64,000 bases of DNA from Sebaldella termitidis ATCC 33386 (GTDB lineage: Bacteria; Fusobacteriota; Fusobacteriia; Fusobacteriales; Leptotrichiaceae): contig NC_013517.1 of NCBI RefSeq assembly GCF_000024405.1, positions 1,860,001-1,924,000 of the forward strand, given 5' to 3'. Shown piece after piece: positions 1 to 64,000 of this stretch. How positions within the stretch are numbered: position 1 is the stretch's first letter; the number at the start of each line of letters is the position of its first letter. The translations under genes and the position numbers were made by a program. The notes under the pieces were generated by a model, which saw nothing but the letters and a program-made list of their open reading frames with translations, was not told the DNA's origin and did no database searches.

Positions 1-96
1 ATGAATCTTCTTTCAGAGGAAAAGCTGCTGGATGAATTGAAAAATTCAGAGACTGAGGAAGAAGTATATAATTTATTAAGAGAAAAAATAAAATAA
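1..96 (+). CDS. PTS EIIA component, C-terminal end only (partial)
   Basis: The frame is open from base 1 and ends in TAA at 94-96. It encodes about 31 residues of acidic, amphipathic helix. The gene begins upstream of the window, so the internal ATG at base 1 is probably not its start. The call rests on position: it lies 15 bases before a galactitol-type EIIB and is followed by EIIC, the usual EIIA-EIIB-EIIC order. A helical tail of this kind is typical of fructose/galactitol-type EIIA domains. No active-site histidine is present in this fragment, so identity is inferred from context. Confidence 0.5.
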   Translation: MNLLSEEKLLDELKNSETEEEVYNLLREKIK

Positions 97-111
97 ACGG
101 GAGGAAATATT

Positions 112-390
112 ATGAAAAGAATTATCGTAGCATGCGGTTCAGGAGTAGCAACATCACAAACAGTAGCTTCAAAGGTAGAAAAGCTTTTGAAGGAGAAAAA
201 GATAAATGCAAAGGTAGAGGCAGTGGATATAAAATCACTGAAAACATATTTAAAGCAGAGTGATGTGTATATTTCCATAGTACCGGCCAAGGAAGAGGTG
301 GGAATACCCGTATTAAGCGGAATACCTTTTTTGACAGGAGTAGGGGTAAATGAAGAACTGGAAAAATTAATCAAAATAATAAACAGTTAG
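112..390 (+). CDS. gatB: PTS galactitol-type EIIB component
   Basis: A 92-residue cytoplasmic EIIB domain that receives phosphate from EIIA on a cysteine and passes it to the incoming sugar or polyol. The N-terminal beta strand runs into the loop IIVACGSGVATS, in which Cys8 is the expected phosphorylated residue. Its length is that of a free-standing galactitol-family IIB. The start is preceded by GGGAGG. It is co-directional with the EIIA tail and with EIIC. The family is clear; the substrate is not, because galactitol-type IIB proteins serve several polyols and sugars. Confidence 0.88.
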   Translation: MKRIIVACGSGVATSQTVASKVEKLLKEKKINAKVEAVDIKSLKTYLKQSDVYISIVPAKEEVGIPVLSGIPFLTGVGVNEELEKLIKIINS

Positions 391-437
391 AGCAGTAACA
401 GCAGAGCAATAAAATATCTAAGGAGGTTATTTAAGTT

Positions 438-1799
438 ATGAAAGAGATTATCAACTATATTCTGAACGATTTGGGAGCGCATGTTTTTCTGCCTATGATA
501 ATGATAATAGTGGGTCTGATAGTCAGAATGAAATTTAAGGATGCATTTTCATCAGCATTAACACTTGGTGTGGCATTTCTGGGGATGGGAATGGTTCTTG
601 GATTTATGTTTAATTCCATAGGGCCTGCATCCGAAAGCTTTGTAAAAAACACAGGACTGCAGTTAAATGCAATTGATACAGGATGGTCTCCGCTGGCTTC
701 TGTCGCATGGGGATGGCCGTATGCATTTTTTCTTTTTCCGATACAGATAGGGATAAATATAATTATGCTTGCCACAAAACAGACAAATACCCTGAATGTG
801 GATTTATGGAATGTATGGAATAAAATTCTTACAGCAGTATTTGTAACGGCAATTTCGGGAAGTGTAATAGCCGGACTTGCGGTTGGTGCGGTAGAAGTAT
901 ATTTTGAGCTGAAAAACTCTGATCTTACACAGGCTGAGGTATATAAAATAACCAAGATTCCGGGAGTGGCATGTCCACATTCTATGGCACTGTTTAATGT
1001 AATAGTATATCCCTTTGATCTGCTTTTGAGAAAAATTCCGTTTTTTAACAGACAGCTTGATGCAGAACATCTTAAGGATAAAATAGGAATATTTGCAGAA
1101 AATCATGTGATGGGTTTCATAGTGGGAATACTTATAGGAATATTTGCAAGATATGATGTGAGTCAGATACTTACATTAGGTGTACAGGCTGCAACAGCAT
1201 TAAGAATATTTCCCATGGTGGCTAAATTATTTATGGAAGCCCTTGCACCTATTTCAGATGCAGCAAGTGAATTTATGAAGAAAAGATTTCCCGGAAGAGA
1301 ATTTTATATCGGGCTTGACTGGCCGTTTCTTGCAGGATCCTCTGAATTATGGGTAACTACTATAATTCTGGTACCTATTACAATATTATTTGCTGTAATA
1401 CTGCCGGGAAATAACGTACTTCCGTTCGGCGGGATTATTAATATCTGTATAGCTGTTCCTCTGCTGATAGTAACAGGCGGAAATCTTCTCAGAATGATAG
1501 TAATAGGAATAATAACTACACCGGTTTTTCTATATGTAGGTACTTATTTTGCACCGACTATAACTGAGCTTGCAAGAAAAGTAGGTACAGTGGAAATTCC
1601 TGCCAATTCAATGATAACCTGGTCAAGTATGGAAGCCCCAGTATTCAGATTTGTCTGGTCATATGCTTCCGGAGTAATGAAAGGAAATTTTACGGGAGTT
1701 ATTTTTCTGGCAATATGGCTGGCTTTGTGGGTTTTTTATGTGAAGGGCATGAAGAAAAGAAGGGAAGAAGAACTAAACGCAGAAATGGCGGAGGCATAA
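438..1799 (+). CDS. gatC: PTS galactitol-type EIIC permease
   Basis: A 453-residue polytopic inner-membrane protein of galactitol-family EIIC type. It forms the transport channel for the substrate phosphorylated by EIIB. It has many hydrophobic segments of 18-25 residues, a long loop around residues 195-220, and a basic C-terminal tail (about residues 437-445). Length matches the family. AGGAGG lies upstream of the ATG. A single base separates its stop from the ATG of the PfkB-like kinase, indicating translational coupling. The set lacks an obvious polyol-phosphate dehydrogenase, so the substrate may be a ketose, or the dehydrogenase may lie upstream of the window. Confidence 0.9.
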   Translation: MKEIINYILNDLGAHVFLPMIMIIVGLIVRMKFKDAFSSALTLGVAFLGMGMVLGFMFNSIGPASESFVKNTGLQLNAIDTGWSPLASVAWGWPYAFFLFPIQIGINIIMLATKQTNTLNVDLWNVWNKILTAVFVTAISGSVIAGLAVGAVEVYFELKNSDLTQAEVYKITKIPGVACPHSMALFNVIVYPFDLLLRKIPFFNRQLDAEHLKDKIGIFAENHVMGFIVGILIGIFARYDVSQILTLGVQAATALRIFPMVAKLFMEALAPISDAASEFMKKRFPGREFYIGLDWPFLAGSSELWVTTIILVPITILFAVILPGNNVLPFGGIINICIAVPLLIVTGGNLLRMIVIGIITTPVFLYVGTYFAPTITELARKVGTVEIPANSMITWSSMEAPVFRFVWSYASGVMKGNFTGVIFLAIWLALWVFYVKGMKKRREEELNAEMAEA

Positions 1800-1800
1800 A

Positions 1801-2742
1801 ATGATATATACATTCACTTTGAACACGGCAATAGACAGAATAATTTACTTTGAAGAGGAGCTGGAAAGAAAAAAAAATAATAAAATTTCACATTATTTAT
1901 ATGATGTAGGCGGAAAAGCAACACATGTTTCCATAATTCTGTCACAGCTGGGAATAGACAATATTGCGGCAGGATTCATAGGGACAGAAAAAGGCGGACT
2001 GCTTAAGGAGCTTTTGAAAGAATATAACGTCAAATCAGAATTTATAGTACAGGAGGGAAAAACAAGAGAATCCTTTGTACTTGTGGATAATTCCGGAAAA
2101 GGAAGCTTTATGATTACAGAAAAAGGATTTACAGTAAATGAGGAGTCATATGAAAAAATTATCGGTTATATAAATGAAAAACTGAAAAAAGGAGATGTAG
2201 CAGTATTTGCAGGAGGTCCCCCTCCGGGAATAGACGAAGAAAAATACAGAAGACTTTTGAGGGCGGCCAATGAAAAGGATGCAAAGCTGTTTGTGGACTG
2301 TTCGGGGAAATTTTTGAAAACAGCAATACTGGAAACTCCTTTTTTGATAAAGCCTAATAAAGACGAATTTGAAGAATTTATTTCAAAAAGCGGAATAAGT
2401 GATGAGAATGAATATATACCTTATATGGAAAAGTTGCTGGATTCCGGTGTGAAAAATGTTTTGCTGTCTCTGGGAAAAGACGGAAGTATGCTTGCAATGG
2501 AAAACAGAGAAGTATACAGAGTATATCCTCCAAAAATAAAAGAAATAAATGATACGGGAGCAGGAGATTCATTTGTAGGAGGAGTAGTAGCGGGAATTGC
2601 CGGAAACGGCGATCTGCTTGAAGCGGTAAAATCTGCTACGGCAATAAGTGCTTCCAAAGTAGCAAGTGGAATGAGTTCAGGATTTAATAACGAAGAAGTA
2701 GAAGAGTTTTTGAAAGAAATAAAAATAAAAAAATTAAAATAA
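1801..2742 (+). CDS. PfkB-family kinase, 1-phosphofructokinase / tagatose-6-phosphate kinase type
   Basis: A 313-residue ribokinase-fold enzyme expected to phosphorylate the sugar phosphate delivered by the PTS, giving a ketose bisphosphate. The N-terminus (YTFTLNTAIDR) and the GGKATHVS segment (residues 37-44) are the substrate-binding signature of the FruK/LacC subgroup. GGPPPG is at 138-143 and KPNKDE at 184-189. The C-terminal NDTGAGDSF carries the anion hole and catalytic base Asp256. It lies between EIIC and a class II aldolase, so kinase then aldolase is the likely order. FruK and LacC functions cannot be separated from sequence alone. Confidence 0.85.
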   Translation: MIYTFTLNTAIDRIIYFEEELERKKNNKISHYLYDVGGKATHVSIILSQLGIDNIAAGFIGTEKGGLLKELLKEYNVKSEFIVQEGKTRESFVLVDNSGKGSFMITEKGFTVNEESYEKIIGYINEKLKKGDVAVFAGGPPPGIDEEKYRRLLRAANEKDAKLFVDCSGKFLKTAILETPFLIKPNKDEFEEFISKSGISDENEYIPYMEKLLDSGVKNVLLSLGKDGSMLAMENREVYRVYPPKIKEINDTGAGDSFVGGVVAGIAGNGDLLEAVKSATAISASKVASGMSSGFNNEEVEEFLKEIKIKKLK

Positions 2743-2756
2743 CTGAGGAGGAAAAG

Positions 2757-3416
2757 ATGTTATATCAAAAAGAAAGAGAAGAAATGTGTGAAGTGGTAAA
2801 GGTAATGTTTGACAGGGATTTGACGAATGCAGCAGGCGGGAACTTAAGCGAGAGAATGAATAAAGAGCATTTTATAATGACACCGACTCTAATGGCACAG
2901 CAGCAGCTCTGCAAACTTGAGCCTGAAGATATTCTGGTAGTAGATAAGGAGCTTAATGTAATAGAAGGGAGAGGAAAAGTAACAAGAGAAATAAATATGC
3001 ATATGGCTATATATGAAGTTTCTGATTCAGTAAAAACAGTAATACATGCCCACCCGAAAGAAGCTATGGTTTTTGCATGTCTCGGGCTGGAAATAGAGCA
3101 TTTGTGTGAAAATACCGTAAAACTGGGAAAAGTAGAAACACTTCCGTTTTCTACGGCTACTACAGAGGAGCTCGCAAAGACAGTAAAGGATTATATGACA
3201 AAAAGAAAAGATGAACTGGAAAAACATCCGATAGCGGCACTTTTGAATAAGCACGGAATTATACTTGCAGATAAGAGCGGATTAAAAGCGGCATATGATG
3301 TGCTTGAGAGAATAGAGTACGAGGCTTATGTGAACATTCAGGCAAAGCTTCTGAGACTAACAGAGCATATTGATTTAAGTGATGACAGAAAACTAAATTA
3401 TAATATGGAGGAATAA
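2757..3416 (+). CDS. Class II aldolase/adducin-family sugar-phosphate aldolase
   Basis: A 219-residue enzyme of the L-fuculose-phosphate / L-ribulose-phosphate aldolase-epimerase family, which uses a divalent metal, usually zinc. Visible signatures are the phosphate-binding GGN (27-29), a likely catalytic Glu78, the HAHP metal ligands His97 and His99, and a third metal ligand His166 in NKHGIIL. These assignments come from the family pattern. AGGAGG lies just before the ATG. It follows the PfkB kinase, so it probably cleaves a ketose phosphate or bisphosphate to triose-phosphate products. Epimerase activity is the main alternative. Confidence 0.83.
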   Translation: MLYQKEREEMCEVVKVMFDRDLTNAAGGNLSERMNKEHFIMTPTLMAQQQLCKLEPEDILVVDKELNVIEGRGKVTREINMHMAIYEVSDSVKTVIHAHPKEAMVFACLGLEIEHLCENTVKLGKVETLPFSTATTEELAKTVKDYMTKRKDELEKHPIAALLNKHGIILADKSGLKAAYDVLERIEYEAYVNIQAKLLRLTEHIDLSDDRKLNYNMEE

Positions 3417-3417
3417 A

Positions 3418-3600
3418 GTGACAAAGTTTGAACAGAGAGTACTGGTTATTTTAAGTTTTCTGCTTTTGATCATAGGTTATGTTTCAGGAAATATTATAAT
3501 TAGTTTATTTGCCCTTTTTATAAGTTTATTATTATGGAAGAAAAACAAAAAAACGGATACATACAGAGGAGGAAAAAATGGAAATAGAACTGACAGTTAA
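3418..3600 (+). CDS. Small membrane protein of PTS operon
   Basis: A 60-residue protein starting with GTG one base after the aldolase stop. It has two hydrophobic segments, about residues 8-25 and 27-41, followed by a basic, polar tail. The region before its GTG contains GGAGG inside the aldolase end. The last 23 bases overlap the HPr-like gene in another frame, so the two are probably translationally coupled. I do not recognise a family. A membrane anchor for the downstream phosphocarrier is possible but unsupported. Confidence 0.55.
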   Translation: MTKFEQRVLVILSFLLLIIGYVSGNIIISLFALFISLLLWKKNKKTDTYRGGKNGNRTDS

Positions 3601-3838
3601 CAATGCATCAGGACTGCATTCCAGACCGGCCGGAAAGCTGGTAAATACAGCGGTAAAATTCAAATCGGAGATAATGCTGTATAATGGAGATAAAACAGCT
3701 AATGCAAAAAGAATTTTATCACTTTTAAAATTAGGGGCAAGTAAAGGAAGCAGAATAAAAGTAGTTATTGAGGGAGAAGATGAGAAAGAAGCTATGACGG
3801 AGATAAAAAGATTGTTTTATAATAATTTCGGAGAGTAA
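3578..3838 (+). CDS. HPr-family phosphocarrier protein lacking the regulatory serine
   Basis: An 86-residue HPr-fold protein. The active-site loop GLHSRPA places the phosphorylated histidine at His14 (His15 in standard HPr). In ordinary HPr of Gram-positive type, Ser46 lies in a motif like NAKSIM and is the target of HPr kinase. Here the motif reads NAKRIL, with Arg45 at that position, so regulation by HPr kinase should be impossible. The AGGAGG of this gene lies in the overlapping upstream frame. As the last gene of a PTS operon it is probably a dedicated carrier for this EII complex rather than the cell's general HPr. Confidence 0.85.
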   Translation: MEIELTVNNASGLHSRPAGKLVNTAVKFKSEIMLYNGDKTANAKRILSLLKLGASKGSRIKVVIEGEDEKEAMTEIKRLFYNNFGE

Positions 3839-3857
3839 GAAAATTAATTTTCGGGAA

Positions 3858-3887
3858 ACAGACATGTGTGCGGCATGTCTGTTTTTT
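3858..3887 (+). terminator. Rho-independent terminator of PTS operon
   Basis: A 9-base stem ACAGACATG / CATGTCTGT with a 7-base loop is followed directly by a run of T. It lies 20 bases after the HPr-like stop codon. Confidence 0.88.
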
Positions 3888-4304
3888 GTCGGGGTGAGAC
3901 AGCTGTGTCATGAGTGAAGATTTTCAGGAAATTATTAGAAATCTTTGAAATAGAGAAGGAGCTTTTGACATAATCAGAAAAATTCAAGCCAAAAACAAAT
4001 AATTTTTTTACGTTATTCATAATTTTAATTATGGTATAGAAAATAGACCGGTTTATAATATGTTAATCGAGACCTTATAATATAAAGTAATATTTTTACA
4101 GTCAAGTTTTCAATAGCTGAAATAAATGAAATATTTTTTAAAGATATTGTGATTTTATAATTAATAGAAGGATAATTTTTTTAAATAATAAACATACTTA
4201 GAAAAAAATTTGAAGCTTAATATCATATAAAAAGGTAAAACATAGTATAGAAAAATGAAACATTTATATAATTAAATGTGTGATACTAGAAATAATCAAT
4301 TTGT

Positions 4305-4333
4305 TTGACAGAAAGAATGAAAATTAGTATAAT
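4305..4333 (+). promoter_or_regulatory. Consensus sigma-70-type promoter of autotransporter
   Basis: TTGACA at 4305-4310 and TATAAT at 4328-4333 are separated by exactly 17 bases, a full match to the housekeeping consensus. The predicted start of transcription is near 4340, giving a leader of about 75 bases. Such a promoter predicts strong, largely constitutive expression of the autotransporter. Confidence 0.82.
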
Positions 4334-4415
4334 TATTTATCTATAGAACGTTTGTTTAATATTTTGAGGATACAATTGTTCATTTAGATTGATATAATTG
4401 AAGGAGAGAGAAAAA

Positions 4416-7400
4416 GTGAATAAAAAATTATTTACACTGTTAGCATTAAATACTTTAGCAGCAATACCAGGAGAGGCAGCAGGAATTAAAACAGACAGAC
4501 TGTATAATAACATTACAAAAAATGTTCAAGCCGGAAAGTCAAATAATGAAAATTACAAGCTGATAGAAAATATCTTAAAGCAAAAAAACAAAGAACTAAA
4601 AGACTTATATTTACAGGGAGATTATATAGTAAAACCAGAATATCTGGAATGGCAGATATTTTTTAGCAGTTTTTACTCTGAAAACTCAAAAGGCGAGCAA
4701 AAAAATATAGGAAAAATTATTATGACTGACAGTGAAACACAGGCCAGAATACCAAAACAGTATAAATTTGGTGTAACAATACCTATGAAAACTATAACAG
4801 ATCTAAATATATCACCGGAGCTAAAAATTGATAAATTAGCTGTTCAGCCAATAACGGTAAATGCACCTGGTGTAATACCGATAAAAATACCTATAGTAAC
4901 CATATCAAGTATAACATTACCTGAAATAACAATTGATTCAATAACTTTGCCGACAGCTCCGGAAGTTACGCCGATTAATATGAATGTATTAAGTGTAGTA
5001 GAAGTACCTGAAATTATACTTCCTGATATAACAGTAGTAAATTTCAAGATAGATAATCCGGCAGTTATAGGGACAAACTATACGGGAGTCAGTACAGGCG
5101 GAACTATAACTTCTACAACGGTAAATACTTCAGACAGTACTGTTTCAAGTATCAAAAACAGTTCTGGAACTTATCAGGTGGGATCAGGTCAGACATTAAC
5201 TTTAAACGGGAATAAAAATATAGGGGTAGAAATATTAGAAAATAAATCTTCAAATACACTTAATGCTGTTAATAACGGGACTATAATTTTAAACGGTGAC
5301 GGAACAGGAACTGTAAAAAATCAGGCTGCTTTTTTATTAAATAATGAAACAGTAGCTTCTACAAGACAGATTAGTATAATAAATAACGGAACTATAAATA
5401 TAAATTCCTCTGAAAGCGTGGGTATTCAGCTCAGACCTGATGCCGGAGGAATATTGGAATATGGAAGTAATTCAACAACTGGGATTATTAATGTCAATGG
5501 TTACAGAAGTTACGGAATGATGACAGTGCCAAATAATAAAATAAGCGGCGGAGGGCAGTTTTATAAAGGGACTGGGACTTCAAGCAGTCTTGAAAATGTA
5601 GGGACAATAAATGTACAGGGGGATGAGGCATCAGCCTTTTCATTGCAGTATAAAATCAGGGATCCTCTTAACTGGAAGTCAACTTCTATAATAAATATAG
5701 GAATGAGTGACCCAAATCAAAACGGGGACGGAAATATTCCGGGAAATAATCCCAATCTGGTAGAAGGAGCAATGGGCCTTTATTCACAGGTAACAAATGA
5801 TTATTATATAGATGGGGCTGGAAAAAAATACGGACTCGGGGCTCTAGCAAACTATGGTACCATAAATATTGGAGAATATGCTTTGAATGTTGCCGGAGTG
5901 AGATCAGAGGGAGGTACGGCAGATTCATTAGCAGCTGTCACAAATCAGTCAGGAAATATAAAAATAACTGGTAAAGGAAATTATGGAGTAGTAGTAAATA
6001 GTGAATTTGCTACTGGTAGTAATGGTACAGACCTGCACTATGGCGTTGCCGGACAACCAAGAAAACAGGGATTAATTGATATTAAAGCTGGTAAATCAGT
6101 AGGTATTTTGGTGTTAAAAGGTGGTAAAGGTGCTAATACCGGAATAATAAATATAGATTTAGGAAATTATGATTCAAATCTTCAGAATGAAAATTCCATA
6201 GGATTTTATATTGTGAATGGTACTGGTGAAAATTTAAATAGAGATACAGTAGTTGCTTCTCAATTTCAGTCTAGAGGCCAGATAACAACAACAGGTAAAA
6301 ATGCACATGCAGTGGTGGTGAAACGTGAAGTCAAAAACGCAGCCGGTACTGATTATATAGATTCTACATTTACAAATAATGGATTAATTCAAAATAATAC
6401 TGCCGGAACAATTGGAATATATGCAGAAAATGGAGCTTCAATAATTCATACAGGATTTTCTACTTCATTTGGGAAGTCAGAGATAATATCCGGTGCCGGA
6501 GCAATCGGGATATATGCAAAAGGACTGAAAGATTCAAGTGATCCGGCAGCAGCAGGAGATAAGACGACTGTAACAGTGAGCGGTCCGATAACAGTGGGTA
6601 ACAGTACAGGTACAAATACGAGTGTCGGTATACTGGCAGAAGGTGATACCTCAGAAGTAACATTTAATACAGGTGCAAAGCTGTCTCTAGGCAATGATTC
6701 CATAGGAATTCTGCTAAAAAACACCAATATAGCAGATTCAATAAAAATTAACGCATTACAATATAATATGGGAAATAATTCTATATTTTTATATGGTGAA
6801 AAATCAACATTGAAAATATCTGACTCATTAACAGCTTTGAACGGAACTGCATTTTCATCATTAGGAACAGATTCCACAATGCTTTATGCAGCCAATAATT
6901 CACATATTAGTATAGACAGCGATATTACGCTTCCATTAAGCGGAAAGCCGTCTTTATTTACTAATTTATATGTAGCGGAAAACAGCGATGTAACATTAGA
7001 GAATGGAAATACATTAACAATAACACCAGCGCAAAAGACTGGATTGGTATCGTTTTCAGCAGATGGTAAATACTTTAGTGACGGAACAACAGCAGTTGTA
7101 ATAGATAATACTAAAACCGGTTCAATAAATAAAGGGATAATTAATATTAATTCTGATAATTCCGTAGGAATGTATACATTATACGGAACAGCCAAAAATG
7201 ATTCTGCCGGAGTTGTGAATGCAGCCGGTCAAGGTAGTGTAGGTATGTTTGGAGAGGAAAATTCAATTATTGAAAATAAAGGGACACTGACACAGAGTGG
7301 TGTTTCAAGTATAGGAATATACGGTAAAACAGAGTCAGATAAAACATTAGTACCTGATACACATAAATTAGCTATAAACAACAGCGGGACAATTAATGTG

Positions 7401-10400
7401 AATTCTAACGGCAGTTTAGGTATTTATGCTTCAAACAACAGTACAGATCCTGCTGTCAGCAAAGCTGAATCAGTGATAAATCACACATCTTCCGGTACCC
7501 ATGCGATAAATGTAGCAGGAACAAAATCAGTGGGAATTTTTGCTGATAAATCTACAGTAAAGCAAAATGGTAATATTAATCTGACTGGAACGAACTCAGT
7601 GGGTGTATACGGCCGTTCGGGTACTGAAATAATCGGCGGCGGGATAATAGATCTGAATACAAATAATCAAAATCAGGTGGCCTATTATATAGAAGGAAAT
7701 ACGGGAACATCATATGACGGTACGAAATTAACAGGCAGTTTAGGTACTATAAATGGTTATGGGATAGGCGTATATGCTAAAAACGCTGAAATAGATGATT
7801 CATGGGCTGACTTGGACGTAACAGCCGGAGCCGGTAATGGTAACGGAGTAATAGCGCTGGCATTAGTCGGAAATTCCAAATTAGACGGTTATACCGGAAC
7901 AATAAAAACCGGTGATACAGTAGGAACAAACTATGCTGCTGCCCTTTATCTAAATGGGCAGAATATCTCGGCACCAGGTCTAAGTACTAACTTATCAGGA
8001 GGATCAAATGCAGTAGGGTTATATGCTGCGAACGGAAGTAACCTTTCATACAGCGGTACAATTAATGTAGGGAACGGAATAACAGCCGGGACGGGAATAT
8101 ATATCGGCGGTAATTCGACTGTCACTCTGAAAGGACAGATAAATTTAAACGGAGATAACGGAGTAGGAACATATATAGAATCAGGCTCTACATTCACATT
8201 TGACACAGGAAGTACTATGAATTTTTATGGAAACGGTGTGGGCTATTACGGTGTTGCCGGTTCTGTGATAAATGACAATGGAGGAACTATAAATGCAAAT
8301 GGTCACGTAGTAGAAAGAGTACGTTCCTTAAATGGTACGATAAATATCACAGCTAATACTACTATTGCGTCTAATAATATTCTTGGTCATGTTATAAACG
8401 GGGAAATGAACATAAATTCAGGAGTTACTGTAAATTCCAAAGGAGACGGAATAGTCGGAATATTTGCAGACGGAATGAAAACAGCCGGATCAAATCCATA
8501 TGAGGGAAATAATTTTGGAACAATAGATTTATCAGTATCCAATAGTTCTACCGGGATGTATTTGTCAAATGCCAGAGGTCAGAATAAAGGTACAATAAAA
8601 ATAAAGGATGATGGAATTGGTATTTATGGGGTAAATATAAATACTGATATCTATAATGAAGGATTAATTTCTGTTGGTGAGAATTCAGCTGGAATCTACG
8701 GGGACGATATTAAGTCGGTTACAAATCTTTCTGTCGGAAGTATTGAAAGCACAAAAAATAGTAATGTAGGAATTTATATAAAAACAGGAGCAGACAGCAT
8801 TACAAATGCAGGAACTATAAATTTATCCGATGATTCAACCGGGATTTACGGAGAAAATACTGTTATTAACAACAACGGAAATATTGCTGTAGGAAATAAG
8901 GCAGAAACATCTTCAGTGGGAATATACGGGATGGGTTCTGTAATAAATAATACAGGTAATATAAAAACAGGTAAAATGGGTGTAGCATTTTATGCTGAGA
9001 ACTCTGTAATAAATATAAATTCAGGAAACATAGATATTTCAGATTCAGGGACAATGGTATACGGGAATTATTCCACTATTAATTACAACAGCGGGATTGA
9101 TCTTACGGCTTCCGGAGAACCGCTTGTTTATTTGATAAACAGCAGTATGAATTTTAATGGTGTTGATATCTCTGCTTCAAAAGGCGGAGTGACACTGTAT
9201 CAGGAAGGAATTTCGTCAATAACAGGTTATAATAATCTGATTTTAGGAACAGGAGCAACTGGTATATATGGAGTTAATACAGACATAATAAATTCAGGAC
9301 AAATAAAAACCGGAGAAAACAGTATAGGAATTACAGGAATTGATTCTAATATAAATAATAACAGTACCATTTCAGGAACAGAAAAAGGAACGGGGATTTA
9401 TTCAGAATTAAATACATCAGGCAGATCAACAGTAATCAACAATAATTCTTCAATAATTCTGGATAAAGACCAGTCAGTGGGTATATATATAAATACAACC
9501 GATAATGCAGGAAACGTTTTAGGAAGCACAACAGTAAATAATATAGGAAGTATACAACTAGGAAATGCTTCAAGTCTTGATACGGCAGCAATAGGGATCT
9601 ACGGAACCGGCGGAGTTACTATTAATAACAGCGGTTCGGTTAATGCCGGCACTAACTCAATTGGATTATACTCTAAAAATGGCAGTACTATAACTAACGG
9701 CGGTATAATACTCGGGGATCAATCAGTGGGTGTATATCAGTCAGGGGGAACTGCGGTAACAGCCGGGAATATCTCGGTAGGTGATAATGGAGGAGTAGCG
9801 TTATTTGCAGATAACGGAGCTGAATTAATAAATAATTCAGCTAATGTAAGCGCAGGAACTAACAGTGTTTTAGGTTATTCTAAGAATAGCGGTACAAAAT
9901 TAATAAATAACGGTAACTTAACCGTTGGTACAGAAAATGTAGGATTTTATACAAATTCTGGAAAAATAGAAAATAACGGGATATTAACATCGACAGGTGA
10001 TGGTGTAATATTTTTATATGGTAAGTCAGGAGAAATAGTTAATAATAATAAACTGGACAGTTCTACAAATGATTACGGTGTGGGAATTTACGGAGAAAAT
10101 ACGAATATTATTAATAACAATGATATCTTAGTAAAAAATTCCATAATAACAGATCTTGATAACTTAGCCAATGAGGCTAACAGATTTGCTGTGGGAATTT
10201 ACGGTAATTCCGGAAAAATAGAAAATACCGGAAATATTCAGATTGGTGAAAGAGGAATCGGAATATATTCATATAACCAATCCGGAGATATTGTAAATGC
10301 AGGGCAAATAAAATCTTCTTCTGATTATGCAATGGGAATTTATGCTTCTAATGGAAACGGATATGAAATAAAAAATACAGGAAGTATTGAATTAAGCGGA

Positions 10401-12206
10401 AAAGAAGTAATCGGAATAGCAGCTAATACTAATACTGTGGTAAGAAATACAGGTTCTATAATTATTGCCGGAGAAAATAGTGTGGGAATACTGGCAGAAA
10501 AAAATTCTAAGGTATATAACACTGGAACAATAAGTATTTCAGGGTCTCAAACAGCCGGAATTATATTAAGAGCGAATTCTGTCTTAGAAAATACCGGGAC
10601 TATTATTTTGGGTTCAGGAGCAGCAAGTGTATTAACAGATCAGTCTGGGGGAACTGTAGTTTCAGGAAGTGATTATTCTGAACTTTCAGGTATATATCCT
10701 TCATTTACAGGGACTACATACAGCCTTCCAAGGATAGTTAATGCCGGAGTAATAAAAGTAGACGGAAAATTTGAAGTGCCGTATGGAGGAGTTGTTGCGG
10801 TAAAAGTAGAGCCAAGCACATTCAGGATACCGACACAGGAAGAAATTACAAGTAAAAACTATGCATCAGAAGATATAAATTCAAAATTTTTAGTGTCAGA
10901 TGCAGTGAAATACATAGCGGATGGATTTAATATAAAAGATATTACAATATCTAAAGATTTTACACAAGGAACTAATTCTACAGTATATAAATTAGAGAAT
11001 CTGTTTAATCTGAAAGAAGGAATCGGGACAGTAATCAGTGAATCTATTACTTGGCAGGCAATTCCTGATACTACAGAGTCGGGATTAGATGTATGGATGT
11101 CAAAAATAGATTATACTGACTATACAAGCGGAACATGGCTCGAGGATTTTTCCGGAGCTATGGACAAAAATTATGATGGTTCTGCGGGAAAAGCCGGACA
11201 AATATATGATAAAATAGATAATATAACATCATTGAGTGATTTTAATCATAAAATGTCGAGTTTAGCCGGAAATGTATATGCTAATATGAATCAGAGAGAA
11301 AATGATATAGTAAGAACACTTGAAAATTCACTTGATCTGCTGCAAGACTCAAAAAATAATACAAAAGAGAATGTCAAAATAAATGTAATAGCTGGAAAAG
11401 GCAAGCTGACAGAAAATACAGACGGAGTGACAGGATATAATTATGAATCTGTGGGAGTACAGGCTTTACGGGAAGTAGAACGAACTTATAAACATACATT
11501 CGGATACTCGGCAGGATATTTTCATACAAATTATGAGATGAATGACGGAAACAGCAGTGAAGAAGATGCAGATACGATACAGCTTGGATTCCATAATAAA
11601 TACAGATCAAATGACTGGATATTAAGAAATGATGTATTAGGAAGGGTAAGTATTTATAATACAGACAGAAATATAGACTGGATAAATACCGGAAGATCAC
11701 AGATGACAGGAATGTATGAGACGTATAGCATATCAAGTAATAATAAGCTTGGAAAAGAAATAACATTAGGAAAGAATACAAGTATAACACCATATGGCGG
11801 TCTTGATGTAATGTATATTACTAGACCGACATTCAGTGAAGATGGTTTGGAGGCTTTAGAAGTAAGAGGAAATGACGCCTGGAGCGTAAAACCTAAAGCA
11901 GGAGTAGAACTAAAGGGAGAAGTGCCGCTTAAGGATCAATGGAAACTGAAAGGAGCTCTGGATGTAGCATATGGTTATGAGCTTGGAGATCTGAACGAGA
12001 GAGAATATGCAAAACTAGTAAATATAGAAACAGATTATCATAAATTATCAAAACCAGAGGAAGAAAAAGGAATATTAACTACTAAAGCAACAATAGGAGT
12101 TGAAATAGAAGACAGGTACGGTATTTTTCTTACCGGGGAATATAAAACAGGAAATAACAGTGAAAATGAATACAGAGCAGGAGTAACATTGAAAGCAGTA
12201 TTTTAA
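4416..12206 (+). CDS. Giant type V autotransporter adhesin, intact
   Basis: A protein of about 2,596 residues. I place the start at GTG 4416 rather than the in-frame TTG 4398 because AAGGAGAG (4401-4408) lies seven bases before the GTG and would otherwise be coding. The order is: a signal peptide (basic NKK, hydrophobic core, likely cleavage near GEAAG); the conserved fusobacterial autotransporter N-terminal domain with KPEYLEWQIFF; a Pro/Ile/Thr-rich linker; about 2,000 residues of repeats of the type N-x-G-x-I with SVGIYG and NSIGIY, expected to form a beta-helix passenger; and a C-terminal 12-stranded-type barrel domain from about residue 2,310 ending in Phe. It is probably displayed on the surface as an adhesin. 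The stem is too repetitive to name a ligand. Confidence 0.92.
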   Translation: MNKKLFTLLALNTLAAIPGEAAGIKTDRLYNNITKNVQAGKSNNENYKLIENILKQKNKELKDLYLQGDYIVKPEYLEWQIFFSSFYSENSKGEQKNIGKIIMTDSETQARIPKQYKFGVTIPMKTITDLNISPELKIDKLAVQPITVNAPGVIPIKIPIVTISSITLPEITIDSITLPTAPEVTPINMNVLSVVEVPEIILPDITVVNFKIDNPAVIGTNYTGVSTGGTITSTTVNTSDSTVSSIKNSSGTYQVGSGQTLTLNGNKNIGVEILENKSSNTLNAVNNGTIILNGDGTGTVKNQAAFLLNNETVASTRQISIINNGTININSSESVGIQLRPDAGGILEYGSNSTTGIINVNGYRSYGMMTVPNNKISGGGQFYKGTGTSSSLENVGTINVQGDEASAFSLQYKIRDPLNWKSTSIINIGMSDPNQNGDGNIPGNNPNLVEGAMGLYSQVTNDYYIDGAGKKYGLGALANYGTINIGEYALNVAGVRSEGGTADSLAAVTNQSGNIKITGKGNYGVVVNSEFATGSNGTDLHYGVAGQPRKQGLIDIKAGKSVGILVLKGGKGANTGIINIDLGNYDSNLQNENSIGFYIVNGTGENLNRDTVVASQFQSRGQITTTGKNAHAVVVKREVKNAAGTDYIDSTFTNNGLIQNNTAGTIGIYAENGASIIHTGFSTSFGKSEIISGAGAIGIYAKGLKDSSDPAAAGDKTTVTVSGPITVGNSTGTNTSVGILAEGDTSEVTFNTGAKLSLGNDSIGILLKNTNIADSIKINALQYNMGNNSIFLYGEKSTLKISDSLTALNGTAFSSLGTDSTMLYAANNSHISIDSDITLPLSGKPSLFTNLYVAENSDVTLENGNTLTITPAQKTGLVSFSADGKYFSDGTTAVVIDNTKTGSINKGIININSDNSVGMYTLYGTAKNDSAGVVNAAGQGSVGMFGEENSIIENKGTLTQSGVSSIGIYGKTESDKTLVPDTHKLAINNSGTINVNSNGSLGIYASNNSTDPAVSKAESVINHTSSGTHAINVAGTKSVGIFADKSTVKQNGNINLTGTNSVGVYGRSGTEIIGGGIIDLNTNNQNQVAYYIEGNTGTSYDGTKLTGSLGTINGYGIGVYAKNAEIDDSWADLDVTAGAGNGNGVIALALVGNSKLDGYTGTIKTGDTVGTNYAAALYLNGQNISAPGLSTNLSGGSNAVGLYAANGSNLSYSGTINVGNGITAGTGIYIGGNSTVTLKGQINLNGDNGVGTYIESGSTFTFDTGSTMNFYGNGVGYYGVAGSVINDNGGTINANGHVVERVRSLNGTINITANTTIASNNILGHVINGEMNINSGVTVNSKGDGIVGIFADGMKTAGSNPYEGNNFGTIDLSVSNSSTGMYLSNARGQNKGTIKIKDDGIGIYGVNINTDIYNEGLISVGENSAGIYGDDIKSVTNLSVGSIESTKNSNVGIYIKTGADSITNAGTINLSDDSTGIYGENTVINNNGNIAVGNKAETSSVGIYGMGSVINNTGNIKTGKMGVAFYAENSVININSGNIDISDSGTMVYGNYSTINYNSGIDLTASGEPLVYLINSSMNFNGVDISASKGGVTLYQEGISSITGYNNLILGTGATGIYGVNTDIINSGQIKTGENSIGITGIDSNINNNSTISGTEKGTGIYSELNTSGRSTVINNNSSIILDKDQSVGIYINTTDNAGNVLGSTTVNNIGSIQLGNASSLDTAAIGIYGTGGVTINNSGSVNAGTNSIGLYSKNGSTITNGGIILGDQSVGVYQSGGTAVTAGNISVGDNGGVALFADNGAELINNSANVSAGTNSVLGYSKNSGTKLINNGNLTVGTENVGFYTNSGKIENNGILTSTGDGVIFLYGKSGEIVNNNKLDSSTNDYGVGIYGENTNIINNNDILVKNSIITDLDNLANEANRFAVGIYGNSGKIENTGNIQIGERGIGIYSYNQSGDIVNAGQIKSSSDYAMGIYASNGNGYEIKNTGSIELSGKEVIGIAANTNTVVRNTGSIIIAGENSVGILAEKNSKVYNTGTISISGSQTAGIILRANSVLENTGTIILGSGAASVLTDQSGGTVVSGSDYSELSGIYPSFTGTTYSLPRIVNAGVIKVDGKFEVPYGGVVAVKVEPSTFRIPTQEEITSKNYASEDINSKFLVSDAVKYIADGFNIKDITISKDFTQGTNSTVYKLENLFNLKEGIGTVISESITWQAIPDTTESGLDVWMSKIDYTDYTSGTWLEDFSGAMDKNYDGSAGKAGQIYDKIDNITSLSDFNHKMSSLAGNVYANMNQRENDIVRTLENSLDLLQDSKNNTKENVKINVIAGKGKLTENTDGVTGYNYESVGVQALREVERTYKHTFGYSAGYFHTNYEMNDGNSSEEDADTIQLGFHNKYRSNDWILRNDVLGRVSIYNTDRNIDWINTGRSQMTGMYETYSISSNNKLGKEITLGKNTSITPYGGLDVMYITRPTFSEDGLEALEVRGNDAWSVKPKAGVELKGEVPLKDQWKLKGALDVAYGYELGDLNEREYAKLVNIETDYHKLSKPEEEKGILTTKATIGVEIEDRYGIFLTGEYKTGNNSENEYRAGVTLKAVF

Positions 12207-12509
12207 AAAATTAAATTATAATTAGTGTTATGCTTGTTTTTAAAATGTGTAATTTTTTGTTTTGTATGAGCAGTACTTCTGAAAAATGATGTTTAAACAC
12301 TGATAAAAATAGGTAAGATAATAAAAATATAAAGTTAATAATTTAAATCATTCCGATTTAAGAAGTTTTAATATTAATGCTGGGATTTTTATAAAAAGAA
12401 CAAAAATAATGAAAAACTAAGAAAAAGAGATTACAATATATGAAGATTAGAATTTTATAAAAAGCATTGGAAGTTTAAATAAAAAACTAAAAACGGAGTG
12501 TGAGTGCCT
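12207..12509. other. Intergenic region after autotransporter
   Basis: About 300 bases of very AT-rich sequence with no gene. The only structure seen is an inverted repeat TTTAAATC / GATTTAAG around 12342-12362, with no T run behind it, so a terminator cannot be claimed. Confidence 0.5.
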
Positions 12510-12788
12510 ATGGAAATAATTCATAAAAAAGAACAGAAACAGTTTGAAGCATGGGAAAATAATGAAATGCTGGGACATATGACTTATACATGGATAGGGG
12601 ATGATAAATTCATTATAGACCATACTGTGGTAGAAATTCCGGCGGAAGGAAAAGGTGTAGGAAAGAGTCTGGTGATGGCAGGTGTTGATTTTGCCAGAAA
12701 GAATAATCTGAAAATATTGCCTTTGTGCCCGTTTGCAAAACTAATATTTGACAAAAACAATGATATTCACGATGTTTTAATGAAATAA
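12510..12788 (+). CDS. YidJ/GTN-type small GNAT acetyltransferase
   Basis: A 92-residue protein of the small GCN5-like acetyltransferase family, which is usually 90-100 residues. The conserved block EGKGVGKSLVMAGVDFA carries the acetyl-CoA pyrophosphate loop (G-x-G-x-G/S), and KILPLCPFAK is the typical C-terminal signature with a conserved cysteine. I prefer ATG 12510, since GGAG at 12495-12498 gives acceptable spacing. GTG 12504 would add two residues. It stands alone before a strong terminator. The substrate is unknown for most of the family. Confidence 0.8.
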   Translation: MEIIHKKEQKQFEAWENNEMLGHMTYTWIGDDKFIIDHTVVEIPAEGKGVGKSLVMAGVDFARKNNLKILPLCPFAKLIFDKNNDIHDVLMK

Positions 12789-12810
12789 AATTTTTGATAA
12801 TAAGATATTT

Positions 12811-12843
12811 AAAAGAGCTGCTGGAAAAACAGCTCTTTTTATA
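12811..12843 (+). terminator. Rho-independent terminator of small acetyltransferase gene
   Basis: Stem AAAAGAGCTG / CAGCTCTTTT with a 9-base loop runs into a T tract, 22 bases after the stop codon. Confidence 0.88.
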
Positions 12844-12869
12844 TGGGAGCCGGTTTATGGGAATTAAAT

Positions 12870-12904
12870 TAAAAAAGGTAAAAGAAGTATATATTCTTTT
12901 ACCT
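12870..12904 (-). terminator. Rho-independent terminator of oleate hydratase gene
   Basis: A perfect 11-base inverted repeat, AGGTAAAAGAA / TTCTTTTACCT, with a 7-base loop. On the minus strand it is followed by a run of T (the A run at 12871-12876). It lies just past the oleate hydratase stop and completes a tail-to-tail pair of terminators between the two genes. Confidence 0.85.
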
Positions 12905-12925
12905 GTATTACTAAATTTAAGATAT

Positions 12926-14524
12926 TTATTTATGCATAGTAACAAACGAATCAAACAACACCTTTATGTCCTTGTCTCCCTTAAAATAAGCCGGTATTTC
13001 CTTATCGATAGAGAGGAAATCATAAACTGCAGTCATAGCAGTTCTGACGGAATACTCTACAGTAAAAACTACACCCTCCGGAATCTCCACAAACTGCCCT
13101 ATAAAAGCAAGATTTTTATAACCCTCTGGTCTTACACGGGGTCTGTCGGAAATTTTTCGCGGCATAAACTGGCTCGTAATAAAAGGAAGAATACACGGAA
13201 TACAATTTGATGTTTTTTTCATTTCAGAAACATAATCATGAAATTTCAGATGGCAGAGCAGTTCAGTAAGTATCTCTTTACCTGTACATTCAGTCATTTT
13301 CTTTTTTATGTAATCTCCCTTTCTGTCAGGAAATAAGCCGTATCCCCAGAAAACTGTCACGTCTTCAGGCTGATTCAGAAAATGAGGCTGATAGGCAATT
13401 ACTACAGACATCAGCCAGCTGGAATCCTTCAGAGTTACCAGAGCACCTGTACCAGCGGTATTGCCTGAAAATTTTTCCATCATATCAAGAAATTTATTGT
13501 CTTTATTGCATGTGACAGTAAATGATTCCCAAAAACTCTGGTCTATATTCCCGTCAAAAACTTTAGGATTACCAAATTCAGGCCTTCCTGCAGATATTTT
13601 TTCCCAGAATTCCCATGAGGTACCAAGATTAGTTTCGGAAAAAACAGGAGGTGAAGTCATAGAGCCGAGAGTAGTGGCAGCAGTCATAGAGCCGTTTGTG
13701 ATAATAACCAGATCATCAGAATTTATATATACAGTTTCATCTGTATTATTTCTTGAAATATATAATTTTGAAACACTTTTTTCGTTATTTTCAATAGTTT
13801 CAAATTCTATATCTTTTACTTCGCAGTCATATTCAAATATAACTCCCTGTTCCTTGAGCCATAATTCCACAGGCAGAATGATAGAATCATACTGATTATA
13901 AAGTGAGCGTTTTACACCGGAAAGATTGTTTATTCTTGGAAATTCATGAATGAAAATATGCAGGTATCTTTTGAACTCTAGTACACTGTGCCATGGCTCG
14001 AAAGCAAAGGTAGTTGCCCACATATACCAGAAATTAGTGGTGAAAAAATGAGGTGAAAAGAAATCTTCTATGGTTATATCTTCAAGAGATTTTTCAGATT
14101 TTGCCATAAGTTTTATAAGTGTCATTCTGTCGCTTTCATTAAAGCCCATGGAAGAAACATCGGTTATTTGTCCGTTTCTGTCCACAAGACGGGCCTTGCT
14201 GTTCGTCTGTATTCTTTCGTTAAAGTTTTTTATTTCTTCATAAACTGAAATATTTTTATCTGAAATTGCAGGTATTTCTGAAAGGACATTCCAGAGTGCA
14301 GGATACTGTTCATAGTCAAACATACGGCCTCCCCTGATAACATATCCGTCATCGGCATTTCCGCTTCCGTCCATACTTCCGCCGCTTACATTCAGCTTGT
14401 CATATATATGAATGTTTTCTGCGGGCATTTTTCCGTCTCTGATAAGAAAAACAGCACCGGAAAGAGCACCAATACCTCCTCCTATGAAATATGCCTTTTT
14501 ATTTTTCACATTTTCTGCTGACAT
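12926..14524 (-). CDS. ohyA: Oleate hydratase (MCRA family, FAD-dependent)
   Basis: A 532-residue flavoprotein of the myosin-cross-reactive-antigen family, which adds water across the cis-9 double bond of unsaturated fatty acids such as oleate to give 10-hydroxy acids. The N-terminal dinucleotide-binding loop is YFIGGGIGALSGA (13-24). SGGSMDGSG (47-55) and RGGRMFD (64-70) are family signatures. TTNFWYMWATTFAFEPWHS is also diagnostic. Characterised members are often near 590 residues, so this one is on the short side, mostly at the C-terminal end. It is monocistronic, with its own promoter and terminator. Detoxification of host or dietary unsaturated fatty acids is the role usually proposed. 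Confidence 0.93.
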   Translation of the reverse strand: MSAENVKNKKAYFIGGGIGALSGAVFLIRDGKMPAENIHIYDKLNVSGGSMDGSGNADDGYVIRGGRMFDYEQYPALWNVLSEIPAISDKNISVYEEIKNFNERIQTNSKARLVDRNGQITDVSSMGFNESDRMTLIKLMAKSEKSLEDITIEDFFSPHFFTTNFWYMWATTFAFEPWHSVLEFKRYLHIFIHEFPRINNLSGVKRSLYNQYDSIILPVELWLKEQGVIFEYDCEVKDIEFETIENNEKSVSKLYISRNNTDETVYINSDDLVIITNGSMTAATTLGSMTSPPVFSETNLGTSWEFWEKISAGRPEFGNPKVFDGNIDQSFWESFTVTCNKDNKFLDMMEKFSGNTAGTGALVTLKDSSWLMSVVIAYQPHFLNQPEDVTVFWGYGLFPDRKGDYIKKKMTECTGKEILTELLCHLKFHDYVSEMKKTSNCIPCILPFITSQFMPRKISDRPRVRPEGYKNLAFIGQFVEIPEGVVFTVEYSVRTAMTAVYDFLSIDKEIPAYFKGDKDIKVLFDSFVTMHK

Positions 14525-14828
14525 AATATCAGCCTCCAGTCTTTAATATGATTAAAAAGAATATAATTGCTAGTTGTTAACAAATTATACTCTGGAAAAA
14601 ATTCAAAGTCAACGTTATTTTTTATTCTAATAAATCTAAGGTTAATCTAAGTTTTTTCAAAGAGTAATATATTGCTAAAAAAATATTTTTTAAAAGGAGA
14701 AAACTATATGTATACACCGGGAAAAAGCGTTTACCGAAATAAAGCATATAAAATGATTTTATGTTATAATATAAAAGAGAAATTTTTAAAGTTATAAAAA
14801 ATTATTATATACAGAAATGAGGGAATTT
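14525..14828. other. Divergent intergenic region between ohyA and dGTPase-like gene
   Basis: About 300 bases separating divergent genes. It holds the ohyA promoter, a TTGTTAACAA palindrome, and a TATAAT at 14765-14770 without a good -35, which may serve the rightward gene. No other gene or RNA was recognised. Confidence 0.55.
14584..14612 (-). promoter_or_regulatory. Promoter of ohyA
   Basis: Read on the minus strand: TTGACT (14612-14607), 17-base spacer, TATAAT (14589-14584). Transcription should start near 14577, within the TTGTTAACAA palindrome at 14574-14583, which may be an operator. Confidence 0.75.
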
Positions 14829-16133
14829 ATGCCGAGAACTTCGGAAAATAACGGGAAACTGCTTAAATACCTGAAAGAAAAATATGCCGAGTTAGATAAA
14901 CCGGTATTGGAAGAGAGACTTGAAAAAGAGAAGAAAAAGACACTCAGCAAAGTAGAGAGAAACCCTTATCAGAAAGATTATGCACGGCTTATTCATTCAT
15001 CTTCATTCAGATGTCTTCAGGGGAAAATGCAGCTTCTGGATGTTAATTATGCAGAGCATTACAGAAACCGTCTTACGCACAGTATAGAAGTATCACAGAT
15101 AGCAAGAGGAATAGTGGATTATTTTATAAGTATTTTTCCTGACGAGCTTGGGGATGAGAATTTCTATTCCATAAAGGATAACTATGTCTTAGAGTTTTCT
15201 TCACTGGCACATGACTTGGGAAATCCTCCTTTTGGTCATTACGGCGAGATGGTTTTGGACAGGCTTGCGGTGGAAAACGGACTCGAGGGCTTTGAAGGGA
15301 ATGCACAGACACTGCGGATATTAACAAGGCTTGAGCGGGCAAAGGGCGGAATACACGGCCTTAATTTGTCTAAAAGAAGCCTTTTGTCAATAGTAAAGTC
15401 TTTTAATAAAATTACAGAAAGACAGAAAAGATTTTTATATGCTGATGATTATGAAGTAATAAAGTCTATTGCGGATAAAACAGGAATAAAGCCTATGACG
15501 CTTGATGCACAGATAATGGATCTTGCTGATGAAATAGCATATATAGGCCATGATCTGGAGGATGCCCTGAATCTGAAATTTTTCAATGACAGAGAATTTA
15601 TGAATCAGCTGAAAAAAGAGAATTTAAGCAGCAGAGAGTATGAGCTTGTAAAAAACATTTTTGAAAATGCCCACGAGGAAGCGGAAGAATCAAATACAAC
15701 AGAAGAATACAGCAAGATTTTCAGAAAAAATGTAAGGGGAAATATAGTAAATGATCTGATACAGGATATTATCTGCGTGGAGGAAAACGGGGAAAGAAGA
15801 TTATACTTCAATGAATACGGTAATCTGGCTTTAGAGCTGAAAAAGCTCATATTCAAATTGATTAACAGAGAAAGTAATGTTGTGATATATGAAAAACGGG
15901 GTGAAATAATCTTAAGAGGTCTTTTTGAGCTGTTCATGGATGAAAAATTTAACAGAAACGGAATATTGCTTCCGGAAGAATACCGGATAGACTGGGAATC
16001 TGACAAAGAAAGGAATATCATAGATTATTTGTCAGGAATGATGGATTTATATACTGTAGAATTATATGAAAAATATTTCGGCACTAATAAACTGAACGAA
16101 GTGTACATGAGCTATAAAGAAAAGGCGGAATAA
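14829..16133 (+). CDS. dgt: dGTPase-like deoxynucleotide triphosphohydrolase (HD domain)
   Basis: An HD-superfamily enzyme of about 434 residues related to Dgt, which cleaves dNTPs to nucleoside and triphosphate. Metal ligands expected from the family are His84 (RNRLTHS), His128-Asp129 (AHDLGNPPFGH) and a later Asp in DLADEIAYIGHDLEDA. The NAQTLRILTRLE block is also typical. I choose ATG 14829 because GAGGG lies five bases before it. The upstream in-frame ATG 14817 has no ribosome binding site and would bury that motif. Substrate preference among dNTPs cannot be read from sequence. Confidence 0.87.
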   Translation: MPRTSENNGKLLKYLKEKYAELDKPVLEERLEKEKKKTLSKVERNPYQKDYARLIHSSSFRCLQGKMQLLDVNYAEHYRNRLTHSIEVSQIARGIVDYFISIFPDELGDENFYSIKDNYVLEFSSLAHDLGNPPFGHYGEMVLDRLAVENGLEGFEGNAQTLRILTRLERAKGGIHGLNLSKRSLLSIVKSFNKITERQKRFLYADDYEVIKSIADKTGIKPMTLDAQIMDLADEIAYIGHDLEDALNLKFFNDREFMNQLKKENLSSREYELVKNIFENAHEEAEESNTTEEYSKIFRKNVRGNIVNDLIQDIICVEENGERRLYFNEYGNLALELKKLIFKLINRESNVVIYEKRGEIILRGLFELFMDEKFNRNGILLPEEYRIDWESDKERNIIDYLSGMMDLYTVELYEKYFGTNKLNEVYMSYKEKAE

Positions 16134-16157
16134 GAGTTTTTGAAATTCCGGTTTTTA

Positions 16158-16187
16158 TTGATTCTGTGCTTTTTAATATGGTACAAT
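16158..16187 (+). promoter_or_regulatory. Probable promoter of era
   Basis: TTGATT (16158-16163), 18-base spacer, TACAAT (16182-16187) with an extended TGG immediately before. Transcription from here gives a leader of about 108 bases that contains the hairpin CTGCC...GGCAG at about 16254-16271. Confidence 0.55.
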
Positions 16188-16301
16188 ATAAGAAATAATA
16201 AAATATAAAATTAACAGGAGAAACCAAGGTTTTAGAGGCTTCTTCAAGGTACTGCCAGATAATCGGCAGAAAAAAATTAATATTAAATAAAGAGGTGTAA
16301 T

Positions 16302-17183
16302 ATGCATTCAGGATTCATAGCAATAGTAGGAAGACCCAATGTAGGGAAGTCCACTATGATGAATAAACTAATTGAAGAGAAAGTGGCAATAGTTTCAAAT
16401 AAATCGGGAACAACAAGGGACAGAATAAAAGGAATAGTGAATAAAGGAGAAAATCAGTATATTTTTATGGATACTCCGGGAATTCACAAGCCCAGACATC
16501 TTCTGGGAGAACATATGACTAATGTAGCATTGGAAACATTAAAAGGAGTAGATGCAATAATGTTTCTGCTGGACGGGACTCAGGAAATAAGCACAGGCGA
16601 TGAATTTGTAAATGATCATGTAAAAGCTGTGAATACTCCTGTAGTATTGGTAATAAATAAAATAGATAAACTGAGCGATCAGGAAATACAGGATAAGCTT
16701 TTGGAAATAAAGGAAAAACTGGGGGATTTTGATAAGATTATTACAATAGCTGCCGAATACGGAATAGGAATGCATAAAATATATGACGAGCTTCGGGAAT
16801 ATCTTACATCAGATGTTTGGTACTATCCGGAAGATATGTATACTGATATTTCGATAAATAAAATGATAAGAGAAATAGTAAGAGAGAAGCTTCTGTTTTA
16901 TACAAAGGATGAAATACCTCACAGTATAGCTATAGAAATAATAGATATAGACAATACTCCCAAGTTAGCCAGATATGATATAAACATATACGTGGAAAGA
17001 GATTCCCAGAAGGGAATTATTATAGGCAAGGACGGGAATCTTCTGAAAAAGGTAGGAAGAGAAGCCAGACTTGAAATAGAAAATCTCCTTGAGAAAAAAG
17101 TTTTTTTGAATTTATGGGTAAAAGTGAAGAAAAACTGGAGAAAGAAAAAAGATTTTCTAAAGGAACTCGGATATGACGAGTAA
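16302..17183 (+). CDS. era: GTPase Era, ribosome assembly factor
   Basis: A 293-residue protein of normal Era length. The G domain shows GRPNVGKS (10-17), the switch threonines at 37-38, DTPG (57-60) and NKID (119-122). The C-terminal KH domain has GIIIGKDGNLLKKVG and the family's FLNLWVKVKKNW ending. Era binds the 3' end of 16S rRNA and is needed for 30S maturation. It is preceded by AGAGGTG at good spacing. The following genes run in the same direction after a 220-base gap. Confidence 0.96.
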   Translation: MHSGFIAIVGRPNVGKSTMMNKLIEEKVAIVSNKSGTTRDRIKGIVNKGENQYIFMDTPGIHKPRHLLGEHMTNVALETLKGVDAIMFLLDGTQEISTGDEFVNDHVKAVNTPVVLVINKIDKLSDQEIQDKLLEIKEKLGDFDKIITIAAEYGIGMHKIYDELREYLTSDVWYYPEDMYTDISINKMIREIVREKLLFYTKDEIPHSIAIEIIDIDNTPKLARYDINIYVERDSQKGIIIGKDGNLLKKVGREARLEIENLLEKKVFLNLWVKVKKNWRKKKDFLKELGYDE

Positions 17184-17407
17184 GATTCACAGTGCTTTAG
17201 CTGCATTTTGAAAATTGGAAATAAGACGGAGATAACAGGGTACAGGCTGTCGGATATTTTATGGTTAAGGTTTATTAAGCAAATACAGATATTTGGCACT
17301 GAAAGTCATTAATTAATTTAAATTTTTCATTTTAAATATACTTCATTATTGAAAAACAGTAACAACAACATGTTTTAACTATACTGGGAATCAAAAGGAA
17401 TGAATTG

Positions 17408-18007
17408 ATGAAGAAAAAGTATAAAATTTTATGTGTCAGTGATATAGACATTCTTTCTAATATGAATCTGGAATCAATGAAAAATAAATTCAGGGATATT
17501 GACTTTATAATATCTGCCGGCGATGTTTCAAACAGATATATAGATTTTCTGGTATCCACACTGGATAAAGATATTATTTACGTGAACGGCAACCATGTTT
17601 ATCATAAAGACCATCCGATTACATTTGCCAAGAATATAGACGGAAAGTTTTTGAAATATAAGGGACTTAGAATTCTCGGGCTGGACGGGTCAAAGCTTTA
17701 CTCGCATAAAGAACATCAGTATACTGACTTTCAGATGACATGCAAGGTAATGAAAAATATTATAAGCTTATGGCGGGGAGTAGATATAGTAGTATCTCAT
17801 GCTTCCCCGAAAGGAATACATGATATAGACGAAAGGGTTCATGAAGGGTTTAAGATATTTAATAAAGTAATAAAATGGTTCAAACCGAAATTATGGGTTC
17901 ATGGTCATGTTCATCTTCATAATTATCTTGCAGTGCAGGAAACTTATGTGGATGATACGAGGATAATGAATGTTTTCGGATATAAACTGCTTGAGTTAGA
18001 AAAATGA
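17408..18007 (+). CDS. Calcineurin-like metallophosphoesterase
   Basis: A 199-residue single-domain phosphoesterase. Motifs in order are CVSDID (9-14), GDV (38-40), GNH (61-63), SHASPKG and GHVHLH near the end, the usual two-metal site set. In most members the first motif is D-x-H; here it is D-x-D (Asp12-Ile-Asp14). The start is taken at ATG 17408, with AAGGAA seven bases upstream. A TTG three bases earlier is less likely. It lies 22 bases before the ParB-like gene and is probably co-transcribed with it. The substrate is unknown. Confidence 0.8.
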   Translation: MKKKYKILCVSDIDILSNMNLESMKNKFRDIDFIISAGDVSNRYIDFLVSTLDKDIIYVNGNHVYHKDHPITFAKNIDGKFLKYKGLRILGLDGSKLYSHKEHQYTDFQMTCKVMKNIISLWRGVDIVVSHASPKGIHDIDERVHEGFKIFNKVIKWFKPKLWVHGHVHLHNYLAVQETYVDDTRIMNVFGYKLLELEK

Positions 18008-18029
18008 AGAAATAAAGAGGTAGCGTGTT

Positions 18030-19943
18030 ATGGATCTGTATAATGAAAACTTACAGAGAGAAGCGGAAAATGCATATAAGAAATTTATTAAGTCATCAAA
18101 AGGATTATTTGGCATAAATAAACAAAAAAGCGGACTGGAGTCTTTTAAGAGTATACAGAAACAGGAACAGGCGTATAACAGTTCCGTTCTCGGAATAAGG
18201 GATGTAAGATTAGAGCAGATAGAAGGAAGTGTAGAAAAATACAAGGATTTTGATAAAAACTTTGTTCCGAAAAATGAGGTTATCAAGGAAAGATGGACAA
18301 AAATTTATGTGGCCTGTATGAAGGAAGAATCTCTTCCCCCGGTAATTCTTTATAAAATAAAAGATACTTACTATGTCTACGACGGAAATCACCGTGTATC
18401 AGTGGCGAAATTTTTGAATTTTCCGACTATAGAGGCAGAGGTCACTGAATTTCTTCCTTCCGGCGAGGATACTGAAGATCTTGTATACAGGGAAAGGTTT
18501 ATTTTTGAAAAGGAAACAGATATACAGGACATAATTTTTACGGAACATGGAAAATATGAAAGACTGGATACAGAGATAAAGTCATACAAGGAATTTCTTG
18601 AAGAAAAAAAAGCTTTGGAATGTACGTATAAAGAAGCTGCAAGATATTGGTACAGGGATATTTTCAAAAGCATTACAGGTATTCTGGAATCTAATTCTAT
18701 GACAGAGTATTATGAAGGCTTTAATATAAATGATCTATTTATATTTGTACTGGATCATAAATATTTTATAAGTAGGGAAAAGCAGGGTGATCAGGGGTAT
18801 CTTTACGCTGTCATTGATTTTGTAAATATGGTAAAGACAAATGAGGATATCTCGCTGGCAAATAAATGTATCATTCCTGATGAAAGAAGAAAAGATTTTT
18901 TGAAGCTTCGTAAAACTGACAGGGAGATGAAGCTGCCGCGTGAACGGATAGAAGGCAATGAAATTCTTCTTAAAATAACCGGAATAGATTTTGAATACAA
19001 TGATTTTACTTATGAAATGATAGAAAATTTTCGTAAAATTTATAAAATAGAGACCTTTGCAAATGCTGTAAAAAAATGGTATGAAGAGGTATATATACAT
19101 ATCCTGAAATATTTTTTGATAAAAGTGAAAAAGCTTCCCGAAAAATACAGCAGATATCTGAAGCTGTTCACAGGAAACGATAAAAGAATATTTGAATCAA
19201 TATATAATTTTAGAAGACTCCATTACTATTACGGCGATAAAGGCGAGGAAAGGCTTGTCGACTGGAAAAATACCATTTTGAATTATATAGTGGAAATTTA
19301 TATAAATATAATTGACGGTATAGCAGAAAGCAGTGTTTCTTATGCTAAGGCCATCGACGTCTATTATACAGTGGAAAAAGAATATTTTTATCTTTTAAAA
19401 AATGAGAAAATACTGGCATCAGAGAAAAAAAATCTGAATTATTCCAAAATAAAAGAAGTGGAGTCAATATTTTCACTAAACTGGTTTGGGAAAAAATTCA
19501 GAACGGATAATGTGTCAGAGATATTAACAGATGAAAGATATGATGAGTTTCAAAAAAAATTTACTTCCAAAAAAAATCTGCAGAAATTTGAAAAAATTTA
19601 TTATAAATATGACGGAATAAATATTTATTCTACTTTTTCAAAATTGGAAAAAGCAATGAAAATAACCGGAGAGAAAGAGTTTATCTTTGATTTGGAAAGA
19701 AATATGAAAACTTTATCCGGTACGGGTTATGTTGTAAAAAATTATAAAACAATCGAAATTTTGAGAAGCTTTGACAAAGAAAAAGAAAATATGAGTTTTC
19801 TGGATTTTTATGCAAAAATACTTGATCACGGGGTATCGGCATCACCGGATTTCCTGTTTTTGAATATTCTGGATATAGCACTTGATTATCTGAATAACTG
19901 TAAAAATATAGAATCCTGCGTCGAAGAGCAGACCTATATCTGA
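18030..19943 (+). CDS. Large protein with ParB-like N-terminal fold, function unknown
   Basis: A 637-residue, probably cytosolic protein without signal peptide or clear membrane segment. Residues about 95-140 read PPVILYKIKD..YVYDGNHRVSVAKFLNF, the pattern of the ParB/sulfiredoxin-like fold, in which D-G-x-H-R binds nucleotide. The rest (about 170-637) is charged and mostly alpha-helical with no recognised domain. AGAGGTAG precedes the ATG, and it follows the phosphoesterase closely. It resembles proteins labelled ParB-like or DUF4032 in other phyla at the DGNHRVSVA block, but there is no chromosome-partition context here. No function is proposed. Confidence 0.72.
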   Translation: MDLYNENLQREAENAYKKFIKSSKGLFGINKQKSGLESFKSIQKQEQAYNSSVLGIRDVRLEQIEGSVEKYKDFDKNFVPKNEVIKERWTKIYVACMKEESLPPVILYKIKDTYYVYDGNHRVSVAKFLNFPTIEAEVTEFLPSGEDTEDLVYRERFIFEKETDIQDIIFTEHGKYERLDTEIKSYKEFLEEKKALECTYKEAARYWYRDIFKSITGILESNSMTEYYEGFNINDLFIFVLDHKYFISREKQGDQGYLYAVIDFVNMVKTNEDISLANKCIIPDERRKDFLKLRKTDREMKLPRERIEGNEILLKITGIDFEYNDFTYEMIENFRKIYKIETFANAVKKWYEEVYIHILKYFLIKVKKLPEKYSRYLKLFTGNDKRIFESIYNFRRLHYYYGDKGEERLVDWKNTILNYIVEIYINIIDGIAESSVSYAKAIDVYYTVEKEYFYLLKNEKILASEKKNLNYSKIKEVESIFSLNWFGKKFRTDNVSEILTDERYDEFQKKFTSKKNLQKFEKIYYKYDGINIYSTFSKLEKAMKITGEKEFIFDLERNMKTLSGTGYVVKNYKTIEILRSFDKEKENMSFLDFYAKILDHGVSASPDFLFLNILDIALDYLNNCKNIESCVEEQTYI

Positions 19944-19949
19944 TATAAT
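19941..19949 (+). promoter_or_regulatory. Possible extended -10 promoter before HAD/dnaE genes
   Basis: TGATATAAT overlaps the stop codon of the preceding gene. There is no convincing -35 at the correct distance. An extended -10 element can work without one. Confidence 0.4.
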
Positions 19950-20001
19950 AATTGTTACTAATAAAATAAAGCATTAAATATATGGGAGGAAGAAATCAAA
20001 T

Positions 20002-20790
20002 ATGAATGTGAAATCGGTATTTTTGGACTTGGACGGAACAGTTCTGCATGATGATAAAACTATTTCAAAAAGACTTGCAGATGTGGTAACAGAACTGAAA
20101 AAACGGATAAATATATATGTATCCACTGGAAGAAGCTGGGAATCAGCCTCATCATATGTAGAAAAACTGGGTCTTGAGGATCTGGCGATAAATTATAACG
20201 GAGCAAGAATAATCAATCTGAAAACAAAAGAGGTAATATCAGAAAAGCCGCTTAATGAGGAAACTGTAAAAAAGCTTATAGCAGTATCACGTGAACATAA
20301 GATTCACCTGAATTTATACAAAGATGACAAATGGTATGTGGAAAATGCAGGAAGAGAAGCGGAATATTATTCTAATCTTACTGATATTAAGTGGAATCTT
20401 ATAAATTTTGATGATTTTATGGGAAAAAAATCTACTAAGGCTCTTTTTGTAGCTGAATATAAAAGGCTTGAAGAGATAAAAGAAATACTTCAAAAGAAGC
20501 TTTCAGGCGTGGAGTATGTATTTTCAAGCGAGTATTATATGGAAATTTTACAGGAAGGTGTCAATAAAGGAAGTGCAGTAAAAAAAGTATTAGAGGAAAG
20601 CGGTGTTTCAAAGGATGAGGCTATGGCCTTCGGGGATCACTGGAATGATAAAGAGATGCTTCAATATGTAAAATATGGTTATTTAATGGGAAATGCCCCA
20701 GAAAATCTGAAAGAAGTATTTGATAAGGAAAAAATTATAGCTGCTAATAATGAAGACGGAGTAGCGCAAATTTTGGAAAAATTAATCTAA
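20002..20790 (+). CDS. Cof-type HAD-superfamily phosphatase
   Basis: A 262-residue HAD hydrolase of the Cof/YbjI subfamily. Motif I is FLDLDGTVL with nucleophile Asp9 and general acid Asp11. Motif II is the VSTGRSW segment. Motifs III and IV are the NKGSAVKKVLEESG lysine region and AFGDHWNDKEML. A C2-type cap domain lies between. Members dephosphorylate sugar phosphates, phosphorylated cofactors or nucleotides, and the substrate cannot be inferred. GGGAGGA precedes the ATG. It ends 12 bases before dnaE, so the two are probably co-transcribed. Confidence 0.9.
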   Translation: MNVKSVFLDLDGTVLHDDKTISKRLADVVTELKKRINIYVSTGRSWESASSYVEKLGLEDLAINYNGARIINLKTKEVISEKPLNEETVKKLIAVSREHKIHLNLYKDDKWYVENAGREAEYYSNLTDIKWNLINFDDFMGKKSTKALFVAEYKRLEEIKEILQKKLSGVEYVFSSEYYMEILQEGVNKGSAVKKVLEESGVSKDEAMAFGDHWNDKEMLQYVKYGYLMGNAPENLKEVFDKEKIIAANNEDGVAQILEKLI

Positions 20791-20802
20791 ATTGGTGATT
20801 GG

Positions 20803-23800
20803 ATGATGAGAGAAGAGTTTGTACATTTGAAACTGCATACAGAGTATTCACTTCTGGAGGGCGTAGGCAAAATAGAAGAATATCTGGACAGGGCGAAAAA
20901 ACTGGATATAAAGCAATTAGCTGTGACTGACACAGCTATGTTTGGCGTGGTCGAATTTTATGAAAAGGCTTTTAAAAAGGGAATAAAGCCTATAATTGGT
21001 CTTGAAATATTTATGGACGGTTTTTTTTCCGAAGGAGAATATTCACTTACTCTGCTTGCGAGGAACCAGACAGGATATAAAAATCTGTGTAAACTTTCAT
21101 CACTGTCATTCAGCAGATTTAACAGAAGCAGAAATAAAATAAGATATGAGGAATTAAAAAAACATTCCGAAGGTCTGTTTATACTTTCCGGAGGAATAAA
21201 CAGCGAGCTTACCGAATCTATACTGACTTATAAATACAGTGAATTTAAAAATATAATAACGAAGCTTGTACAGGATTTCGGTGAATATTTTTATGTAGAA
21301 GTACCTGCCGCTGAAAGGCTGAAGGATAAAGTAAAGCTGTATATAGAGATGGCAGAGGAATGCAATGCGGAATATGTGGCTGCCAATGATGTATATTATC
21401 CTAATTTCGGTGACAGTATCCTCCAGAAAATAATGATTTCGATAAAGGACGGAACTAAAATAAATTCTGAAAATACAGAGTTAAAATATAATGATCTTTA
21501 TCTGAAATCGGCGGAGCAGATGAAGGAAAATTTTTCAGGATATGAAAAAGCGATTGAAAATAGTTTGAAAATAGCAAGAGAGTGCAATGTAAGCTTTGAA
21601 TTTGATAAATTTAAATTTCCCGAATATAATCTTCCAGAGGGAAAAAGTGAGACAGAGTATATCAGAGAGCTGGTATATGACGGACTGAAAAAGAAATACG
21701 GCGAGCCTTTGGAGGAAAAAATAACGGAAAGAGCAGAGTATGAGCTTGATATAATAAATAAAATGGGATATAACGGGTACTTCATAATAGTATGGGATTT
21801 TATAAAATATGCAAAGGATAACGGTATTTATGTGGGACCGGGAAGAGGTTCGTCGGCGGGGAGCATAGTATCATATGCTCTGAATATAACCGAGGTAGAT
21901 CCTATTAAGTATAACCTGATTTTTGAACGTTTTTTGAATCCTGAAAGAATTTCAATGCCTGATATAGATATAGATTTTGATCAGGAACAAAGAGAACAGG
22001 TAATAGATTATGTAGTAAAAAAATACGGACATGAAAAGGTAGCTCATATTATTACATTCGGGACTCTGAAAGCAAGGGCGGCAATCAGGGACGTAGGAAG
22101 AGTTCTTGATATTAATCTGAAAAAAGTAGATAAAGTAGCAAAATTAATACCGCATTTTTCCGAGCTGGAAGATGCAGTAAAGAATGTACGCGAATTAAAA
22201 ACTCTTTATAACAGTGACAGTGAAGTAAGAGATATGATAGATTATTCTCTTAAGCTGGAGGGGAAAGTAAGACATGCTTCGGTTCATGCGGCGGGTATGG
22301 TTATTTCCAAAGATGTTTTGGATGATGAAATTCCTACTTATTCAGACGGTCGGGCATCTTTTCTGTCTACGCAGTATCAGATGAAAGAGCTGGAGGATCT
22401 GGGAATACTCAAGATGGATTTTCTCGGGCTGAAAAACCTGACTATCCTCAGAAAAACAATGGAAAATATAAAAATAACACAGGGAAAAGTCATGGTACTG
22501 GATGATATACCTCTTGATGATAAAGAAACATATAAAATGCTTACCGCAGGAGACACACTCGGAGTTTTCCAGTGTGAGTCCATTGGAATAAGAAGACTTA
22601 TGCAAAAGATGAAAATAGAAAAGTTTGAAGATATAGTGGCGCTTTTGGCTCTGTACAGACCGGGACCTCTGCGGAGCGGTATGGTTGATGATTTTATAGC
22701 GAGCAAGAATGAAGGAGCCGCAATAAAGTATCCTCATGAGGCCTTAATAGATGTGTTGAGCGAAACATATGGCGTTATACTTTATCAGGAACAGGTACTG
22801 AAAATAGTAAATGTACTTGCCAATTATACAATGGGTGAAGGAGACAGTCTCCGGCGTGCAATGGGTAAAAAAATTCCGGAATTAATGGCACAGAACAGGG
22901 AAGTATTCATAAAAAGAGCTGTAGAAAATAATATTACTCCTGATAAGGCTGAGGAGATATTTAACCTCATAGATAAATTCTCGGGATACGGATTTCCAAA
23001 ATCCCACTCAGTGGCTTATGCTTTGGTGGCTTACTGGACGGCATACTTGAAAACTAATTATTTTAAAGAATTTTTTGCTGCGACTATGTCTACGGAAATG
23101 TATAATATAGACAGGCTTTCACTGTTTATAAATGAGGCAAGAGATAAGGGAGTGAAAGTTCTTCTTCCGGATGTTAATTTGTCAGCATATGAGTTTCTTG
23201 CAGAAAAAGACGGAATACGGTTCGGACTTCTGGCAATAAAGCATGTGGGAATAAACATAGTAAAGAAAGTAATTGAAGTCAGAAAAAATGAAAAATTTGA
23301 TTCTTATGAAGATTTTGTATATAATCTGAAAAAAGAGGGACTGAATAAAAAACAGCTGGAAGCATTTGTATTTTCCGGAAGCCTTGATAAAATACATAAT
23401 AACAGAAAAGAGATGTTTTCATCAATAGACAGGGTTTTGGAATGGTGTGAGAAAAAATTTAATTCCGAAGAGGATCTTCAGATGATATTATTCGGGGGGA
23501 AATCTCAGAAAATAGGATTGTTTTCAATGGAAAAATCCGAAGAATACAGTGAAAGTCTTCTTTTGGAAAAGGAAAAAGAATTTTTGGGGGTTTATCTTTC
23601 GAAGCATCCTCTTGATAATTACAAGCTTCTTATGAGAACAATAGACAAAACCCGTATGGACAGTCTGAAACAAGGGAAAAGAGCAAGGGTAATAGGTCTT
23701 GTAAAAGATATAAAAAAAATGATTACCAAAAAAACTGGAGAACCAATGGCAAGATTTTTTGTGGAGGATTATGGTACAAAAGCCGAAGTGGTTTGTTTTC

Positions 23801-24171
23801 CGAGGGATTATATAAATTACAGCCATGAAATATTTGACGGGAATGCGGTAATCGTGGAAGGAACAGTATCTTCCGACAACAGCGGCAGGCTTAACATTCA
23901 TATGACAAATATAAGTTCTCTAAAGGATATAGATGAAAATCACAGACTGAAACTGTATATACTGATAGATGAGGAAACAAAAGGACAAATGGTTCAGGTG
24001 AAAAAAGTCATAACAGAAAATAAAGGACCGAATCAGGTATATTTTGCAGTAAATGAAGCCGGTAAAAAAGAGATAATAAAACTAAGCGAGAAATACAGAG
24101 TAAGCATTACAGCAAAATTTATAGAGGAGCTTTCACAATTATTCAGTTATAAAAAGATAAAAATAAAATAG
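20803..24171 (+). CDS. dnaE: DNA polymerase III alpha subunit, DnaE type
   Basis: A 1,122-residue replicative polymerase subunit. The N-terminal PHP domain opens with FVHLKLHTEYSLLEG. The polymerase active site includes GPGRGSSAGS and PDIDIDFDQ, with Asp387 and Asp389 expected to bind the catalytic metals. KSHSVAYALVAYWTAYLK is the typical helix-hairpin region. An OB-fold follows near residues 965-1,045. Length and order match bacterial DnaE rather than PolC. The ATG is doubled (20803 and 20806), and either may be used. It follows the HAD gene. Confidence 0.96.
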   Translation: MMREEFVHLKLHTEYSLLEGVGKIEEYLDRAKKLDIKQLAVTDTAMFGVVEFYEKAFKKGIKPIIGLEIFMDGFFSEGEYSLTLLARNQTGYKNLCKLSSLSFSRFNRSRNKIRYEELKKHSEGLFILSGGINSELTESILTYKYSEFKNIITKLVQDFGEYFYVEVPAAERLKDKVKLYIEMAEECNAEYVAANDVYYPNFGDSILQKIMISIKDGTKINSENTELKYNDLYLKSAEQMKENFSGYEKAIENSLKIARECNVSFEFDKFKFPEYNLPEGKSETEYIRELVYDGLKKKYGEPLEEKITERAEYELDIINKMGYNGYFIIVWDFIKYAKDNGIYVGPGRGSSAGSIVSYALNITEVDPIKYNLIFERFLNPERISMPDIDIDFDQEQREQVIDYVVKKYGHEKVAHIITFGTLKARAAIRDVGRVLDINLKKVDKVAKLIPHFSELEDAVKNVRELKTLYNSDSEVRDMIDYSLKLEGKVRHASVHAAGMVISKDVLDDEIPTYSDGRASFLSTQYQMKELEDLGILKMDFLGLKNLTILRKTMENIKITQGKVMVLDDIPLDDKETYKMLTAGDTLGVFQCESIGIRRLMQKMKIEKFEDIVALLALYRPGPLRSGMVDDFIASKNEGAAIKYPHEALIDVLSETYGVILYQEQVLKIVNVLANYTMGEGDSLRRAMGKKIPELMAQNREVFIKRAVENNITPDKAEEIFNLIDKFSGYGFPKSHSVAYALVAYWTAYLKTNYFKEFFAATMSTEMYNIDRLSLFINEARDKGVKVLLPDVNLSAYEFLAEKDGIRFGLLAIKHVGINIVKKVIEVRKNEKFDSYEDFVYNLKKEGLNKKQLEAFVFSGSLDKIHNNRKEMFSSIDRVLEWCEKKFNSEEDLQMILFGGKSQKIGLFSMEKSEEYSESLLLEKEKEFLGVYLSKHPLDNYKLLMRTIDKTRMDSLKQGKRARVIGLVKDIKKMITKKTGEPMARFFVEDYGTKAEVVCFPRDYINYSHEIFDGNAVIVEGTVSSDNSGRLNIHMTNISSLKDIDENHRLKLYILIDEETKGQMVQVKKVITENKGPNQVYFAVNEAGKKEIIKLSEKYRVSITAKFIEELSQLFSYKKIKIK

Positions 24172-24363
24172 CGATATCTATGCAGCAGAGATCAGCGGTA
24201 TTCTGACTCGAATGTTTATACCGAAAATCAGGGGGATGAGTGCAGAAGTTTCGGCATTAATAGTTTCAGGTATTTTATAGTTTGCGTAAGATAAAATTTA
24301 CAATAAAATAAAAAGATTCTGATTATGAAAAGACAGTTCTCTAAGCTGTCTGTAACTATTAGA

Positions 24364-24392
24364 TTGCAAAAAGAACAACTGTGTGATAAAAT
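24364..24392 (+). promoter_or_regulatory. Promoter of accB-like/accC operon
   Basis: TTGCAA (24364-24369), 17-base spacer, TAAAAT (24387-24392) with an extended TGA just upstream. The leader is about 20 bases. It should drive the five-gene run from the BCCP-like gene to nusB and probably the PP2C gene. Confidence 0.7.
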
Positions 24393-24420
24393 TATATAAA
24401 GATTTTTTGCAGGAGGAAAA

Positions 24421-24816
24421 ATGGAATTAAAAGAAATAAAGGAGTTAATGAAACTTATAAAGGAAGAAGACCTGGGTGAAATTAAGGTAAATATCGGGGC
24501 AGAAAAGCTGCATCTGAAAAATACCAAGAGTCCGAATACTAATTTCCAGAGTGTTCAGGAAAAAGTAGTTTTTATTGAAGAGCCTGAACCGGCAAAAGAA
24601 ATTGTAAAATCTAAAAATGTTGGGAAAATTAAATTTTTAAATATTGAAAAAGAAATGGAAGTAAAAGAGGGTGCAAAACTTGCCACGATAGAAGCTATAG
24701 GGGTAGCAACCGATGTAAAGGCTCCTGTGAGCGGTATACTTACGGAAATATTCGTGGCAGATCAATCAATCGTAGATTACGGAAAAAATTTATTTGAGAT
24801 TGAGATAAGTGAATAA
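24421..24816 (+). CDS. BCCP-like protein lacking the biotin-acceptor lysine
   Basis: A 131-residue protein with the two-part layout of AccB. The N-terminal helical region begins MELKEIKELMKLIKEE. Then comes a short linker and a C-terminal biotinyl/lipoyl hammerhead domain from about residue 64. In AccB the tip of the hammerhead is E-A-M-K-M, and the lysine carries biotin. Here it reads E91-A-I-G-V95, with Gly94 where the lysine should be. The neighbouring D-V-K-A-P-V-S-G matches the family, so alignment is not in doubt. It lies 15 bases upstream of accC. It may be a structural or regulatory subunit, or a non-biotinylated paralogue of a true AccB elsewhere. Confidence 0.85.
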   Translation: MELKEIKELMKLIKEEDLGEIKVNIGAEKLHLKNTKSPNTNFQSVQEKVVFIEEPEPAKEIVKSKNVGKIKFLNIEKEMEVKEGAKLATIEAIGVATDVKAPVSGILTEIFVADQSIVDYGKNLFEIEISE

Positions 24817-24831
24817 TTATTAGGAGGAAAA

Positions 24832-26178
24832 ATGTTTAAAAAGATATTAGTTGCCAATAGAGGAGAAATTGCTGTTAGGGTTATCAGGGCAGCTAGGGAG
24901 CTTGGTATTAAGACAGTAGCAGTATATGCAGAGGCAGATAAAGAATCATTGCATGTGAAACTTGCTGATGAGGCTATATGTATAGGGCCTGCAAGTGCAT
25001 CAGAATCATATCTGAAAATACCGAATATAATTTCAGCCGCACTTGTAACAGAAGCTGAAGGAATACATCCGGGATACGGGTTTCTTTCAGAAAATGCAGG
25101 ATTTGCAAAAATATGCGCCGAAAATAATATAGTATTTATAGGACCAAGTCCTGAAATTATCAGTCAAATGGGAGACAAGGCAACTGCCAGAGCCACTGCA
25201 ATCGCGCATAAAGTACCTATTACTAAAGGATCTGACGGAATAATAAAAGATATAAAAGAAGCAAGAATTCTTGCCAAAAAAGAAATAACTTATCCTGTTA
25301 TCATAAAGGCAACTGCCGGCGGGGGCGGAAAAGGGATGAGAATAGCAAGAAACGAAAAAGAACTGGAAGAAAATATGGTTGCTGCACAGACAGAAGCACA
25401 GGCAGCATTTGGAAATCCGGATGTATATATAGAAAAATATGTGGAAGAGCCAAGACATGTGGAAATTCAGATAATCGGAGATAAATTTGGAAATGTAGTT
25501 CATCTTGGAGAAAGAGACTGTTCTATACAAAGAAGACACCAAAAGCTTATAGAGGAGGCACCTTCTGCAGGAATAAACAAAAGTATAAGAGAAAAAATGG
25601 GAAAAACAGCTGTGGCACTTGCTAAAGGAATAAAGTATGACAGTGTGGGGACATTGGAATTTCTTGTAGATAAAAGCGGAAATTTCTATTTTATGGAGAT
25701 GAATACAAGAATACAGGTAGAACACACAATTTCAGAAGAAATAACAGGTATAGATCTGATAAAAGAGCAAATCAGAGTAGCAGCCGGTAAAAAATTAAGT
25801 TTTACACAAAAAGATATACATATAAAAGGACACGCAATAGAATGCAGAATAAATGCAGAAGATCCGGCAAATAATTTTCTTCCTTCAGTAGGAACTCTTG
25901 AAACATATATAACATCCGGAGGAGTAGGCGTAAGAGTGGATTCACATTCTTATCAGGGATATGAAATACCTCCGCAATACGACTCAATGATAGCAAAACT
26001 GGTAGTGTGGGGTAATACAAGAGAAGAAGCTATAACAAGAATGAAAAGAGCACTGGGAGAATTTATAATTGAAGGAATAGAAACTACAATACCTTTTCAT
26101 TTAAAGGTCCTTGAAAATGAGGATTTTGAAAGCGGAGATATATTTACAAACTTTATTGAAACACATTTTAATAATTAA
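24832..26178 (+). CDS. accC: Acetyl-CoA carboxylase, biotin carboxylase subunit
   Basis: A 448-residue ATP-grasp enzyme that carboxylates biotin on BCCP in the first step of fatty-acid synthesis. The N-terminus [24 protein letters not shown] is diagnostic. The glycine-rich ATP loop is [48 protein letters not shown] (catalytic Glu, Asn, Arg) and ECRINAEDP all match. All key residues appear intact, unlike the BCCP-like protein next to it. AccA and AccD are not in the window. Confidence 0.96.
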
Positions 26179-26196
26179 AATTTAGGAGGAACAAAT

Positions 26197-26613
26197 ATGA
26201 ATGATTTAGGAAATATAAGCATTTCTTCGGAAGTAGTAGCTACAATAGCGAGTTCGGTTGCTTCAGATGTGGAAGGTGTATACAGTTTAGCAGGTGCAGA
26301 GCCGAAAAATGAATTTACAAAATTTTTTAAATCTGTTTCATCTTCCGGGAATAAAGGAATTGAGGTAGAAGTAGGAGAAACTGAGTGTACAATAGATCTT
26401 TATGTAATAGCAAAAATGGGATTTCAGCTTCCGGCACTGGCTGGAGAAATACAAAAAAGAGTAGTTAAAGCAATAACTGAAATGACAGGTCTGAAAGTAC
26501 AGGAAGTAAATGTGTATATTCAGAAAATAGTTAAAGATGATGTACCAAAGCTGGAAAATGCAGAAGTAAAACCTTTGGATGCAGAAGAAATAGTGGATGA
26601 AAGCGAATTATAA
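26197..26613 (+). CDS. Asp23/Gls24-family envelope stress protein
   Basis: A 138-residue protein of the alkaline-shock family. The core ISISSEVVATIASSVASDVEGVYSLAG, the central DLYVIAKMGFQLPALAGEIQKRV and VQEVNVYIQKI are all typical. An acidic tail follows. In Gram-positive bacteria such proteins are tethered to the membrane by AmaP, and an AmaP-like gene lies 132 bases downstream. TAGGAGG precedes the ATG and the gene follows accC by 18 bases, so it belongs to the accC transcript. Confidence 0.93.
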   Translation: MNDLGNISISSEVVATIASSVASDVEGVYSLAGAEPKNEFTKFFKSVSSSGNKGIEVEVGETECTIDLYVIAKMGFQLPALAGEIQKRVVKAITEMTGLKVQEVNVYIQKIVKDDVPKLENAEVKPLDAEEIVDESEL

Positions 26614-26745
26614 ACAATGATTTAAAGATAACGAAATATGGCAGTGTCAAGAGCTTTGTTATTTAAACAAAATATGAATTGGTGTGGTGTCACGTCTGGC
26701 TAAAAAAAACGGGTTACTGCACTGGACATGCGTAGGGAGGTAAAA

Positions 26746-27417
26746 ATGATAACATTTTTAGTATTTTTAGCTTGGTTATCGATAATTTCCGGGAGTCTTA
26801 TTGTGATAGGACTGGGTTTGTCAGATTTAATCATGAAGACAGGATATTTGGAAGTGATACATCGAAGAATAGATTTATCTGATCCACAGGTAATAATAAT
26901 GTTAATACTGTTAATAATAGTATATCTGATAATTTTCGTTTTATATTTTGTCCACAGACTGACGAAATACTCTGAAAATAAAGTAATAAAAAGCAAAAAT
27001 GGTGAAATCACAGTAACATATAAAACTATAAACAATCTGGTAAGAGAATATCTCGGAGCACAGAAGTTTATAAAGTCAATAAAAACAAAAACAGCCAAAA
27101 AAGGACGTGGAGTAGTAATAAATGCAGTTCTGGAACTGTATTCGATAAAAAATCTGAACAGCAGACTTCAGGAATTGCAGAATGAACTGGTGGAGTATCT
27201 TTTTAATTCTACAGGTGTAGAGCTTAAAAAATCATATTTTAAGATAAAAAAGCTTATACAAAATCAGGAAATTTACACCTTTTATGCTGAAAATGAAGAT
27301 ACTAAGATACTTGATTACAAAGAAAAACCTGAATTTGAGTCTACATTAAAAATTTCAGGCATGAAAGAAGAAGAGGAAGAAAATAAAAATATAGACAACA
27401 TACAGGAAACAAAATAG
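26746..27417 (+). CDS. AmaP-like membrane anchor for Asp23
   Basis: A 223-residue protein. I choose ATG 26746 because AGGGAGG (26734-26740) sits five bases before it. The upstream in-frame ATG 26728 would turn that ribosome binding site into coding sequence. Two hydrophobic segments, about residues 3-25 and 49-72, form a hairpin in the membrane. The following cytoplasmic part contains the KSKNGEITVTYKTINNLVREYLG pattern seen in AmaP. A charged tail ends the protein. Its place directly after asp23 supports the anchor role. Confidence 0.78.
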   Translation: MITFLVFLAWLSIISGSLIVIGLGLSDLIMKTGYLEVIHRRIDLSDPQVIIMLILLIIVYLIIFVLYFVHRLTKYSENKVIKSKNGEITVTYKTINNLVREYLGAQKFIKSIKTKTAKKGRGVVINAVLELYSIKNLNSRLQELQNELVEYLFNSTGVELKKSYFKIKKLIQNQEIYTFYAENEDTKILDYKEKPEFESTLKISGMKEEEEENKNIDNIQETK

Positions 27418-27428
27418 AAAGGACCGAA

Positions 27429-27821
27429 ATGGGTAGGAGAAAGCTTAGGGAAGAAATATTTAAACTGTTATTTGAAAGAGAACTGATAGATAATGATATG
27501 GATGTGAGACTTGCAGAGGTTCTTTCGGAAAATAACATTACAAAAGAAGAAGATATTGAATTTATGAGAGAATACATAAAAAATGTTACCGAGCATAAAG
27601 AAAGTATCGAAGATAAAATAAAATCCAAGCTTGTTGGCTGGTCCTTTGATATATTGGGAACTGTGGAGAAGACGCTTCTGAAAATGTCATTTTATGAAAT
27701 TACAGAAGCAGGTACAGGGCACGAGATAGTAATTAATGAAACAGTGGAACTGGCGAAAAAATATGGTGAAGATAAGACACCGGATTTCATAAACGGGATA
27801 CTGGCAGATCTGGTGAGCTGA
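27429..27821 (+). CDS. nusB: Transcription antitermination factor NusB
   Basis: A 130-residue all-helical protein of normal NusB length. It has the N-terminal RRKLREEIFKLLFERELI pattern, followed by LLKMSFYEITEAG and the family's ending VINETVELAKKYGEDKTPDFINGILADLV. It acts with NusE at boxA RNA in rRNA transcription. It begins 11 bases after amaP and ends 15 bases before the PP2C gene, so it is in the middle of an operon. The accC-asp23-amaP-nusB order is similar to that found in Firmicutes. Confidence 0.94.
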   Translation: MGRRKLREEIFKLLFERELIDNDMDVRLAEVLSENNITKEEDIEFMREYIKNVTEHKESIEDKIKSKLVGWSFDILGTVEKTLLKMSFYEITEAGTGHEIVINETVELAKKYGEDKTPDFINGILADLVS

Positions 27822-27836
27822 TTATCGGAGAAAAAT

Positions 27837-29297
27837 ATGGAAATTGTGATATTTAAAGATATAGAAACTTCAAAGAATGAAATATTTTCTCTTTTTGAAA
27901 AAGAGACAGACAATAGTATATTAATAGATTTTGGGGATAATTTTATTGATCCCCAAATTTTGTATTTTATGTTATTTATACAAAGAGAGGCTGTTTTGCG
28001 AAAAATTTCCGTGATTTTCATAGTGGGGGATGAAAGCTCATTCAAAAAGCTTCTTCTTGAAAAGTATAATAAATATTTTTCTATATTTAATACCTATAAA
28101 GAATATGAAAATCTGAAAAGATTCATAAAATTTAAGGTTGCTAATATAAATAACGAACAGTTTGTTAAAGAGCTGATTACAAATATTCTGACAAATGACA
28201 GATTCAATGTAACCGAATATTCTTCTAAGGATTTTCTCATGAAAAGGAAAATAGATGAGGATGTAGTTATTCTTGAATATAAAGATGAAAAGAAGAATTT
28301 TTTTGAAGTGATAAAGAAAATAAAGCATTTAGATAAAAATATACCTGTTATTCTGCTTTCTAATGATAATGACCTTGAGCAGGCACTTACTACTATAAGG
28401 CTCGGGGTAAATGAAATAGTAAGAAAGCCGTTTAAGAGAGAAGAGATAAGCAATGCAGTAAAAAGAGTAGCTGTAGAGTCAGAATTGGTAAAAGAAAATG
28501 AAAGACTTTTCAGAGAGATCCAGAAAAGAGAGAAGGAGCTTACTGTACTTTATAATAACCTGGAAAAAGAGCTTACTCTTGCATCGGAAATACAAAAAAG
28601 CCTTATGCCTAAGAATGATCTTCACTTTGGTGATTACCGCATAAGATACATATATAAGCCCTCGCAGGACATAGGGGGAGATTTTTGTGATATTCTGGAG
28701 GTTGACGAGAATAATTTTGCAGTAGCTTTTGCGGATATATCAGGCCATGGGATACCGGCCTCTTTATTGTCAACTATGCTGAAAGTATATATTCTTAACT
28801 ACGGCTATGATATAAAAGATACAGCCAAGCTCACTGAAACACTGAATGAAGATGTAATACGAGTATTTCCCAGAGGTAAATTTATCAGTCTGTTTTATCT
28901 GATGATTGATTTTCATAATAATAGAATGAAATTTTGTAAGGCAGCACAGGAAAGTGCCTTTCTGCTCAGAGGGGAAACGGGTGAGATAGAGGAGCTGAGT
29001 ACGGAGGGTCAGGTGTTAGGACTTTTTTCAAAAATTGATTTTCCGGATATTGTAAATTTTGAGGAGAAAAGTACTGATTTTAACAAAGGAGACAAGCTGC
29101 TTCTATATACAGACGGAATAGTGGAGGCCCGGAATGCAGACGGGGAATTTTTCGGAATTGAAAGAATAAAGGAAATACTTTTGGAAAGTAAGGACTCTGA
29201 CGATATACTTGATATTATTCTGAAAGAATTATATAAATTCACAGAAAGCGAAAAGCTCGAAGATGATCTTACTTTTCTGCTGATAGAGAGGGATTAA
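27837..29297 (+). CDS. STAS-like / receiver-like / PP2C (SpoIIE-type) regulatory phosphatase
   Basis: A 486-residue cytosolic signalling protein. Residues about 1-100 (ILIDFGDNFIDPQ...) look like a STAS fold in which the usual D-S-S/T phospho-site is replaced by D-P-Q. Residues about 100-210 resemble a receiver domain with the conserved Lys197 in RKPF, but the phosphoacceptor position is Glu147 instead of Asp. A coiled-coil linker (about 215-258) contains EIQKSLMP, typical before SpoIIE-like domains. The PP2C domain (260-486) keeps its metal ligands Asp282 (GGDF) and Asp300 (ADISGHG), as well as LLYTDG. It is probably a partner-switch phosphatase of the RsbU kind. The two front domains are fold-level inferences. 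Confidence 0.8.
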   Translation: MEIVIFKDIETSKNEIFSLFEKETDNSILIDFGDNFIDPQILYFMLFIQREAVLRKISVIFIVGDESSFKKLLLEKYNKYFSIFNTYKEYENLKRFIKFKVANINNEQFVKELITNILTNDRFNVTEYSSKDFLMKRKIDEDVVILEYKDEKKNFFEVIKKIKHLDKNIPVILLSNDNDLEQALTTIRLGVNEIVRKPFKREEISNAVKRVAVESELVKENERLFREIQKREKELTVLYNNLEKELTLASEIQKSLMPKNDLHFGDYRIRYIYKPSQDIGGDFCDILEVDENNFAVAFADISGHGIPASLLSTMLKVYILNYGYDIKDTAKLTETLNEDVIRVFPRGKFISLFYLMIDFHNNRMKFCKAAQESAFLLRGETGEIEELSTEGQVLGLFSKIDFPDIVNFEEKSTDFNKGDKLLLYTDGIVEARNADGEFFGIERIKEILLESKDSDDILDIILKELYKFTESEKLEDDLTFLLIERD

Positions 29298-29302
29298 ACA
29301 GG

Positions 29303-29342
29303 AATAAGTTTTGGCAAAGCACTCTGCCAAAACTTATTTTTT
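29303..29342 (+). terminator. Rho-independent terminator of accC-nusB operon
   Basis: A 14-base stem, AATAAGTTTTGGCA / TGCCAAAACTTATT, with an 8-base loop and a T run, begins six bases after the PP2C stop. Confidence 0.93.
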
Positions 29343-29394
29343 GTTATTAAACCTGATAATATAAAAAAATTTTGTTACAAAAAAATATTTTGTA

Positions 29395-29403
29395 TGCTAT
29401 AAT
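29395..29403 (+). promoter_or_regulatory. Extended -10 promoter of HMA-domain gene
   Basis: TGC followed by TATAAT (29398-29403). A weak TTACAA lies 17 bases upstream at 29375-29380. Confidence 0.6.
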
Positions 29404-29433
29404 ATTTTAACTTCAAAATAAAGGAGACAGGTA

Positions 29434-29646
29434 ATGAAAAAATCTATTAAAATAAATGGAATTTGTTGTTCAGGGTGCACTTCAAAAATAGAAAATGCAC
29501 TAAAAGGTCTTACAGAAACTGAAAAGGTAGAGATAAATCCTGCCGAGGGTATTGTTTCGCTTGAATTATCAAGAGATGTTGATAATGAGCTGATAGAAAA
29601 TATTATTACCAGTTCCGGACATTATACTGTTACGGAAATAATTTAG
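29434..29646 (+). CDS. Small heavy-metal-associated (HMA) domain protein
   Basis: A 70-residue single HMA domain, as in copper chaperones of the CopZ type. The metal loop reads GICCSGCTSKIE, giving the C-x-x-C pair Cys12 and Cys15, with an extra Cys11 where most family members have another residue. The fold pattern beta-alpha-beta-beta-alpha-beta fits the length. It is monocistronic, with its own promoter and terminator and no neighbouring copper ATPase. Copper binding is likely by family. Confidence 0.82.
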   Translation: MKKSIKINGICCSGCTSKIENALKGLTETEKVEINPAEGIVSLELSRDVDNELIENIITSSGHYTVTEII

Positions 29647-29711
29647 CATTTTGATAATATAGTATCCTGAAATATTGATACGGATTTATCAAAATGATAT
29701 TAACATATATG

Positions 29712-29735
29712 AAAGCCCTTCCGGGCTTTTTTCTT
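29712..29735 (+). terminator. Rho-independent terminator of HMA-domain gene
   Basis: Stem AAAGCCC / GGGCTTT with loop TTCC, followed by a T-rich tract. Confidence 0.9.
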
Positions 29736-29860
29736 TTAAAATATCGGGGTTGTGAATAATTCTTTTCTTTTAAAAATAATAGTAAAATGCTATTATAAAA
29801 TAGATGTTGTTTTATCTAAAAAAAACAATACCGGAAAAATATTCAGGGAGGTTTTATAAT

Positions 29861-30235
29861 ATGGCAAAAATAACAATGGAAGTCTTGGAAGAGACTTTAA
29901 AAAAGTATAATATAGAAAATAATTACGATAATTTTATATTTGGATATAAATTATCAAAATTAATCGGTTTTGCAGATATGCAGATATTTGGTATAGGAAA
30001 GAACAGCATAATCCTTCTGCCTGTGACAGCTCTGGGGGCATTGGAAAATGAAAAGCCGGAGATTTTGAAATTTTTTGATGAGATAGAAGGCTTTGAATTA
30101 AAAAAAGGTCTTCTTAGTCATACTCTGATTATAAGCTTTTTAGATGGTAAAAAATTAAAGTATAAAATAAATAAGTTTGTAATTCCGTATCCATGGCATA
30201 ATGAGAGCGTAAAAAGACTTCTGGATAAGGAGTAG
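29861..30235 (+). CDS. Hypothetical protein, possible bacterial PH-like domain
   Basis: A 124-residue cytosolic protein. The start is placed at ATG 29861, where GGGAGG lies nine bases upstream. The longer frame from 29804 has no ribosome binding site. The central part alternates hydrophobic strands and turns (QIFGIGKNSIILLPV, SHTLIISFLDGKKLKYKI), resembling small PH-like beta barrels. No catalytic motif is seen. It lies 20 bases upstream of a GNAT gene and may be co-transcribed. Function unknown. Confidence 0.65.
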   Translation: MAKITMEVLEETLKKYNIENNYDNFIFGYKLSKLIGFADMQIFGIGKNSIILLPVTALGALENEKPEILKFFDEIEGFELKKGLLSHTLIISFLDGKKLKYKINKFVIPYPWHNESVKRLLDKE

Positions 30236-30255
30236 AAAGGCAAGTGAATAATTAA

Positions 30256-31152
30256 GTGGAGTATGTGTCTATAAATGGCAGAAAGTATGCTTTTGTAAAG
30301 AATTACAGGAGAAATGAAAAATTACGAAAAGAATATAATAAATTAACTGAAAAAACCTATGGATTTGATTTTGAAACATGGTATCAGGAAGGGTACTGGG
30401 GAGAAGGGCATATTCCATATACATTGTTTGACGGACAGTCTGCTGTTTCAAATGTTTCTGTAAATAAAATAAAATTTTCTGTTTTGGGTGAAGAAAAAGA
30501 ATATATACAGCTTGGAACTGTTATGACAGATAAAGCGTATAAAAAACAGGGACTAAGCAGCTATCTGATAAAAAGAGCAATTGATGATACAAAATCCGAA
30601 TGTGATTTAATATATCTTTTTGCTAATAAAAATGTTCTTGATTTTTATCCTAAATTCGGTTTCAGAGAAACAAAGGAGTATAATTATTTTAAAGATATAA
30701 ATTATGTGAAGACGGAAGCTAAGATAAAAAAACTGGATATGAATGATATTGAGAGCAAGAAATTTTTGTATGAAAAAGCCAAGAACAGTCTATCTCTATC
30801 TAAAGTGTCAATGGTGAATAATTCTGAGCTCATTATGTTTTACTGCACATCTTTTATGAAAAATTTTGTTTATTACATAGAAAACCTTGACGCTGTAGTT
30901 ATTGCCGAGTATGATGGAAATATACTTCATATATATGATGTTTTTTCCGGCCGAAAAATCGAATTGAGGAATATTATAAACATAATGTCACTGGCTGAAA
31001 CAGAAAAAGCAGTATTAGGCTTTACACCTGATGAAGAGGGGTTTCAAAATTCCATGCAGAACGACAGGGATAATGTTTTATTTGTTTATAACAGAGATAA
31101 GGTAATTTTTGACTATAACAGACTGAAATTCCCCGAATTATCCCATACCTGA
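30256..31152 (+). CDS. GNAT-family N-acetyltransferase
   Basis: A 298-residue protein with an N-terminal GNAT domain. TVMTDKAYKKQGLSSYLIKRAIDD contains the acetyl-CoA-binding turn, followed by IYLFANKNVLDFYPKFGFRE, the usual strand and Y-x-K-x-G-F motif. The C-terminal half (about 155-298) is a second, weaker region that may be another GNAT-like fold, as in Eis-type or two-domain enzymes. The start is uncertain: GTG 30256 has no strong ribosome binding site at proper distance. Substrate unknown. Confidence 0.78.
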   Translation: MEYVSINGRKYAFVKNYRRNEKLRKEYNKLTEKTYGFDFETWYQEGYWGEGHIPYTLFDGQSAVSNVSVNKIKFSVLGEEKEYIQLGTVMTDKAYKKQGLSSYLIKRAIDDTKSECDLIYLFANKNVLDFYPKFGFRETKEYNYFKDINYVKTEAKIKKLDMNDIESKKFLYEKAKNSLSLSKVSMVNNSELIMFYCTSFMKNFVYYIENLDAVVIAEYDGNILHIYDVFSGRKIELRNIINIMSLAETEKAVLGFTPDEEGFQNSMQNDRDNVLFVYNRDKVIFDYNRLKFPELSHT

Positions 31153-31235
31153 CAGGAGAAAAAACAAAAAAGTCAATATTGTTCAATAAATTTTTTTACA
31201 TACATGCTATAAATATATAAATGGAAGGAGATAAA

Positions 31236-32072
31236 ATGGGATATGAGAAGCGGCAGATATATCTGGATAAAGAGCTCGATATAGAAGCATACTGGTTTTA
31301 CGGGATAATGCAGAAATTTCCCAATCATTTTCATGAATATTATGTTATAGGCTTTGTAGAAGAAGGACAGCGCCGTTTGCTCTGCAAAAATAAGGATTAT
31401 ACAATAAATCCGCAGGATTTGGTAATTTTGAATCCCTTTGATAGCCATACATGCATGCAGATTAATAATGAGGCACTTGACTGGCGGTGTATTAATATAA
31501 AAAAAGAGGTAATTCAGAAAGCAACAGAGGAAATTTATGGTGAAAAATACCTGCCGTCTTTTTCCAAAACTGTTTTATCAGATATAGAAATACTGATGTT
31601 ATTAAAGGAATTGCATACTATGATTGTTTTGGGTACCGGAAACAGTAAAACCAGAAAAGAAAAATTTTATAAAATTATAAAAAAATTATATGATGAATAT
31701 AACGGGCAGATTTTAGAAGAGGAAGTAATACCGGCAGAAGAAATAAAGTATTTGTGCAGATATATGAAGAATAATTACAGACAGAAGCTTACTCTTGATG
31801 AATTAAGCAAAATAACAGGGCAGAACAAATTTACACTGCTCAGAAATTTTAATAAGGTTCATGGTCTGACGCCCTATCAGTATCTGGAGACAATCAGGAT
31901 AGAAAAGGCAAGAACATATTTGGAAGAAGGGCACACTCCGGCAGAGGTAGCTTTGAATACTGGTTTTTCGGACCAAAGCCATTTTACAAGGTTTTTTAAA
32001 AGCTTTATAGGGTTTACACCAAAACAGTATCAAAAATTATTTAAAGAAAATATTGAACAGGAGAAAAAATGA
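31236..32072 (+). CDS. AraC-family transcriptional regulator
   Basis: A 278-residue regulator. ATG 31236 is preferred because AAGGAG (31225-31230) lies five bases before it. ATG 31221 would translate that site. The N-terminal cupin-like sensing domain contains FPNHFHEYYVIGFVEEGQR and DLVILNPFDSHTC. The C-terminal half carries two helix-turn-helix units, LTLDELSKITGQNKFTLLR and AEVALNTGFSDQSHFTRFF. It overlaps the transporter gene by four bases (ATGA), so the two form one unit, and the transporter is its likely target. An extended -10 TGCTATAAA at 31205-31213 may be its promoter. Confidence 0.92.
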   Translation: MGYEKRQIYLDKELDIEAYWFYGIMQKFPNHFHEYYVIGFVEEGQRRLLCKNKDYTINPQDLVILNPFDSHTCMQINNEALDWRCINIKKEVIQKATEEIYGEKYLPSFSKTVLSDIEILMLLKELHTMIVLGTGNSKTRKEKFYKIIKKLYDEYNGQILEEEVIPAEEIKYLCRYMKNNYRQKLTLDELSKITGQNKFTLLRNFNKVHGLTPYQYLETIRIEKARTYLEEGHTPAEVALNTGFSDQSHFTRFFKSFIGFTPKQYQKLFKENIEQEKK

Positions 32073-32989
32073 GAACAAAAAATGAAATATCAGGGCATCT
32101 TTTTGCACTGACCGCAATATTAGTATGGGGAACAACCTTTACTTCAACTAAAATATTACTAAAAAGCTTTGCTCCTGTGGAGATATTATTTTTTCGTTTT
32201 ATTATAGGATTTACAGTACTTTTTATATTGTCGCCGCGTAAAATATCGGTGAAAAATATGAGACAGGAATTGATACTTGCAGCTGCCGGATTCTGCGGGA
32301 TAACAATGTATTTTCTTATGGAAAATATAGCATTGCTGCATACTACAGCTTCCAATGCAGGAGTAATTGTATCACTATCACCATTTTTTACGGGTATTTT
32401 ATCATTTTATTTTTCAGATGACGAGAAGCTTGATGTAAGCTTTTTTATCGGTTTTGTTATAGCTTTAACTGGGATAGGACTTATTTCCTTTAATGGAATG
32501 ATGAATCTGAACCTGAATCCGATAGGTGATTTTCTTGCCTTATTGGCAGCATTTTTCTGGTCGCTGTACTCGATATTAATGAAAAAAGTCAGTAAATTCG
32601 GATACAGCAATCTTGAAAGTACAAAGCGGGTATTTTTTTACGGCTTGTTTTTTATGATTCCGGCTATATTAATATCTGATTTTAAATGGGAATTTATCAG
32701 ATTTGCAGATCCTGTAAATTTGTTTAATATATTGTTTTTGGGTGCAGGGGCTTCGGCTCTGTGCTTTGCAGCATGGAATACAGCTGTTAATATACTGGGT
32801 GCTGTAAAAACAAGTGTGTATATTTATATAGTACCTATAGTTACAGTCCTAAGTGCTGCATTGGTTTTGGGTGAGAAGCTGACGATTATTTCTGTCTGCG
32901 GGGTAATTATTACATTTGCAGGACTGTTAATTTCAGAAAATAAAATTAATTTTAAGAAAATAAGATCTTTTGGAAAAGCAGAAGAATAG
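32069..32989 (+). CDS. EamA/DMT-superfamily transporter
   Basis: A 306-residue inner-membrane protein with about ten hydrophobic segments in two repeated EamA halves. The first begins LFALTAILVWGTTFTSTKILL. The second starts near IGDFLALLAAFFWSLYSILMKK. A short basic tail ends the protein. The family exports or takes up small metabolites such as amino acids. Translation is coupled to the AraC regulator through the ATGA overlap, which suggests inducible efflux, but the substrate cannot be told. Confidence 0.9.
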   Translation: MRTKNEISGHLFALTAILVWGTTFTSTKILLKSFAPVEILFFRFIIGFTVLFILSPRKISVKNMRQELILAAAGFCGITMYFLMENIALLHTTASNAGVIVSLSPFFTGILSFYFSDDEKLDVSFFIGFVIALTGIGLISFNGMMNLNLNPIGDFLALLAAFFWSLYSILMKKVSKFGYSNLESTKRVFFYGLFFMIPAILISDFKWEFIRFADPVNLFNILFLGAGASALCFAAWNTAVNILGAVKTSVYIYIVPIVTVLSAALVLGEKLTIISVCGVIITFAGLLISENKINFKKIRSFGKAEE

Positions 32990-33016
32990 TCAGAAAGAAA
33001 AATAACAAAATAAAAA

Positions 33017-33105
33017 ACGGGAAAATCAAAATAGAGCTTTACACAAATCTTTAAAATATTTTACGGTTAAATTTTTAAAGAATTTCTATTTTGAGATGTT
33101 CCCGT
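33017..33105. repeat. Long imperfect inverted repeat / bidirectional terminator candidate
   Basis: The outer arms ACGGGAA and TTCCCGT enclose further complementary blocks (AAAATAGA / TCTATTTT, and CTTTAAAAT / ATTTTTAAAG), so that nearly the whole 89 bases can fold into one hairpin centred near 33061. T-rich sequence follows the right arm and A-rich sequence precedes the left. It lies between the DMT gene and the opposing DUF4189 gene, so a bidirectional terminator is likely. It is longer than usual. Confidence 0.65.
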
Positions 33106-33137
33106 TTGTTTTTATATTAATAAATTTATTTAATAAG

Positions 33138-33641
33138 TTAATATTTAGTTGTTCCCTCGACAGCACAGACATTTGCAATTATTTTACAGTCCTTTCCGCC
33201 GTTTTTCTCGCATTTTTTCAGTGCTTTTTCATTTGACCTCTCTACACGTGTATTATAGCCGATTCCACCAAAATTATCCGTAGCAGAATCAGAACCGATA
33301 ATTTTATCACTTTTGGAATAAGCAACCCCGACACATCTTTTACTGTCCACCATAAAGACTTTACAGTCAGAACCGCAGCGTTCCAGCACATCATTTTTAG
33401 CTTCTTTTCTATCTTTGGTATTTGAGATGCTTGCCCATTTTCCCGTAGCAGGATCAATAGCTACTGTGCCTATAATGGGGGTAATAATCCATGATTCACC
33501 ACTACTGGTAGAACAATACTGCCCGGTTGTAACATATCCACCGTTAGGACACATACAAACTTGCGCATTACAGCCGTCTGCCAAAGACCGGACGCTCAAA
33601 ACTCCAAATAACAGTAATGTAAAGAATAATAATTTTTTCAT
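33138..33641 (-). CDS. Secreted cysteine-rich DUF4189 protein
   Basis: A 167-residue protein with a signal peptide (MKKLLFFTLLLFGVLSVRSLA). The mature part is rich in cysteine: CNAQVCMCPNG at its start, then CGSDCKVF, KRCVGVAYS, KKCEKNGGKDCKI and NVCAVEG. TPIIGTVAIDPATGKWA and the repeated A...C...C pattern fit the DUF4189 family of exported proteins. It probably lies in the periplasm or outside the cell with disulfides. AAAGGAG precedes the ATG on the minus strand. Function unknown; the neighbours give no clue. Confidence 0.8.
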   Translation of the reverse strand: MKKLLFFTLLLFGVLSVRSLADGCNAQVCMCPNGGYVTTGQYCSTSSGESWIITPIIGTVAIDPATGKWASISNTKDRKEAKNDVLERCGSDCKVFMVDSKRCVGVAYSKSDKIIGSDSATDNFGGIGYNTRVERSNEKALKKCEKNGGKDCKIIANVCAVEGTTKY

Positions 33642-33761
33642 AGTTTTTTCTCCTTTGATTTATTTATTCATCGTTGAATACAGGTAAATTATAATTCATT
33701 TAATGTAAAAAATCAATTAGATTATTTAATAATGAGTATGGTTCTCTTAAAAAATATAGAA

Positions 33762-33790
33762 TTGATAAACTTTTGTGTTTATGTTATACT
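33762..33790 (+). promoter_or_regulatory. Promoter of GNAT gene at 33.8 kb
   Basis: TTGATA (33762-33767), 17-base spacer, TATACT (33785-33790) with an extended TGT before it. The leader would be about 28 bases, which supports the start at 33825. Confidence 0.75.
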
Positions 33791-33824
33791 TTTCAATGAT
33801 TTTAGACAGGAAAGCAGGGATAAA

Positions 33825-34268
33825 ATGAAAAATCTGGTGTTAGTGGAAATGACAAGAAATATGATAGACGAGTATGTGGATTTATATATTAATACATTTA
33901 CCAAAGAGCCGTGGAATGATGTATATGAGTCACGGGAGCAGGTAGTCGCTTTTTTTGATAATCATTTTAATAATAACTATTTTACAGGTTATACAGCGAT
34001 GTCAGACGGTAAAGCCGCAGCTTTGAGTATTGGGTTTAAAAAGCCCTGGATTAACGGAATTGAGTATTATATTGATGAATTTTGTGTAGATTATGATATG
34101 CAGGGTAGCGGTATAGGGAGCTGGTTTATAAATGAGATAGAAAAGGATATAGAAAAAAAGGGAATGAATGCTATAATGCTAAATACAGATGCAGACTGCC
34201 CTGCGAGAAAGTTTTATGAAAAGAACGGATTTAAAGTTTTGGAGGGACTGATAATTCTTGCAAAGTAG
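33825..34268 (+). CDS. GNAT-family N-acetyltransferase
   Basis: A 147-residue single-domain GNAT. The longer frame from 33732 would include the promoter, so ATG 33825 is chosen, with CAGGGA upstream. The N-terminal EYVDLYINTFTKEPWND resembles aminoglycoside 6'-acetyltransferase relatives. IDEFCVDYDMQGSGIGSWFINEIE holds the acetyl-CoA loop, and NTDADCPARKFYEKNGFKVL is the C-terminal signature. The substrate is not known, and drug resistance should not be assumed. Confidence 0.85.
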   Translation: MKNLVLVEMTRNMIDEYVDLYINTFTKEPWNDVYESREQVVAFFDNHFNNNYFTGYTAMSDGKAAALSIGFKKPWINGIEYYIDEFCVDYDMQGSGIGSWFINEIEKDIEKKGMNAIMLNTDADCPARKFYEKNGFKVLEGLIILAK

Positions 34269-34356
34269 GGCTGCATAGAGCGTGAATAACTTTATCTTGT
34301 ATTATTTTTAATAGAGTAATGAAGTAAAGCATCTAAAATTCAATAAAGGAGATACT

Positions 34357-34791
34357 ATGGCAGTAAAAATAATATTTTTTATTGTTATTTCAATTCTGGC
34401 GACTATAGAAATATACAGTAATAAATTATTAAATTTTAAAAGAGGGTTGATTTTATTTATTTCTACAATTACTATACCTTTTGCGGCAGGATATACTTTT
34501 AAAATGATGGATTTAAAAATAGATAGGGGAAATGGAATGATCATGGCTTATGTAATAATGTCGCTTTGGGTAATACTTGTATTATCAGGCTTTCCATATA
34601 TGTTTTACGGGATGTTTCGCTTTCAGGTATGGTTCCATAAAAAATATAATGCTCAGAATAAACAGGTAGGAGAAAATCTGGAGGAGCTGGGAAGTAAAGA
34701 AAATTTGAAAACAGGACATAAAGTTATAAAAATTATTTGTATTCCTTTAGCTTATTTAATGCTCTACGGTGTTTGGTTTGGAACGAAATAA
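34357..34791 (+). CDS. Four-segment inner-membrane protein, function unknown
   Basis: A 144-residue protein with four hydrophobic segments, near residues 3-20, 30-50, 60-85 and 124-142. A hydrophilic, charged loop lies between the last two. AAAGGAG lies before the ATG. It is not clearly in an operon. No family was recognised. Confidence 0.65.
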   Translation: MAVKIIFFIVISILATIEIYSNKLLNFKRGLILFISTITIPFAAGYTFKMMDLKIDRGNGMIMAYVIMSLWVILVLSGFPYMFYGMFRFQVWFHKKYNAQNKQVGENLEELGSKENLKTGHKVIKIICIPLAYLMLYGVWFGTK

Positions 34792-34901
34792 TTATAATAA
34801 AAAAAGAGGATTTTATAAAAAGGAATTTAAGATAGAATCATAATCTATCTCAGATGGTGATTTTCTTTAATAGTAATGCAGAATAAAGAAAAAATGTTTT
34901 A

Positions 34902-34940
34902 GTCTCTGGATAATTTAATTTATCCAGAGACAGCTTTTTA
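34902..34940. terminator. Bidirectional terminator between membrane gene and comM
   Basis: A perfect 12-base stem, GTCTCTGGATAA / TTATCCAGAGAC, with a 6-base loop. T-rich sequence follows on the plus strand (34935-34939) and also on the minus strand, so it can serve both convergent genes. Confidence 0.85.
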
Positions 34941-34974
34941 TATAAGCAAAAAAGATAAACAGGAAAAAATACTG

Positions 34975-36468
34975 TTATTTTTTCCTGTAATTCAAGGCTT
35001 CGGATAAATGCCGGATTTGTATATTTTCTGCTTCGTCAAGATCTGCTATTGTTCTTGCTACTTTTAATATTTTATCATAGGCTCTTGCAGACAGCTCGAA
35101 TTTTTCAATAACAGGAGTTAGAAATTCCAGCATTTCGTCATCTAATCGGCAATATTTTTCCAGATCTTTCTTTTTCATATCTTTATTTAATTTTATGCTG
35201 TTATATCTTAGATATTGAATTTTACGTGCTTTCAAAACACGTTTTTTTATATCCGCCGAAGCTTCTCCGTTATTCATATTCAAAATTTCCATGTGGGAGA
35301 GCTTTTTCAGCTCCACATAAAGATCCATACGATCTAAAAGAGGACCTGAGAATTTTTTTACGTATCTTTTTATATCACGCAGTGTATCTGTACAGCGAGG
35401 GTCATTGGGAAAGTATCCGCTGGGTGAAGGATTTGACGCTGTAATCAAAATCATATTAACAGGATAAACGGCAGAAAAATCAGCTCTGGAAATAGTTATT
35501 TTTCCGTCTTCAAGAGGCTGTCTCAAAACTTCAAGCAGCTTTAGCGGGTATTCTCCAAGCTCATCGAGGAATAAAACTCCATGCAAAGCGAGACTTATCT
35601 CTCCCGGACGTGTGGAACCGCCCACAAGTGAAACAGTGGATGCAGTATGGTGCGGAGCTCTGAACGGTCTTTCGGAAACTACCGGAAATTCAGGTGAAAG
35701 CATTCCGGCTATACTGTATATACGTGTGGTCTCTATTATTTCTTCTTCATGCATATGAGGAAGTATAGTGATCATTCTTTTAGCTATCATAGATTTTCCC
35801 GAACCGGGATCTCCTATAAGGAAAAGATTATGCCCGCCTGCTGCGGCTATTTCTGCCGCCCTTTTAGCATGTGACTGTCCTTTTATATCTGAAAAATCTA
35901 TATCATTAGTATATGTCTCAGAATTAGACTCTGTGTTTTTCAGCGTATAGTATTTTCCTTCATTTAAGAATCTGAATACATCAGTAAGATTTTTCACCGG
36001 AATTATTTTTATTCCTTTTATTAGTGATGCTTCTCTATAATTGTCATACGGGATTATAATTCCTTCAAGATTGTTATTTTTGGCAAGAATAACAGCATTT
36101 ATTATTCCTTTACAGTTTTTTACGTCGCCATTCAGTGAAAGTTCCCCAAGAATGAGATATTTTTCCAGACGGGGCATATTTTCAATATAACCCAGATTTG
36201 CCAGTATGCCTGTACATATACTCAGATCAAACTGACTTCCTTTTTTTCTGATGTCTGCCGGAGAAAGATTCACAATGACTTTTTTGGCAGGAAAAATAAC
36301 ATCTATATTCTTTAGGCTGCTTCTTATTCTTTCCCTGCTTTCAATAATAGCGGTATCACCCATACCGACTATAGAAAAACCGGACAGACCATTAAAAATG
36401 TCTACCTCTACACTGACAATATATGAATTCATGCCAGTAAAACTGGCACTTAAAATAGTAATAGCCAT
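34975..36468 (-). CDS. comM: YifB/ComM-family Mg-chelatase-like AAA+ ATPase
   Basis: About 497 residues from the start chosen here. ATG 36468 is preceded by GAGGTGGGGG on the minus strand. The frame is open 17 codons further up, but that would translate the ribosome binding site. The N-terminal domain (FNGLSGFSIVGMGDTAIIESRERIRSSLKN) is ribosomal S5/lon-like. The AAA+ core has Walker A GDPGSGKS and Walker B LHGVLFLDELGEY. The C-terminal lid has SGPLLDRMDL. Related ComM is a helicase that aids branch migration in natural transformation. The usual NPCPCG zinc-like motif reads NPSPSG here. Confidence 0.92.
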   Translation of the reverse strand: MAITILSASFTGMNSYIVSVEVDIFNGLSGFSIVGMGDTAIIESRERIRSSLKNIDVIFPAKKVIVNLSPADIRKKGSQFDLSICTGILANLGYIENMPRLEKYLILGELSLNGDVKNCKGIINAVILAKNNNLEGIIIPYDNYREASLIKGIKIIPVKNLTDVFRFLNEGKYYTLKNTESNSETYTNDIDFSDIKGQSHAKRAAEIAAAGGHNLFLIGDPGSGKSMIAKRMITILPHMHEEEIIETTRIYSIAGMLSPEFPVVSERPFRAPHHTASTVSLVGGSTRPGEISLALHGVLFLDELGEYPLKLLEVLRQPLEDGKITISRADFSAVYPVNMILITASNPSPSGYFPNDPRCTDTLRDIKRYVKKFSGPLLDRMDLYVELKKLSHMEILNMNNGEASADIKKRVLKARKIQYLRYNSIKLNKDMKKKDLEKYCRLDDEMLEFLTPVIEKFELSARAYDKILKVARTIADLDEAENIQIRHLSEALNYRKK

Positions 36469-36550
36469 AATTCCCCCACCTCTTTTATTTATGCTAACAT
36501 TAATTATTTTTTTAGTCAATCTTTTTAATTGAGAAAAAGGGGAGTTTTAA

Positions 36551-36757
36551 GGGTGTACACTACAGTTAAGAGTTAATTTAGGGCTAGAGATAGAAACCTA
36601 TAAAGAAAGGGTAGTAAGATCTCGGCAGCATAATTTTGATATGGTTTTTACTTCATGGAAAGCAATATACGCTGATTCGAAAAGCTATCTTGATATATTT
36701 GTTTCGGGAGTCGGGAATAACTGCGGAAAGAAAGCCATACAAAAAATTGTTGAATAA
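36551..36757 (+). pseudogene. Remnant of an OppA-type peptide-binding protein gene
   Basis: A 68-codon stretch without a usable start reads LGLEIETYKERVVRSRQ, then HNFDMVFTSWKAIYADS and KSYLDIFVSGVGNN. This is the conserved late segment of periplasmic peptide/nickel-binding proteins (in the family roughly DFDIV..GW..DY.DP..FLD.F.SG.GNN.GK). It is cut off on both sides by stop codons. The neighbouring frame up to about 36840 may hold a few more shifted codons. No ABC transporter genes are nearby. The identification is by eye but the motif run is long. Confidence 0.65.
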
Positions 36758-36766
36758 AAAAACTTA

Positions 36767-36991
36767 TCATCTGGAACTCCAAATAAATAAGTCTTCTAAA
36801 GAACAGTTAAAAAAAGAAAGCAGTTTTAAGACAGTGTCTAATCTTGTATTATCAAGAGCTGTGCTATGATAAATTTTATGCAGTGATTGTCGTGAAATAT
36901 ACAGGTTTTCAGATTTTAATCTCCGCTCAAGTTCACTCAAGCTGCGTATTTTCTTCTTAGCCATTAATAGATTCAAGTTAGAATTAACCAT
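36767..36991 (-). CDS. XRE (Cro/C1-type) small DNA-binding regulator
   Basis: A 74-residue protein that is essentially one helix-turn-helix domain. NLNLLMAKKKIRSLSELERRL, then ISRQSLHKIYHS, then DTVLKLLSFFNCSLEDLF match the short Cro-like family whose members end in S-x-x-D-L-F. AGGAGGGG lies directly before its ATG on the minus strand, strongly supporting real translation. A likely promoter, TTGCAT-17-TTAAAA, is at 37052-37024. It stands alone beside a gene remnant, so it may be all that is left of a lost island. Its target is unknown. Confidence 0.85.
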   Translation of the reverse strand: MVNSNLNLLMAKKKIRSLSELERRLKSENLYISRQSLHKIYHSTALDNTRLDTVLKLLSFFNCSLEDLFIWSSR

Positions 36992-37416
36992 ATCCCCTCC
37001 TAAAAAATAAAAAATTTAATATATTTTAACATTTAAATATATATAAATGCAAGTTACGGTTATCAAAAAATTCTCTAATCAAAAGGAAAATTACAGCCTG
37101 ACTCAGAAATCTTTTCCTGTAAGATTAATATATTAAAATATTTGCAGGTGGAAGTCATCATGGAGAAAAAACACAGAACAAGAAAAACCGGCAGAGACTT
37201 CCAGTACTCCGAAAATTATCGGGAGCTTTTATTTTGGGAAAAAACTATATTTTAAAAAAATCAAAAAACAGCGAAAAATAAAAAATATTGTTTTAAATGA
37301 CGAAAAATCCCTGAATCTTAATTTTTCAAATCTCCTCAGTAAGCCGCTGTTCAGCTTCGATTAATCTGATTTATAATGCTAAAATCTGAATATAAAATAA
37401 AGCAGGAGGAACAGCC
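36992..37416. other. Intergenic region after XRE gene
   Basis: A 425-base stretch with no convincing gene. It holds the XRE promoter (37024-37052, minus strand), a weak hairpin CTCCGA / TCGGGAG at about 37207-37225 followed by a T-rich tract, and a 31-codon open frame at 37160-37255 with a poor ribosome binding site that I do not call as a gene. Confidence 0.5.
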
Positions 37417-37602
37417 ATGAAAGGATTATTTATAAAAGGAGTATATAAAAATGAGGAATTTGAATTTCACGCATATGAAGAGCTGGGAAAAGTAAGACTG
37501 GAAAATAAATATAAGCATGATACATTTTTTAATTCATTAAAGGAAATGGAAGATTTCTTCAAAAATACAGCACACAGCTTTGAAGCTGTTGAAATAAATT
37601 AG
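37417..37602 (+). CDS. Small hypothetical protein
   Basis: A 61-residue charged cytosolic protein (MKGLFIKGVYKNEEFEFHAYEEL...). A strong CAGGAGG lies seven bases before the ATG, which supports translation. It has no signal peptide and no known motif. Its strand-turn-strand then helix pattern could be a small compact fold. It is flanked by gaps on both sides. Function unknown. Confidence 0.6.
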   Translation: MKGLFIKGVYKNEEFEFHAYEELGKVRLENKYKHDTFFNSLKEMEDFFKNTAHSFEAVEIN

Positions 37603-37734
37603 GAGCTTGTGCTTTAAGATTTTAAAGTATGAAATTTTAAACAGAATCGGCTCTAATTTCAGTATGAAACTGTATTATGATATAATCATAGACATATAAT
37701 ATTTTGATATATAAAAAAGAACAGCAGGTGGATT

Positions 37735-38505
37735 ATGATTTATATTATTTTATCTATGTTAATATTGTTTTTATTGCTGGTACTTCTATTAAAAGATTCA
37801 CTGAATGTGAAAAAATATAAAAATAAAAAGCTGTATTTTATATTGCTGATTTTAGTATTCATATTTATATTTCTGTATATTTACAGTCATGGGAAAAATT
37901 ATAATAAAAGCGGCTACGAGAAAAAATCAGAAATAGTATATTTTGACGGGATAAAAATAAAAAACAGTGATATGAAAACATTTGAGAAGCTTGATAACAT
38001 AGATTATTATGCCAAAGATAAAAACACAGCATATTACAAAGGAAAAGAAATAGAAAATGCAGATACTGCATCATTTGAAATACTGGGCTATGAGTATGCC
38101 AGAGATAAAAAATCAGTGTACTACAAAGGAAAAACAGCAGAAAGCATTGATGTATATACGGTAAAATATATTGAAACAGTATATGTAAAAGACAGGAAAT
38201 TAGTATTTTATAACGGGAAAATAATTAATGAAGCAGATACAGGTACCTTTGAGGTATTAGATCCGATATATTTTTCAAAAGATAAAAATTCTGTATTTTT
38301 TATGGGGAAAAAAATAAAAAATGCAGATTCGGGCAGCTTTGAAGTATGCGGTTCTAATTTGACTTATGAAAGTAACGGAAGGCAGAAATGCAGACCCGGA
38401 ACTGCAAGAGATAAAAACTTCATTTATATAGTAAGAAAAGCTAAATATGCGCCTTTTCGCCATTTGAGCAAAAGAAAAATCAACAGCATATTTAAAGATT
38501 TTTAG
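37735..38505 (+). CDS. Membrane-anchored DKNYY-repeat protein
   Basis: A 256-residue protein. Two hydrophobic segments at about 2-20 and 31-48 form an N-terminal anchor. From residue 60 on there are about four repeats of roughly 35-40 residues with D-K-N-x-x-Y-Y-x-G-K-x-I-x-x-A-D-x-x-x-F-E-x-L, the hallmark of the DKNYY family. The repeats are YAKDKNTAYYKGKEIENAD, ARDKKSVYYKGK, VKDRKLVFYNGK and SKDKNSVFFMGKKIKNAD. The last ends in ARDKNFIYIV. The repeats probably lie outside the cytoplasm. CAGGTGG precedes the ATG. The family's role is unknown. Confidence 0.82.
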   Translation: MIYIILSMLILFLLLVLLLKDSLNVKKYKNKKLYFILLILVFIFIFLYIYSHGKNYNKSGYEKKSEIVYFDGIKIKNSDMKTFEKLDNIDYYAKDKNTAYYKGKEIENADTASFEILGYEYARDKKSVYYKGKTAESIDVYTVKYIETVYVKDRKLVFYNGKIINEADTGTFEVLDPIYFSKDKNSVFFMGKKIKNADSGSFEVCGSNLTYESNGRQKCRPGTARDKNFIYIVRKAKYAPFRHLSKRKINSIFKDF

Positions 38506-38591
38506 AATAAAGAAAAATAAGAAGCAGAGTAATTTTTGAGATATAAAGAATTTTTATGAGAAGCTATGAGAAAGCAGAGTTTTATTTGAAG

Positions 38592-38624
38592 CCGGCGGAA
38601 ATGAAGCAATCCTCCGGTTTTTTA
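38592..38624 (+). terminator. Possible terminator after DKNYY gene
   Basis: Stem CCGGCGGA / TCCTCCGG (one mismatch) with a 10-base loop and a run of six T. It lies about 85 bases after the stop codon. Confidence 0.65.
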
Positions 38625-38684
38625 TTCCGGCAGAAAAGCAACCATACAGTTGACAGATTACTATTAGTAAAGGAGATGGTAATT

Positions 38685-39284
38685 ATGAAAATATTGTTGG
38701 ATATAGGGCACGGAGGAAGCAAAAAATCAACAGGGGGAAAAGTAATAAGAGATTTCGGAGCTGTCAGCCAAAGCTATAAAACAGATGAGTTTCACTGGAA
38801 TGAAAATTTTGTGAAAAACTATCTGATACCGGAATTTCAGAGGAATAATCTGGAATATGAAATTGTTCTGAGAAAAACCGGAACTGAAGAATTAGTCAGT
38901 GATTTGAACAAAGCATCAAAAACAGGGGATATAATTTTATCCTTTCACCTGAACAGCGACATAAAAGCTTCCGGAACTGAAGTACTTTACTGGGAAACAA
39001 GTGTAAACGGAAAAAAGCTTGCGGGATTGCTGCAGAAGAAGCTTACAGAAGTGCTGAAACTGCCTGACAGGGGAATAAAAGGAAGAAGAAAGCCGCTTAA
39101 CAGCAAGGATGCTTTGAATCAGAGAGGATGGACAATGTTTAAGAATACAAAAATCCCTTTTGTAATGATGGAAAGCTTTTTTATCACTAATAATAAAGAT
39201 ATGGAAACAGGAAACAAAAATATTGCAGCAATGGCAAAAGCAGTAACAGAAGCAGTTTTGGAATTCCGGGAGGGGAGAAAATGA
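38685..39284 (+). CDS. N-acetylmuramoyl-L-alanine amidase (Amidase_3 type)
   Basis: A 199-residue zinc amidase that cuts the bond between muramic acid and the stem peptide of peptidoglycan. ATG 38685 is chosen because AAGGAG lies nine bases upstream. The frame opening at 38556 runs through the preceding terminator. The zinc ligands by family are His9 (DIGHGG), Glu40 (FHWNE) and His88 (SFHLNS). The catalytic Glu is in MMESFFITNN. There is no signal peptide and no cell-wall-binding domain, as in small phage endolysins. It overlaps the following membrane protein gene by four bases. Confidence 0.88.
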   Translation: MKILLDIGHGGSKKSTGGKVIRDFGAVSQSYKTDEFHWNENFVKNYLIPEFQRNNLEYEIVLRKTGTEELVSDLNKASKTGDIILSFHLNSDIKASGTEVLYWETSVNGKKLAGLLQKKLTEVLKLPDRGIKGRRKPLNSKDALNQRGWTMFKNTKIPFVMMESFFITNNKDMETGNKNIAAMAKAVTEAVLEFREGRK

Positions 39285-39781
39285 ATATATTACTAATGAT
39301 TATAATTATATTAGCAGCCGGGGGGACAGCATATATTCTTTATAAAAAAAATAAACTTGATAAAACAGTCGAATATCTAGTGAAGCTTCTGGAAATATAC
39401 GGAAAGCATGTATTAAATAAAGTAAAGTTAGTTTTGCTGATAAATACTTTGAGAACATGGGTTCTTGCCAATACTGAAAATAAAGTTTTAAAGTTTTTTA
39501 TAGAACTGTTCTGGCCGGAAGAAGACCTGCTCTGGATAGCATTAGATGTGGAAAATACAAACAGTAAAAATCAGGCAGTAAACAGTATACCTGATGCTGT
39601 AATATCCAAAACTGTAGATAATATATTAAATAATACAAAATACACAAACAATGATTTTAGCACAACCACAAATTTAAAGATAACAGAGAAGGACAGAGGA
39701 TACCTTGAGGCATATCTGGAAGGGCAGATAAATAAGCTTGAGGAAGCCAGAATCGGAATAAAAGGCGGTATAAAGTTTTAA
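39281..39781 (+). CDS. Membrane-anchored protein coupled to amidase
   Basis: A 166-residue protein starting in the ATGA overlap with the amidase. Residues 2-20 are a single strong membrane segment followed by KKNKLDK. Residues about 45-90 are moderately hydrophobic (KVKLVLLINTLRTW, VLKFFIELFWPEEDLLW). The C-terminal part is polar. Coupling to an amidase suggests a holin-like or spanin-like partner of a lysis cassette, but one clear membrane segment is not decisive. I did not recognise a family. Confidence 0.6.
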   Translation: MNILLMIIIILAAGGTAYILYKKNKLDKTVEYLVKLLEIYGKHVLNKVKLVLLINTLRTWVLANTENKVLKFFIELFWPEEDLLWIALDVENTNSKNQAVNSIPDAVISKTVDNILNNTKYTNNDFSTTTNLKITEKDRGYLEAYLEGQINKLEEARIGIKGGIKF

Positions 39782-39843
39782 AAACGGAATTTTGGCAGAA
39801 TTACAATAAAATCAGCAGTAAATATAAATTAGACACTGCATAG

Positions 39844-39872
39844 AAAAAGAACCTGAACAGAGGTTCTTTTTC
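39844..39872 (+). terminator. Rho-independent terminator after amidase cassette
   Basis: An 11-base stem, AAAAAGAACCT / AGGTTCTTTTT, with a 6-base loop ending in the T run, 62 bases after the stop codon. Confidence 0.9.
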
Positions 39873-39947
39873 TGATTAAAATATAGTATAATAGAAAATG
39901 AAACTGTGACAAAAATTAATAGATTACAATATTTGAGGGAGAAAAAA

Positions 39948-40235
39948 ATGGTAAGGAAAATACAGATAGGAAGCTATATTCTGGAGCTTCTGAATATTAT
40001 TCAGCTTATACTCTGGGTAAGCGGGGCATATGGCAGAGGCGGACCGATTAATATATCTAATAAAGTATTTTTTTCATTAAATACATTTTTTCCGTTTTTC
40101 ATTTTATTACTTTCTCTGGTTATGGCTGTATTGAGTAAAAAGAAAATACTGTCTGTCATAATAATGCTTATGTGCGGCATACAGGCAGCATTGTTTACTT
40201 TGATTATCATAGTGGGAATACTGCTGTTCGGATAG
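39948..40235 (+). CDS. Three-segment small membrane protein
   Basis: A 95-residue protein. ATG 39948 has GAGGGAG six bases upstream. The longer GTG-started frame from 39906 lacks a site. Three hydrophobic segments are visible, about residues 9-25, 41-62 and 67-94. There are few charged residues except a KKK between the last two. TATAAT at 39887-39892 may be its -10. No family was recognised. Confidence 0.65.
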   Translation: MVRKIQIGSYILELLNIIQLILWVSGAYGRGGPINISNKVFFSLNTFFPFFILLLSLVMAVLSKKKILSVIIMLMCGIQAALFTLIIIVGILLFG

Positions 40236-40289
40236 CTTTTATAAGAACAGCTCCGGACGAAAAAATCATGAAAAACAGGAAGGTGAAAA

Positions 40290-40838
40290 ATGAGAAAATA
40301 TTTTCTTTTGACTGAACGTCTGGGATTTTCTCACTGGAAAAAGGATGATGCAGAGCTGGCTTATTCCTTATGGGGAAACAAAAATGTTACAAAATATCTG
40401 TCTGCATCCGGGACTTTTACCGCAGGGGAGGTTACAGAAAGACTAAAACTGGAGATAGATAATGAAAAAATATACGGTATACAGTACTGGCCTGTTTTTG
40501 AACTGGAGACCGGCGGGTTTGCAGGCTGCTGCGGGCTGCGTCCGTATAAAAGCAGCGAAAAGATTTATGAAATAGGGTTTCACTTAATACCCGAATACTG
40601 GGGAAAAGGATATGGGAAAGAAGCAGCAGAAGCTATGATTAAGTATGCTTTTGAAGAGCTGGGAGCCGAAAAGCTTTTTGCCGGTCATAATCCTGATAAT
40701 ACAGCCTCGGCAAGGCTTTTGACAAAACTGGGCTTCATTTATACCGATGATGAATATTACAAACCCACGGGACTGTATCACCCTTCATATATTTATGAAA
40801 AAATTAATTATAACAAGGTAAAAGGAGAAGCAGAATGA
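40290..40838 (+). CDS. RimJ/RimL-type GNAT N-acetyltransferase
   Basis: A 182-residue enzyme of the ribosomal-protein-acetyltransferase-like group. It begins FLLTERLGFSHWKKDDAELAYSLW. The core is YEIGFHLIPEYWGKGYGKEAAEAMIKYAFEELG, with the acetyl-CoA loop G-K-G-Y-G-K. FAGHNPDNTASARLLTKLGF is the conserved C-terminal block. AGGAAGGTG is upstream. The stop overlaps the next gene's ATG by four bases. Substrates in this group range from proteins to small molecules. Confidence 0.9.
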   Translation: MRKYFLLTERLGFSHWKKDDAELAYSLWGNKNVTKYLSASGTFTAGEVTERLKLEIDNEKIYGIQYWPVFELETGGFAGCCGLRPYKSSEKIYEIGFHLIPEYWGKGYGKEAAEAMIKYAFEELGAEKLFAGHNPDNTASARLLTKLGFIYTDDEYYKPTGLYHPSYIYEKINYNKVKGEAE

Positions 40839-41347
40839 TAAAACTGAAATCAGGCGATATATTAAAGCCGTCAAAAATAGGGATTATGCTGCCCGCGGGT
40901 GTATTGTCCGCAGCAGGCTTCGGAATGTGGTTTATGGTAATTATGATACCTGTAATAGGACTTATAAATAAGCCTGATATTGTAATAAGGGATTTGAAAA
41001 ATACGTCCTTTGACCTGTATCTGACAATAGGTGGAATAATGCTTTTGATAATACTGCTTCAGATTTTATTCAGAAAAATTATAAAAAAGAAAAGAATAAT
41101 TATTGATGATAATTATGTTTATATAAACAATATATTCACTTCCAAAGAAGTAGAAATAATAAATGTGAAAACAATAAAAAAGATAACTGATAAAGCTTCA
41201 CTCAGTACACATATAAGACTGGTTTATGAAAACGGAGCAAGGTCATCGATAAGCGGCTGGCTTATGAAGTGGAGTGAAATGGACGGACTGGCTGATTATA
41301 TATACAGCAGAAATTCAAATCAGAATATAAAATATCAAAATATATAA
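40835..41347 (+). CDS. Membrane protein with PH-like C-terminal domain
   Basis: A 170-residue protein translated from the ATGA overlap with the acetyltransferase gene. Two hydrophobic segments, about 14-42 and 61-79, are followed by KKKRIIIDDNYVYINNIFTSKEVEI, a pattern of strands typical of bacterial PH-like membrane proteins, ending in a helix. Function unknown. The coupling suggests a shared transcript with the GNAT gene but not necessarily a shared task. Confidence 0.65.
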   Translation: MIKLKSGDILKPSKIGIMLPAGVLSAAGFGMWFMVIMIPVIGLINKPDIVIRDLKNTSFDLYLTIGGIMLLIILLQILFRKIIKKKRIIIDDNYVYINNIFTSKEVEIINVKTIKKITDKASLSTHIRLVYENGARSSISGWLMKWSEMDGLADYIYSRNSNQNIKYQNI

Positions 41348-41535
41348 AATTTTTATTTTTAAAATTAATTATTAAGTAAAAACTGTCAGAGGTCAAAAAT
41401 ATGAAAACTATAAGCTGTCAGAGCTGCAGAACATTTCCAGAAAATATATGAAATTTGAATATGCAAATAACTTTCATTTTTAAAATTAATGTGGTAAAAT
41501 GTATATAATAAAAGAGTTAGACAAGGTGAGGACAA

Positions 41536-42192
41536 ATGAAGGTAAATAAAGAACTGAACAGTGAAATAAAAAGGATACACAAGGAAATAGGAAGCGACAT
41601 AGACAAAAGACTGGATGAGTTTAAGGAGGTTTGGGAAAAGGGAAGTGAAGAGGACATTTTTGCAGAGGTAGCATTCTGTGTTCTGACTCCGCAGTCTAAA
41701 GCCAGAAATGCCTGGAAAGCAATAGGCATACTCAGGGAAAACGGACTGCTGTTTAACGGTGAGGCAGAAGAAATAGCAGAATATCTTAACATTGTAAGAT
41801 TCAAGAATAATAAGGCAAAGTATTTAGTAGAGCTGAGAAATCTTATGACAAGAGACGGAAAGCTTTTGCCGAAGACGATTCTCAGTGAAAAGGGTGATGT
41901 TTTCCAGACAAGAAAATGGATTTTTGATAATATCAAAGGAATGGGAATGAAAGAAGCAAACCATCTTTTGAGAAATCTGGGATTCGGGCGTGACATAGCT
42001 ATTCTGGACAGACATATACTCCGTAATATAGCTGCTCTCGGGGTAATAGAAGAAATACCCAAATCTATTACAGAAAAAAATTACTATGAAATCGAGAGTA
42101 AAATGAGAGAATATTCCAAAATATCAAAAATAACAATGGATAAATTAGACCTGATTCTCTGGTATAAAGAGGCAGGAGAGATATTTAAGTAA
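41536..42192 (+). CDS. ogg: Ogg2-type 8-oxoguanine DNA glycosylase / AP lyase
   Basis: A 218-residue base-excision repair enzyme of the helix-hairpin-helix family. The hairpin KGMGMKEANHLLRNLGF contains the probable Schiff-base lysine Lys139. AILDRHILRN contains the catalytic Asp158. The 19-residue spacing and the lack of a C-terminal four-cysteine iron-sulfur loop point to the archaeal-type Ogg2 group, which also occurs in some anaerobic bacteria, rather than endonuclease III. GGTGAGG precedes the ATG. It is followed by its own stop and a new promoter for thioredoxin. Confidence 0.85.
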   Translation: MKVNKELNSEIKRIHKEIGSDIDKRLDEFKEVWEKGSEEDIFAEVAFCVLTPQSKARNAWKAIGILRENGLLFNGEAEEIAEYLNIVRFKNNKAKYLVELRNLMTRDGKLLPKTILSEKGDVFQTRKWIFDNIKGMGMKEANHLLRNLGFGRDIAILDRHILRNIAALGVIEEIPKSITEKNYYEIESKMREYSKISKITMDKLDLILWYKEAGEIFK

Positions 42193-42202
42193 TTCCGGAA
42201 TA

Positions 42203-42231
42203 TTGACAAATAAAGGGTAGTATAGTAAACT
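42203..42231 (+). promoter_or_regulatory. Promoter of thioredoxin gene
   Basis: TTGACA (42203-42208), 17-base spacer, TAAACT (42226-42231). It gives a leader of about 40 bases. Confidence 0.65.
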
Positions 42232-42276
42232 TAATATAAGATAAAAGTTATAAAACATATCTAGGAGGAATATAAA

Positions 42277-42594
42277 ATGAGCAAAGTTTTTCATTATAAC
42301 GGTGAGGATTTTAAAGGAGAAGTAGTAAGTACAAAAGGAATAACTCTTGTAGATTTTTTTGCTACATGGTGCGGGCCTTGTCAGATGCTTGGGCCAGTAT
42401 TGGATGATTTATCAGAAGAGGTTGATTATAAAGTAGTAAAAGTAGATGTGGATCAGTCGAGAGACCTTGCAGCAGAATATGGTGTAAGAAGCGTGCCGAC
42501 TATGTTCATTTTTAAAGACGGAGAAGTTGCAGAGCAAATGATCGGTTTTTTAACAAAGGATGAAATAAAAGATAAGATAAACAGTCATTTATAG
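42277..42594 (+). CDS. trxA: Thioredoxin
   Basis: A 105-residue thioredoxin with the active site WCGPC (Cys32 and Cys35) in FFATWCGPCQMLGPVLDDL. The conserved cis-proline follows in GVRSVPTMFIFKDGE. All fold-defining residues look normal. CTAGGAGGA precedes the ATG. It has its own promoter and terminator. It serves as a general disulfide reductant. No thioredoxin reductase gene lies next to it. Confidence 0.95.
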   Translation: MSKVFHYNGEDFKGEVVSTKGITLVDFFATWCGPCQMLGPVLDDLSEEVDYKVVKVDVDQSRDLAAEYGVRSVPTMFIFKDGEVAEQMIGFLTKDEIKDKINSHL

Positions 42595-42633
42595 GAATAT
42601 TTTCCTGTAAAAGCAAGTATTGAAAAAATAAAA

Positions 42634-42672
42634 CTGAGGTAACCCTGTATTTGATTCGGAGCCTCATTTTTA
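42634..42672 (+). terminator. Probable terminator of thioredoxin gene
   Basis: TGAGG at 42635-42639 pairs with CCTCA at 42662-42666 across a long loop, with TTTTTAT behind. The stem is short, so the call is moderate. Confidence 0.6.
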
Positions 42673-42745
42673 TATAAGAGTTATTAAATGCTTTATGTAA
42701 TAAATTTAATAAAATCAAAATCTCATAAACTTTAGGAGGAAAGTA

Positions 42746-43786
42746 ATGAAAAAAATCTTATTAGTTTTAACACTGTCGTTATTATTTCTGGTATCTTGCG
42801 GAAAGAAGACAGAAGAGGCGCCGGCAGACGGTACCGCAGAAACTAAAACAGAAACAGCTGCACCGGCAAGCGATATGAAGGTAGCAATTGTATATTCTAC
42901 AGGAGGACTCGGGGACGATTCATTTAATGATGCGGCTAAAAGAGGACTGGAAGAAGCTAAGGCAAAGCTTGGTATAACATATGACGAATATGAGCCGAAA
43001 GATCCTAGTGCCGAAGCTGAAAACCAGCTAAGAACTTATGCTGAAAGCGGTCAGTACAGCCTGATCATAGCAACAGGTTTCAGTATGAAAGACGCATTAT
43101 TAATTGTAGCTAAAGAATTCCCTGATCAAAAATTTGCAATAATTGACGAGAGAATAGAAGGACAGCCAAATGTAGCATCACTTAGTTTCAAAGAACACGA
43201 AGGATCATTCCTTGCGGGTGCTTTGGCAGCTATGATGTCTAAATCAGATGTAATCGGTTATGTAGGTGGAGCAGAATCACCTCTTATCCAGAAATTCGAA
43301 GTTGGTTATGTACAAGGTGCTAAGTATGTAAAGCCTGATATAAAAGTAATTGTAGTTTATGTAGGCGGAACAAATGCATTTAATGACCCTACTTCTGCTA
43401 AAGCAAGAACAGAAGCTATAATTTCTCAGGGAGCAGATGTAATTTATCATGCTGCGGGAGCAAGCGGAAAAGGAGTATTCCAGGCTGCTAAAGAAAAAGG
43501 AGTTTATGCTATAGGTGTTGACTCTAATCAGGACGGACTTGCAGAAGGTATAATTCTTACTTCTATGTTAAAAAGAGTGGATACAGCAGTTTTTAACATA
43601 ATAAATGAAACTAAAGATGATAAATTTGAAGGAAAAATCTATGAATACGGTATGAAAGAAGGCGGTGTCGGATTAACAGATTTCAAATTTACGAGAGAAA
43701 AAATTGGTGAAGAAAACATCAAGAAACTGGAAGAGATTCAAAAGAAAATAGCTGATGGCGAAATAGAGATAAAATCAACAAGATAA
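42746..43786 (+). CDS. BMP/PnrA-family nucleoside-binding lipoprotein, copy 1
   Basis: A 346-residue substrate-binding lipoprotein. The signal ends in the lipobox FLVSC with Cys18 as the lipidated residue. A Thr/Ala/Glu-rich linker precedes the binding domain from about residue 48. VAIVYSTGGLGDDSFNDAAKRGLE is the family opening. FKEHEGSFLAGALAAMM, VGGTNAFNDPTSAK, YHAAGASGKGVFQAA and GVDSNQD are family blocks that line the purine-nucleoside pocket in PnrA. It has its own terminator. Two closely similar paralogues occur in the window. Confidence 0.92.
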   Translation: MKKILLVLTLSLLFLVSCGKKTEEAPADGTAETKTETAAPASDMKVAIVYSTGGLGDDSFNDAAKRGLEEAKAKLGITYDEYEPKDPSAEAENQLRTYAESGQYSLIIATGFSMKDALLIVAKEFPDQKFAIIDERIEGQPNVASLSFKEHEGSFLAGALAAMMSKSDVIGYVGGAESPLIQKFEVGYVQGAKYVKPDIKVIVVYVGGTNAFNDPTSAKARTEAIISQGADVIYHAAGASGKGVFQAAKEKGVYAIGVDSNQDGLAEGIILTSMLKRVDTAVFNIINETKDDKFEGKIYEYGMKEGGVGLTDFKFTREKIGEENIKKLEEIQKKIADGEIEIKSTR

Positions 43787-43792
43787 TAATAG

Positions 43793-43827
43793 AAAAGTAC
43801 TCTGTTTTTACAGGGTACTTTTTTTAT
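43793..43827 (+). terminator. Rho-independent terminator of bmp copy 1
   Basis: Stem AAAAGTACTCTG / CAGGGTACTTTT (one G-U pair) with a 6-base loop and a T run, beginning seven bases after the stop codon. Confidence 0.9.
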
Positions 43828-43852
43828 AAAAATGAAAAACGGAGGAACATAT

Positions 43853-44656
43853 ATGAAGCTCGCAGTAGGAATGTTAATGCTTTTACTTTCGTTTATGCTG
43901 ATGCCTTTTAATATTCAGGTAGAAAGAATACCAAGTACTGTTATGAATAAGTCTTTTAATGCAACGGTAATTACACCGAAAACTTATGGGAAAACAAGTA
44001 AGAAGTATTCCGTTGTTTACGTTCTTCACGGCTGGCTGAATGATTATGACAGTATGAGTTATCATACTGAAATTGGCAGGCTTAGTGATGAATACGATTT
44101 TATCATAGTAATGCCCGACGGAAATCTGAATAAATGGTACTTTGACAGCAGAATAAATTCGGAATTCAGATTTGGGACATATGTAGGCAGGGAAGTTCCT
44201 GAATATATAGATAAGAAATACAGAACAATAAAAAAACGGAGTGCAAGGGCAGTAACAGGATATAGTATGGGCGGCTTCGGAGCCTTTAATGCTGTGTTTA
44301 ATTACCCGGAGACTTTCGGAAATGTGGGCAGCATGAGTGGAGCAGTGGAAATATCCGGTTTTGAGAATAAATGGAATCTGAGAAAAGTTTTTGGAAATTA
44401 TGAAGAAAATAAAGATTTATGGGAAAGTGCAGCAGTGAAAAATAATCTTAATAAGTTTGGAAATAAAAAATTTAATATAGTAATAAGCTGCGGTGATGAG
44501 GATTTTTTCATTGATATAAACAGGGAGCTTCATGAAAAAATGCTTGAAGCAGGAATAAAACACACGTATATTGAAAGACCGGGAAGGCATGACTGGGATT
44601 ATTGGAGAGAAGAAATAAAATTTCAGCTTTTATTCTTCTCAAATTATTTAAAATAA
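43853..44656 (+). CDS. Secreted or anchored alpha/beta-hydrolase esterase (EstA/tributyrin esterase type)
   Basis: A 267-residue esterase. ATG 43853 is preferred, since GGAGG (43841-43845) lies seven bases upstream. The earlier ATG 43832 would span that site. The N-terminal residues 1-18 are hydrophobic, an export signal or anchor. The oxyanion region is VLHGWLNDYDS. The nucleophile is Ser138 in GYSMGGFGAF. Asp in SCGDEDFFID and His in PGRHDWDYW complete the triad. The family (esterase D / antigen 85-like) hydrolyses short-chain esters. It lies between two bmp genes but after a terminator. Confidence 0.85.
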   Translation: MKLAVGMLMLLLSFMLMPFNIQVERIPSTVMNKSFNATVITPKTYGKTSKKYSVVYVLHGWLNDYDSMSYHTEIGRLSDEYDFIIVMPDGNLNKWYFDSRINSEFRFGTYVGREVPEYIDKKYRTIKKRSARAVTGYSMGGFGAFNAVFNYPETFGNVGSMSGAVEISGFENKWNLRKVFGNYEENKDLWESAAVKNNLNKFGNKKFNIVISCGDEDFFIDINRELHEKMLEAGIKHTYIERPGRHDWDYWREEIKFQLLFFSNYLK

Positions 44657-44841
44657 GAATATTTTTATAATTTTTATTTTATAAACTTATGTTTAAAAAC
44701 GTTGTTATATACAATTGTAAAAACTGATATTTATAAAATAATCCTTTTAAATAATGGGTGATAGCTTTTCTAAACTAAAATAAAAAAATGCTGCGTTAAA
44801 ATAATTAATTTTAAAATAATGCAGATGTCCTTGAAAATTAA

Positions 44842-44870
44842 TTGGAAAAAGTGGGAAAGAGGGTTATAAT
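44842..44870 (+). promoter_or_regulatory. Promoter of bmp copy 2
   Basis: TTGGAA (44842-44847), 17-base spacer, TATAAT (44865-44870). A half-site ATGTCCTT, the same as one arm of the Crp palindrome found at 60.7 and 61.5 kb, lies just upstream at 44825-44832. One half-site can be chance. Confidence 0.65.
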
Positions 44871-44902
44871 TTAGTTGTAGAAAAGATATTTTAGGAGGAT
44901 TA

Positions 44903-45931
44903 ATGAAAAAGGCACTATTCATTTTAACAATGATGATGTTATTTTTAATATCATGCGGATCAAAAAGTACTGATGGAGCAGGCGCTGCAGCTGCAGAAAA
45001 TACTGCCAAGGATGAAAGTTTGAAAGTAGGAGTAGTTTATTCTACGGGAGGATTAGGGGATAACTCGTATAATGATGCTACAAAAAGAGGTTTGGAAAAA
45101 GCAAAAGCCGAGCTTGGTATAACATATGACGAATATGAACCAAAAGATCCTAATACAGAAGCAGAAAATAAACTCAGAGAATATGCAGAATCAGGAGATT
45201 ATGCTTTAATAGTGGCTACAGGATTTACTATGAAAGATGCTTTAGTGAATGTGGCAACAGAATTTCCGGAACAAAAATTTGTTATTATAGATGAAACAAT
45301 AGAGGGAATGCCTAATGTTGCATCACTTACATTCAAAGAACACGAAGGATCTTTTTTAGCAGGTGCTTTGGCAGCAATGATGACTAAGTCAAATGTAGTA
45401 GGTTATGTAGGAGGAGCAGAGGCTCCGGTTATTCAGAAATTTGAAATCGGGTTTGAACAGGGAGCAAAATATGTAAAGCCTGATATTAAATTTTTACCTG
45501 TATACATAGGCGGAACAAATGCATTTAATGACCCTGCATCAGCAAAGGTGAAAGCTGGAGCTCTTATAGATCAGGGAGCAGATGTAATATATCATGCATC
45601 GGGAGCAAGCGGAAGCGGAGTATTTCAGGCTGCTAAAGATAAAGGGATTTATGCAATAGGCGTGGATTCTAATCAGGATGCACTGGTAAAAGGAACTATA
45701 CTTACATCAATGATCAAAAAAGTGGATACAGCAGTATTTAATTCAGTAAAAGAAGTAGCAGACGGTAAGTTTGAAGGAAAAGTATATCAGTACGGGCTGA
45801 AAGAAGATGGTCTGGGAATTACAGACTGTGAATTTACAAAAGAAATCATAGGTCAGGAAAATCTGGATAAATTAGATGAAATAAAAGGAAAAATAGTAGC
45901 TGGTGAGATAGTAGTTTCTCCTACCAGATAA
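44903..45931 (+). CDS. BMP/PnrA-family nucleoside-binding lipoprotein, copy 2
   Basis: A 342-residue lipoprotein with lipobox FLISC (Cys18). It has the same domain plan as copy 1: GVVYSTGGLGDNSYNDATKRGLE, ATGFTMKDALVNVA, FKEHEGSFLAGALAAMM, YHASGASGSGVFQAA and GVDSNQD. Differences from copy 1 are spread over the length and include GDNSY for GDDSF. No terminator was seen before yjjI, which starts 33 bases after its stop, so the binding protein and the glycyl radical enzyme probably share a transcript. This links yjjI to nucleoside uptake. Confidence 0.92.
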   Translation: MKKALFILTMMMLFLISCGSKSTDGAGAAAAENTAKDESLKVGVVYSTGGLGDNSYNDATKRGLEKAKAELGITYDEYEPKDPNTEAENKLREYAESGDYALIVATGFTMKDALVNVATEFPEQKFVIIDETIEGMPNVASLTFKEHEGSFLAGALAAMMTKSNVVGYVGGAEAPVIQKFEIGFEQGAKYVKPDIKFLPVYIGGTNAFNDPASAKVKAGALIDQGADVIYHASGASGSGVFQAAKDKGIYAIGVDSNQDALVKGTILTSMIKKVDTAVFNSVKEVADGKFEGKVYQYGLKEDGLGITDCEFTKEIIGQENLDKLDEIKGKIVAGEIVVSPTR

Positions 45932-45964
45932 AGTAACTAAATTAAGTTTTGAGAAGGTGAGAAT

Positions 45965-47452
45965 ATGGGTGCATTAGACATTATTAAAAACAAAACATTA
46001 ACATATGAGCAGATAGTAATGAATCTTGCAAAAGAGGGCGAAAACAGTCTAAACGTTTTGAATATCAGTGAAAAAGCACAAAAATACAGAGATGAAGGAA
46101 TAATATGCGACTTATTTGAAGGGAATGCACCTTTCAGGCCTAGATATATAGTGCCTGATTATGAGAAGTTTATGAAAAACGGTTCCAAATTTCTGGGAAT
46201 AGAGCCGGCAAAAGATATTTGGGAAGCAACACATAATTTATTAATGCTTTATAAACATGTTCCATCAATTACGACAATGCCGGTATATCTCGGTAATCTG
46301 GATTATATGCTGGAGCCGTATATAAAAGACGAGGAAGAAGCGTACAGAGCAATAAAATTATTTTTAAAGCACATTGATACTACAATAACAGATTCATTCT
46401 GTCATTCAAATATAGGGCCTAAGGAAACAAAGGCAGCATTTATTATACTAAGAGTAATGGAAGAGTTACAGCTTCCTACACCGAATCTTACACTGAAATA
46501 CAGTGAAGAAACAAGTGACAAGCTTGCTCTTGCAGCTGTGGAAGCAGCACTGGTTACAGCAAAGCCAAGCTTTGCAAACCATAAAGTATACAGTGAGAAC
46601 TTTAAGGGAGATTATGGAATAGTAAGCTGCTATAACGGACTGAAAGTAGGCGGAGGAGCTTATACGCTGGTAAGGGTCAAGCTTGGGGAATTATCTAAAA
46701 AAGCTGACAGTGTAGAGCAGTTTATGGATGAAGTGCTTCCAGATCTTGCGGATGCAATGCTGGGCTATATAGATGAAAGAGTAAGATTTATCGTAGAGGA
46801 AACTCCGTTCTTTGAATCAAATTTTCTTGCTAAGGAAGGTTTGATAGAAAGAGATAAATTTACAGGTTTATTTGGTGTAGTAGGTCTTGCTGAATGTGTA
46901 AATAATCTTCTGAAAGCTGAAAACCAGGAAGAAAGATTCGGATATTCAGATAAGGCAAATCAGCTGGGTATGCAGATTGTACAGAAGTTAGATGAAAAAG
47001 TAAAAGGGCATAAAAATAAATACTGTCCTTTCACTGACGGAAACCATCTGCTTCATGCACAGGTAGGAATAGATACAGATACGTCTGATTCACCGGGATG
47101 CAGAATTCCTGTCGGCGAAGAGCCTGAAATATGGGATCATCTTACACAGAGTGCACCTTTCCATAAATATTTTCCAAGCGGAATAGGTGATATCTTTACA
47201 TTTGATGACACATATAAGAAAAATCCACAGGCAATACTGGATATAATAAGAGGAGCTTTTAATTCCACAGATTTGAGATTCATATCTGTATACAGTAGTG
47301 ACAGTGATGTAGTAAGAGTTACAGGCTATTTGGTGAAAAAATCAGAAATAGCAAAGCTGGAAAAAGGAGAAGCTGTTCTTGCTGATACTACAGTTTTGGG
47401 TATGGGTGCAAGAGATAATGCAAAGGCTTTTGACAGAAAATTAAGACATTAA
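45965..47452 (+). CDS. yjjI: YjjI-family glycyl radical enzyme
   Basis: A 495-residue glycyl radical enzyme of the unusual YjjI group, shorter than pyruvate formate-lyase. The C-terminal radical site is RVTGY, with the radical glycine expected at Gly454. The catalytic cysteine is likely Cys222 in IVSCYNGLKVGGG. The sequence also shows FRPRYIVPDYEKF near the N-terminus and GCRIPVGEEP. AAGGTGAG precedes the ATG. It needs oxygen-free conditions and the activase encoded next door. In E. coli the yjjI-yjjW pair lies beside the deo nucleoside genes; here it follows a bmp gene. The reaction is not established from sequence. Confidence 0.9.
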   Translation: MGALDIIKNKTLTYEQIVMNLAKEGENSLNVLNISEKAQKYRDEGIICDLFEGNAPFRPRYIVPDYEKFMKNGSKFLGIEPAKDIWEATHNLLMLYKHVPSITTMPVYLGNLDYMLEPYIKDEEEAYRAIKLFLKHIDTTITDSFCHSNIGPKETKAAFIILRVMEELQLPTPNLTLKYSEETSDKLALAAVEAALVTAKPSFANHKVYSENFKGDYGIVSCYNGLKVGGGAYTLVRVKLGELSKKADSVEQFMDEVLPDLADAMLGYIDERVRFIVEETPFFESNFLAKEGLIERDKFTGLFGVVGLAECVNNLLKAENQEERFGYSDKANQLGMQIVQKLDEKVKGHKNKYCPFTDGNHLLHAQVGIDTDTSDSPGCRIPVGEEPEIWDHLTQSAPFHKYFPSGIGDIFTFDDTYKKNPQAILDIIRGAFNSTDLRFISVYSSDSDVVRVTGYLVKKSEIAKLEKGEAVLADTTVLGMGARDNAKAFDRKLRH

Positions 47453-47459
47453 AATATAT

Positions 47460-47498
47460 AATAAGACTTGGAAAATAGATTTCCAGGTCTTATTTTTT
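47460..47498 (+). terminator. Terminator/attenuator between yjjI and yjjW
   Basis: A 15-base stem, AATAAGACTTGGAAA / TTTCCAGGTCTTATT (one G-U pair), with a 5-base loop and TTTT. It lies between the two genes and 14 bases ahead of the yjjW start, so reduced read-through would keep activase levels below those of the enzyme. Confidence 0.85.
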
Positions 47499-47511
47499 AA
47501 GGAGAAGCAAT

Positions 47512-48351
47512 ATGTATGCTGTGGTGAATAATATAATAAAATTTTCAAATGTAGACGGTCCGGGTAACAGAATGGCAGTATTTTTTCAAGGATGTAATTT
47601 TAGATGTATATACTGTCATAATCCTGAAACAATACATCTCTGCAATAACTGCGGTGAATGTGTGAAGGTATGTCCTGTCGGGGCTTTGACAAGGGAGGAC
47701 GGTATTGTTAAATGGGATAAGAAGATCTGTGTAGACTGTGATGAATGCATAAAAACATGCAGATTTTTTTCCAGTCCGAAAACTGAAAAATATACTGTGG
47801 CAGACTTATTAAAAGAAACGGAAAAAGTAAAAATATTTATTCAGGGTGTTACTGTAAGCGGCGGAGAGGCCACGCTGAATGCACATTTTATAACTGAATT
47901 TTTTAAAGAAGTAAAAAAGATGAATCTGAGTGTTTTTGTTGATACTAACGGAGGCATAGATCTTAGTCTTGAGGAATATAAAGAGTTTGTAGAAGTAACA
48001 GATAAATTTATGCTGGATATAAAAGCATGGGATTCTACCGAGCATAAAGAGCTGACAGGTGCAGATAATGAAATTGTTCTGAAAAATTTAAGATTTTTAC
48101 TAGAAAAAAATAAAATGTATGAAGTAAGAACAGTGGTTAATTCAATGATAAATGCCAAAGAAACAATAATGAAAACTGCAGAAATATTAAAGGATTATCC
48201 TGATGTGAGATATAAGATAATTGCTTACAGACATTTTGGGGTAAAAGAAGAATTTAAGGAAAAATTTCATCCGCTTCCAAATATCAAGGATCTGGAAAAG
48301 TTAAAGTCAGAAGCAGAGAAAATAATGAAAAATGAAATAATTTTATTATGA
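47512..48351 (+). CDS. yjjW: YjjW-family glycyl radical enzyme activase (radical SAM)
   Basis: A 279-residue radical SAM protein. The SAM-binding cluster is held by Cys28, Cys32 and Cys35 in GCNFRCIYCHNP. Two further four-cysteine motifs follow, Cys44/47/50/54 (CNNCGECVKVC) and Cys73/76/79/83 (CVDCDECIKTC), a bacterial ferredoxin-like insert found in many activases. TVSGGEATLN and FMLDIKAWD are the usual later blocks. AAGGAGAAG lies at the start. It should generate the glycyl radical on the YjjI enzyme. Read-through past the upstream hairpin, or a promoter I do not see, is needed for expression. Confidence 0.92.
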   Translation: MYAVVNNIIKFSNVDGPGNRMAVFFQGCNFRCIYCHNPETIHLCNNCGECVKVCPVGALTREDGIVKWDKKICVDCDECIKTCRFFSSPKTEKYTVADLLKETEKVKIFIQGVTVSGGEATLNAHFITEFFKEVKKMNLSVFVDTNGGIDLSLEEYKEFVEVTDKFMLDIKAWDSTEHKELTGADNEIVLKNLRFLLEKNKMYEVRTVVNSMINAKETIMKTAEILKDYPDVRYKIIAYRHFGVKEEFKEKFHPLPNIKDLEKLKSEAEKIMKNEIILL

Positions 48352-48430
48352 CCTCTCAGGTAATGTCAGATAGACTGTAATATAATGAAAGTACACTGAT
48401 TAAGAGAAATTCTTTAGTATAAATTTTTAT

Positions 48431-48459
48431 TTGACAATTAGTTGATTTAGGTATAGAAT
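48431..48459 (+). promoter_or_regulatory. Promoter of small lipoprotein gene
   Basis: TTGACA (48431-48436), 17-base spacer, TAGAAT (48454-48459). A leader of about 33 bases precedes the ATG. Confidence 0.75.
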
Positions 48460-48498
48460 ACTTGTATAAACAATAAAGATGATTTGGAGGCGGTAAAT

Positions 48499-48624
48499 AT
48501 GAAAATTCTCTTTGTATCAGTAATTTTGTCAGCTTTAATCGGCTGTACTGCAATGGAACCTACAGATCATTATAAAGATCCGGAATTTATTCATAATGAG
48601 AGAGATTCAGGCTACTCAAAGTAG
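48499..48624 (+). CDS. Very small lipoprotein (41 residues)
   Basis: A short gene with a full set of signals: a near-consensus promoter, TTGGAGGCGG before the ATG, a signal peptide MKILFVSVILSALIGC with lipobox ALIGC (Cys16), and a terminator 53 bases after the stop. The mature part has about 26 polar residues (TAMEPTDHYKDPEFIHNE...) that are mostly acidic. Such peptides resemble entericidin-like or other tiny envelope lipoproteins only in size. I do not recognise the family. It is monocistronic. Confidence 0.75.
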   Translation: MKILFVSVILSALIGCTAMEPTDHYKDPEFIHNERDSGYSK

Positions 48625-48985
48625 AAAAGTTATTAATTTATTTAGTATTATAAAAAGTTTGTTTTAAGTGAGTTTGGAGCCTTTATTCTTGAGGCTCTTT
48701 AATTTTTTTTAGAATTATTATATTTTTTTGATTAAATAAATAATTAAAAAATTAATTATTTAGATTGATGGAAAATATAAATTAATTTCAGACAAAATCA
48801 TAAAATATAAATACAGAAACTAATTTAAATTTATACACAGCTGAAATAAAATTGCCATCTAAACATTAATTAATGAAATTAGTTAAAAATTAAAAATGTT
48901 GCTATTGAAATAAAATTGGAATAAAATGAATTATAGGTAAATTATAAAAAATATTTGTATAAGCAAAAATAAAGGAGTAAATAAA
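48625..48985. other. Intergenic region before second autotransporter
   Basis: A 361-base stretch. It contains the terminator of the small lipoprotein gene at 48677-48712. The remainder is very AT-rich, with no gene and no consensus promoter. The ribosome binding site AAAGGAG lies at its end. Confidence 0.55.
48677..48712 (+). terminator. Rho-independent terminator of small lipoprotein gene
   Basis: Stem GAGCCT / AGGCTC with a 9-base loop, followed by a T-rich run (48698-48710). Confidence 0.8.
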
Positions 48986-51900
48986 ATGTTGAAAAATAAA
49001 AAATTATTAATGTTTTTAGCTTTAAATTCATTGGTAGGAACTGTAGCATCCAGCAGTAACAATGAATTTGAAAAATATGAAAATATGTATGATAAAATGA
49101 CGAAAAAAATAGAAAAAAATATATCAAATAGAAATAATTATAAATTGTTGGAAAAAATCCTGAATCAAAGAAACAAAGAATTAAAAGATCTGTATTTACA
49201 GAGTGACTATATTGTAAAACCGGAATATCTGGAATGGCAGATATTTTTTTCAGGTTTTTACAGCGAAAAAGATAGAAAAGGAACGAAAAAAAATTCTGTA
49301 ATGCCATTTCCTTCTTCTTCCGGAACTATAGATGTCAGTATAAGTATGCCTGCTATTTTGATGAAGGATCCTGATATAAACATAGAAAATGTATCGGCAG
49401 GAGCCCCGGAAGTCAGTATAAATAAAAATAATACATCTGTGTCTAATATGAGTTACAGCAATAATGTGGAAGTACCGGAATTTGTTATTCCGTAACTGCC
49501 GGCAGTGACAATTACTCCGCCGGTATTTACAATATCAGCAACTTCAATGTTTTCGAGTTCCAGCATGTACGATAAAACTTTTTATAATCCTACTCTTGGT
49601 GCAGTACAGACCTGGAATACAGGCTTATTTTCAAACTACAATCTGGAAAGCGGAAATTTTTCTTATGATGTAAAAATTGCAGGTTCAAACAGTAATACTA
49701 CTTTCAATTTTAATAGTGCTGCGGGAAGCATAGATCCTGCTGCAATAGCTGATGCATCATTAAATCAGCCGGCAGTTATTCCAACATCAGACTCTTATTC
49801 CGCTAAGGTTACATCAGTTCCGATGATTGTCTCTACATCAGCCCCGAATATAAGAATAGGTGAGAATACGACTATAAATCTAATATCTTCAAATACTGCC
49901 AATAATTATCAATATGGGACTTTAATGCTTCAGTATACATTAACTCCAAATCGTTCAGCACTTAATACCGACAGTGATTATGCATTTGGAAAAGGAAAAG
50001 CATATCCTGATTCTCAGGCAGGTATTCCGTTTTCCATATTAAGAAACAGCGGAACTATTAATATAACCGGGAATTACGGAGTGGCTGGGATTATGATGAA
50101 CAAGAACAATCAGAGCGGATCCCGTAATGATTATCTGCTTGTAAATGACGGAACAATTATAGGCGAGTATATTGATTCAAACAGTAAACAGCATATTGGT
50201 CTGGCATTTGAAGGAAATACTACTCCCGGAACTAAAGGAGAAAGATATATTTTAGGAAATGACGGGATAATGGAATTCAGAGCGCCGCAATCCGCAGCTT
50301 TTAATTTTGGAGGTGTAAACTTATTAAAATATCAGATTGTATATAACAGAAATACTATTAATATGTATGGTTCAAACAGTTTCGGCGTAAAGATGGCAAA
50401 TTCCAGTTTAAGCGGATATACTCCCGGTACTGATCAGACAAATACAAAAATTTTATTGGAAGATCCTATAAATATATACGGGGATAACAGTGTGGGAGTT
50501 TATTATTCAGCAGCTAATATGAAGGCTGAAGATTCTGTGTTCAAAGTTAATATAGGAACGGGAAAAAACAATTATTCTGGTAATATAAGCGGAAATGATT
50601 CGAATTATGTAGAAAATTCTGTTGGTATGTATATCACTCCCAGAAATAACAATACCACAGGAACTATAACAAATATCGTAAATTATGACATAAAATTCGG
50701 AGATTATGCTAAAAATAGTATCATGTTTGTAAACGATGGTTCCAGTAATTCATATAATATGTCGAGCGGAGCATTTACTTCTCCGCTGTTAAGGGAAACT
50801 TATATTGATAATTCTGCAGTTACATCTGTTAATGTAGAAGCAGGAACAAATAATATAGTATTTTTTAACAAAGGAGGGGTAAAAAATGTCAGCTATGCAT
50901 ATATACCAATTATTTATATAAAACCTGATATAAATATCGGAACAGCAGAAAAAGCGGTAGATAATACACTGGCCTTGTATAATCTGGGTGCAATAGCTCA
51001 TCTTAACGGAAATATCGAAACATACGGGGAATATTCACATGGTATATATAATAACGCAGCTGCTCTGACTTCAGGGGGAGTAGTTTATTCAGTAGGCTCG
51101 AAGCTTGATAATATAATAGACGGAAATGTTAAAACACTCTCAATAGTTACTCACGGAGATAATTCGGCAGTTTTATATAATAATGAATCAAATATAGATT
51201 TTCAGGCCGGGGGCACTTTTAAAGCTCTCGGAAAAAACGGATCAGTACTTTATAATAAAAATGGAAGTATAAGCATAACAGGCGATTCTGTATTTGAAGC
51301 AGGAGATAACGGAACTCTTATTATGGCCGACGGAGGGAAAATAACATTAAGCGGAAATAATATATATAATGTCAGAAATAACTCTGTTTTCGCATATGCA
51401 CTGGGAAATCCGGGAATAAAGGTTGAGTTTTCCGGTTCAGGACAGACAGTTAATCTGGAGAATGGAAGCATAGGGTTTGTATATGACGGTGGTTCGGTAA
51501 ATATGCAGCAGAATTCACTCTATGATTATTTAAATGATAATTTTACAGGGTTAAATAATTTAAATATAAATGTATCTGATAATTCCAGATTATTTCTGAT
51601 AAATAACTACGGAACGCTTAAGTTAAGTGAATTGGAAGCTATGAATACAGGTTCCGGATTATTTGGAAGTGTAATAGGAAACAGCGGAAATTCACTTTTA
51701 AATAAAGGAACTCTGGTGTTAGATACTTTAGGAGTGATTAATCTTGATGATCCAAATGATTTTTATAGCAATACAGATAAAGCTGCGACAGGAATTACAG
51801 TCGATGCAGGGGTAACTATAAAAGGAACACAGGACAGTCAGACAGCATTAAGCGGCAAGGATATATACAGAGGGACATCGGGGGGAAGTACTTATGTGGT

Positions 51901-54900
51901 AATGAACAACTACGGCAATATAGAGCTTTCGGGTGATAATTCACTAGGGATATATACAAATAACGGACTTATTAACAATTATTCAGAAATAAATACGACA
52001 GGGAAAAATTCTGCCGGTTTATTCGGAGAAAATAGTTCAGTTGTTAAAAATTATGGAAATCTAAAAATATCTGATAATGGTGTGGGTATATATGCGGTTT
52101 CCTATCAGGCTCCTGACAAGCCAGATGAAGATTTTGGCAGCGGATTGGTAGATGTAACAAATACCGGGGTAATAAGTGCAGTCAGTTCTGAAAAAGCAGT
52201 TGGTATTTATGTAAATAACAATAAAACAGGAGCATTGAGAAATACCGGGATTTTGAATTTATCAGGCGGTACAGTGGATATGTCTCTTTCTAAGGAAAGT
52301 ACCGGAGTATATGCAGTAAATGCAACTGTAAACGGCGGCGGAATAATAAATGCCGGAGAATCCGGAACAGGCTTGTATGCTAAGAACAGTGATCTTACTC
52401 TTTCTGATCTGACATTAAATATGAATAAAGATAATTCAGTAGGAATATATCTTGATTCAGACAGCAATCTTAACACAAGCGGGACAAATACAGTGAATAT
52501 AACAGGCAAAAAGAATACAATATTTTACGTAAATACTGAAGGGACATTTAATCAGAACTTTTTGATTAATGGAAATAATAATGCAGATTACACCCTTATG
52601 TATATAAACAGCAACAAAGGAACTTATAACGGAACAGCAGTATTAAGCGGTAATAGTACGGTATTTTATGGAGTGAATTCTGTAATTGAACTGGGGACTT
52701 CTTCATCACTGACAGCACCCGGAGGTAATACAGCTGGAATTTATGCAGACGGCTTATATGGAGGAATCACTGACTATGAAGGAATAAATAAAGGTGAAAT
52801 GTTATTCGGAGATGATTCTGCCGGTCTTTATGGAATAAACGGAGCAAGGCTGTTAAATACCGGCAATATAACAACAGGCAGTAAATCATTGGGAATGAGC
52901 AGTGAAGCAAGTGATTATCTCAGAAATAAAGGAACAATAAAAACAGGAAGTAATTCTATAGGAATGTCGGCTAAAAATACAGCTCTTACGGAAAATTCAG
53001 GAAATATAAATGCTGCCGGGGAAAACATAACAGCATTATATTCTGAAAACAGCGGAATATCAGTTATCAATAATACAGGAAATATAGAATTAACAGGGAA
53101 AAATACAATAGGTGTTTATTTGGAGGAAGGCGGACAGCAGACATTTAATAATAATAAAGTGATAAAAACAGAGAATTCTGAGAATTCATCAATAGCCAGC
53201 ACCGGGATATATAATAACGGCCATATTGTGAATAATACTGGTGATATAATCGCGGGAATGAGTTCAGCGGGAATATATAATAATAATGGAATAATAAGAC
53301 ATTCAGGCAGTATAACTTCAGAAGCAGACGGAGTAGGAATTTATTCTGCAGGCGGGGAAATAAATCTTACAGATGGAACCATAATAAGTAAAGGTTTTGC
53401 AATATACGCAGAAAATAATACAAAAATAACGAATACAGGAACAGAAGTAAATACCGGAGATAAAACTGTAGCATATGTATTAAAATCAGGATCAGGACTT
53501 ATAAACGATCAAAATGCATCAATAGGAACTGGAAGTATATATGTATACGGCAATGGTACTGAAGAGATAGTAAATAATGCTTCTTCAATAATAATGACCG
53601 GCCCGGAAAGTATGGGATATTATCTGACTAACAGTGAAGGCTTAATAAATAATGCAGATATTACAGGATTGGCAAAAGGAAATATAGGGATTTACAGTGA
53701 TAAAGGAAGTATTGCAAATTCCGGAAATATAACATTAGGGGATTCGGAAATAATAGATGAAAATGATTCTTCTAAAAACAGATATGCAATAGGAATATAC
53801 GGAGAAGATGCAGAAGTCAATAATAGCGGAAATATAAAAACGGGCTACAAAGGAACAGGAATATATACAGAAAATAATAAACTTACAAACAGCGGGAATA
53901 TTACTTCTGACGGAGAATACGCAGTTGGTTTATGGGGAAGTAAAGCTGTAATAGAAAATAACGGTGAAATAGTAATGAATGGTGATTATTCTCAGGGTAT
54001 AATGGGAACTTCACAGTCAAATATAGTAAATAACAGCATAATAACTATGAATGGAAATAATTCAATAGGAATCAGCGGAAATGAAGGAACAAAAATACAG
54101 AATAACGGAATAATAAATTTATACGGGAATGACAGTACAGGAATTATGCTTTCTAACGGCTCTGTATTATTAAATAAAGGAACAATAAATTTAGGGCCGG
54201 GTTCAAATAATGCAGAGGTACAAAATGGAAATTCTGTAATTCCGCCTTCTATAGTAAATGCGGGAGTAATCAAGGTAGACGGTAAATTTGAATTAAACGG
54301 AATAAATCTTACAATTCAGGTTGATCCCGAAAGTATAAGAAAACCGGAAATGAGTGAAATAACAACAGATCAGTATACAACAGAAGATCTGAAAGCAAAA
54401 TTTCTTGTGTCAGATGCAGTTCGGTTTCAGGCAGACAGCTTTGATTTTTCAGGACCTGCCATGATAGACCCGTTATTCACACAAGGGACAAATGCATTGG
54501 TATATAAATTTGAGAATGTATTTATGGCTAAAGATCTGGCATCAGCAGAATCGATAACTGCGGACAGTAATTCAGTTACGTTTAGAGCGACACCTTCAAT
54601 GAATGAAAATGGAAATGTAGATATCTGGATGGAGAAAATTCCTTATCAGTATTTTACTAACGGAATGTATTATGATAAAATGGCGGAAATACTTGATAAA
54701 AATTATGTGCTTGACGGAACATTAAGCGGACAGACAGATGATGCACTCAAATTATATGATAAACTTGACTTGATAACGGATACTCAGACTCTTGAAAAAG
54801 CTATGAAAGACCTGAGCGGGGAAATGTATTCCAATATCACAAGAAGGATGGAGGATGTATCTGATACATTTAATGATTCTCTAGAAGTACTTCAAAATTC

Positions 54901-55762
54901 GGAAAATAATACAAAAGAAAATGTAAAAATAAATGTAATTGCAGGAAAAGGAAAAACAAAAGAAAACAGGAACGGAATACTGCCTTATGATTACAGCAGT
55001 GTGGGAATATTGGCACTGCGGGAAGTAGAACGTACATACAGACATACATTTGGTTATTCGCTGGGTTATCTGAAAACAAATTATCAATTTCAGGATACAA
55101 ATAATAAAGAAGAAGCAGATACAATTCAGGCAGGATTACATAATAAATATAAAGCTGACAGCTGGACTTTTAAAACGAATCTTTTGGGAAGAGCAGGATT
55201 TAACAATACAGACAGGGAAATAGACTGGAACAGCGGAGTTGTTTCCGAGATGAGCGGAGATTATAATACATACGGAGTAACACTTTTGAATGAGATTGCT
55301 AAGGATATTGAAATAGGGAAAAATACTAAAATAATACCATATGCAGGACTGAAAATGGAATATGGATATCATTCAGATATAAAAGAAAGCGGAGATTCTG
55401 AGAGATTAAACGTAGAGCAAAATGATTACTACAGTATAAAACCAAACGCCGGATTAGAATTTGAAACAGCGAAGTATTTCGGAGGCCATAAAAACTGGAA
55501 AATCAAAATGAATATCGGAGTTGGTTATGAATACGAGTTTGGAGATACAAACAGTACAGAGAGAGCTGGTTTTGACACTATATCCAGTGAAAAATTTGAT
55601 TTTGGCGAATCCGGAGAGGATAAAGGAAAGTTTATTACAAACGGAGGGGTCGGAATAGAATTTCAGGACAGATACGGTATATTTATGACAGGAAAATATA
55701 AAACAGCAGGCAGTAAAGAGGAAGATTACCAGTTGGGTCTGAACTTAAAAATATCATTTTGA
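48986..55762 (+). pseudogene. Giant autotransporter gene interrupted by one in-frame TAA
   Basis: One continuous frame of 2,259 codons, broken only by TAA at 49493-49495 (codon 170). Before it are the signal peptide (MLKNKKLLMFLALNSLVGTVAS) and the conserved N-terminal domain KELKDLYLQ..YIVKPEYLEWQIFF, then a Pro-rich linker ending in EFVIP. After it the same frame continues LPAVTITPPVF, then the beta-helix repeats (NSVGIY, NNGDI types), the linker and a complete C-terminal barrel ending in Phe, all without a further stop. The downstream part has no ribosome binding site before its GTG 49505. A single CAA-to-TAA change would explain the break. Recent inactivation, a sequencing error or rare read-through are the options. 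Confidence 0.85.
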
Positions 55763-55772
55763 TAAAATAATT

Positions 55773-55815
55773 AAGCTGTATTAAAGATTGAATATTTTTG
55801 ATACAGCTTTTTTAT
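55773..55815 (+). terminator. Rho-independent terminator of second autotransporter
   Basis: Stem AAGCTGTAT / ATACAGCTT, extended by weaker pairs in the loop, with a run of T after it, 11 bases past the stop codon. Confidence 0.85.
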
Positions 55816-55935
55816 TGTTGATCAAAATTTGAAAGCTTATTTTTGTATTATTTTACATCACAGAAAATTTTTTTATTTTCTGTAAAGAAATTTTATTAGT
55901 TAATGTGCGGTTGAAAAAAATTACATTATAAAGTG

Positions 55936-55944
55936 TGGTATAAT
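55936..55944 (+). promoter_or_regulatory. Extended -10 promoter of DUF4240-like gene
   Basis: TGG followed by TATAAT (55939-55944). The nearest -35-like TTGAAA (55911-55916) is 22 bases away, too far for a normal pair. Confidence 0.55.
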
Positions 55945-56019
55945 TTAGAAAAGTCTGAAAAAGTTATATAATAATATTTTCAGTATTTACTTTTTTATTT
56001 GTAACTATAAGGAGGAAAT

Positions 56020-57729
56020 ATGACAAACAGAGAATTCTGGAATTTGATAAATGAAAGCTGCAGGCTTGCGGGAATGGATAATGACAAATATCTGGAAATA
56101 CTGGAGAATAAGCTGTCCAAGCTGGATGTTGATGAGGGATATCAGTTTAATTATTATGTGGGCTATTATTCAGGAAAAGCCGAGGAAAATCCAAAGCTTG
56201 CACTTTTAATGAAGGTAATAGAAGGAAGCGTAACAGACGACTCACTGCTGTATTTTGCAGTATGGCTTGTATCCAGAGGAGAGAACATCTATTTTGAAAC
56301 TTTGAAGAATCCTGATAAATTTATTACATTGATAAATCCCGAAACTTTATCAGAATTTGAAGGTCATTATTATGCTCCTGAGTTTGAACTGCTTATGTAT
56401 GTCGGCAGAAATGAAGAAGAATATGATGCAGAAGGAGAAATACCGGAACAGGAATATAAACTTATAAATAAAATTTATAGTGACAAAATTCCGGAAGATA
56501 ATAGGAATTACTATGATTTAGTAAGGGATATTGATAAAATTCTTCCAAAAACTATGAAATTTTTTGACTTTGACAAAGAGCTTCTGGAAGAATCTTTAAA
56601 ATATGAAGAAATGGAAAAAAATAATTTCTCCAAAATAAAGAATGAAGAGGAAGAGTTTCTAAATGAATTAAAAAAGCAATGGACTTTTACAGAGTTAAAG
56701 AAAACTATTTATGAATTAGAACGGACTAAAAGAAGTGTCCCTGTAGCTGTTCCAATGCCGCCGTATAATGACAGCATTATTATGTATACGACAGGGTTAA
56801 ATAAAGCTAAGGATGGTTTTATTATAAAAAAATGTTACTGGCATAATTATAAAACCGGGGAGAATAAAGATATAAAAAATACAGGCAGTGGGGAATATCT
56901 GGCAGGAGATGACAAAAATATATATTTTTACAGCGGGAATTTTGAGGAGAGTCCTAAAATATCCGTTTATAATTTTGAATCTAATGAATTTTCTTCTACA
57001 GATATTATTGACAATGACTTTGATAATAATAAAACGGCTGCTGTAATCACTATGATAGGAAAAGGAAAAAATAAGTCAGGAGTAATACATAACGGGAAAC
57101 TGTATTTCTCTTTAATAATATATGCAAATCCCAGAACACATCATATATTTAAATTTTATAAAGAAAAATCTTATGTTTATGATATAACAGAAAATCAAAT
57201 ATCTTTATTAAGGGAGAATATATCAAAAATAAGATTTTATCAGGATAAAATGTATTATTTGGAACTGGGGGATCATGCTGATGATTATACTTATTATTAC
57301 AGTCCGAAAACTTTGATTTGCAGAGATATGAAAAATAACAGGGAAGAAAAAATAGCAGAAAACGTATCAGATTATGCATTAGATAACGGAGTAGTCTATT
57401 ATTCACATATAAAGGGGGAAAAGATACATGATTTGGTCAGAGTGGAAAATGGAAGCTCTGATATAATTCTTAAAAATCAAATGTATCTGGATGATTTTAC
57501 TGCGGCAGGCAATAATATTTTTCTGTCTTTCTATTTATCCACTGGAAACGGAGGCTATATTCATTCGTTTATTCTGAATATAAAAACAGGGAGTATATGC
57601 GAAGTAGCAGGCAGCAGTCAGCCGCATGAATCAATTGTCTATGAAGATAAATATACAGCTGTCGAGAATATTTATGACGACAGGAAAATCTTTTTGAGAA
57701 TTTATGAATATGAAATGGCTGAAAAATGA
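56020..57729 (+). CDS. DUF4240-like N-terminal domain fused to a beta-propeller-like region
   Basis: A 569-residue cytosolic protein without signal peptide. Residues 1-150 start TNREFWNLINESCRLAG and include the Y-x-Y-x-G and SRGENIYFETLKNPDKF segments typical of the DUF4240 family. A charged helical stretch follows (about 175-250). From about 255 to 569 there are repeated short strands such as IYFYSGNFEESPKISVYNF, KMYYLELGDHAD and VVYYSHIKGEKIHDLVRV, which look like the blades of a propeller. The fusion is unusual to me, and its function is unknown. AAGGAGG precedes the ATG. Confidence 0.72.
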   Translation: MTNREFWNLINESCRLAGMDNDKYLEILENKLSKLDVDEGYQFNYYVGYYSGKAEENPKLALLMKVIEGSVTDDSLLYFAVWLVSRGENIYFETLKNPDKFITLINPETLSEFEGHYYAPEFELLMYVGRNEEEYDAEGEIPEQEYKLINKIYSDKIPEDNRNYYDLVRDIDKILPKTMKFFDFDKELLEESLKYEEMEKNNFSKIKNEEEEFLNELKKQWTFTELKKTIYELERTKRSVPVAVPMPPYNDSIIMYTTGLNKAKDGFIIKKCYWHNYKTGENKDIKNTGSGEYLAGDDKNIYFYSGNFEESPKISVYNFESNEFSSTDIIDNDFDNNKTAAVITMIGKGKNKSGVIHNGKLYFSLIIYANPRTHHIFKFYKEKSYVYDITENQISLLRENISKIRFYQDKMYYLELGDHADDYTYYYSPKTLICRDMKNNREEKIAENVSDYALDNGVVYYSHIKGEKIHDLVRVENGSSDIILKNQMYLDDFTAAGNNIFLSFYLSTGNGGYIHSFILNIKTGSICEVAGSSQPHESIVYEDKYTAVENIYDDRKIFLRIYEYEMAEK

Positions 57730-57791
57730 ATAATCTAAAAAAATCTGAGAAAAAATGAGCTTATTATATATTTAAGCTCAATAAAAAATAT

Positions 57792-57845
57792 AAAAACCTC
57801 CGGAAATTCAAATATCTGAAAATCCGGAGGTTTTTATTTATTTTA
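57792..57845. terminator. Bidirectional terminator between converging genes
   Basis: A 13-base perfect stem, AAAAACCTCCGGA / TCCGGAGGTTTTT, with a 28-base loop. The stem has A-T tracts on both sides, so it can end transcription from both directions. Confidence 0.9.
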
Positions 57846-57861
57846 TGCAGAATGAGGTAAA

Positions 57862-58905
57862 TTACTTTGAAACAGTGGGGCTTACCACAATTTCCCCGCT
57901 TGCTATTTTTTCTTTTATTTCTTCAAGTTTCTTTATATTTTCTTCACCGATTTTATCCTTTGTGAATTCAAAGTCTGTAAGACCTACTCCGCCTTCTTTT
58001 ACTCCGAATTCATATACTTTTCCTTCAAATTTATCTTCTTTGACGTTTTTAACAAGATCGTATACAGCAACATCAACTTTCTTTAGCATAGAAGTAAGTA
58101 TAGTTCCGGGAAACAGATCATCCTGATTAGAATCCACACCTATTGCAAAGACACCCTTATCTTTTGCTGCCTGAAACATACCCTGTCCGCTTGAACCAGA
58201 TGCATGGTAAACTATATCTGCTTCCTGACCGACTATTGCTTCAGTTCTTGATTTTGCCGATGCAGGATCATGGAATGCATTTGTTCCTCCGATATAAACA
58301 GCCAAAACCTTTATATCAGGCTTTACATATTTGGCACCCTGCTGATATCCTGCTTCGAATTTCTGTATTAACGGAGCTTCGGCACCGCCGATAAATCCTA
58401 CAGTATCCGTCTTGGTCATCATAGCTGCAAGGGCTCCTGCAAGGAATGATCCTTCGTGTTCTTTGAATGTAAGAGAAGCAACATTTGATAATTCAGGTAC
58501 TCTTTCATCTGTAATTGCAAATTTTTGTTCAGGAAATTCTCCGGCTACAGTAACAAGTGCATCCTTCATCATAAATCCTGTAGCTATAATAAGGTCATAT
58601 TCTCCGCTTTCAGCATAAGTTCTAAGCTGTCCTTCAGCCTCAGAAGTAGGGTCTTTAGGTTCATAACCTACATATTCTATTCCAAGCTCATTTTTAGCTT
58701 TTTCAAGACCTCTTTGTGCAGCATCGTTAAATGAATGGTCTCCCAGTCCTCCCACGGAATAAACAATTGCTACTTTAACATTGCTTTTTTCAGCAGATGC
58801 TTCAGTCTTTGTTTCTCCTCCTGTTTCATCTTTGGCAGTGTCTGTCTTTCCGCAAGATATCAGAAATAAAAGTGACAATGTTAAAAATAATAAAATCTTT
58901 TTCAT
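57862..58905 (-). CDS. BMP/PnrA-family nucleoside-binding lipoprotein, copy 3
   Basis: A 347-residue lipoprotein with lipobox FLISC (Cys18). The binding domain starts at VAIVYSVGGLGDHSFNDAAQRGLE. FKEHEGSFLAGALAAMM, VYIGGTNAFHDPASAK, YHASGSSGQGMFQAA and GVDSNQDDL are as in copies 1 and 2, with His in GDHSF where the others have Asp or Asn. TAGGAGG precedes the ATG. It follows pnp in the same direction after a 183-base leader with a hairpin. It is probably the binding protein for the ABC importer that begins at 61.8 kb, though copies 1 and 2 may share it. Confidence 0.92.
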   Translation of the reverse strand: MKKILLFLTLSLLFLISCGKTDTAKDETGGETKTEASAEKSNVKVAIVYSVGGLGDHSFNDAAQRGLEKAKNELGIEYVGYEPKDPTSEAEGQLRTYAESGEYDLIIATGFMMKDALVTVAGEFPEQKFAITDERVPELSNVASLTFKEHEGSFLAGALAAMMTKTDTVGFIGGAEAPLIQKFEAGYQQGAKYVKPDIKVLAVYIGGTNAFHDPASAKSRTEAIVGQEADIVYHASGSSGQGMFQAAKDKGVFAIGVDSNQDDLFPGTILTSMLKKVDVAVYDLVKNVKEDKFEGKVYEFGVKEGGVGLTDFEFTKDKIGEENIKKLEEIKEKIASGEIVVSPTVSK

Positions 58906-58920
58906 ATTTTCCTCCTAAAG

Positions 58921-59088
58921 TTTCCATTTGATATAGATAATTCGAGATATAGCGGTATCTGGTTAAACTATCGTATAAAATGGTATCTGCATCCGGCTGG
59001 CTATAAGCCGGATAATATATTAACTAGGTTCTGCCGGGAAGTAAATTTTTTGGTTCAAAAAGTTAAGCAATTACATTAAAATATTGTA
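58921..59088 (-). promoter_or_regulatory. Structured leader before bmp copy 3, class unknown
   Basis: The region between pnp and bmp copy 3. On the minus strand it contains the hairpin ATCCGGC / GCCGGAT with a 9-base loop (about 58990-59012), followed by two direct copies of CAGATACC about 30 bases apart. The conserved bases of the purine riboswitch are not found. A processing site, a translational control element or an intergenic promoter region are possible. Confidence 0.35.
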
Positions 59089-59907
59089 CTAAATATTTTC
59101 AATAATACCGTCTACAAGACTTTTGAAAGCAGGCTTCATTTTTTCGCCCATTTCCAGAACCTCCACATGGTTCAGAGGCTGATCCAGAATTCCGGCAGCC
59201 ATATTTGTGATGGCAGAGATACTGAGAACTCTCATTTTTCCGTGTTTGGCAACTATAGTTTCAGGAATAGTAGACATTCCCACATTGTCGGCACCAAATG
59301 ATCTGAATAATTTTATTTCTGCGGGAGTTTCAAAATTTGGTCCGCTGTATCCGATAAAAACTCCTTTTTTTATGTTAATATTAAGTTTTGATGCTGTATC
59401 TTCAGCAATTTTTACTAAATCACGGTCATAAAGATTAGTCATATCCGGGAATCTGTCACCGAATTCATCTTCATTTTCTCCTATAAGGGGATTATCACCC
59501 ATAAAATTAATATGATCAGTTATTATCATAAGATCACCGGGTCTGAAATCTTTATTTAGCCCGCCTGTTGCATTAGTAGTAAACAGAATTTCTATTCCTA
59601 ATTTAGTAAAAACACGAATGGCATATGTAGTAGCATACATTCCTTTTCCTTCATAAAAGTGAAGTCTTCCCTGCATGCATACTACTTCCTTACCGTGTAT
59701 TTTTCCGAAAACAAGCTGTCCTTTATGTCCTTCTACACTAAGTGTGGGAAAGTGGGGTATATCGCCGTAAGGAATTACAACCTTGTCTTCAAGCTCATCG
59801 GCATAGTCGCCAAGACCCGAACCGAGGATAAGAGCCACTTTCGGATTGGCATTCGTTTTGGTTCTGATATAAGCGATAGATTCATTTACTCTGTCAATTA
59901 ATTTCAT
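59089..59907 (-). CDS. punA: Purine nucleoside phosphorylase, trimeric type
   Basis: A 272-residue enzyme of the inosine/guanosine phosphorylase family. It splits purine nucleosides with phosphate to the base and (deoxy)ribose 1-phosphate. ALILGSGLGDYAD carries the phosphate-binding Ser. VEGHKGQLVFG and CMQGRLHFYEG are family blocks. TNATGGLN, YSGPNFETPAEIK and GMSTIPETIVAKH line the ribose and base sites, and TNMAAGILDQPLNHVEV is the purine-recognition loop. Its ATG overlaps the stop of the upstream Crp/Fnr gene by four bases. The product cannot be distinguished as strictly 6-oxopurine-specific, but the family suggests it. Confidence 0.94.
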   Translation of the reverse strand: MKLIDRVNESIAYIRTKTNANPKVALILGSGLGDYADELEDKVVIPYGDIPHFPTLSVEGHKGQLVFGKIHGKEVVCMQGRLHFYEGKGMYATTYAIRVFTKLGIEILFTTNATGGLNKDFRPGDLMIITDHINFMGDNPLIGENEDEFGDRFPDMTNLYDRDLVKIAEDTASKLNINIKKGVFIGYSGPNFETPAEIKLFRSFGADNVGMSTIPETIVAKHGKMRVLSISAITNMAAGILDQPLNHVEVLEMGEKMKPAFKSLVDGIIENI

Positions 59908-60626
59908 ATTTTTCTCCTGTCCATCTGTAGATTTTCTTTTAATTCTTTCAGCTTTTGCAGCTGAAAATTGTTTATGTAAATTTTTCCTGAATTTATAGAG
60001 ATTAGATTCTCATTTTTTAGCTTTTGGAGCAGTCTGTTTATTGTTCTTTCATTTAAGCCTATTCTTTCACCAAGTTCTTTTCTGGTGTTTTTCAGTCTTA
60101 TATTAAAATTTTCCGCGGTTTTTCCGCCGGTGATATTATCTACCACATTAATAATGGTAGAAATAAGACTGTAATTGGAATTATATACCATATATTTCCC
60201 GTTTTCATTTGAAGATTCATGGAACCTTTCGGCAAGACGCCGGGCCACATGAAGGGCAAAACCATGGTACAGCTTCATCCATTTTAAAAATACCTTGTCG
60301 TCCACGGCAATAAGCGTGCATTCATCAATGGATTCAATAGTGCATGCAGAACCCTTTGCTAAAGAAACAATCTCAATATCGCCGATAATTGATAATAATT
60401 TTAGTTCTTTTAGTATATATGCATTTCCGTTAGCAAATTCATTAACCAAAAGAGCTCTTCCAGAGATAATAATACCGATAAAATTAATGTGTTCACCTTT
60501 TTTTACAATGATATTCTGCGGCTTGTAAATAACCAGTCTGCAATGTTTACGGAGCTCCTCACGGGGTATGTCTTCAAAATATCTTTTTAAATAATCATTT
60601 TTAGAAATATAGTCTAAACTCTCCAT
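59904..60626 (-). CDS. Crp/Fnr-family transcriptional regulator, first copy (CrpA here)
   Basis: A 240-residue regulator with an N-terminal cyclic-nucleotide-binding-like barrel (HINFIGIIISGRALLVNEFANGNAYILKEL...IIGDIEIV), a dimerisation helix (about 115-150) and a C-terminal winged helix-turn-helix, TRKELGERIGLNERTINRLLQKLKNENLI. The residues that bind cAMP in E. coli CRP are not clearly kept, and no iron-sulfur cysteine set like that of FNR is present, so the ligand is open. It overlaps pnp by four bases and is thus the first gene of a crp-pnp unit. A palindrome lies about 94 bases upstream. Confidence 0.9.
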   Translation of the reverse strand: MESLDYISKNDYLKRYFEDIPREELRKHCRLVIYKPQNIIVKKGEHINFIGIIISGRALLVNEFANGNAYILKELKLLSIIGDIEIVSLAKGSACTIESIDECTLIAVDDKVFLKWMKLYHGFALHVARRLAERFHESSNENGKYMVYNSNYSLISTIINVVDNITGGKTAENFNIRLKNTRKELGERIGLNERTINRLLQKLKNENLISINSGKIYINNFQLQKLKELKENLQMDRRKI

Positions 60627-60709
60627 TAGGTTACCCCCTGTAAAATTATTTTATCACCGCCTTTATATTTAAGTATATAAGACAAATTTAGCACACTTAT
60701 AAATATAAT

Positions 60710-60731
60710 AAAAAGGACATATGTCCTTTTT
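60710..60731. promoter_or_regulatory. Perfect palindrome, candidate Crp/Fnr site upstream of CrpA gene
   Basis: AGGACA (60714-60719), TA, TGTCCT (60722-60727), flanked by five A and five T so that 22 bases are fully symmetric. On the minus strand an extended -10-like TGCTAAATT lies at 60693-60685, which would put the palindrome centre near -42, the position of class II activator sites. The same sequence could also form a short terminator hairpin for the upstream crp gene, because a T run follows. Confidence 0.6.
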
Positions 60732-60850
60732 TGTAAAAAAATAAAGACGCGACAGAAAAAATATAATACGGCAGCTCGTCTGATATCAGCTGAACAGACC
60801 AAACTGCAATAGTCATATAAAATAATAATTTATGCAGTTATTAAATAAAA

Positions 60851-61480
60851 TCAGCGGCGTATATATATAATTCTCTTTTTTTCCCTTTTGATAATACCTT
60901 TATCACTTAATTTTTTTAAAACCCTTGTAAGGTTGCGATAGCTTACATTCAGGTTTTTTGAAAGGGCTTCCAGTGATTTGAAATGATATTCATAATTATT
61001 TTCAATAAGAATGTCTACTATAATATCTTCCAGCTTATTATTTAGCTTTTTTAAGACTGAGTAGTTGGTTTTGATAAGTTTATCGGCACTTTCAACAGCC
61101 ATTTTTTTCCAGAAATGAACATTGCCGGAAAGCTTGGCATCCAATATTGAAAATGGAATGGTCAAAATTTTGGTGTTATTTTCTTTGGTAACAAGATTTT
61201 GCAATATTGTCTTTATTCTGGCAACATATTCAATATCACAGAAAACAGCAGGCGGGTACAGTTCGTCTATAATATGGTGATTTCCGTTTTCAAGAATACT
61301 GTTTACCTCTATTTTACCTTCTGCTAAAAAACAAAGATTGTCCACTGGTGCGCCGGCTTCATAAAGCAGTGTATTTTTTTTGTAAACTTTTATGTTAATA
61401 TCAGACATAATAGAAGGCGGGAGTATACTGGACAAACCATATTTGTCAATATAGTATTTTACTTCAATAATCTCTCTCAT
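60851..61480 (-). CDS. Crp/Fnr-family transcriptional regulator, second copy (CrpB here)
   Basis: A 209-residue regulator with a cNMP-binding-like barrel (LLYEAGAPVDNLCFLAEGKIEVNSILENGNHHIIDEL), a dimer helix (about 120-150) and the helix-turn-helix SLEALSKNLNVSYRNLTRVLKKLSDKGII. Identity to the neighbouring Crp/Fnr protein is modest by eye, but their recognition helices are similar (RNLTRVLKKL and RTINRLLQKL). It has its own extended -10 promoter. The start is preceded by AAAGGA. A near-perfect palindrome lies in its leader, about 27 bases from the ATG, consistent with autorepression. Confidence 0.9.
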   Translation of the reverse strand: MREIIEVKYYIDKYGLSSILPPSIMSDINIKVYKKNTLLYEAGAPVDNLCFLAEGKIEVNSILENGNHHIIDELYPPAVFCDIEYVARIKTILQNLVTKENNTKILTIPFSILDAKLSGNVHFWKKMAVESADKLIKTNYSVLKKLNNKLEDIIVDILIENNYEYHFKSLEALSKNLNVSYRNLTRVLKKLSDKGIIKREKKRIIYIRR

Positions 61481-61499
61481 AGCAATATTATCCTTTGTT

Positions 61500-61515
61500 T
61501 AGGACATGTGTCCTA
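61500..61515. promoter_or_regulatory. Second copy of the AGGACA-N2-TGTCCT palindrome
   Basis: TAGGACA (61500-61506), TG, TGTCCTA (61509-61515). It lies downstream of the predicted CrpB transcription start (near 61526), at about +18, where bound protein would block transcription. The arm sequence is the same as in the 60.7-kb palindrome. Confidence 0.65.
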
Positions 61516-61532
61516 TTTTTTTTTATAAATCT

Positions 61533-61541
61533 ATTATATCA
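61533..61541 (-). promoter_or_regulatory. Extended -10 promoter of CrpB gene
   Basis: On the minus strand TGATATAAT. No good -35 is present. Together with its mirror image at 61562-61570 it forms an inverted repeat ATTATATCAT...ATGATATAAT. Confidence 0.65.
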
Positions 61542-61561
61542 TAAATTCAGAGAGAAATATA

Positions 61562-61570
61562 TGATATAAT
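61562..61570 (+). promoter_or_regulatory. Extended -10 promoter facing the ABC importer
   Basis: TGATATAAT on the plus strand. Transcription would start near 61578 and give a leader of about 210 bases before the ATPase gene. No consensus -35. Confidence 0.5.
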
Positions 61571-61634
61571 AATGTGAAAAATTCAGTGCCTTGTCCGATC
61601 TCATTTTAACAGCAGAATAAGTTAATGGGGGACA

Positions 61635-61688
61635 GGTGTTTTGACATTGATAAATAACGGATACTTGTATTTTATCTAGTAAAACACC
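61635..61688 (+). promoter_or_regulatory. Structured leader of nucleoside-type ABC importer
   Basis: GGTGTTTT (61635-61642) pairs with AAAACACC (61681-61688). Inside, GATAAA (61649-61654) pairs with TTTATC (61671-61676). A T run follows at about 61700-61706. The conserved nucleotides of purine riboswitches are not seen. An attenuator is possible. Confidence 0.4.
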
Positions 61689-61788
61689 AGTGTAATAAAT
61701 TTTTTAGAAAATATTTTTGTTGATCATTTTGACCTTGGAAGGGGAAGGAGCCAGGGAAGTTAGAGAAAAATTTTTAATAGGAGGCAGA

Positions 61789-63306
61789 ATGAGCGAATAT
61801 ATCCTGGAGATGGAAAATATACGTAAGGAATTTTTAGGCGGGAAGGTAATAGCGAATGAAGATATTACCTTAAAGGTAAAAAAGGGAGAAATCCATGCAA
61901 TAGTCGGTGAAAACGGAGCAGGGAAATCCACACTGATGAAAATGCTGAACGGACTGTATGAGCCTACAAGCGGGAAGATACTCTATAAGGGAAAGGAAAT
62001 AAATATAGATTCACCGTCAGTAGCAGCCAAGACAGGAATAGGAATGGTTTATCAGCACTTTATGCTGGTAGATACTCTTACTGTGGCAGAAAATATGGTT
62101 CTTGGCTTTGAGCCGAGTATAATGGGAAAATTTGATAAGAAGAAGGCAAGACAGGATGTAATAGATGTAGCAGAGAAATACGGACTTAATATAAATCCTG
62201 ATTCAAAAGTAGAAGACCTTTCGGTAGGTATACAGCAGAGAATAGAGATACTGAAAATACTTTTCAAGGGAGCGGAGCTTCTGATATTTGACGAGCCGAG
62301 TGCAGTGCTGACACCGCAGGAGGTAAAGGAACTGTATCAGATAATGAGGAATCTGGTAAAAGAGGGGAAAACAATAATATTCATAACACATAAATTACAG
62401 GAAGTACTTGATGTTTCAGATAATATAACAGTAATAAGAAAAGGAAAGAACGCGGGAAGTATAAAAACAAGTGAGGCAACAAAAGAGATAATAGCCAATA
62501 TGATGGTAGGAAGAAAGGTATTGTTTGAAGTAAACAGACCAGATGTAGAGCTTGGAAAAGACTTAGTAGAAGTACTGAATATGAGAGTAAACGGAGATAA
62601 CGGTCTTGAGGCGGTAAAGGGAGTAGACCTGATAATCCATGAAGGAGAAGTTCTGGGAATAGCAGGAGTGGAAGGGAACGGCCAGACAGAGCTGATAGAA
62701 GCACTTGCAGGACTGAGAAAGGTGGAGAAGGGAAGCTTTAGAATAGGAGAGCAGAATCTGACACATTCATCACCGAGAGACAGAAGAGAAAGCGGACTTT
62801 CCCATATACCGGAAGACAGACATAAGAGAGCAGCAATAGATGATTTTACAATAGAGGAAAATATGATACTCGGAGTGGAAAATAATTACTGCCGGGGATC
62901 AATACTGGATTTTGGAAAAATAACAGAGAAAACAAATGAATATATAAAGAAATATGATATAAGAACACCGGATTCAAAGGTAAAGTTCGGAGGCCTGTCA
63001 GGAGGAAACCAGCAGAAGGTGGTAGTAGCAAGAGAGCTGGAGAAAGAAAACAGATTCATAATAGCGTCACAGCCGACAAGAGGAGTTGATATAGGAGCAA
63101 TAGAGATGATCCATAATACAATCCTGAGTGAAAAAAAGAACAAGAAGGCAATATTGGTAGTATCAGCAGAGTTATCCGAGGTAATGAGCTTAAGTGACAA
63201 GATAGCGGTAATGTATGAAGGAAAAATAGTGGGAGTACTGAAAAGAGAAGAGGCAACGACAGAGAAACTGGGAATATTAATGGCAGGAGGTAAAATTGAT
63301 GAATAA
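61789..63306 (+). CDS. Nucleoside/sugar-type ABC importer ATPase with two ATP-binding domains
   Basis: A 505-residue fused ATPase, as in BMP-dependent nucleoside importers (YufO/NupA type). ATG 61789 is preferred because AGGAGG lies four bases upstream. The first domain has Walker A GENGAGKST, signature LSVGIQQR and Walker B LLIFDEPSAVL. The second has the degenerate Walker A GVEGNGQTE and signature LSGGNQQK, typical for this family, with the Walker B region altered to FIIASQPTRGVD. Its stop overlaps the permease ATG by eight bases. Purine nucleosides are the inferred substrate from the PnrA-like lipoproteins and pnp nearby. Confidence 0.93.
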   Translation: MSEYILEMENIRKEFLGGKVIANEDITLKVKKGEIHAIVGENGAGKSTLMKMLNGLYEPTSGKILYKGKEINIDSPSVAAKTGIGMVYQHFMLVDTLTVAENMVLGFEPSIMGKFDKKKARQDVIDVAEKYGLNINPDSKVEDLSVGIQQRIEILKILFKGAELLIFDEPSAVLTPQEVKELYQIMRNLVKEGKTIIFITHKLQEVLDVSDNITVIRKGKNAGSIKTSEATKEIIANMMVGRKVLFEVNRPDVELGKDLVEVLNMRVNGDNGLEAVKGVDLIIHEGEVLGIAGVEGNGQTELIEALAGLRKVEKGSFRIGEQNLTHSSPRDRRESGLSHIPEDRHKRAAIDDFTIEENMILGVENNYCRGSILDFGKITEKTNEYIKKYDIRTPDSKVKFGGLSGGNQQKVVVARELEKENRFIIASQPTRGVDIGAIEMIHNTILSEKKNKKAILVVSAELSEVMSLSDKIAVMYEGKIVGVLKREEATTEKLGILMAGGKIDE

Positions 63307-64000
63307 AAAGTATGTGGAAATTTTAACTCCGTTACTGGCGGTATTGACAGCCTTAATAATAGGGGGAATAATAATCCAGCTGAATGGCGTAAATGCATTT
63401 GAGGCATATGGGCAGTTATTTAAGTCGGCATTTTATCAGGCGAATCCGAAGGCACCGTTTATGAGCGGACTGGCAAAGACACTGCTGACGGCAACACCGA
63501 TGATATTTGTGGGATTATCAGTAATGATAGCTTTTAAGGCGGGATTATTTAATATAGGAGCCCAGGGACAGATGATAATGGGCGGAGTAGCAGCAGCAGT
63601 AGTAGGGATATATGTAAAGAATGCATTTCTGGGGAACTTTGTAACAGCAATAATAGCAGCAGGAATAGCAGGTTTTTTATGGGCTTCGATATCAGGTTAT
63701 CTGAAGGCAAAGTTTGGAGTTCATGAGGTAATAAGTACAATAATGTTAAACTATATAGCGATCAATCTGCAGAATTATCTTCTGAACTATCCGTTGAAAG
63801 ATCCGGCATCCCAGAATGTCCAGACAATGAAGGTTCTGGAACCGGCAAGATTGTTTTTGCTTGCCCCGTCAACAAAACAGAAGCTGAATTTAGGATTTAT
63901 ACTGGCAATAGCAGCGGTAATACTGGTATGGTATTTCTTCGGTAAGACAAAACAGGGCTATGAGATGAAGGCAGTAGGTCTGAATGCAGGTTCTGCAGAG
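63299..64000 (+). CDS. ABC importer permease, BMP-associated (partial, runs off window)
   Basis: Starts at ATG 63299 inside the end of the ATPase gene, with GGAGG upstream. 234 codons are present before the window ends. MNKKYVEILTPLLAVLTALIIGGIII is the first membrane segment. IAFKAGLFNIGAQGQMIMGG is the family signature that contacts the ATPase. GVHEVISTIMLNYIAINLQNYLLNYPLKDP matches the YufP/NupB-type permeases. Several other hydrophobic segments are visible. A second permease would be expected further downstream. Confidence 0.93.
   Translation, partial: MNKKYVEILTPLLAVLTALIIGGIIIQLNGVNAFEAYGQLFKSAFYQANPKAPFMSGLAKTLLTATPMIFVGLSVMIAFKAGLFNIGAQGQMIMGGVAAAVVGIYVKNAFLGNFVTAIIAAGIAGFLWASISGYLKAKFGVHEVISTIMLNYIAINLQNYLLNYPLKDPASQNVQTMKVLEPARLFLLAPSTKQKLNLGFILAIAAVILVWYFFGKTKQGYEMKAVGLNAGSAE

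Follow-up and report, generated by a model that had tools for sequence, protein, structure and literature searches.

The window, which is the whole stretch of 64,000 nucleotides of Sebaldella termitidis DNA that was analyzed, carries two genes for CRP/FNR-family regulators, designated crpA and crpB. The perfect palindrome AGGACA-N2-TGTCCT is located once before each of them, with 787 bp between the two copies. The genes and sites of the locus, together with two further copies of the palindrome elsewhere in the genome, are the following:

57862..58905, reverse strand: bmp, PnrA-like substrate-binding lipoprotein (Pfam Bmp 220 bits)
59089..59907, reverse strand: pnp, purine nucleoside phosphorylase, overlapping the crpA stop (TIGR01700 343 bits, cut-off 293)
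59904..60626, reverse strand: crpA, CRP/FNR-family regulator of 240 aa, proposed target
60685..60690, reverse strand: candidate crpA-pnp -10, TAAATT after TGc; operator centre at about -42.5, or -41.5 with CTAAAT
60714..60727: predicted operator 1 (site 1), AGGACATATGTCCT, upstream of crpA-pnp; exact palindrome, kept in all three Sebaldella genomes having this gene pair
60851..61480, reverse strand: crpB, YeiL-like CRP/FNR-family regulator of 209 aa, proposed owner of the operator
61501..61514: predicted operator 2 (site 2), AGGACATGTGTCCT, common to the divergent crpB gene and nup-deo operon; exact palindrome, conserved across genera
61533..61541, reverse strand: predicted crpB extended -10, TGATATAAT; start at about 61526, operator centre at about +19.5
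61537..61542, forward strand: predicted nup-deo -10, TATCAT, kept in deoA promoters of other genera; start at about 61549, operator centre at -41.5
61789..63306, forward strand: ATP-binding protein of a nucleoside-type ABC importer, first gene of nup-deo (assigned from the ORF list and by reading the sequence)
63296..64000, forward strand: importer permease 1, continuing beyond the window
C1:2849838: site 3, upstream of a three-gene xanthine dehydrogenase (xdh) operon
C1:4278338: site 4, upstream of a gene for a secreted 5'-nucleotidase-family protein

After permease 1 the nup-deo operon continues with a second permease, deoA, deoC, deoB, a nucleotidase gene, deoD and cdd. With curated models, deoC, deoB, deoD, cdd and PNP scored above their cut-offs, PyNP subfamily and 5'-nucleotidase domains could also be identified, and in the operon at site 3 the XdhA equivalog reached 1215 bits (cut-off 916). 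The predicted nup-deo leader (61549-61788, ∼240 nt) contains an inverted repeat, GGTGTTTT...AAAACACC, which is partly kept in the nearest relative of S. termitidis (genome G089) and could add a layer of leader control; it matched no Rfam family, and no riboswitch match was obtained in the region.

In the whole 4.49 Mb genome the perfect palindrome occurs four times, compared to ∼0.13 copies expected from the base composition (33.4% G+C; Poisson P of 4 or more ∼1e-5), and a reversed control pattern, which is likewise palindromic, gave no match in the same genome. All four copies precede genes for nucleotide or nucleoside salvage. The original prediction of two same-armed sites before two Crp/Fnr genes was confirmed: both sites are exact, and both gene products scored above the Pfam cut-off of 27.5 for cNMP_binding (PF00027; CrpB 36.6 bits, CrpA 34.6). 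The genome scan that it had proposed shows that the palindrome finding holds and has more behind it than was originally claimed. The motif is also, as had been claimed, distinct from the standard sites of CRP (TGTGA-N6-TCACA) and FNR (TTGAT-N4-ATCAA). When one mismatch was allowed, two additional genomic sites were found, both of them intragenic, and a composite search for weaker S. termitidis sites (operator with three mismatches plus -10) yielded fewer matches than the control. Therefore, no further targets are claimed. The proposed purine-responsive circuit held in part: the link to purine salvage stands, but the restriction to purines does not, as PyNP, deoC, deoB and cdd, and nupC in relatives, are among the associated genes. 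Since the targets extend past purines, the set is better called a nucleoside regulon.

CrpB is a two-domain CRP-type protein of the CRP/FNR superfamily, as judged by profile comparison. Its profile matches solved CRP-family chains across both domains (e.g., 1o5l, residues 29-207, E 7.5e-15), and its CRP-type C-terminal HTH scored slightly under the cut-off of 27 (22.6, compared to 35.2 for HTH_Crp_2 in CrpA). The best NCBIfam match is YeiL (NF007707; 4.6e-14), at 52.6 against a cut-off of 180 and thus below it. Orthologues share the recognition helix SYRNLTR and vary in it at only one position (T/S). Compared to CRP, Arg185 is kept and Glu181 is replaced by Arg, which would fit an operator that retains G at ±5 and is changed elsewhere. 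CrpB was rejected as a cAMP-CRP orthologue, as it lacks the Arg82/Ser83 cAMP contacts and its whole-protein score is 20.9 bits against a cut-off of 266. It was also rejected as an FNR orthologue, as the N-terminal cysteine cluster is absent and no Cys falls in a column that is invariant, or nearly so, across 13 CrpB orthologues. It is therefore unlikely that CrpB takes its signal from cAMP or a 4Fe-4S cluster; its targets suggest a nucleoside-derived effector.

CrpB orthologues (E up to 2e-30) were identified in 31 of 98 genomes, mostly encoded divergently from deoA, and many genera have perfect or near-perfect sites in the crpB-deoA intergenic region. At 28 of 30 loci with a CrpB orthologue (Cetobacterium, Propionigenium, Psychrilyobacter and others), AGGACA follows ATGATAT at a spacing of exactly 28 nt. 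ATGATAT reads as the crpB extended -10 on one strand and as the deoA -10 on the other, and this double use explains the rigid spacing, with one operator serving both promoters. The site is missing at two CrpB loci, namely in G035, which has a perfect site before the neighbouring nupC instead, and at the additional CrpB copy in G050. The crpB sites of g19, g25 and Propionigenium G054 have a degenerate second arm (ATGCCA, CTGCCA, GAGTCA). Strict sites were present in 11 of the 31 genomes with CrpB but in only 2 of the 67 without it (Fisher P 4e-5, the genomes being related and the tests not independent). A degenerate pattern gave 36 matches versus 10 for the control in genomes with CrpB, and 9 versus 17 in those without; away from salvage loci it fell mostly within coding sequence. 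No operator was found in the deoA regions of four CrpB-free fusobacteria.

Comparison of S. termitidis with G089 showed that all four sites are kept except for two central bases. Upstream of xdh and of the 5'-nucleotidase gene the operator forms an island of conservation, and in the latter case conservation starts at the operator. A third genome of the genus (G088, CrpB 69% identical) has retained the sites at crpA and crpB but has none at its xdhA gene, so that the regulon varies. In Propionigenium maris G054 a perfect site lies upstream of two Bmp-lipoprotein genes. Another perfect site of the same genome (C15:31309, L091 7310-7323), followed by a -10 after 22 nt, is located directly 3' of a CrpB paralogue and precedes a lysozyme-like gene. 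A perfect site in G036 (C16:27855, L093 6856-6869) is located directly upstream of a uracil phosphoribosyltransferase-like gene; this genome has no CrpB orthologue and the site no -10 at 22 nt, and it may reflect chance or a different reader.

Because the site accompanies CrpB in genera without CrpA, CrpB is regarded as the owner of the operator. That CrpA, or CrpA together with CrpB, reads the sites in Sebaldella is rather unlikely. Both proteins carry Arg where CRP has Glu181 and also at Arg185, the former of which means that CrpA could bind the same sequence, and one site lies ahead of each of the two genes. The remaining residues of the recognition helices differ, however (NERTINR in CrpA, SYRNLTR in CrpB), and close orthologues of CrpA occur only within Sebaldella, so that CrpA is not the general owner.

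The promoter geometry indicates how the operator might act. At sites 2, 3 and 4 a -10-like hexamer (TATCAT, TAAAAT and TATATT, respectively) begins exactly 22 nt beyond the operator, which places the operator centre at about -41.5, the position of a class II activator. Operator, 22 nt and TANNNT without mismatches occur together only at these three sites in the whole S. termitidis genome, and none of the three has a recognisable -35 hexamer. The crpA-pnp promoter has the weakest -10 of the four, with an offset of 22 (CTAAAT) or 23 (TG-c-TAAATT). The offset of 22 was spotted by visual inspection of the site 2 family before it was tested: over eight non-homologous promoters, a set that includes the C15 site of G054 with its lysozyme-like neighbour and may therefore reach outside the regulon, the summed -10 match was 35 at offset 22, while the next best offset reached 26. 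This score was reached in none of 20,000 dinucleotide shuffles at offset 22 and in 3 of 20,000 when every offset was allowed. With the set restricted to the four Sebaldella sites, the corresponding values were 0.001 and 0.026. An operator at about -41.5, a -10 and the absence of a good -35, as expected for class II activation, are thus found together at the level of sequence. The original prediction had placed site 1 near -42 of a crpA-pnp promoter and site 2 near +18 of the crpB promoter, in a repressor position. Both placements hold approximately, but it had missed that site 2 is at the same time in activator position for the divergent importer operon, and it did not include sites 3 and 4.

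As all four genomic copies precede such genes at activator distance, the palindrome is very probably a CrpB switch that turns on nucleoside import and breakdown in Sebaldella and many other fusobacteria. The specific reading, in which the palindrome is the CrpB operator and mediates class II activation of a nucleoside regulon together with autorepression of crpB, is given a probability of about 0.78; the direction of control is suggested by position alone. It is unlikely that CrpB is mainly a repressor, inactivated by nucleosides, which acts at all promoters and blocks RNA polymerase by occupying the operator beside the -35 region. The crpB site at +19.5, a repressor position, is conserved across genera, and nucleoside catabolism is under repressors in Escherichia and Bacillus (CytR, DeoR). 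An exact 22-nt offset in unrelated promoters is, however, expected for class II activation and unneeded for repression, sites 2 to 4 have no recognisable -35 hexamer, and most CRP/FNR proteins are activators. It is very improbable that the palindromes are intrinsic terminators rather than operators. Site 1, 120 bp beyond crpB, does fold into a hairpin of 9 bp followed by a U-rich tail (-10 kcal/mol, z -4.2), and its A/T runs are kept in three genomes. Sites 3 and 4, however, have no U-run and are found ahead of genes. Site 2 has a T-run, but it and its homologues are situated among divergent promoters and not at a gene end. A terminator, moreover, needs neither a constant AGGACA nor a fixed spacing. 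The terminator alternative raised in the original prediction survives only as a possible dual role of site 1 and leaves sites 2, 3 and 4 unexplained. With its conserved A/T runs (60710-60731), site 1 makes a good bidirectional terminator hairpin, and it may serve as the crpB terminator besides binding CrpB.

In the favoured reading of CrpB as a class II activator, a CrpB dimer would bind both 6-base arms of the predicted operator, with binding gated by an effector that is probably one of the substrates or intermediates in the breakdown of nucleosides. From -41.5, CrpB would then activate the importer-deo operon and crpA-pnp, and likewise the operon for xanthine dehydrogenase and the gene of the secreted 5'-nucleotidase, four units in all. 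Combined, these targets would lead from dephosphorylation of extracellular nucleotides via import and splitting of nucleosides to oxidation of the purine bases. Bound to the same operator at +19.5 of its own divergent promoter, CrpB would limit its own synthesis. CrpA would be a target and possibly a second regulator in Sebaldella.

An uncharacterised branch of the CRP/FNR family thereby gains a predicted operator with a list of targets and a defined promoter geometry, and because these are concrete, the function of the CrpB branch is directly testable. In an anaerobe of the termite gut and its relatives, one predicted regulator would tie together the hydrolysis of nucleotides outside the cell, the import of nucleosides, their phosphorolysis and the oxidation of xanthine. 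Neither this operator nor a fusobacterial CRP-type nucleoside regulator was found described in the literature that was searched. What is new is the operator; a regulon under a CRP/FNR-family protein is of a known type.

In E. coli, cAMP-CRP acts with CytR, and a CRP-fold protein thus activates genes of the nup, deo, cdd and udp type, as is proposed for CrpB; CytR has been the subject of comparative work (PMC3454398). The two systems differ in the operator, in the CytR partner, of which no counterpart was seen here, and in the cAMP contacts that CrpB lacks. With FNR and class II promoters CrpB shares the operator position at -41.5, and with FNR also the conserved G at ±5 (TTGAT-N4-ATCAA versus AGGAC-N4-GTCCT), whereas the sequence differs, the CrpB orthologues have no conserved Cys, and FNR Glu209 is replaced by Arg in CrpB.

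The closest curated family is that of E. coli YeiL, whose gene is likewise divergent from nucleoside genes (rihB-nupX) and whose recognition helix reads SYRHLLY versus SYRNLTR in CrpB. The AGGACA palindrome is absent from the E. coli yeiL-rihB intergenic region; the region contains ATGAGA-N2-TCTCAT (L104 9293-9308), which has the same 6-2-6 geometry and is a possible candidate for the YeiL operator. YeiL was still listed among the factors of unknown function in a 2022 survey (PMC9308461), and the present results offer a lead toward this unexplained regulator. As a tentative and rather doubtful extension, CrpB may represent a broad YeiL-like CRP/FNR branch that senses a nucleoside-derived metabolite, is ancestral to most Fusobacteriota and shares its function with E. 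coli YeiL, which would read rihB-nupX via a changed 6-2-6 operator.
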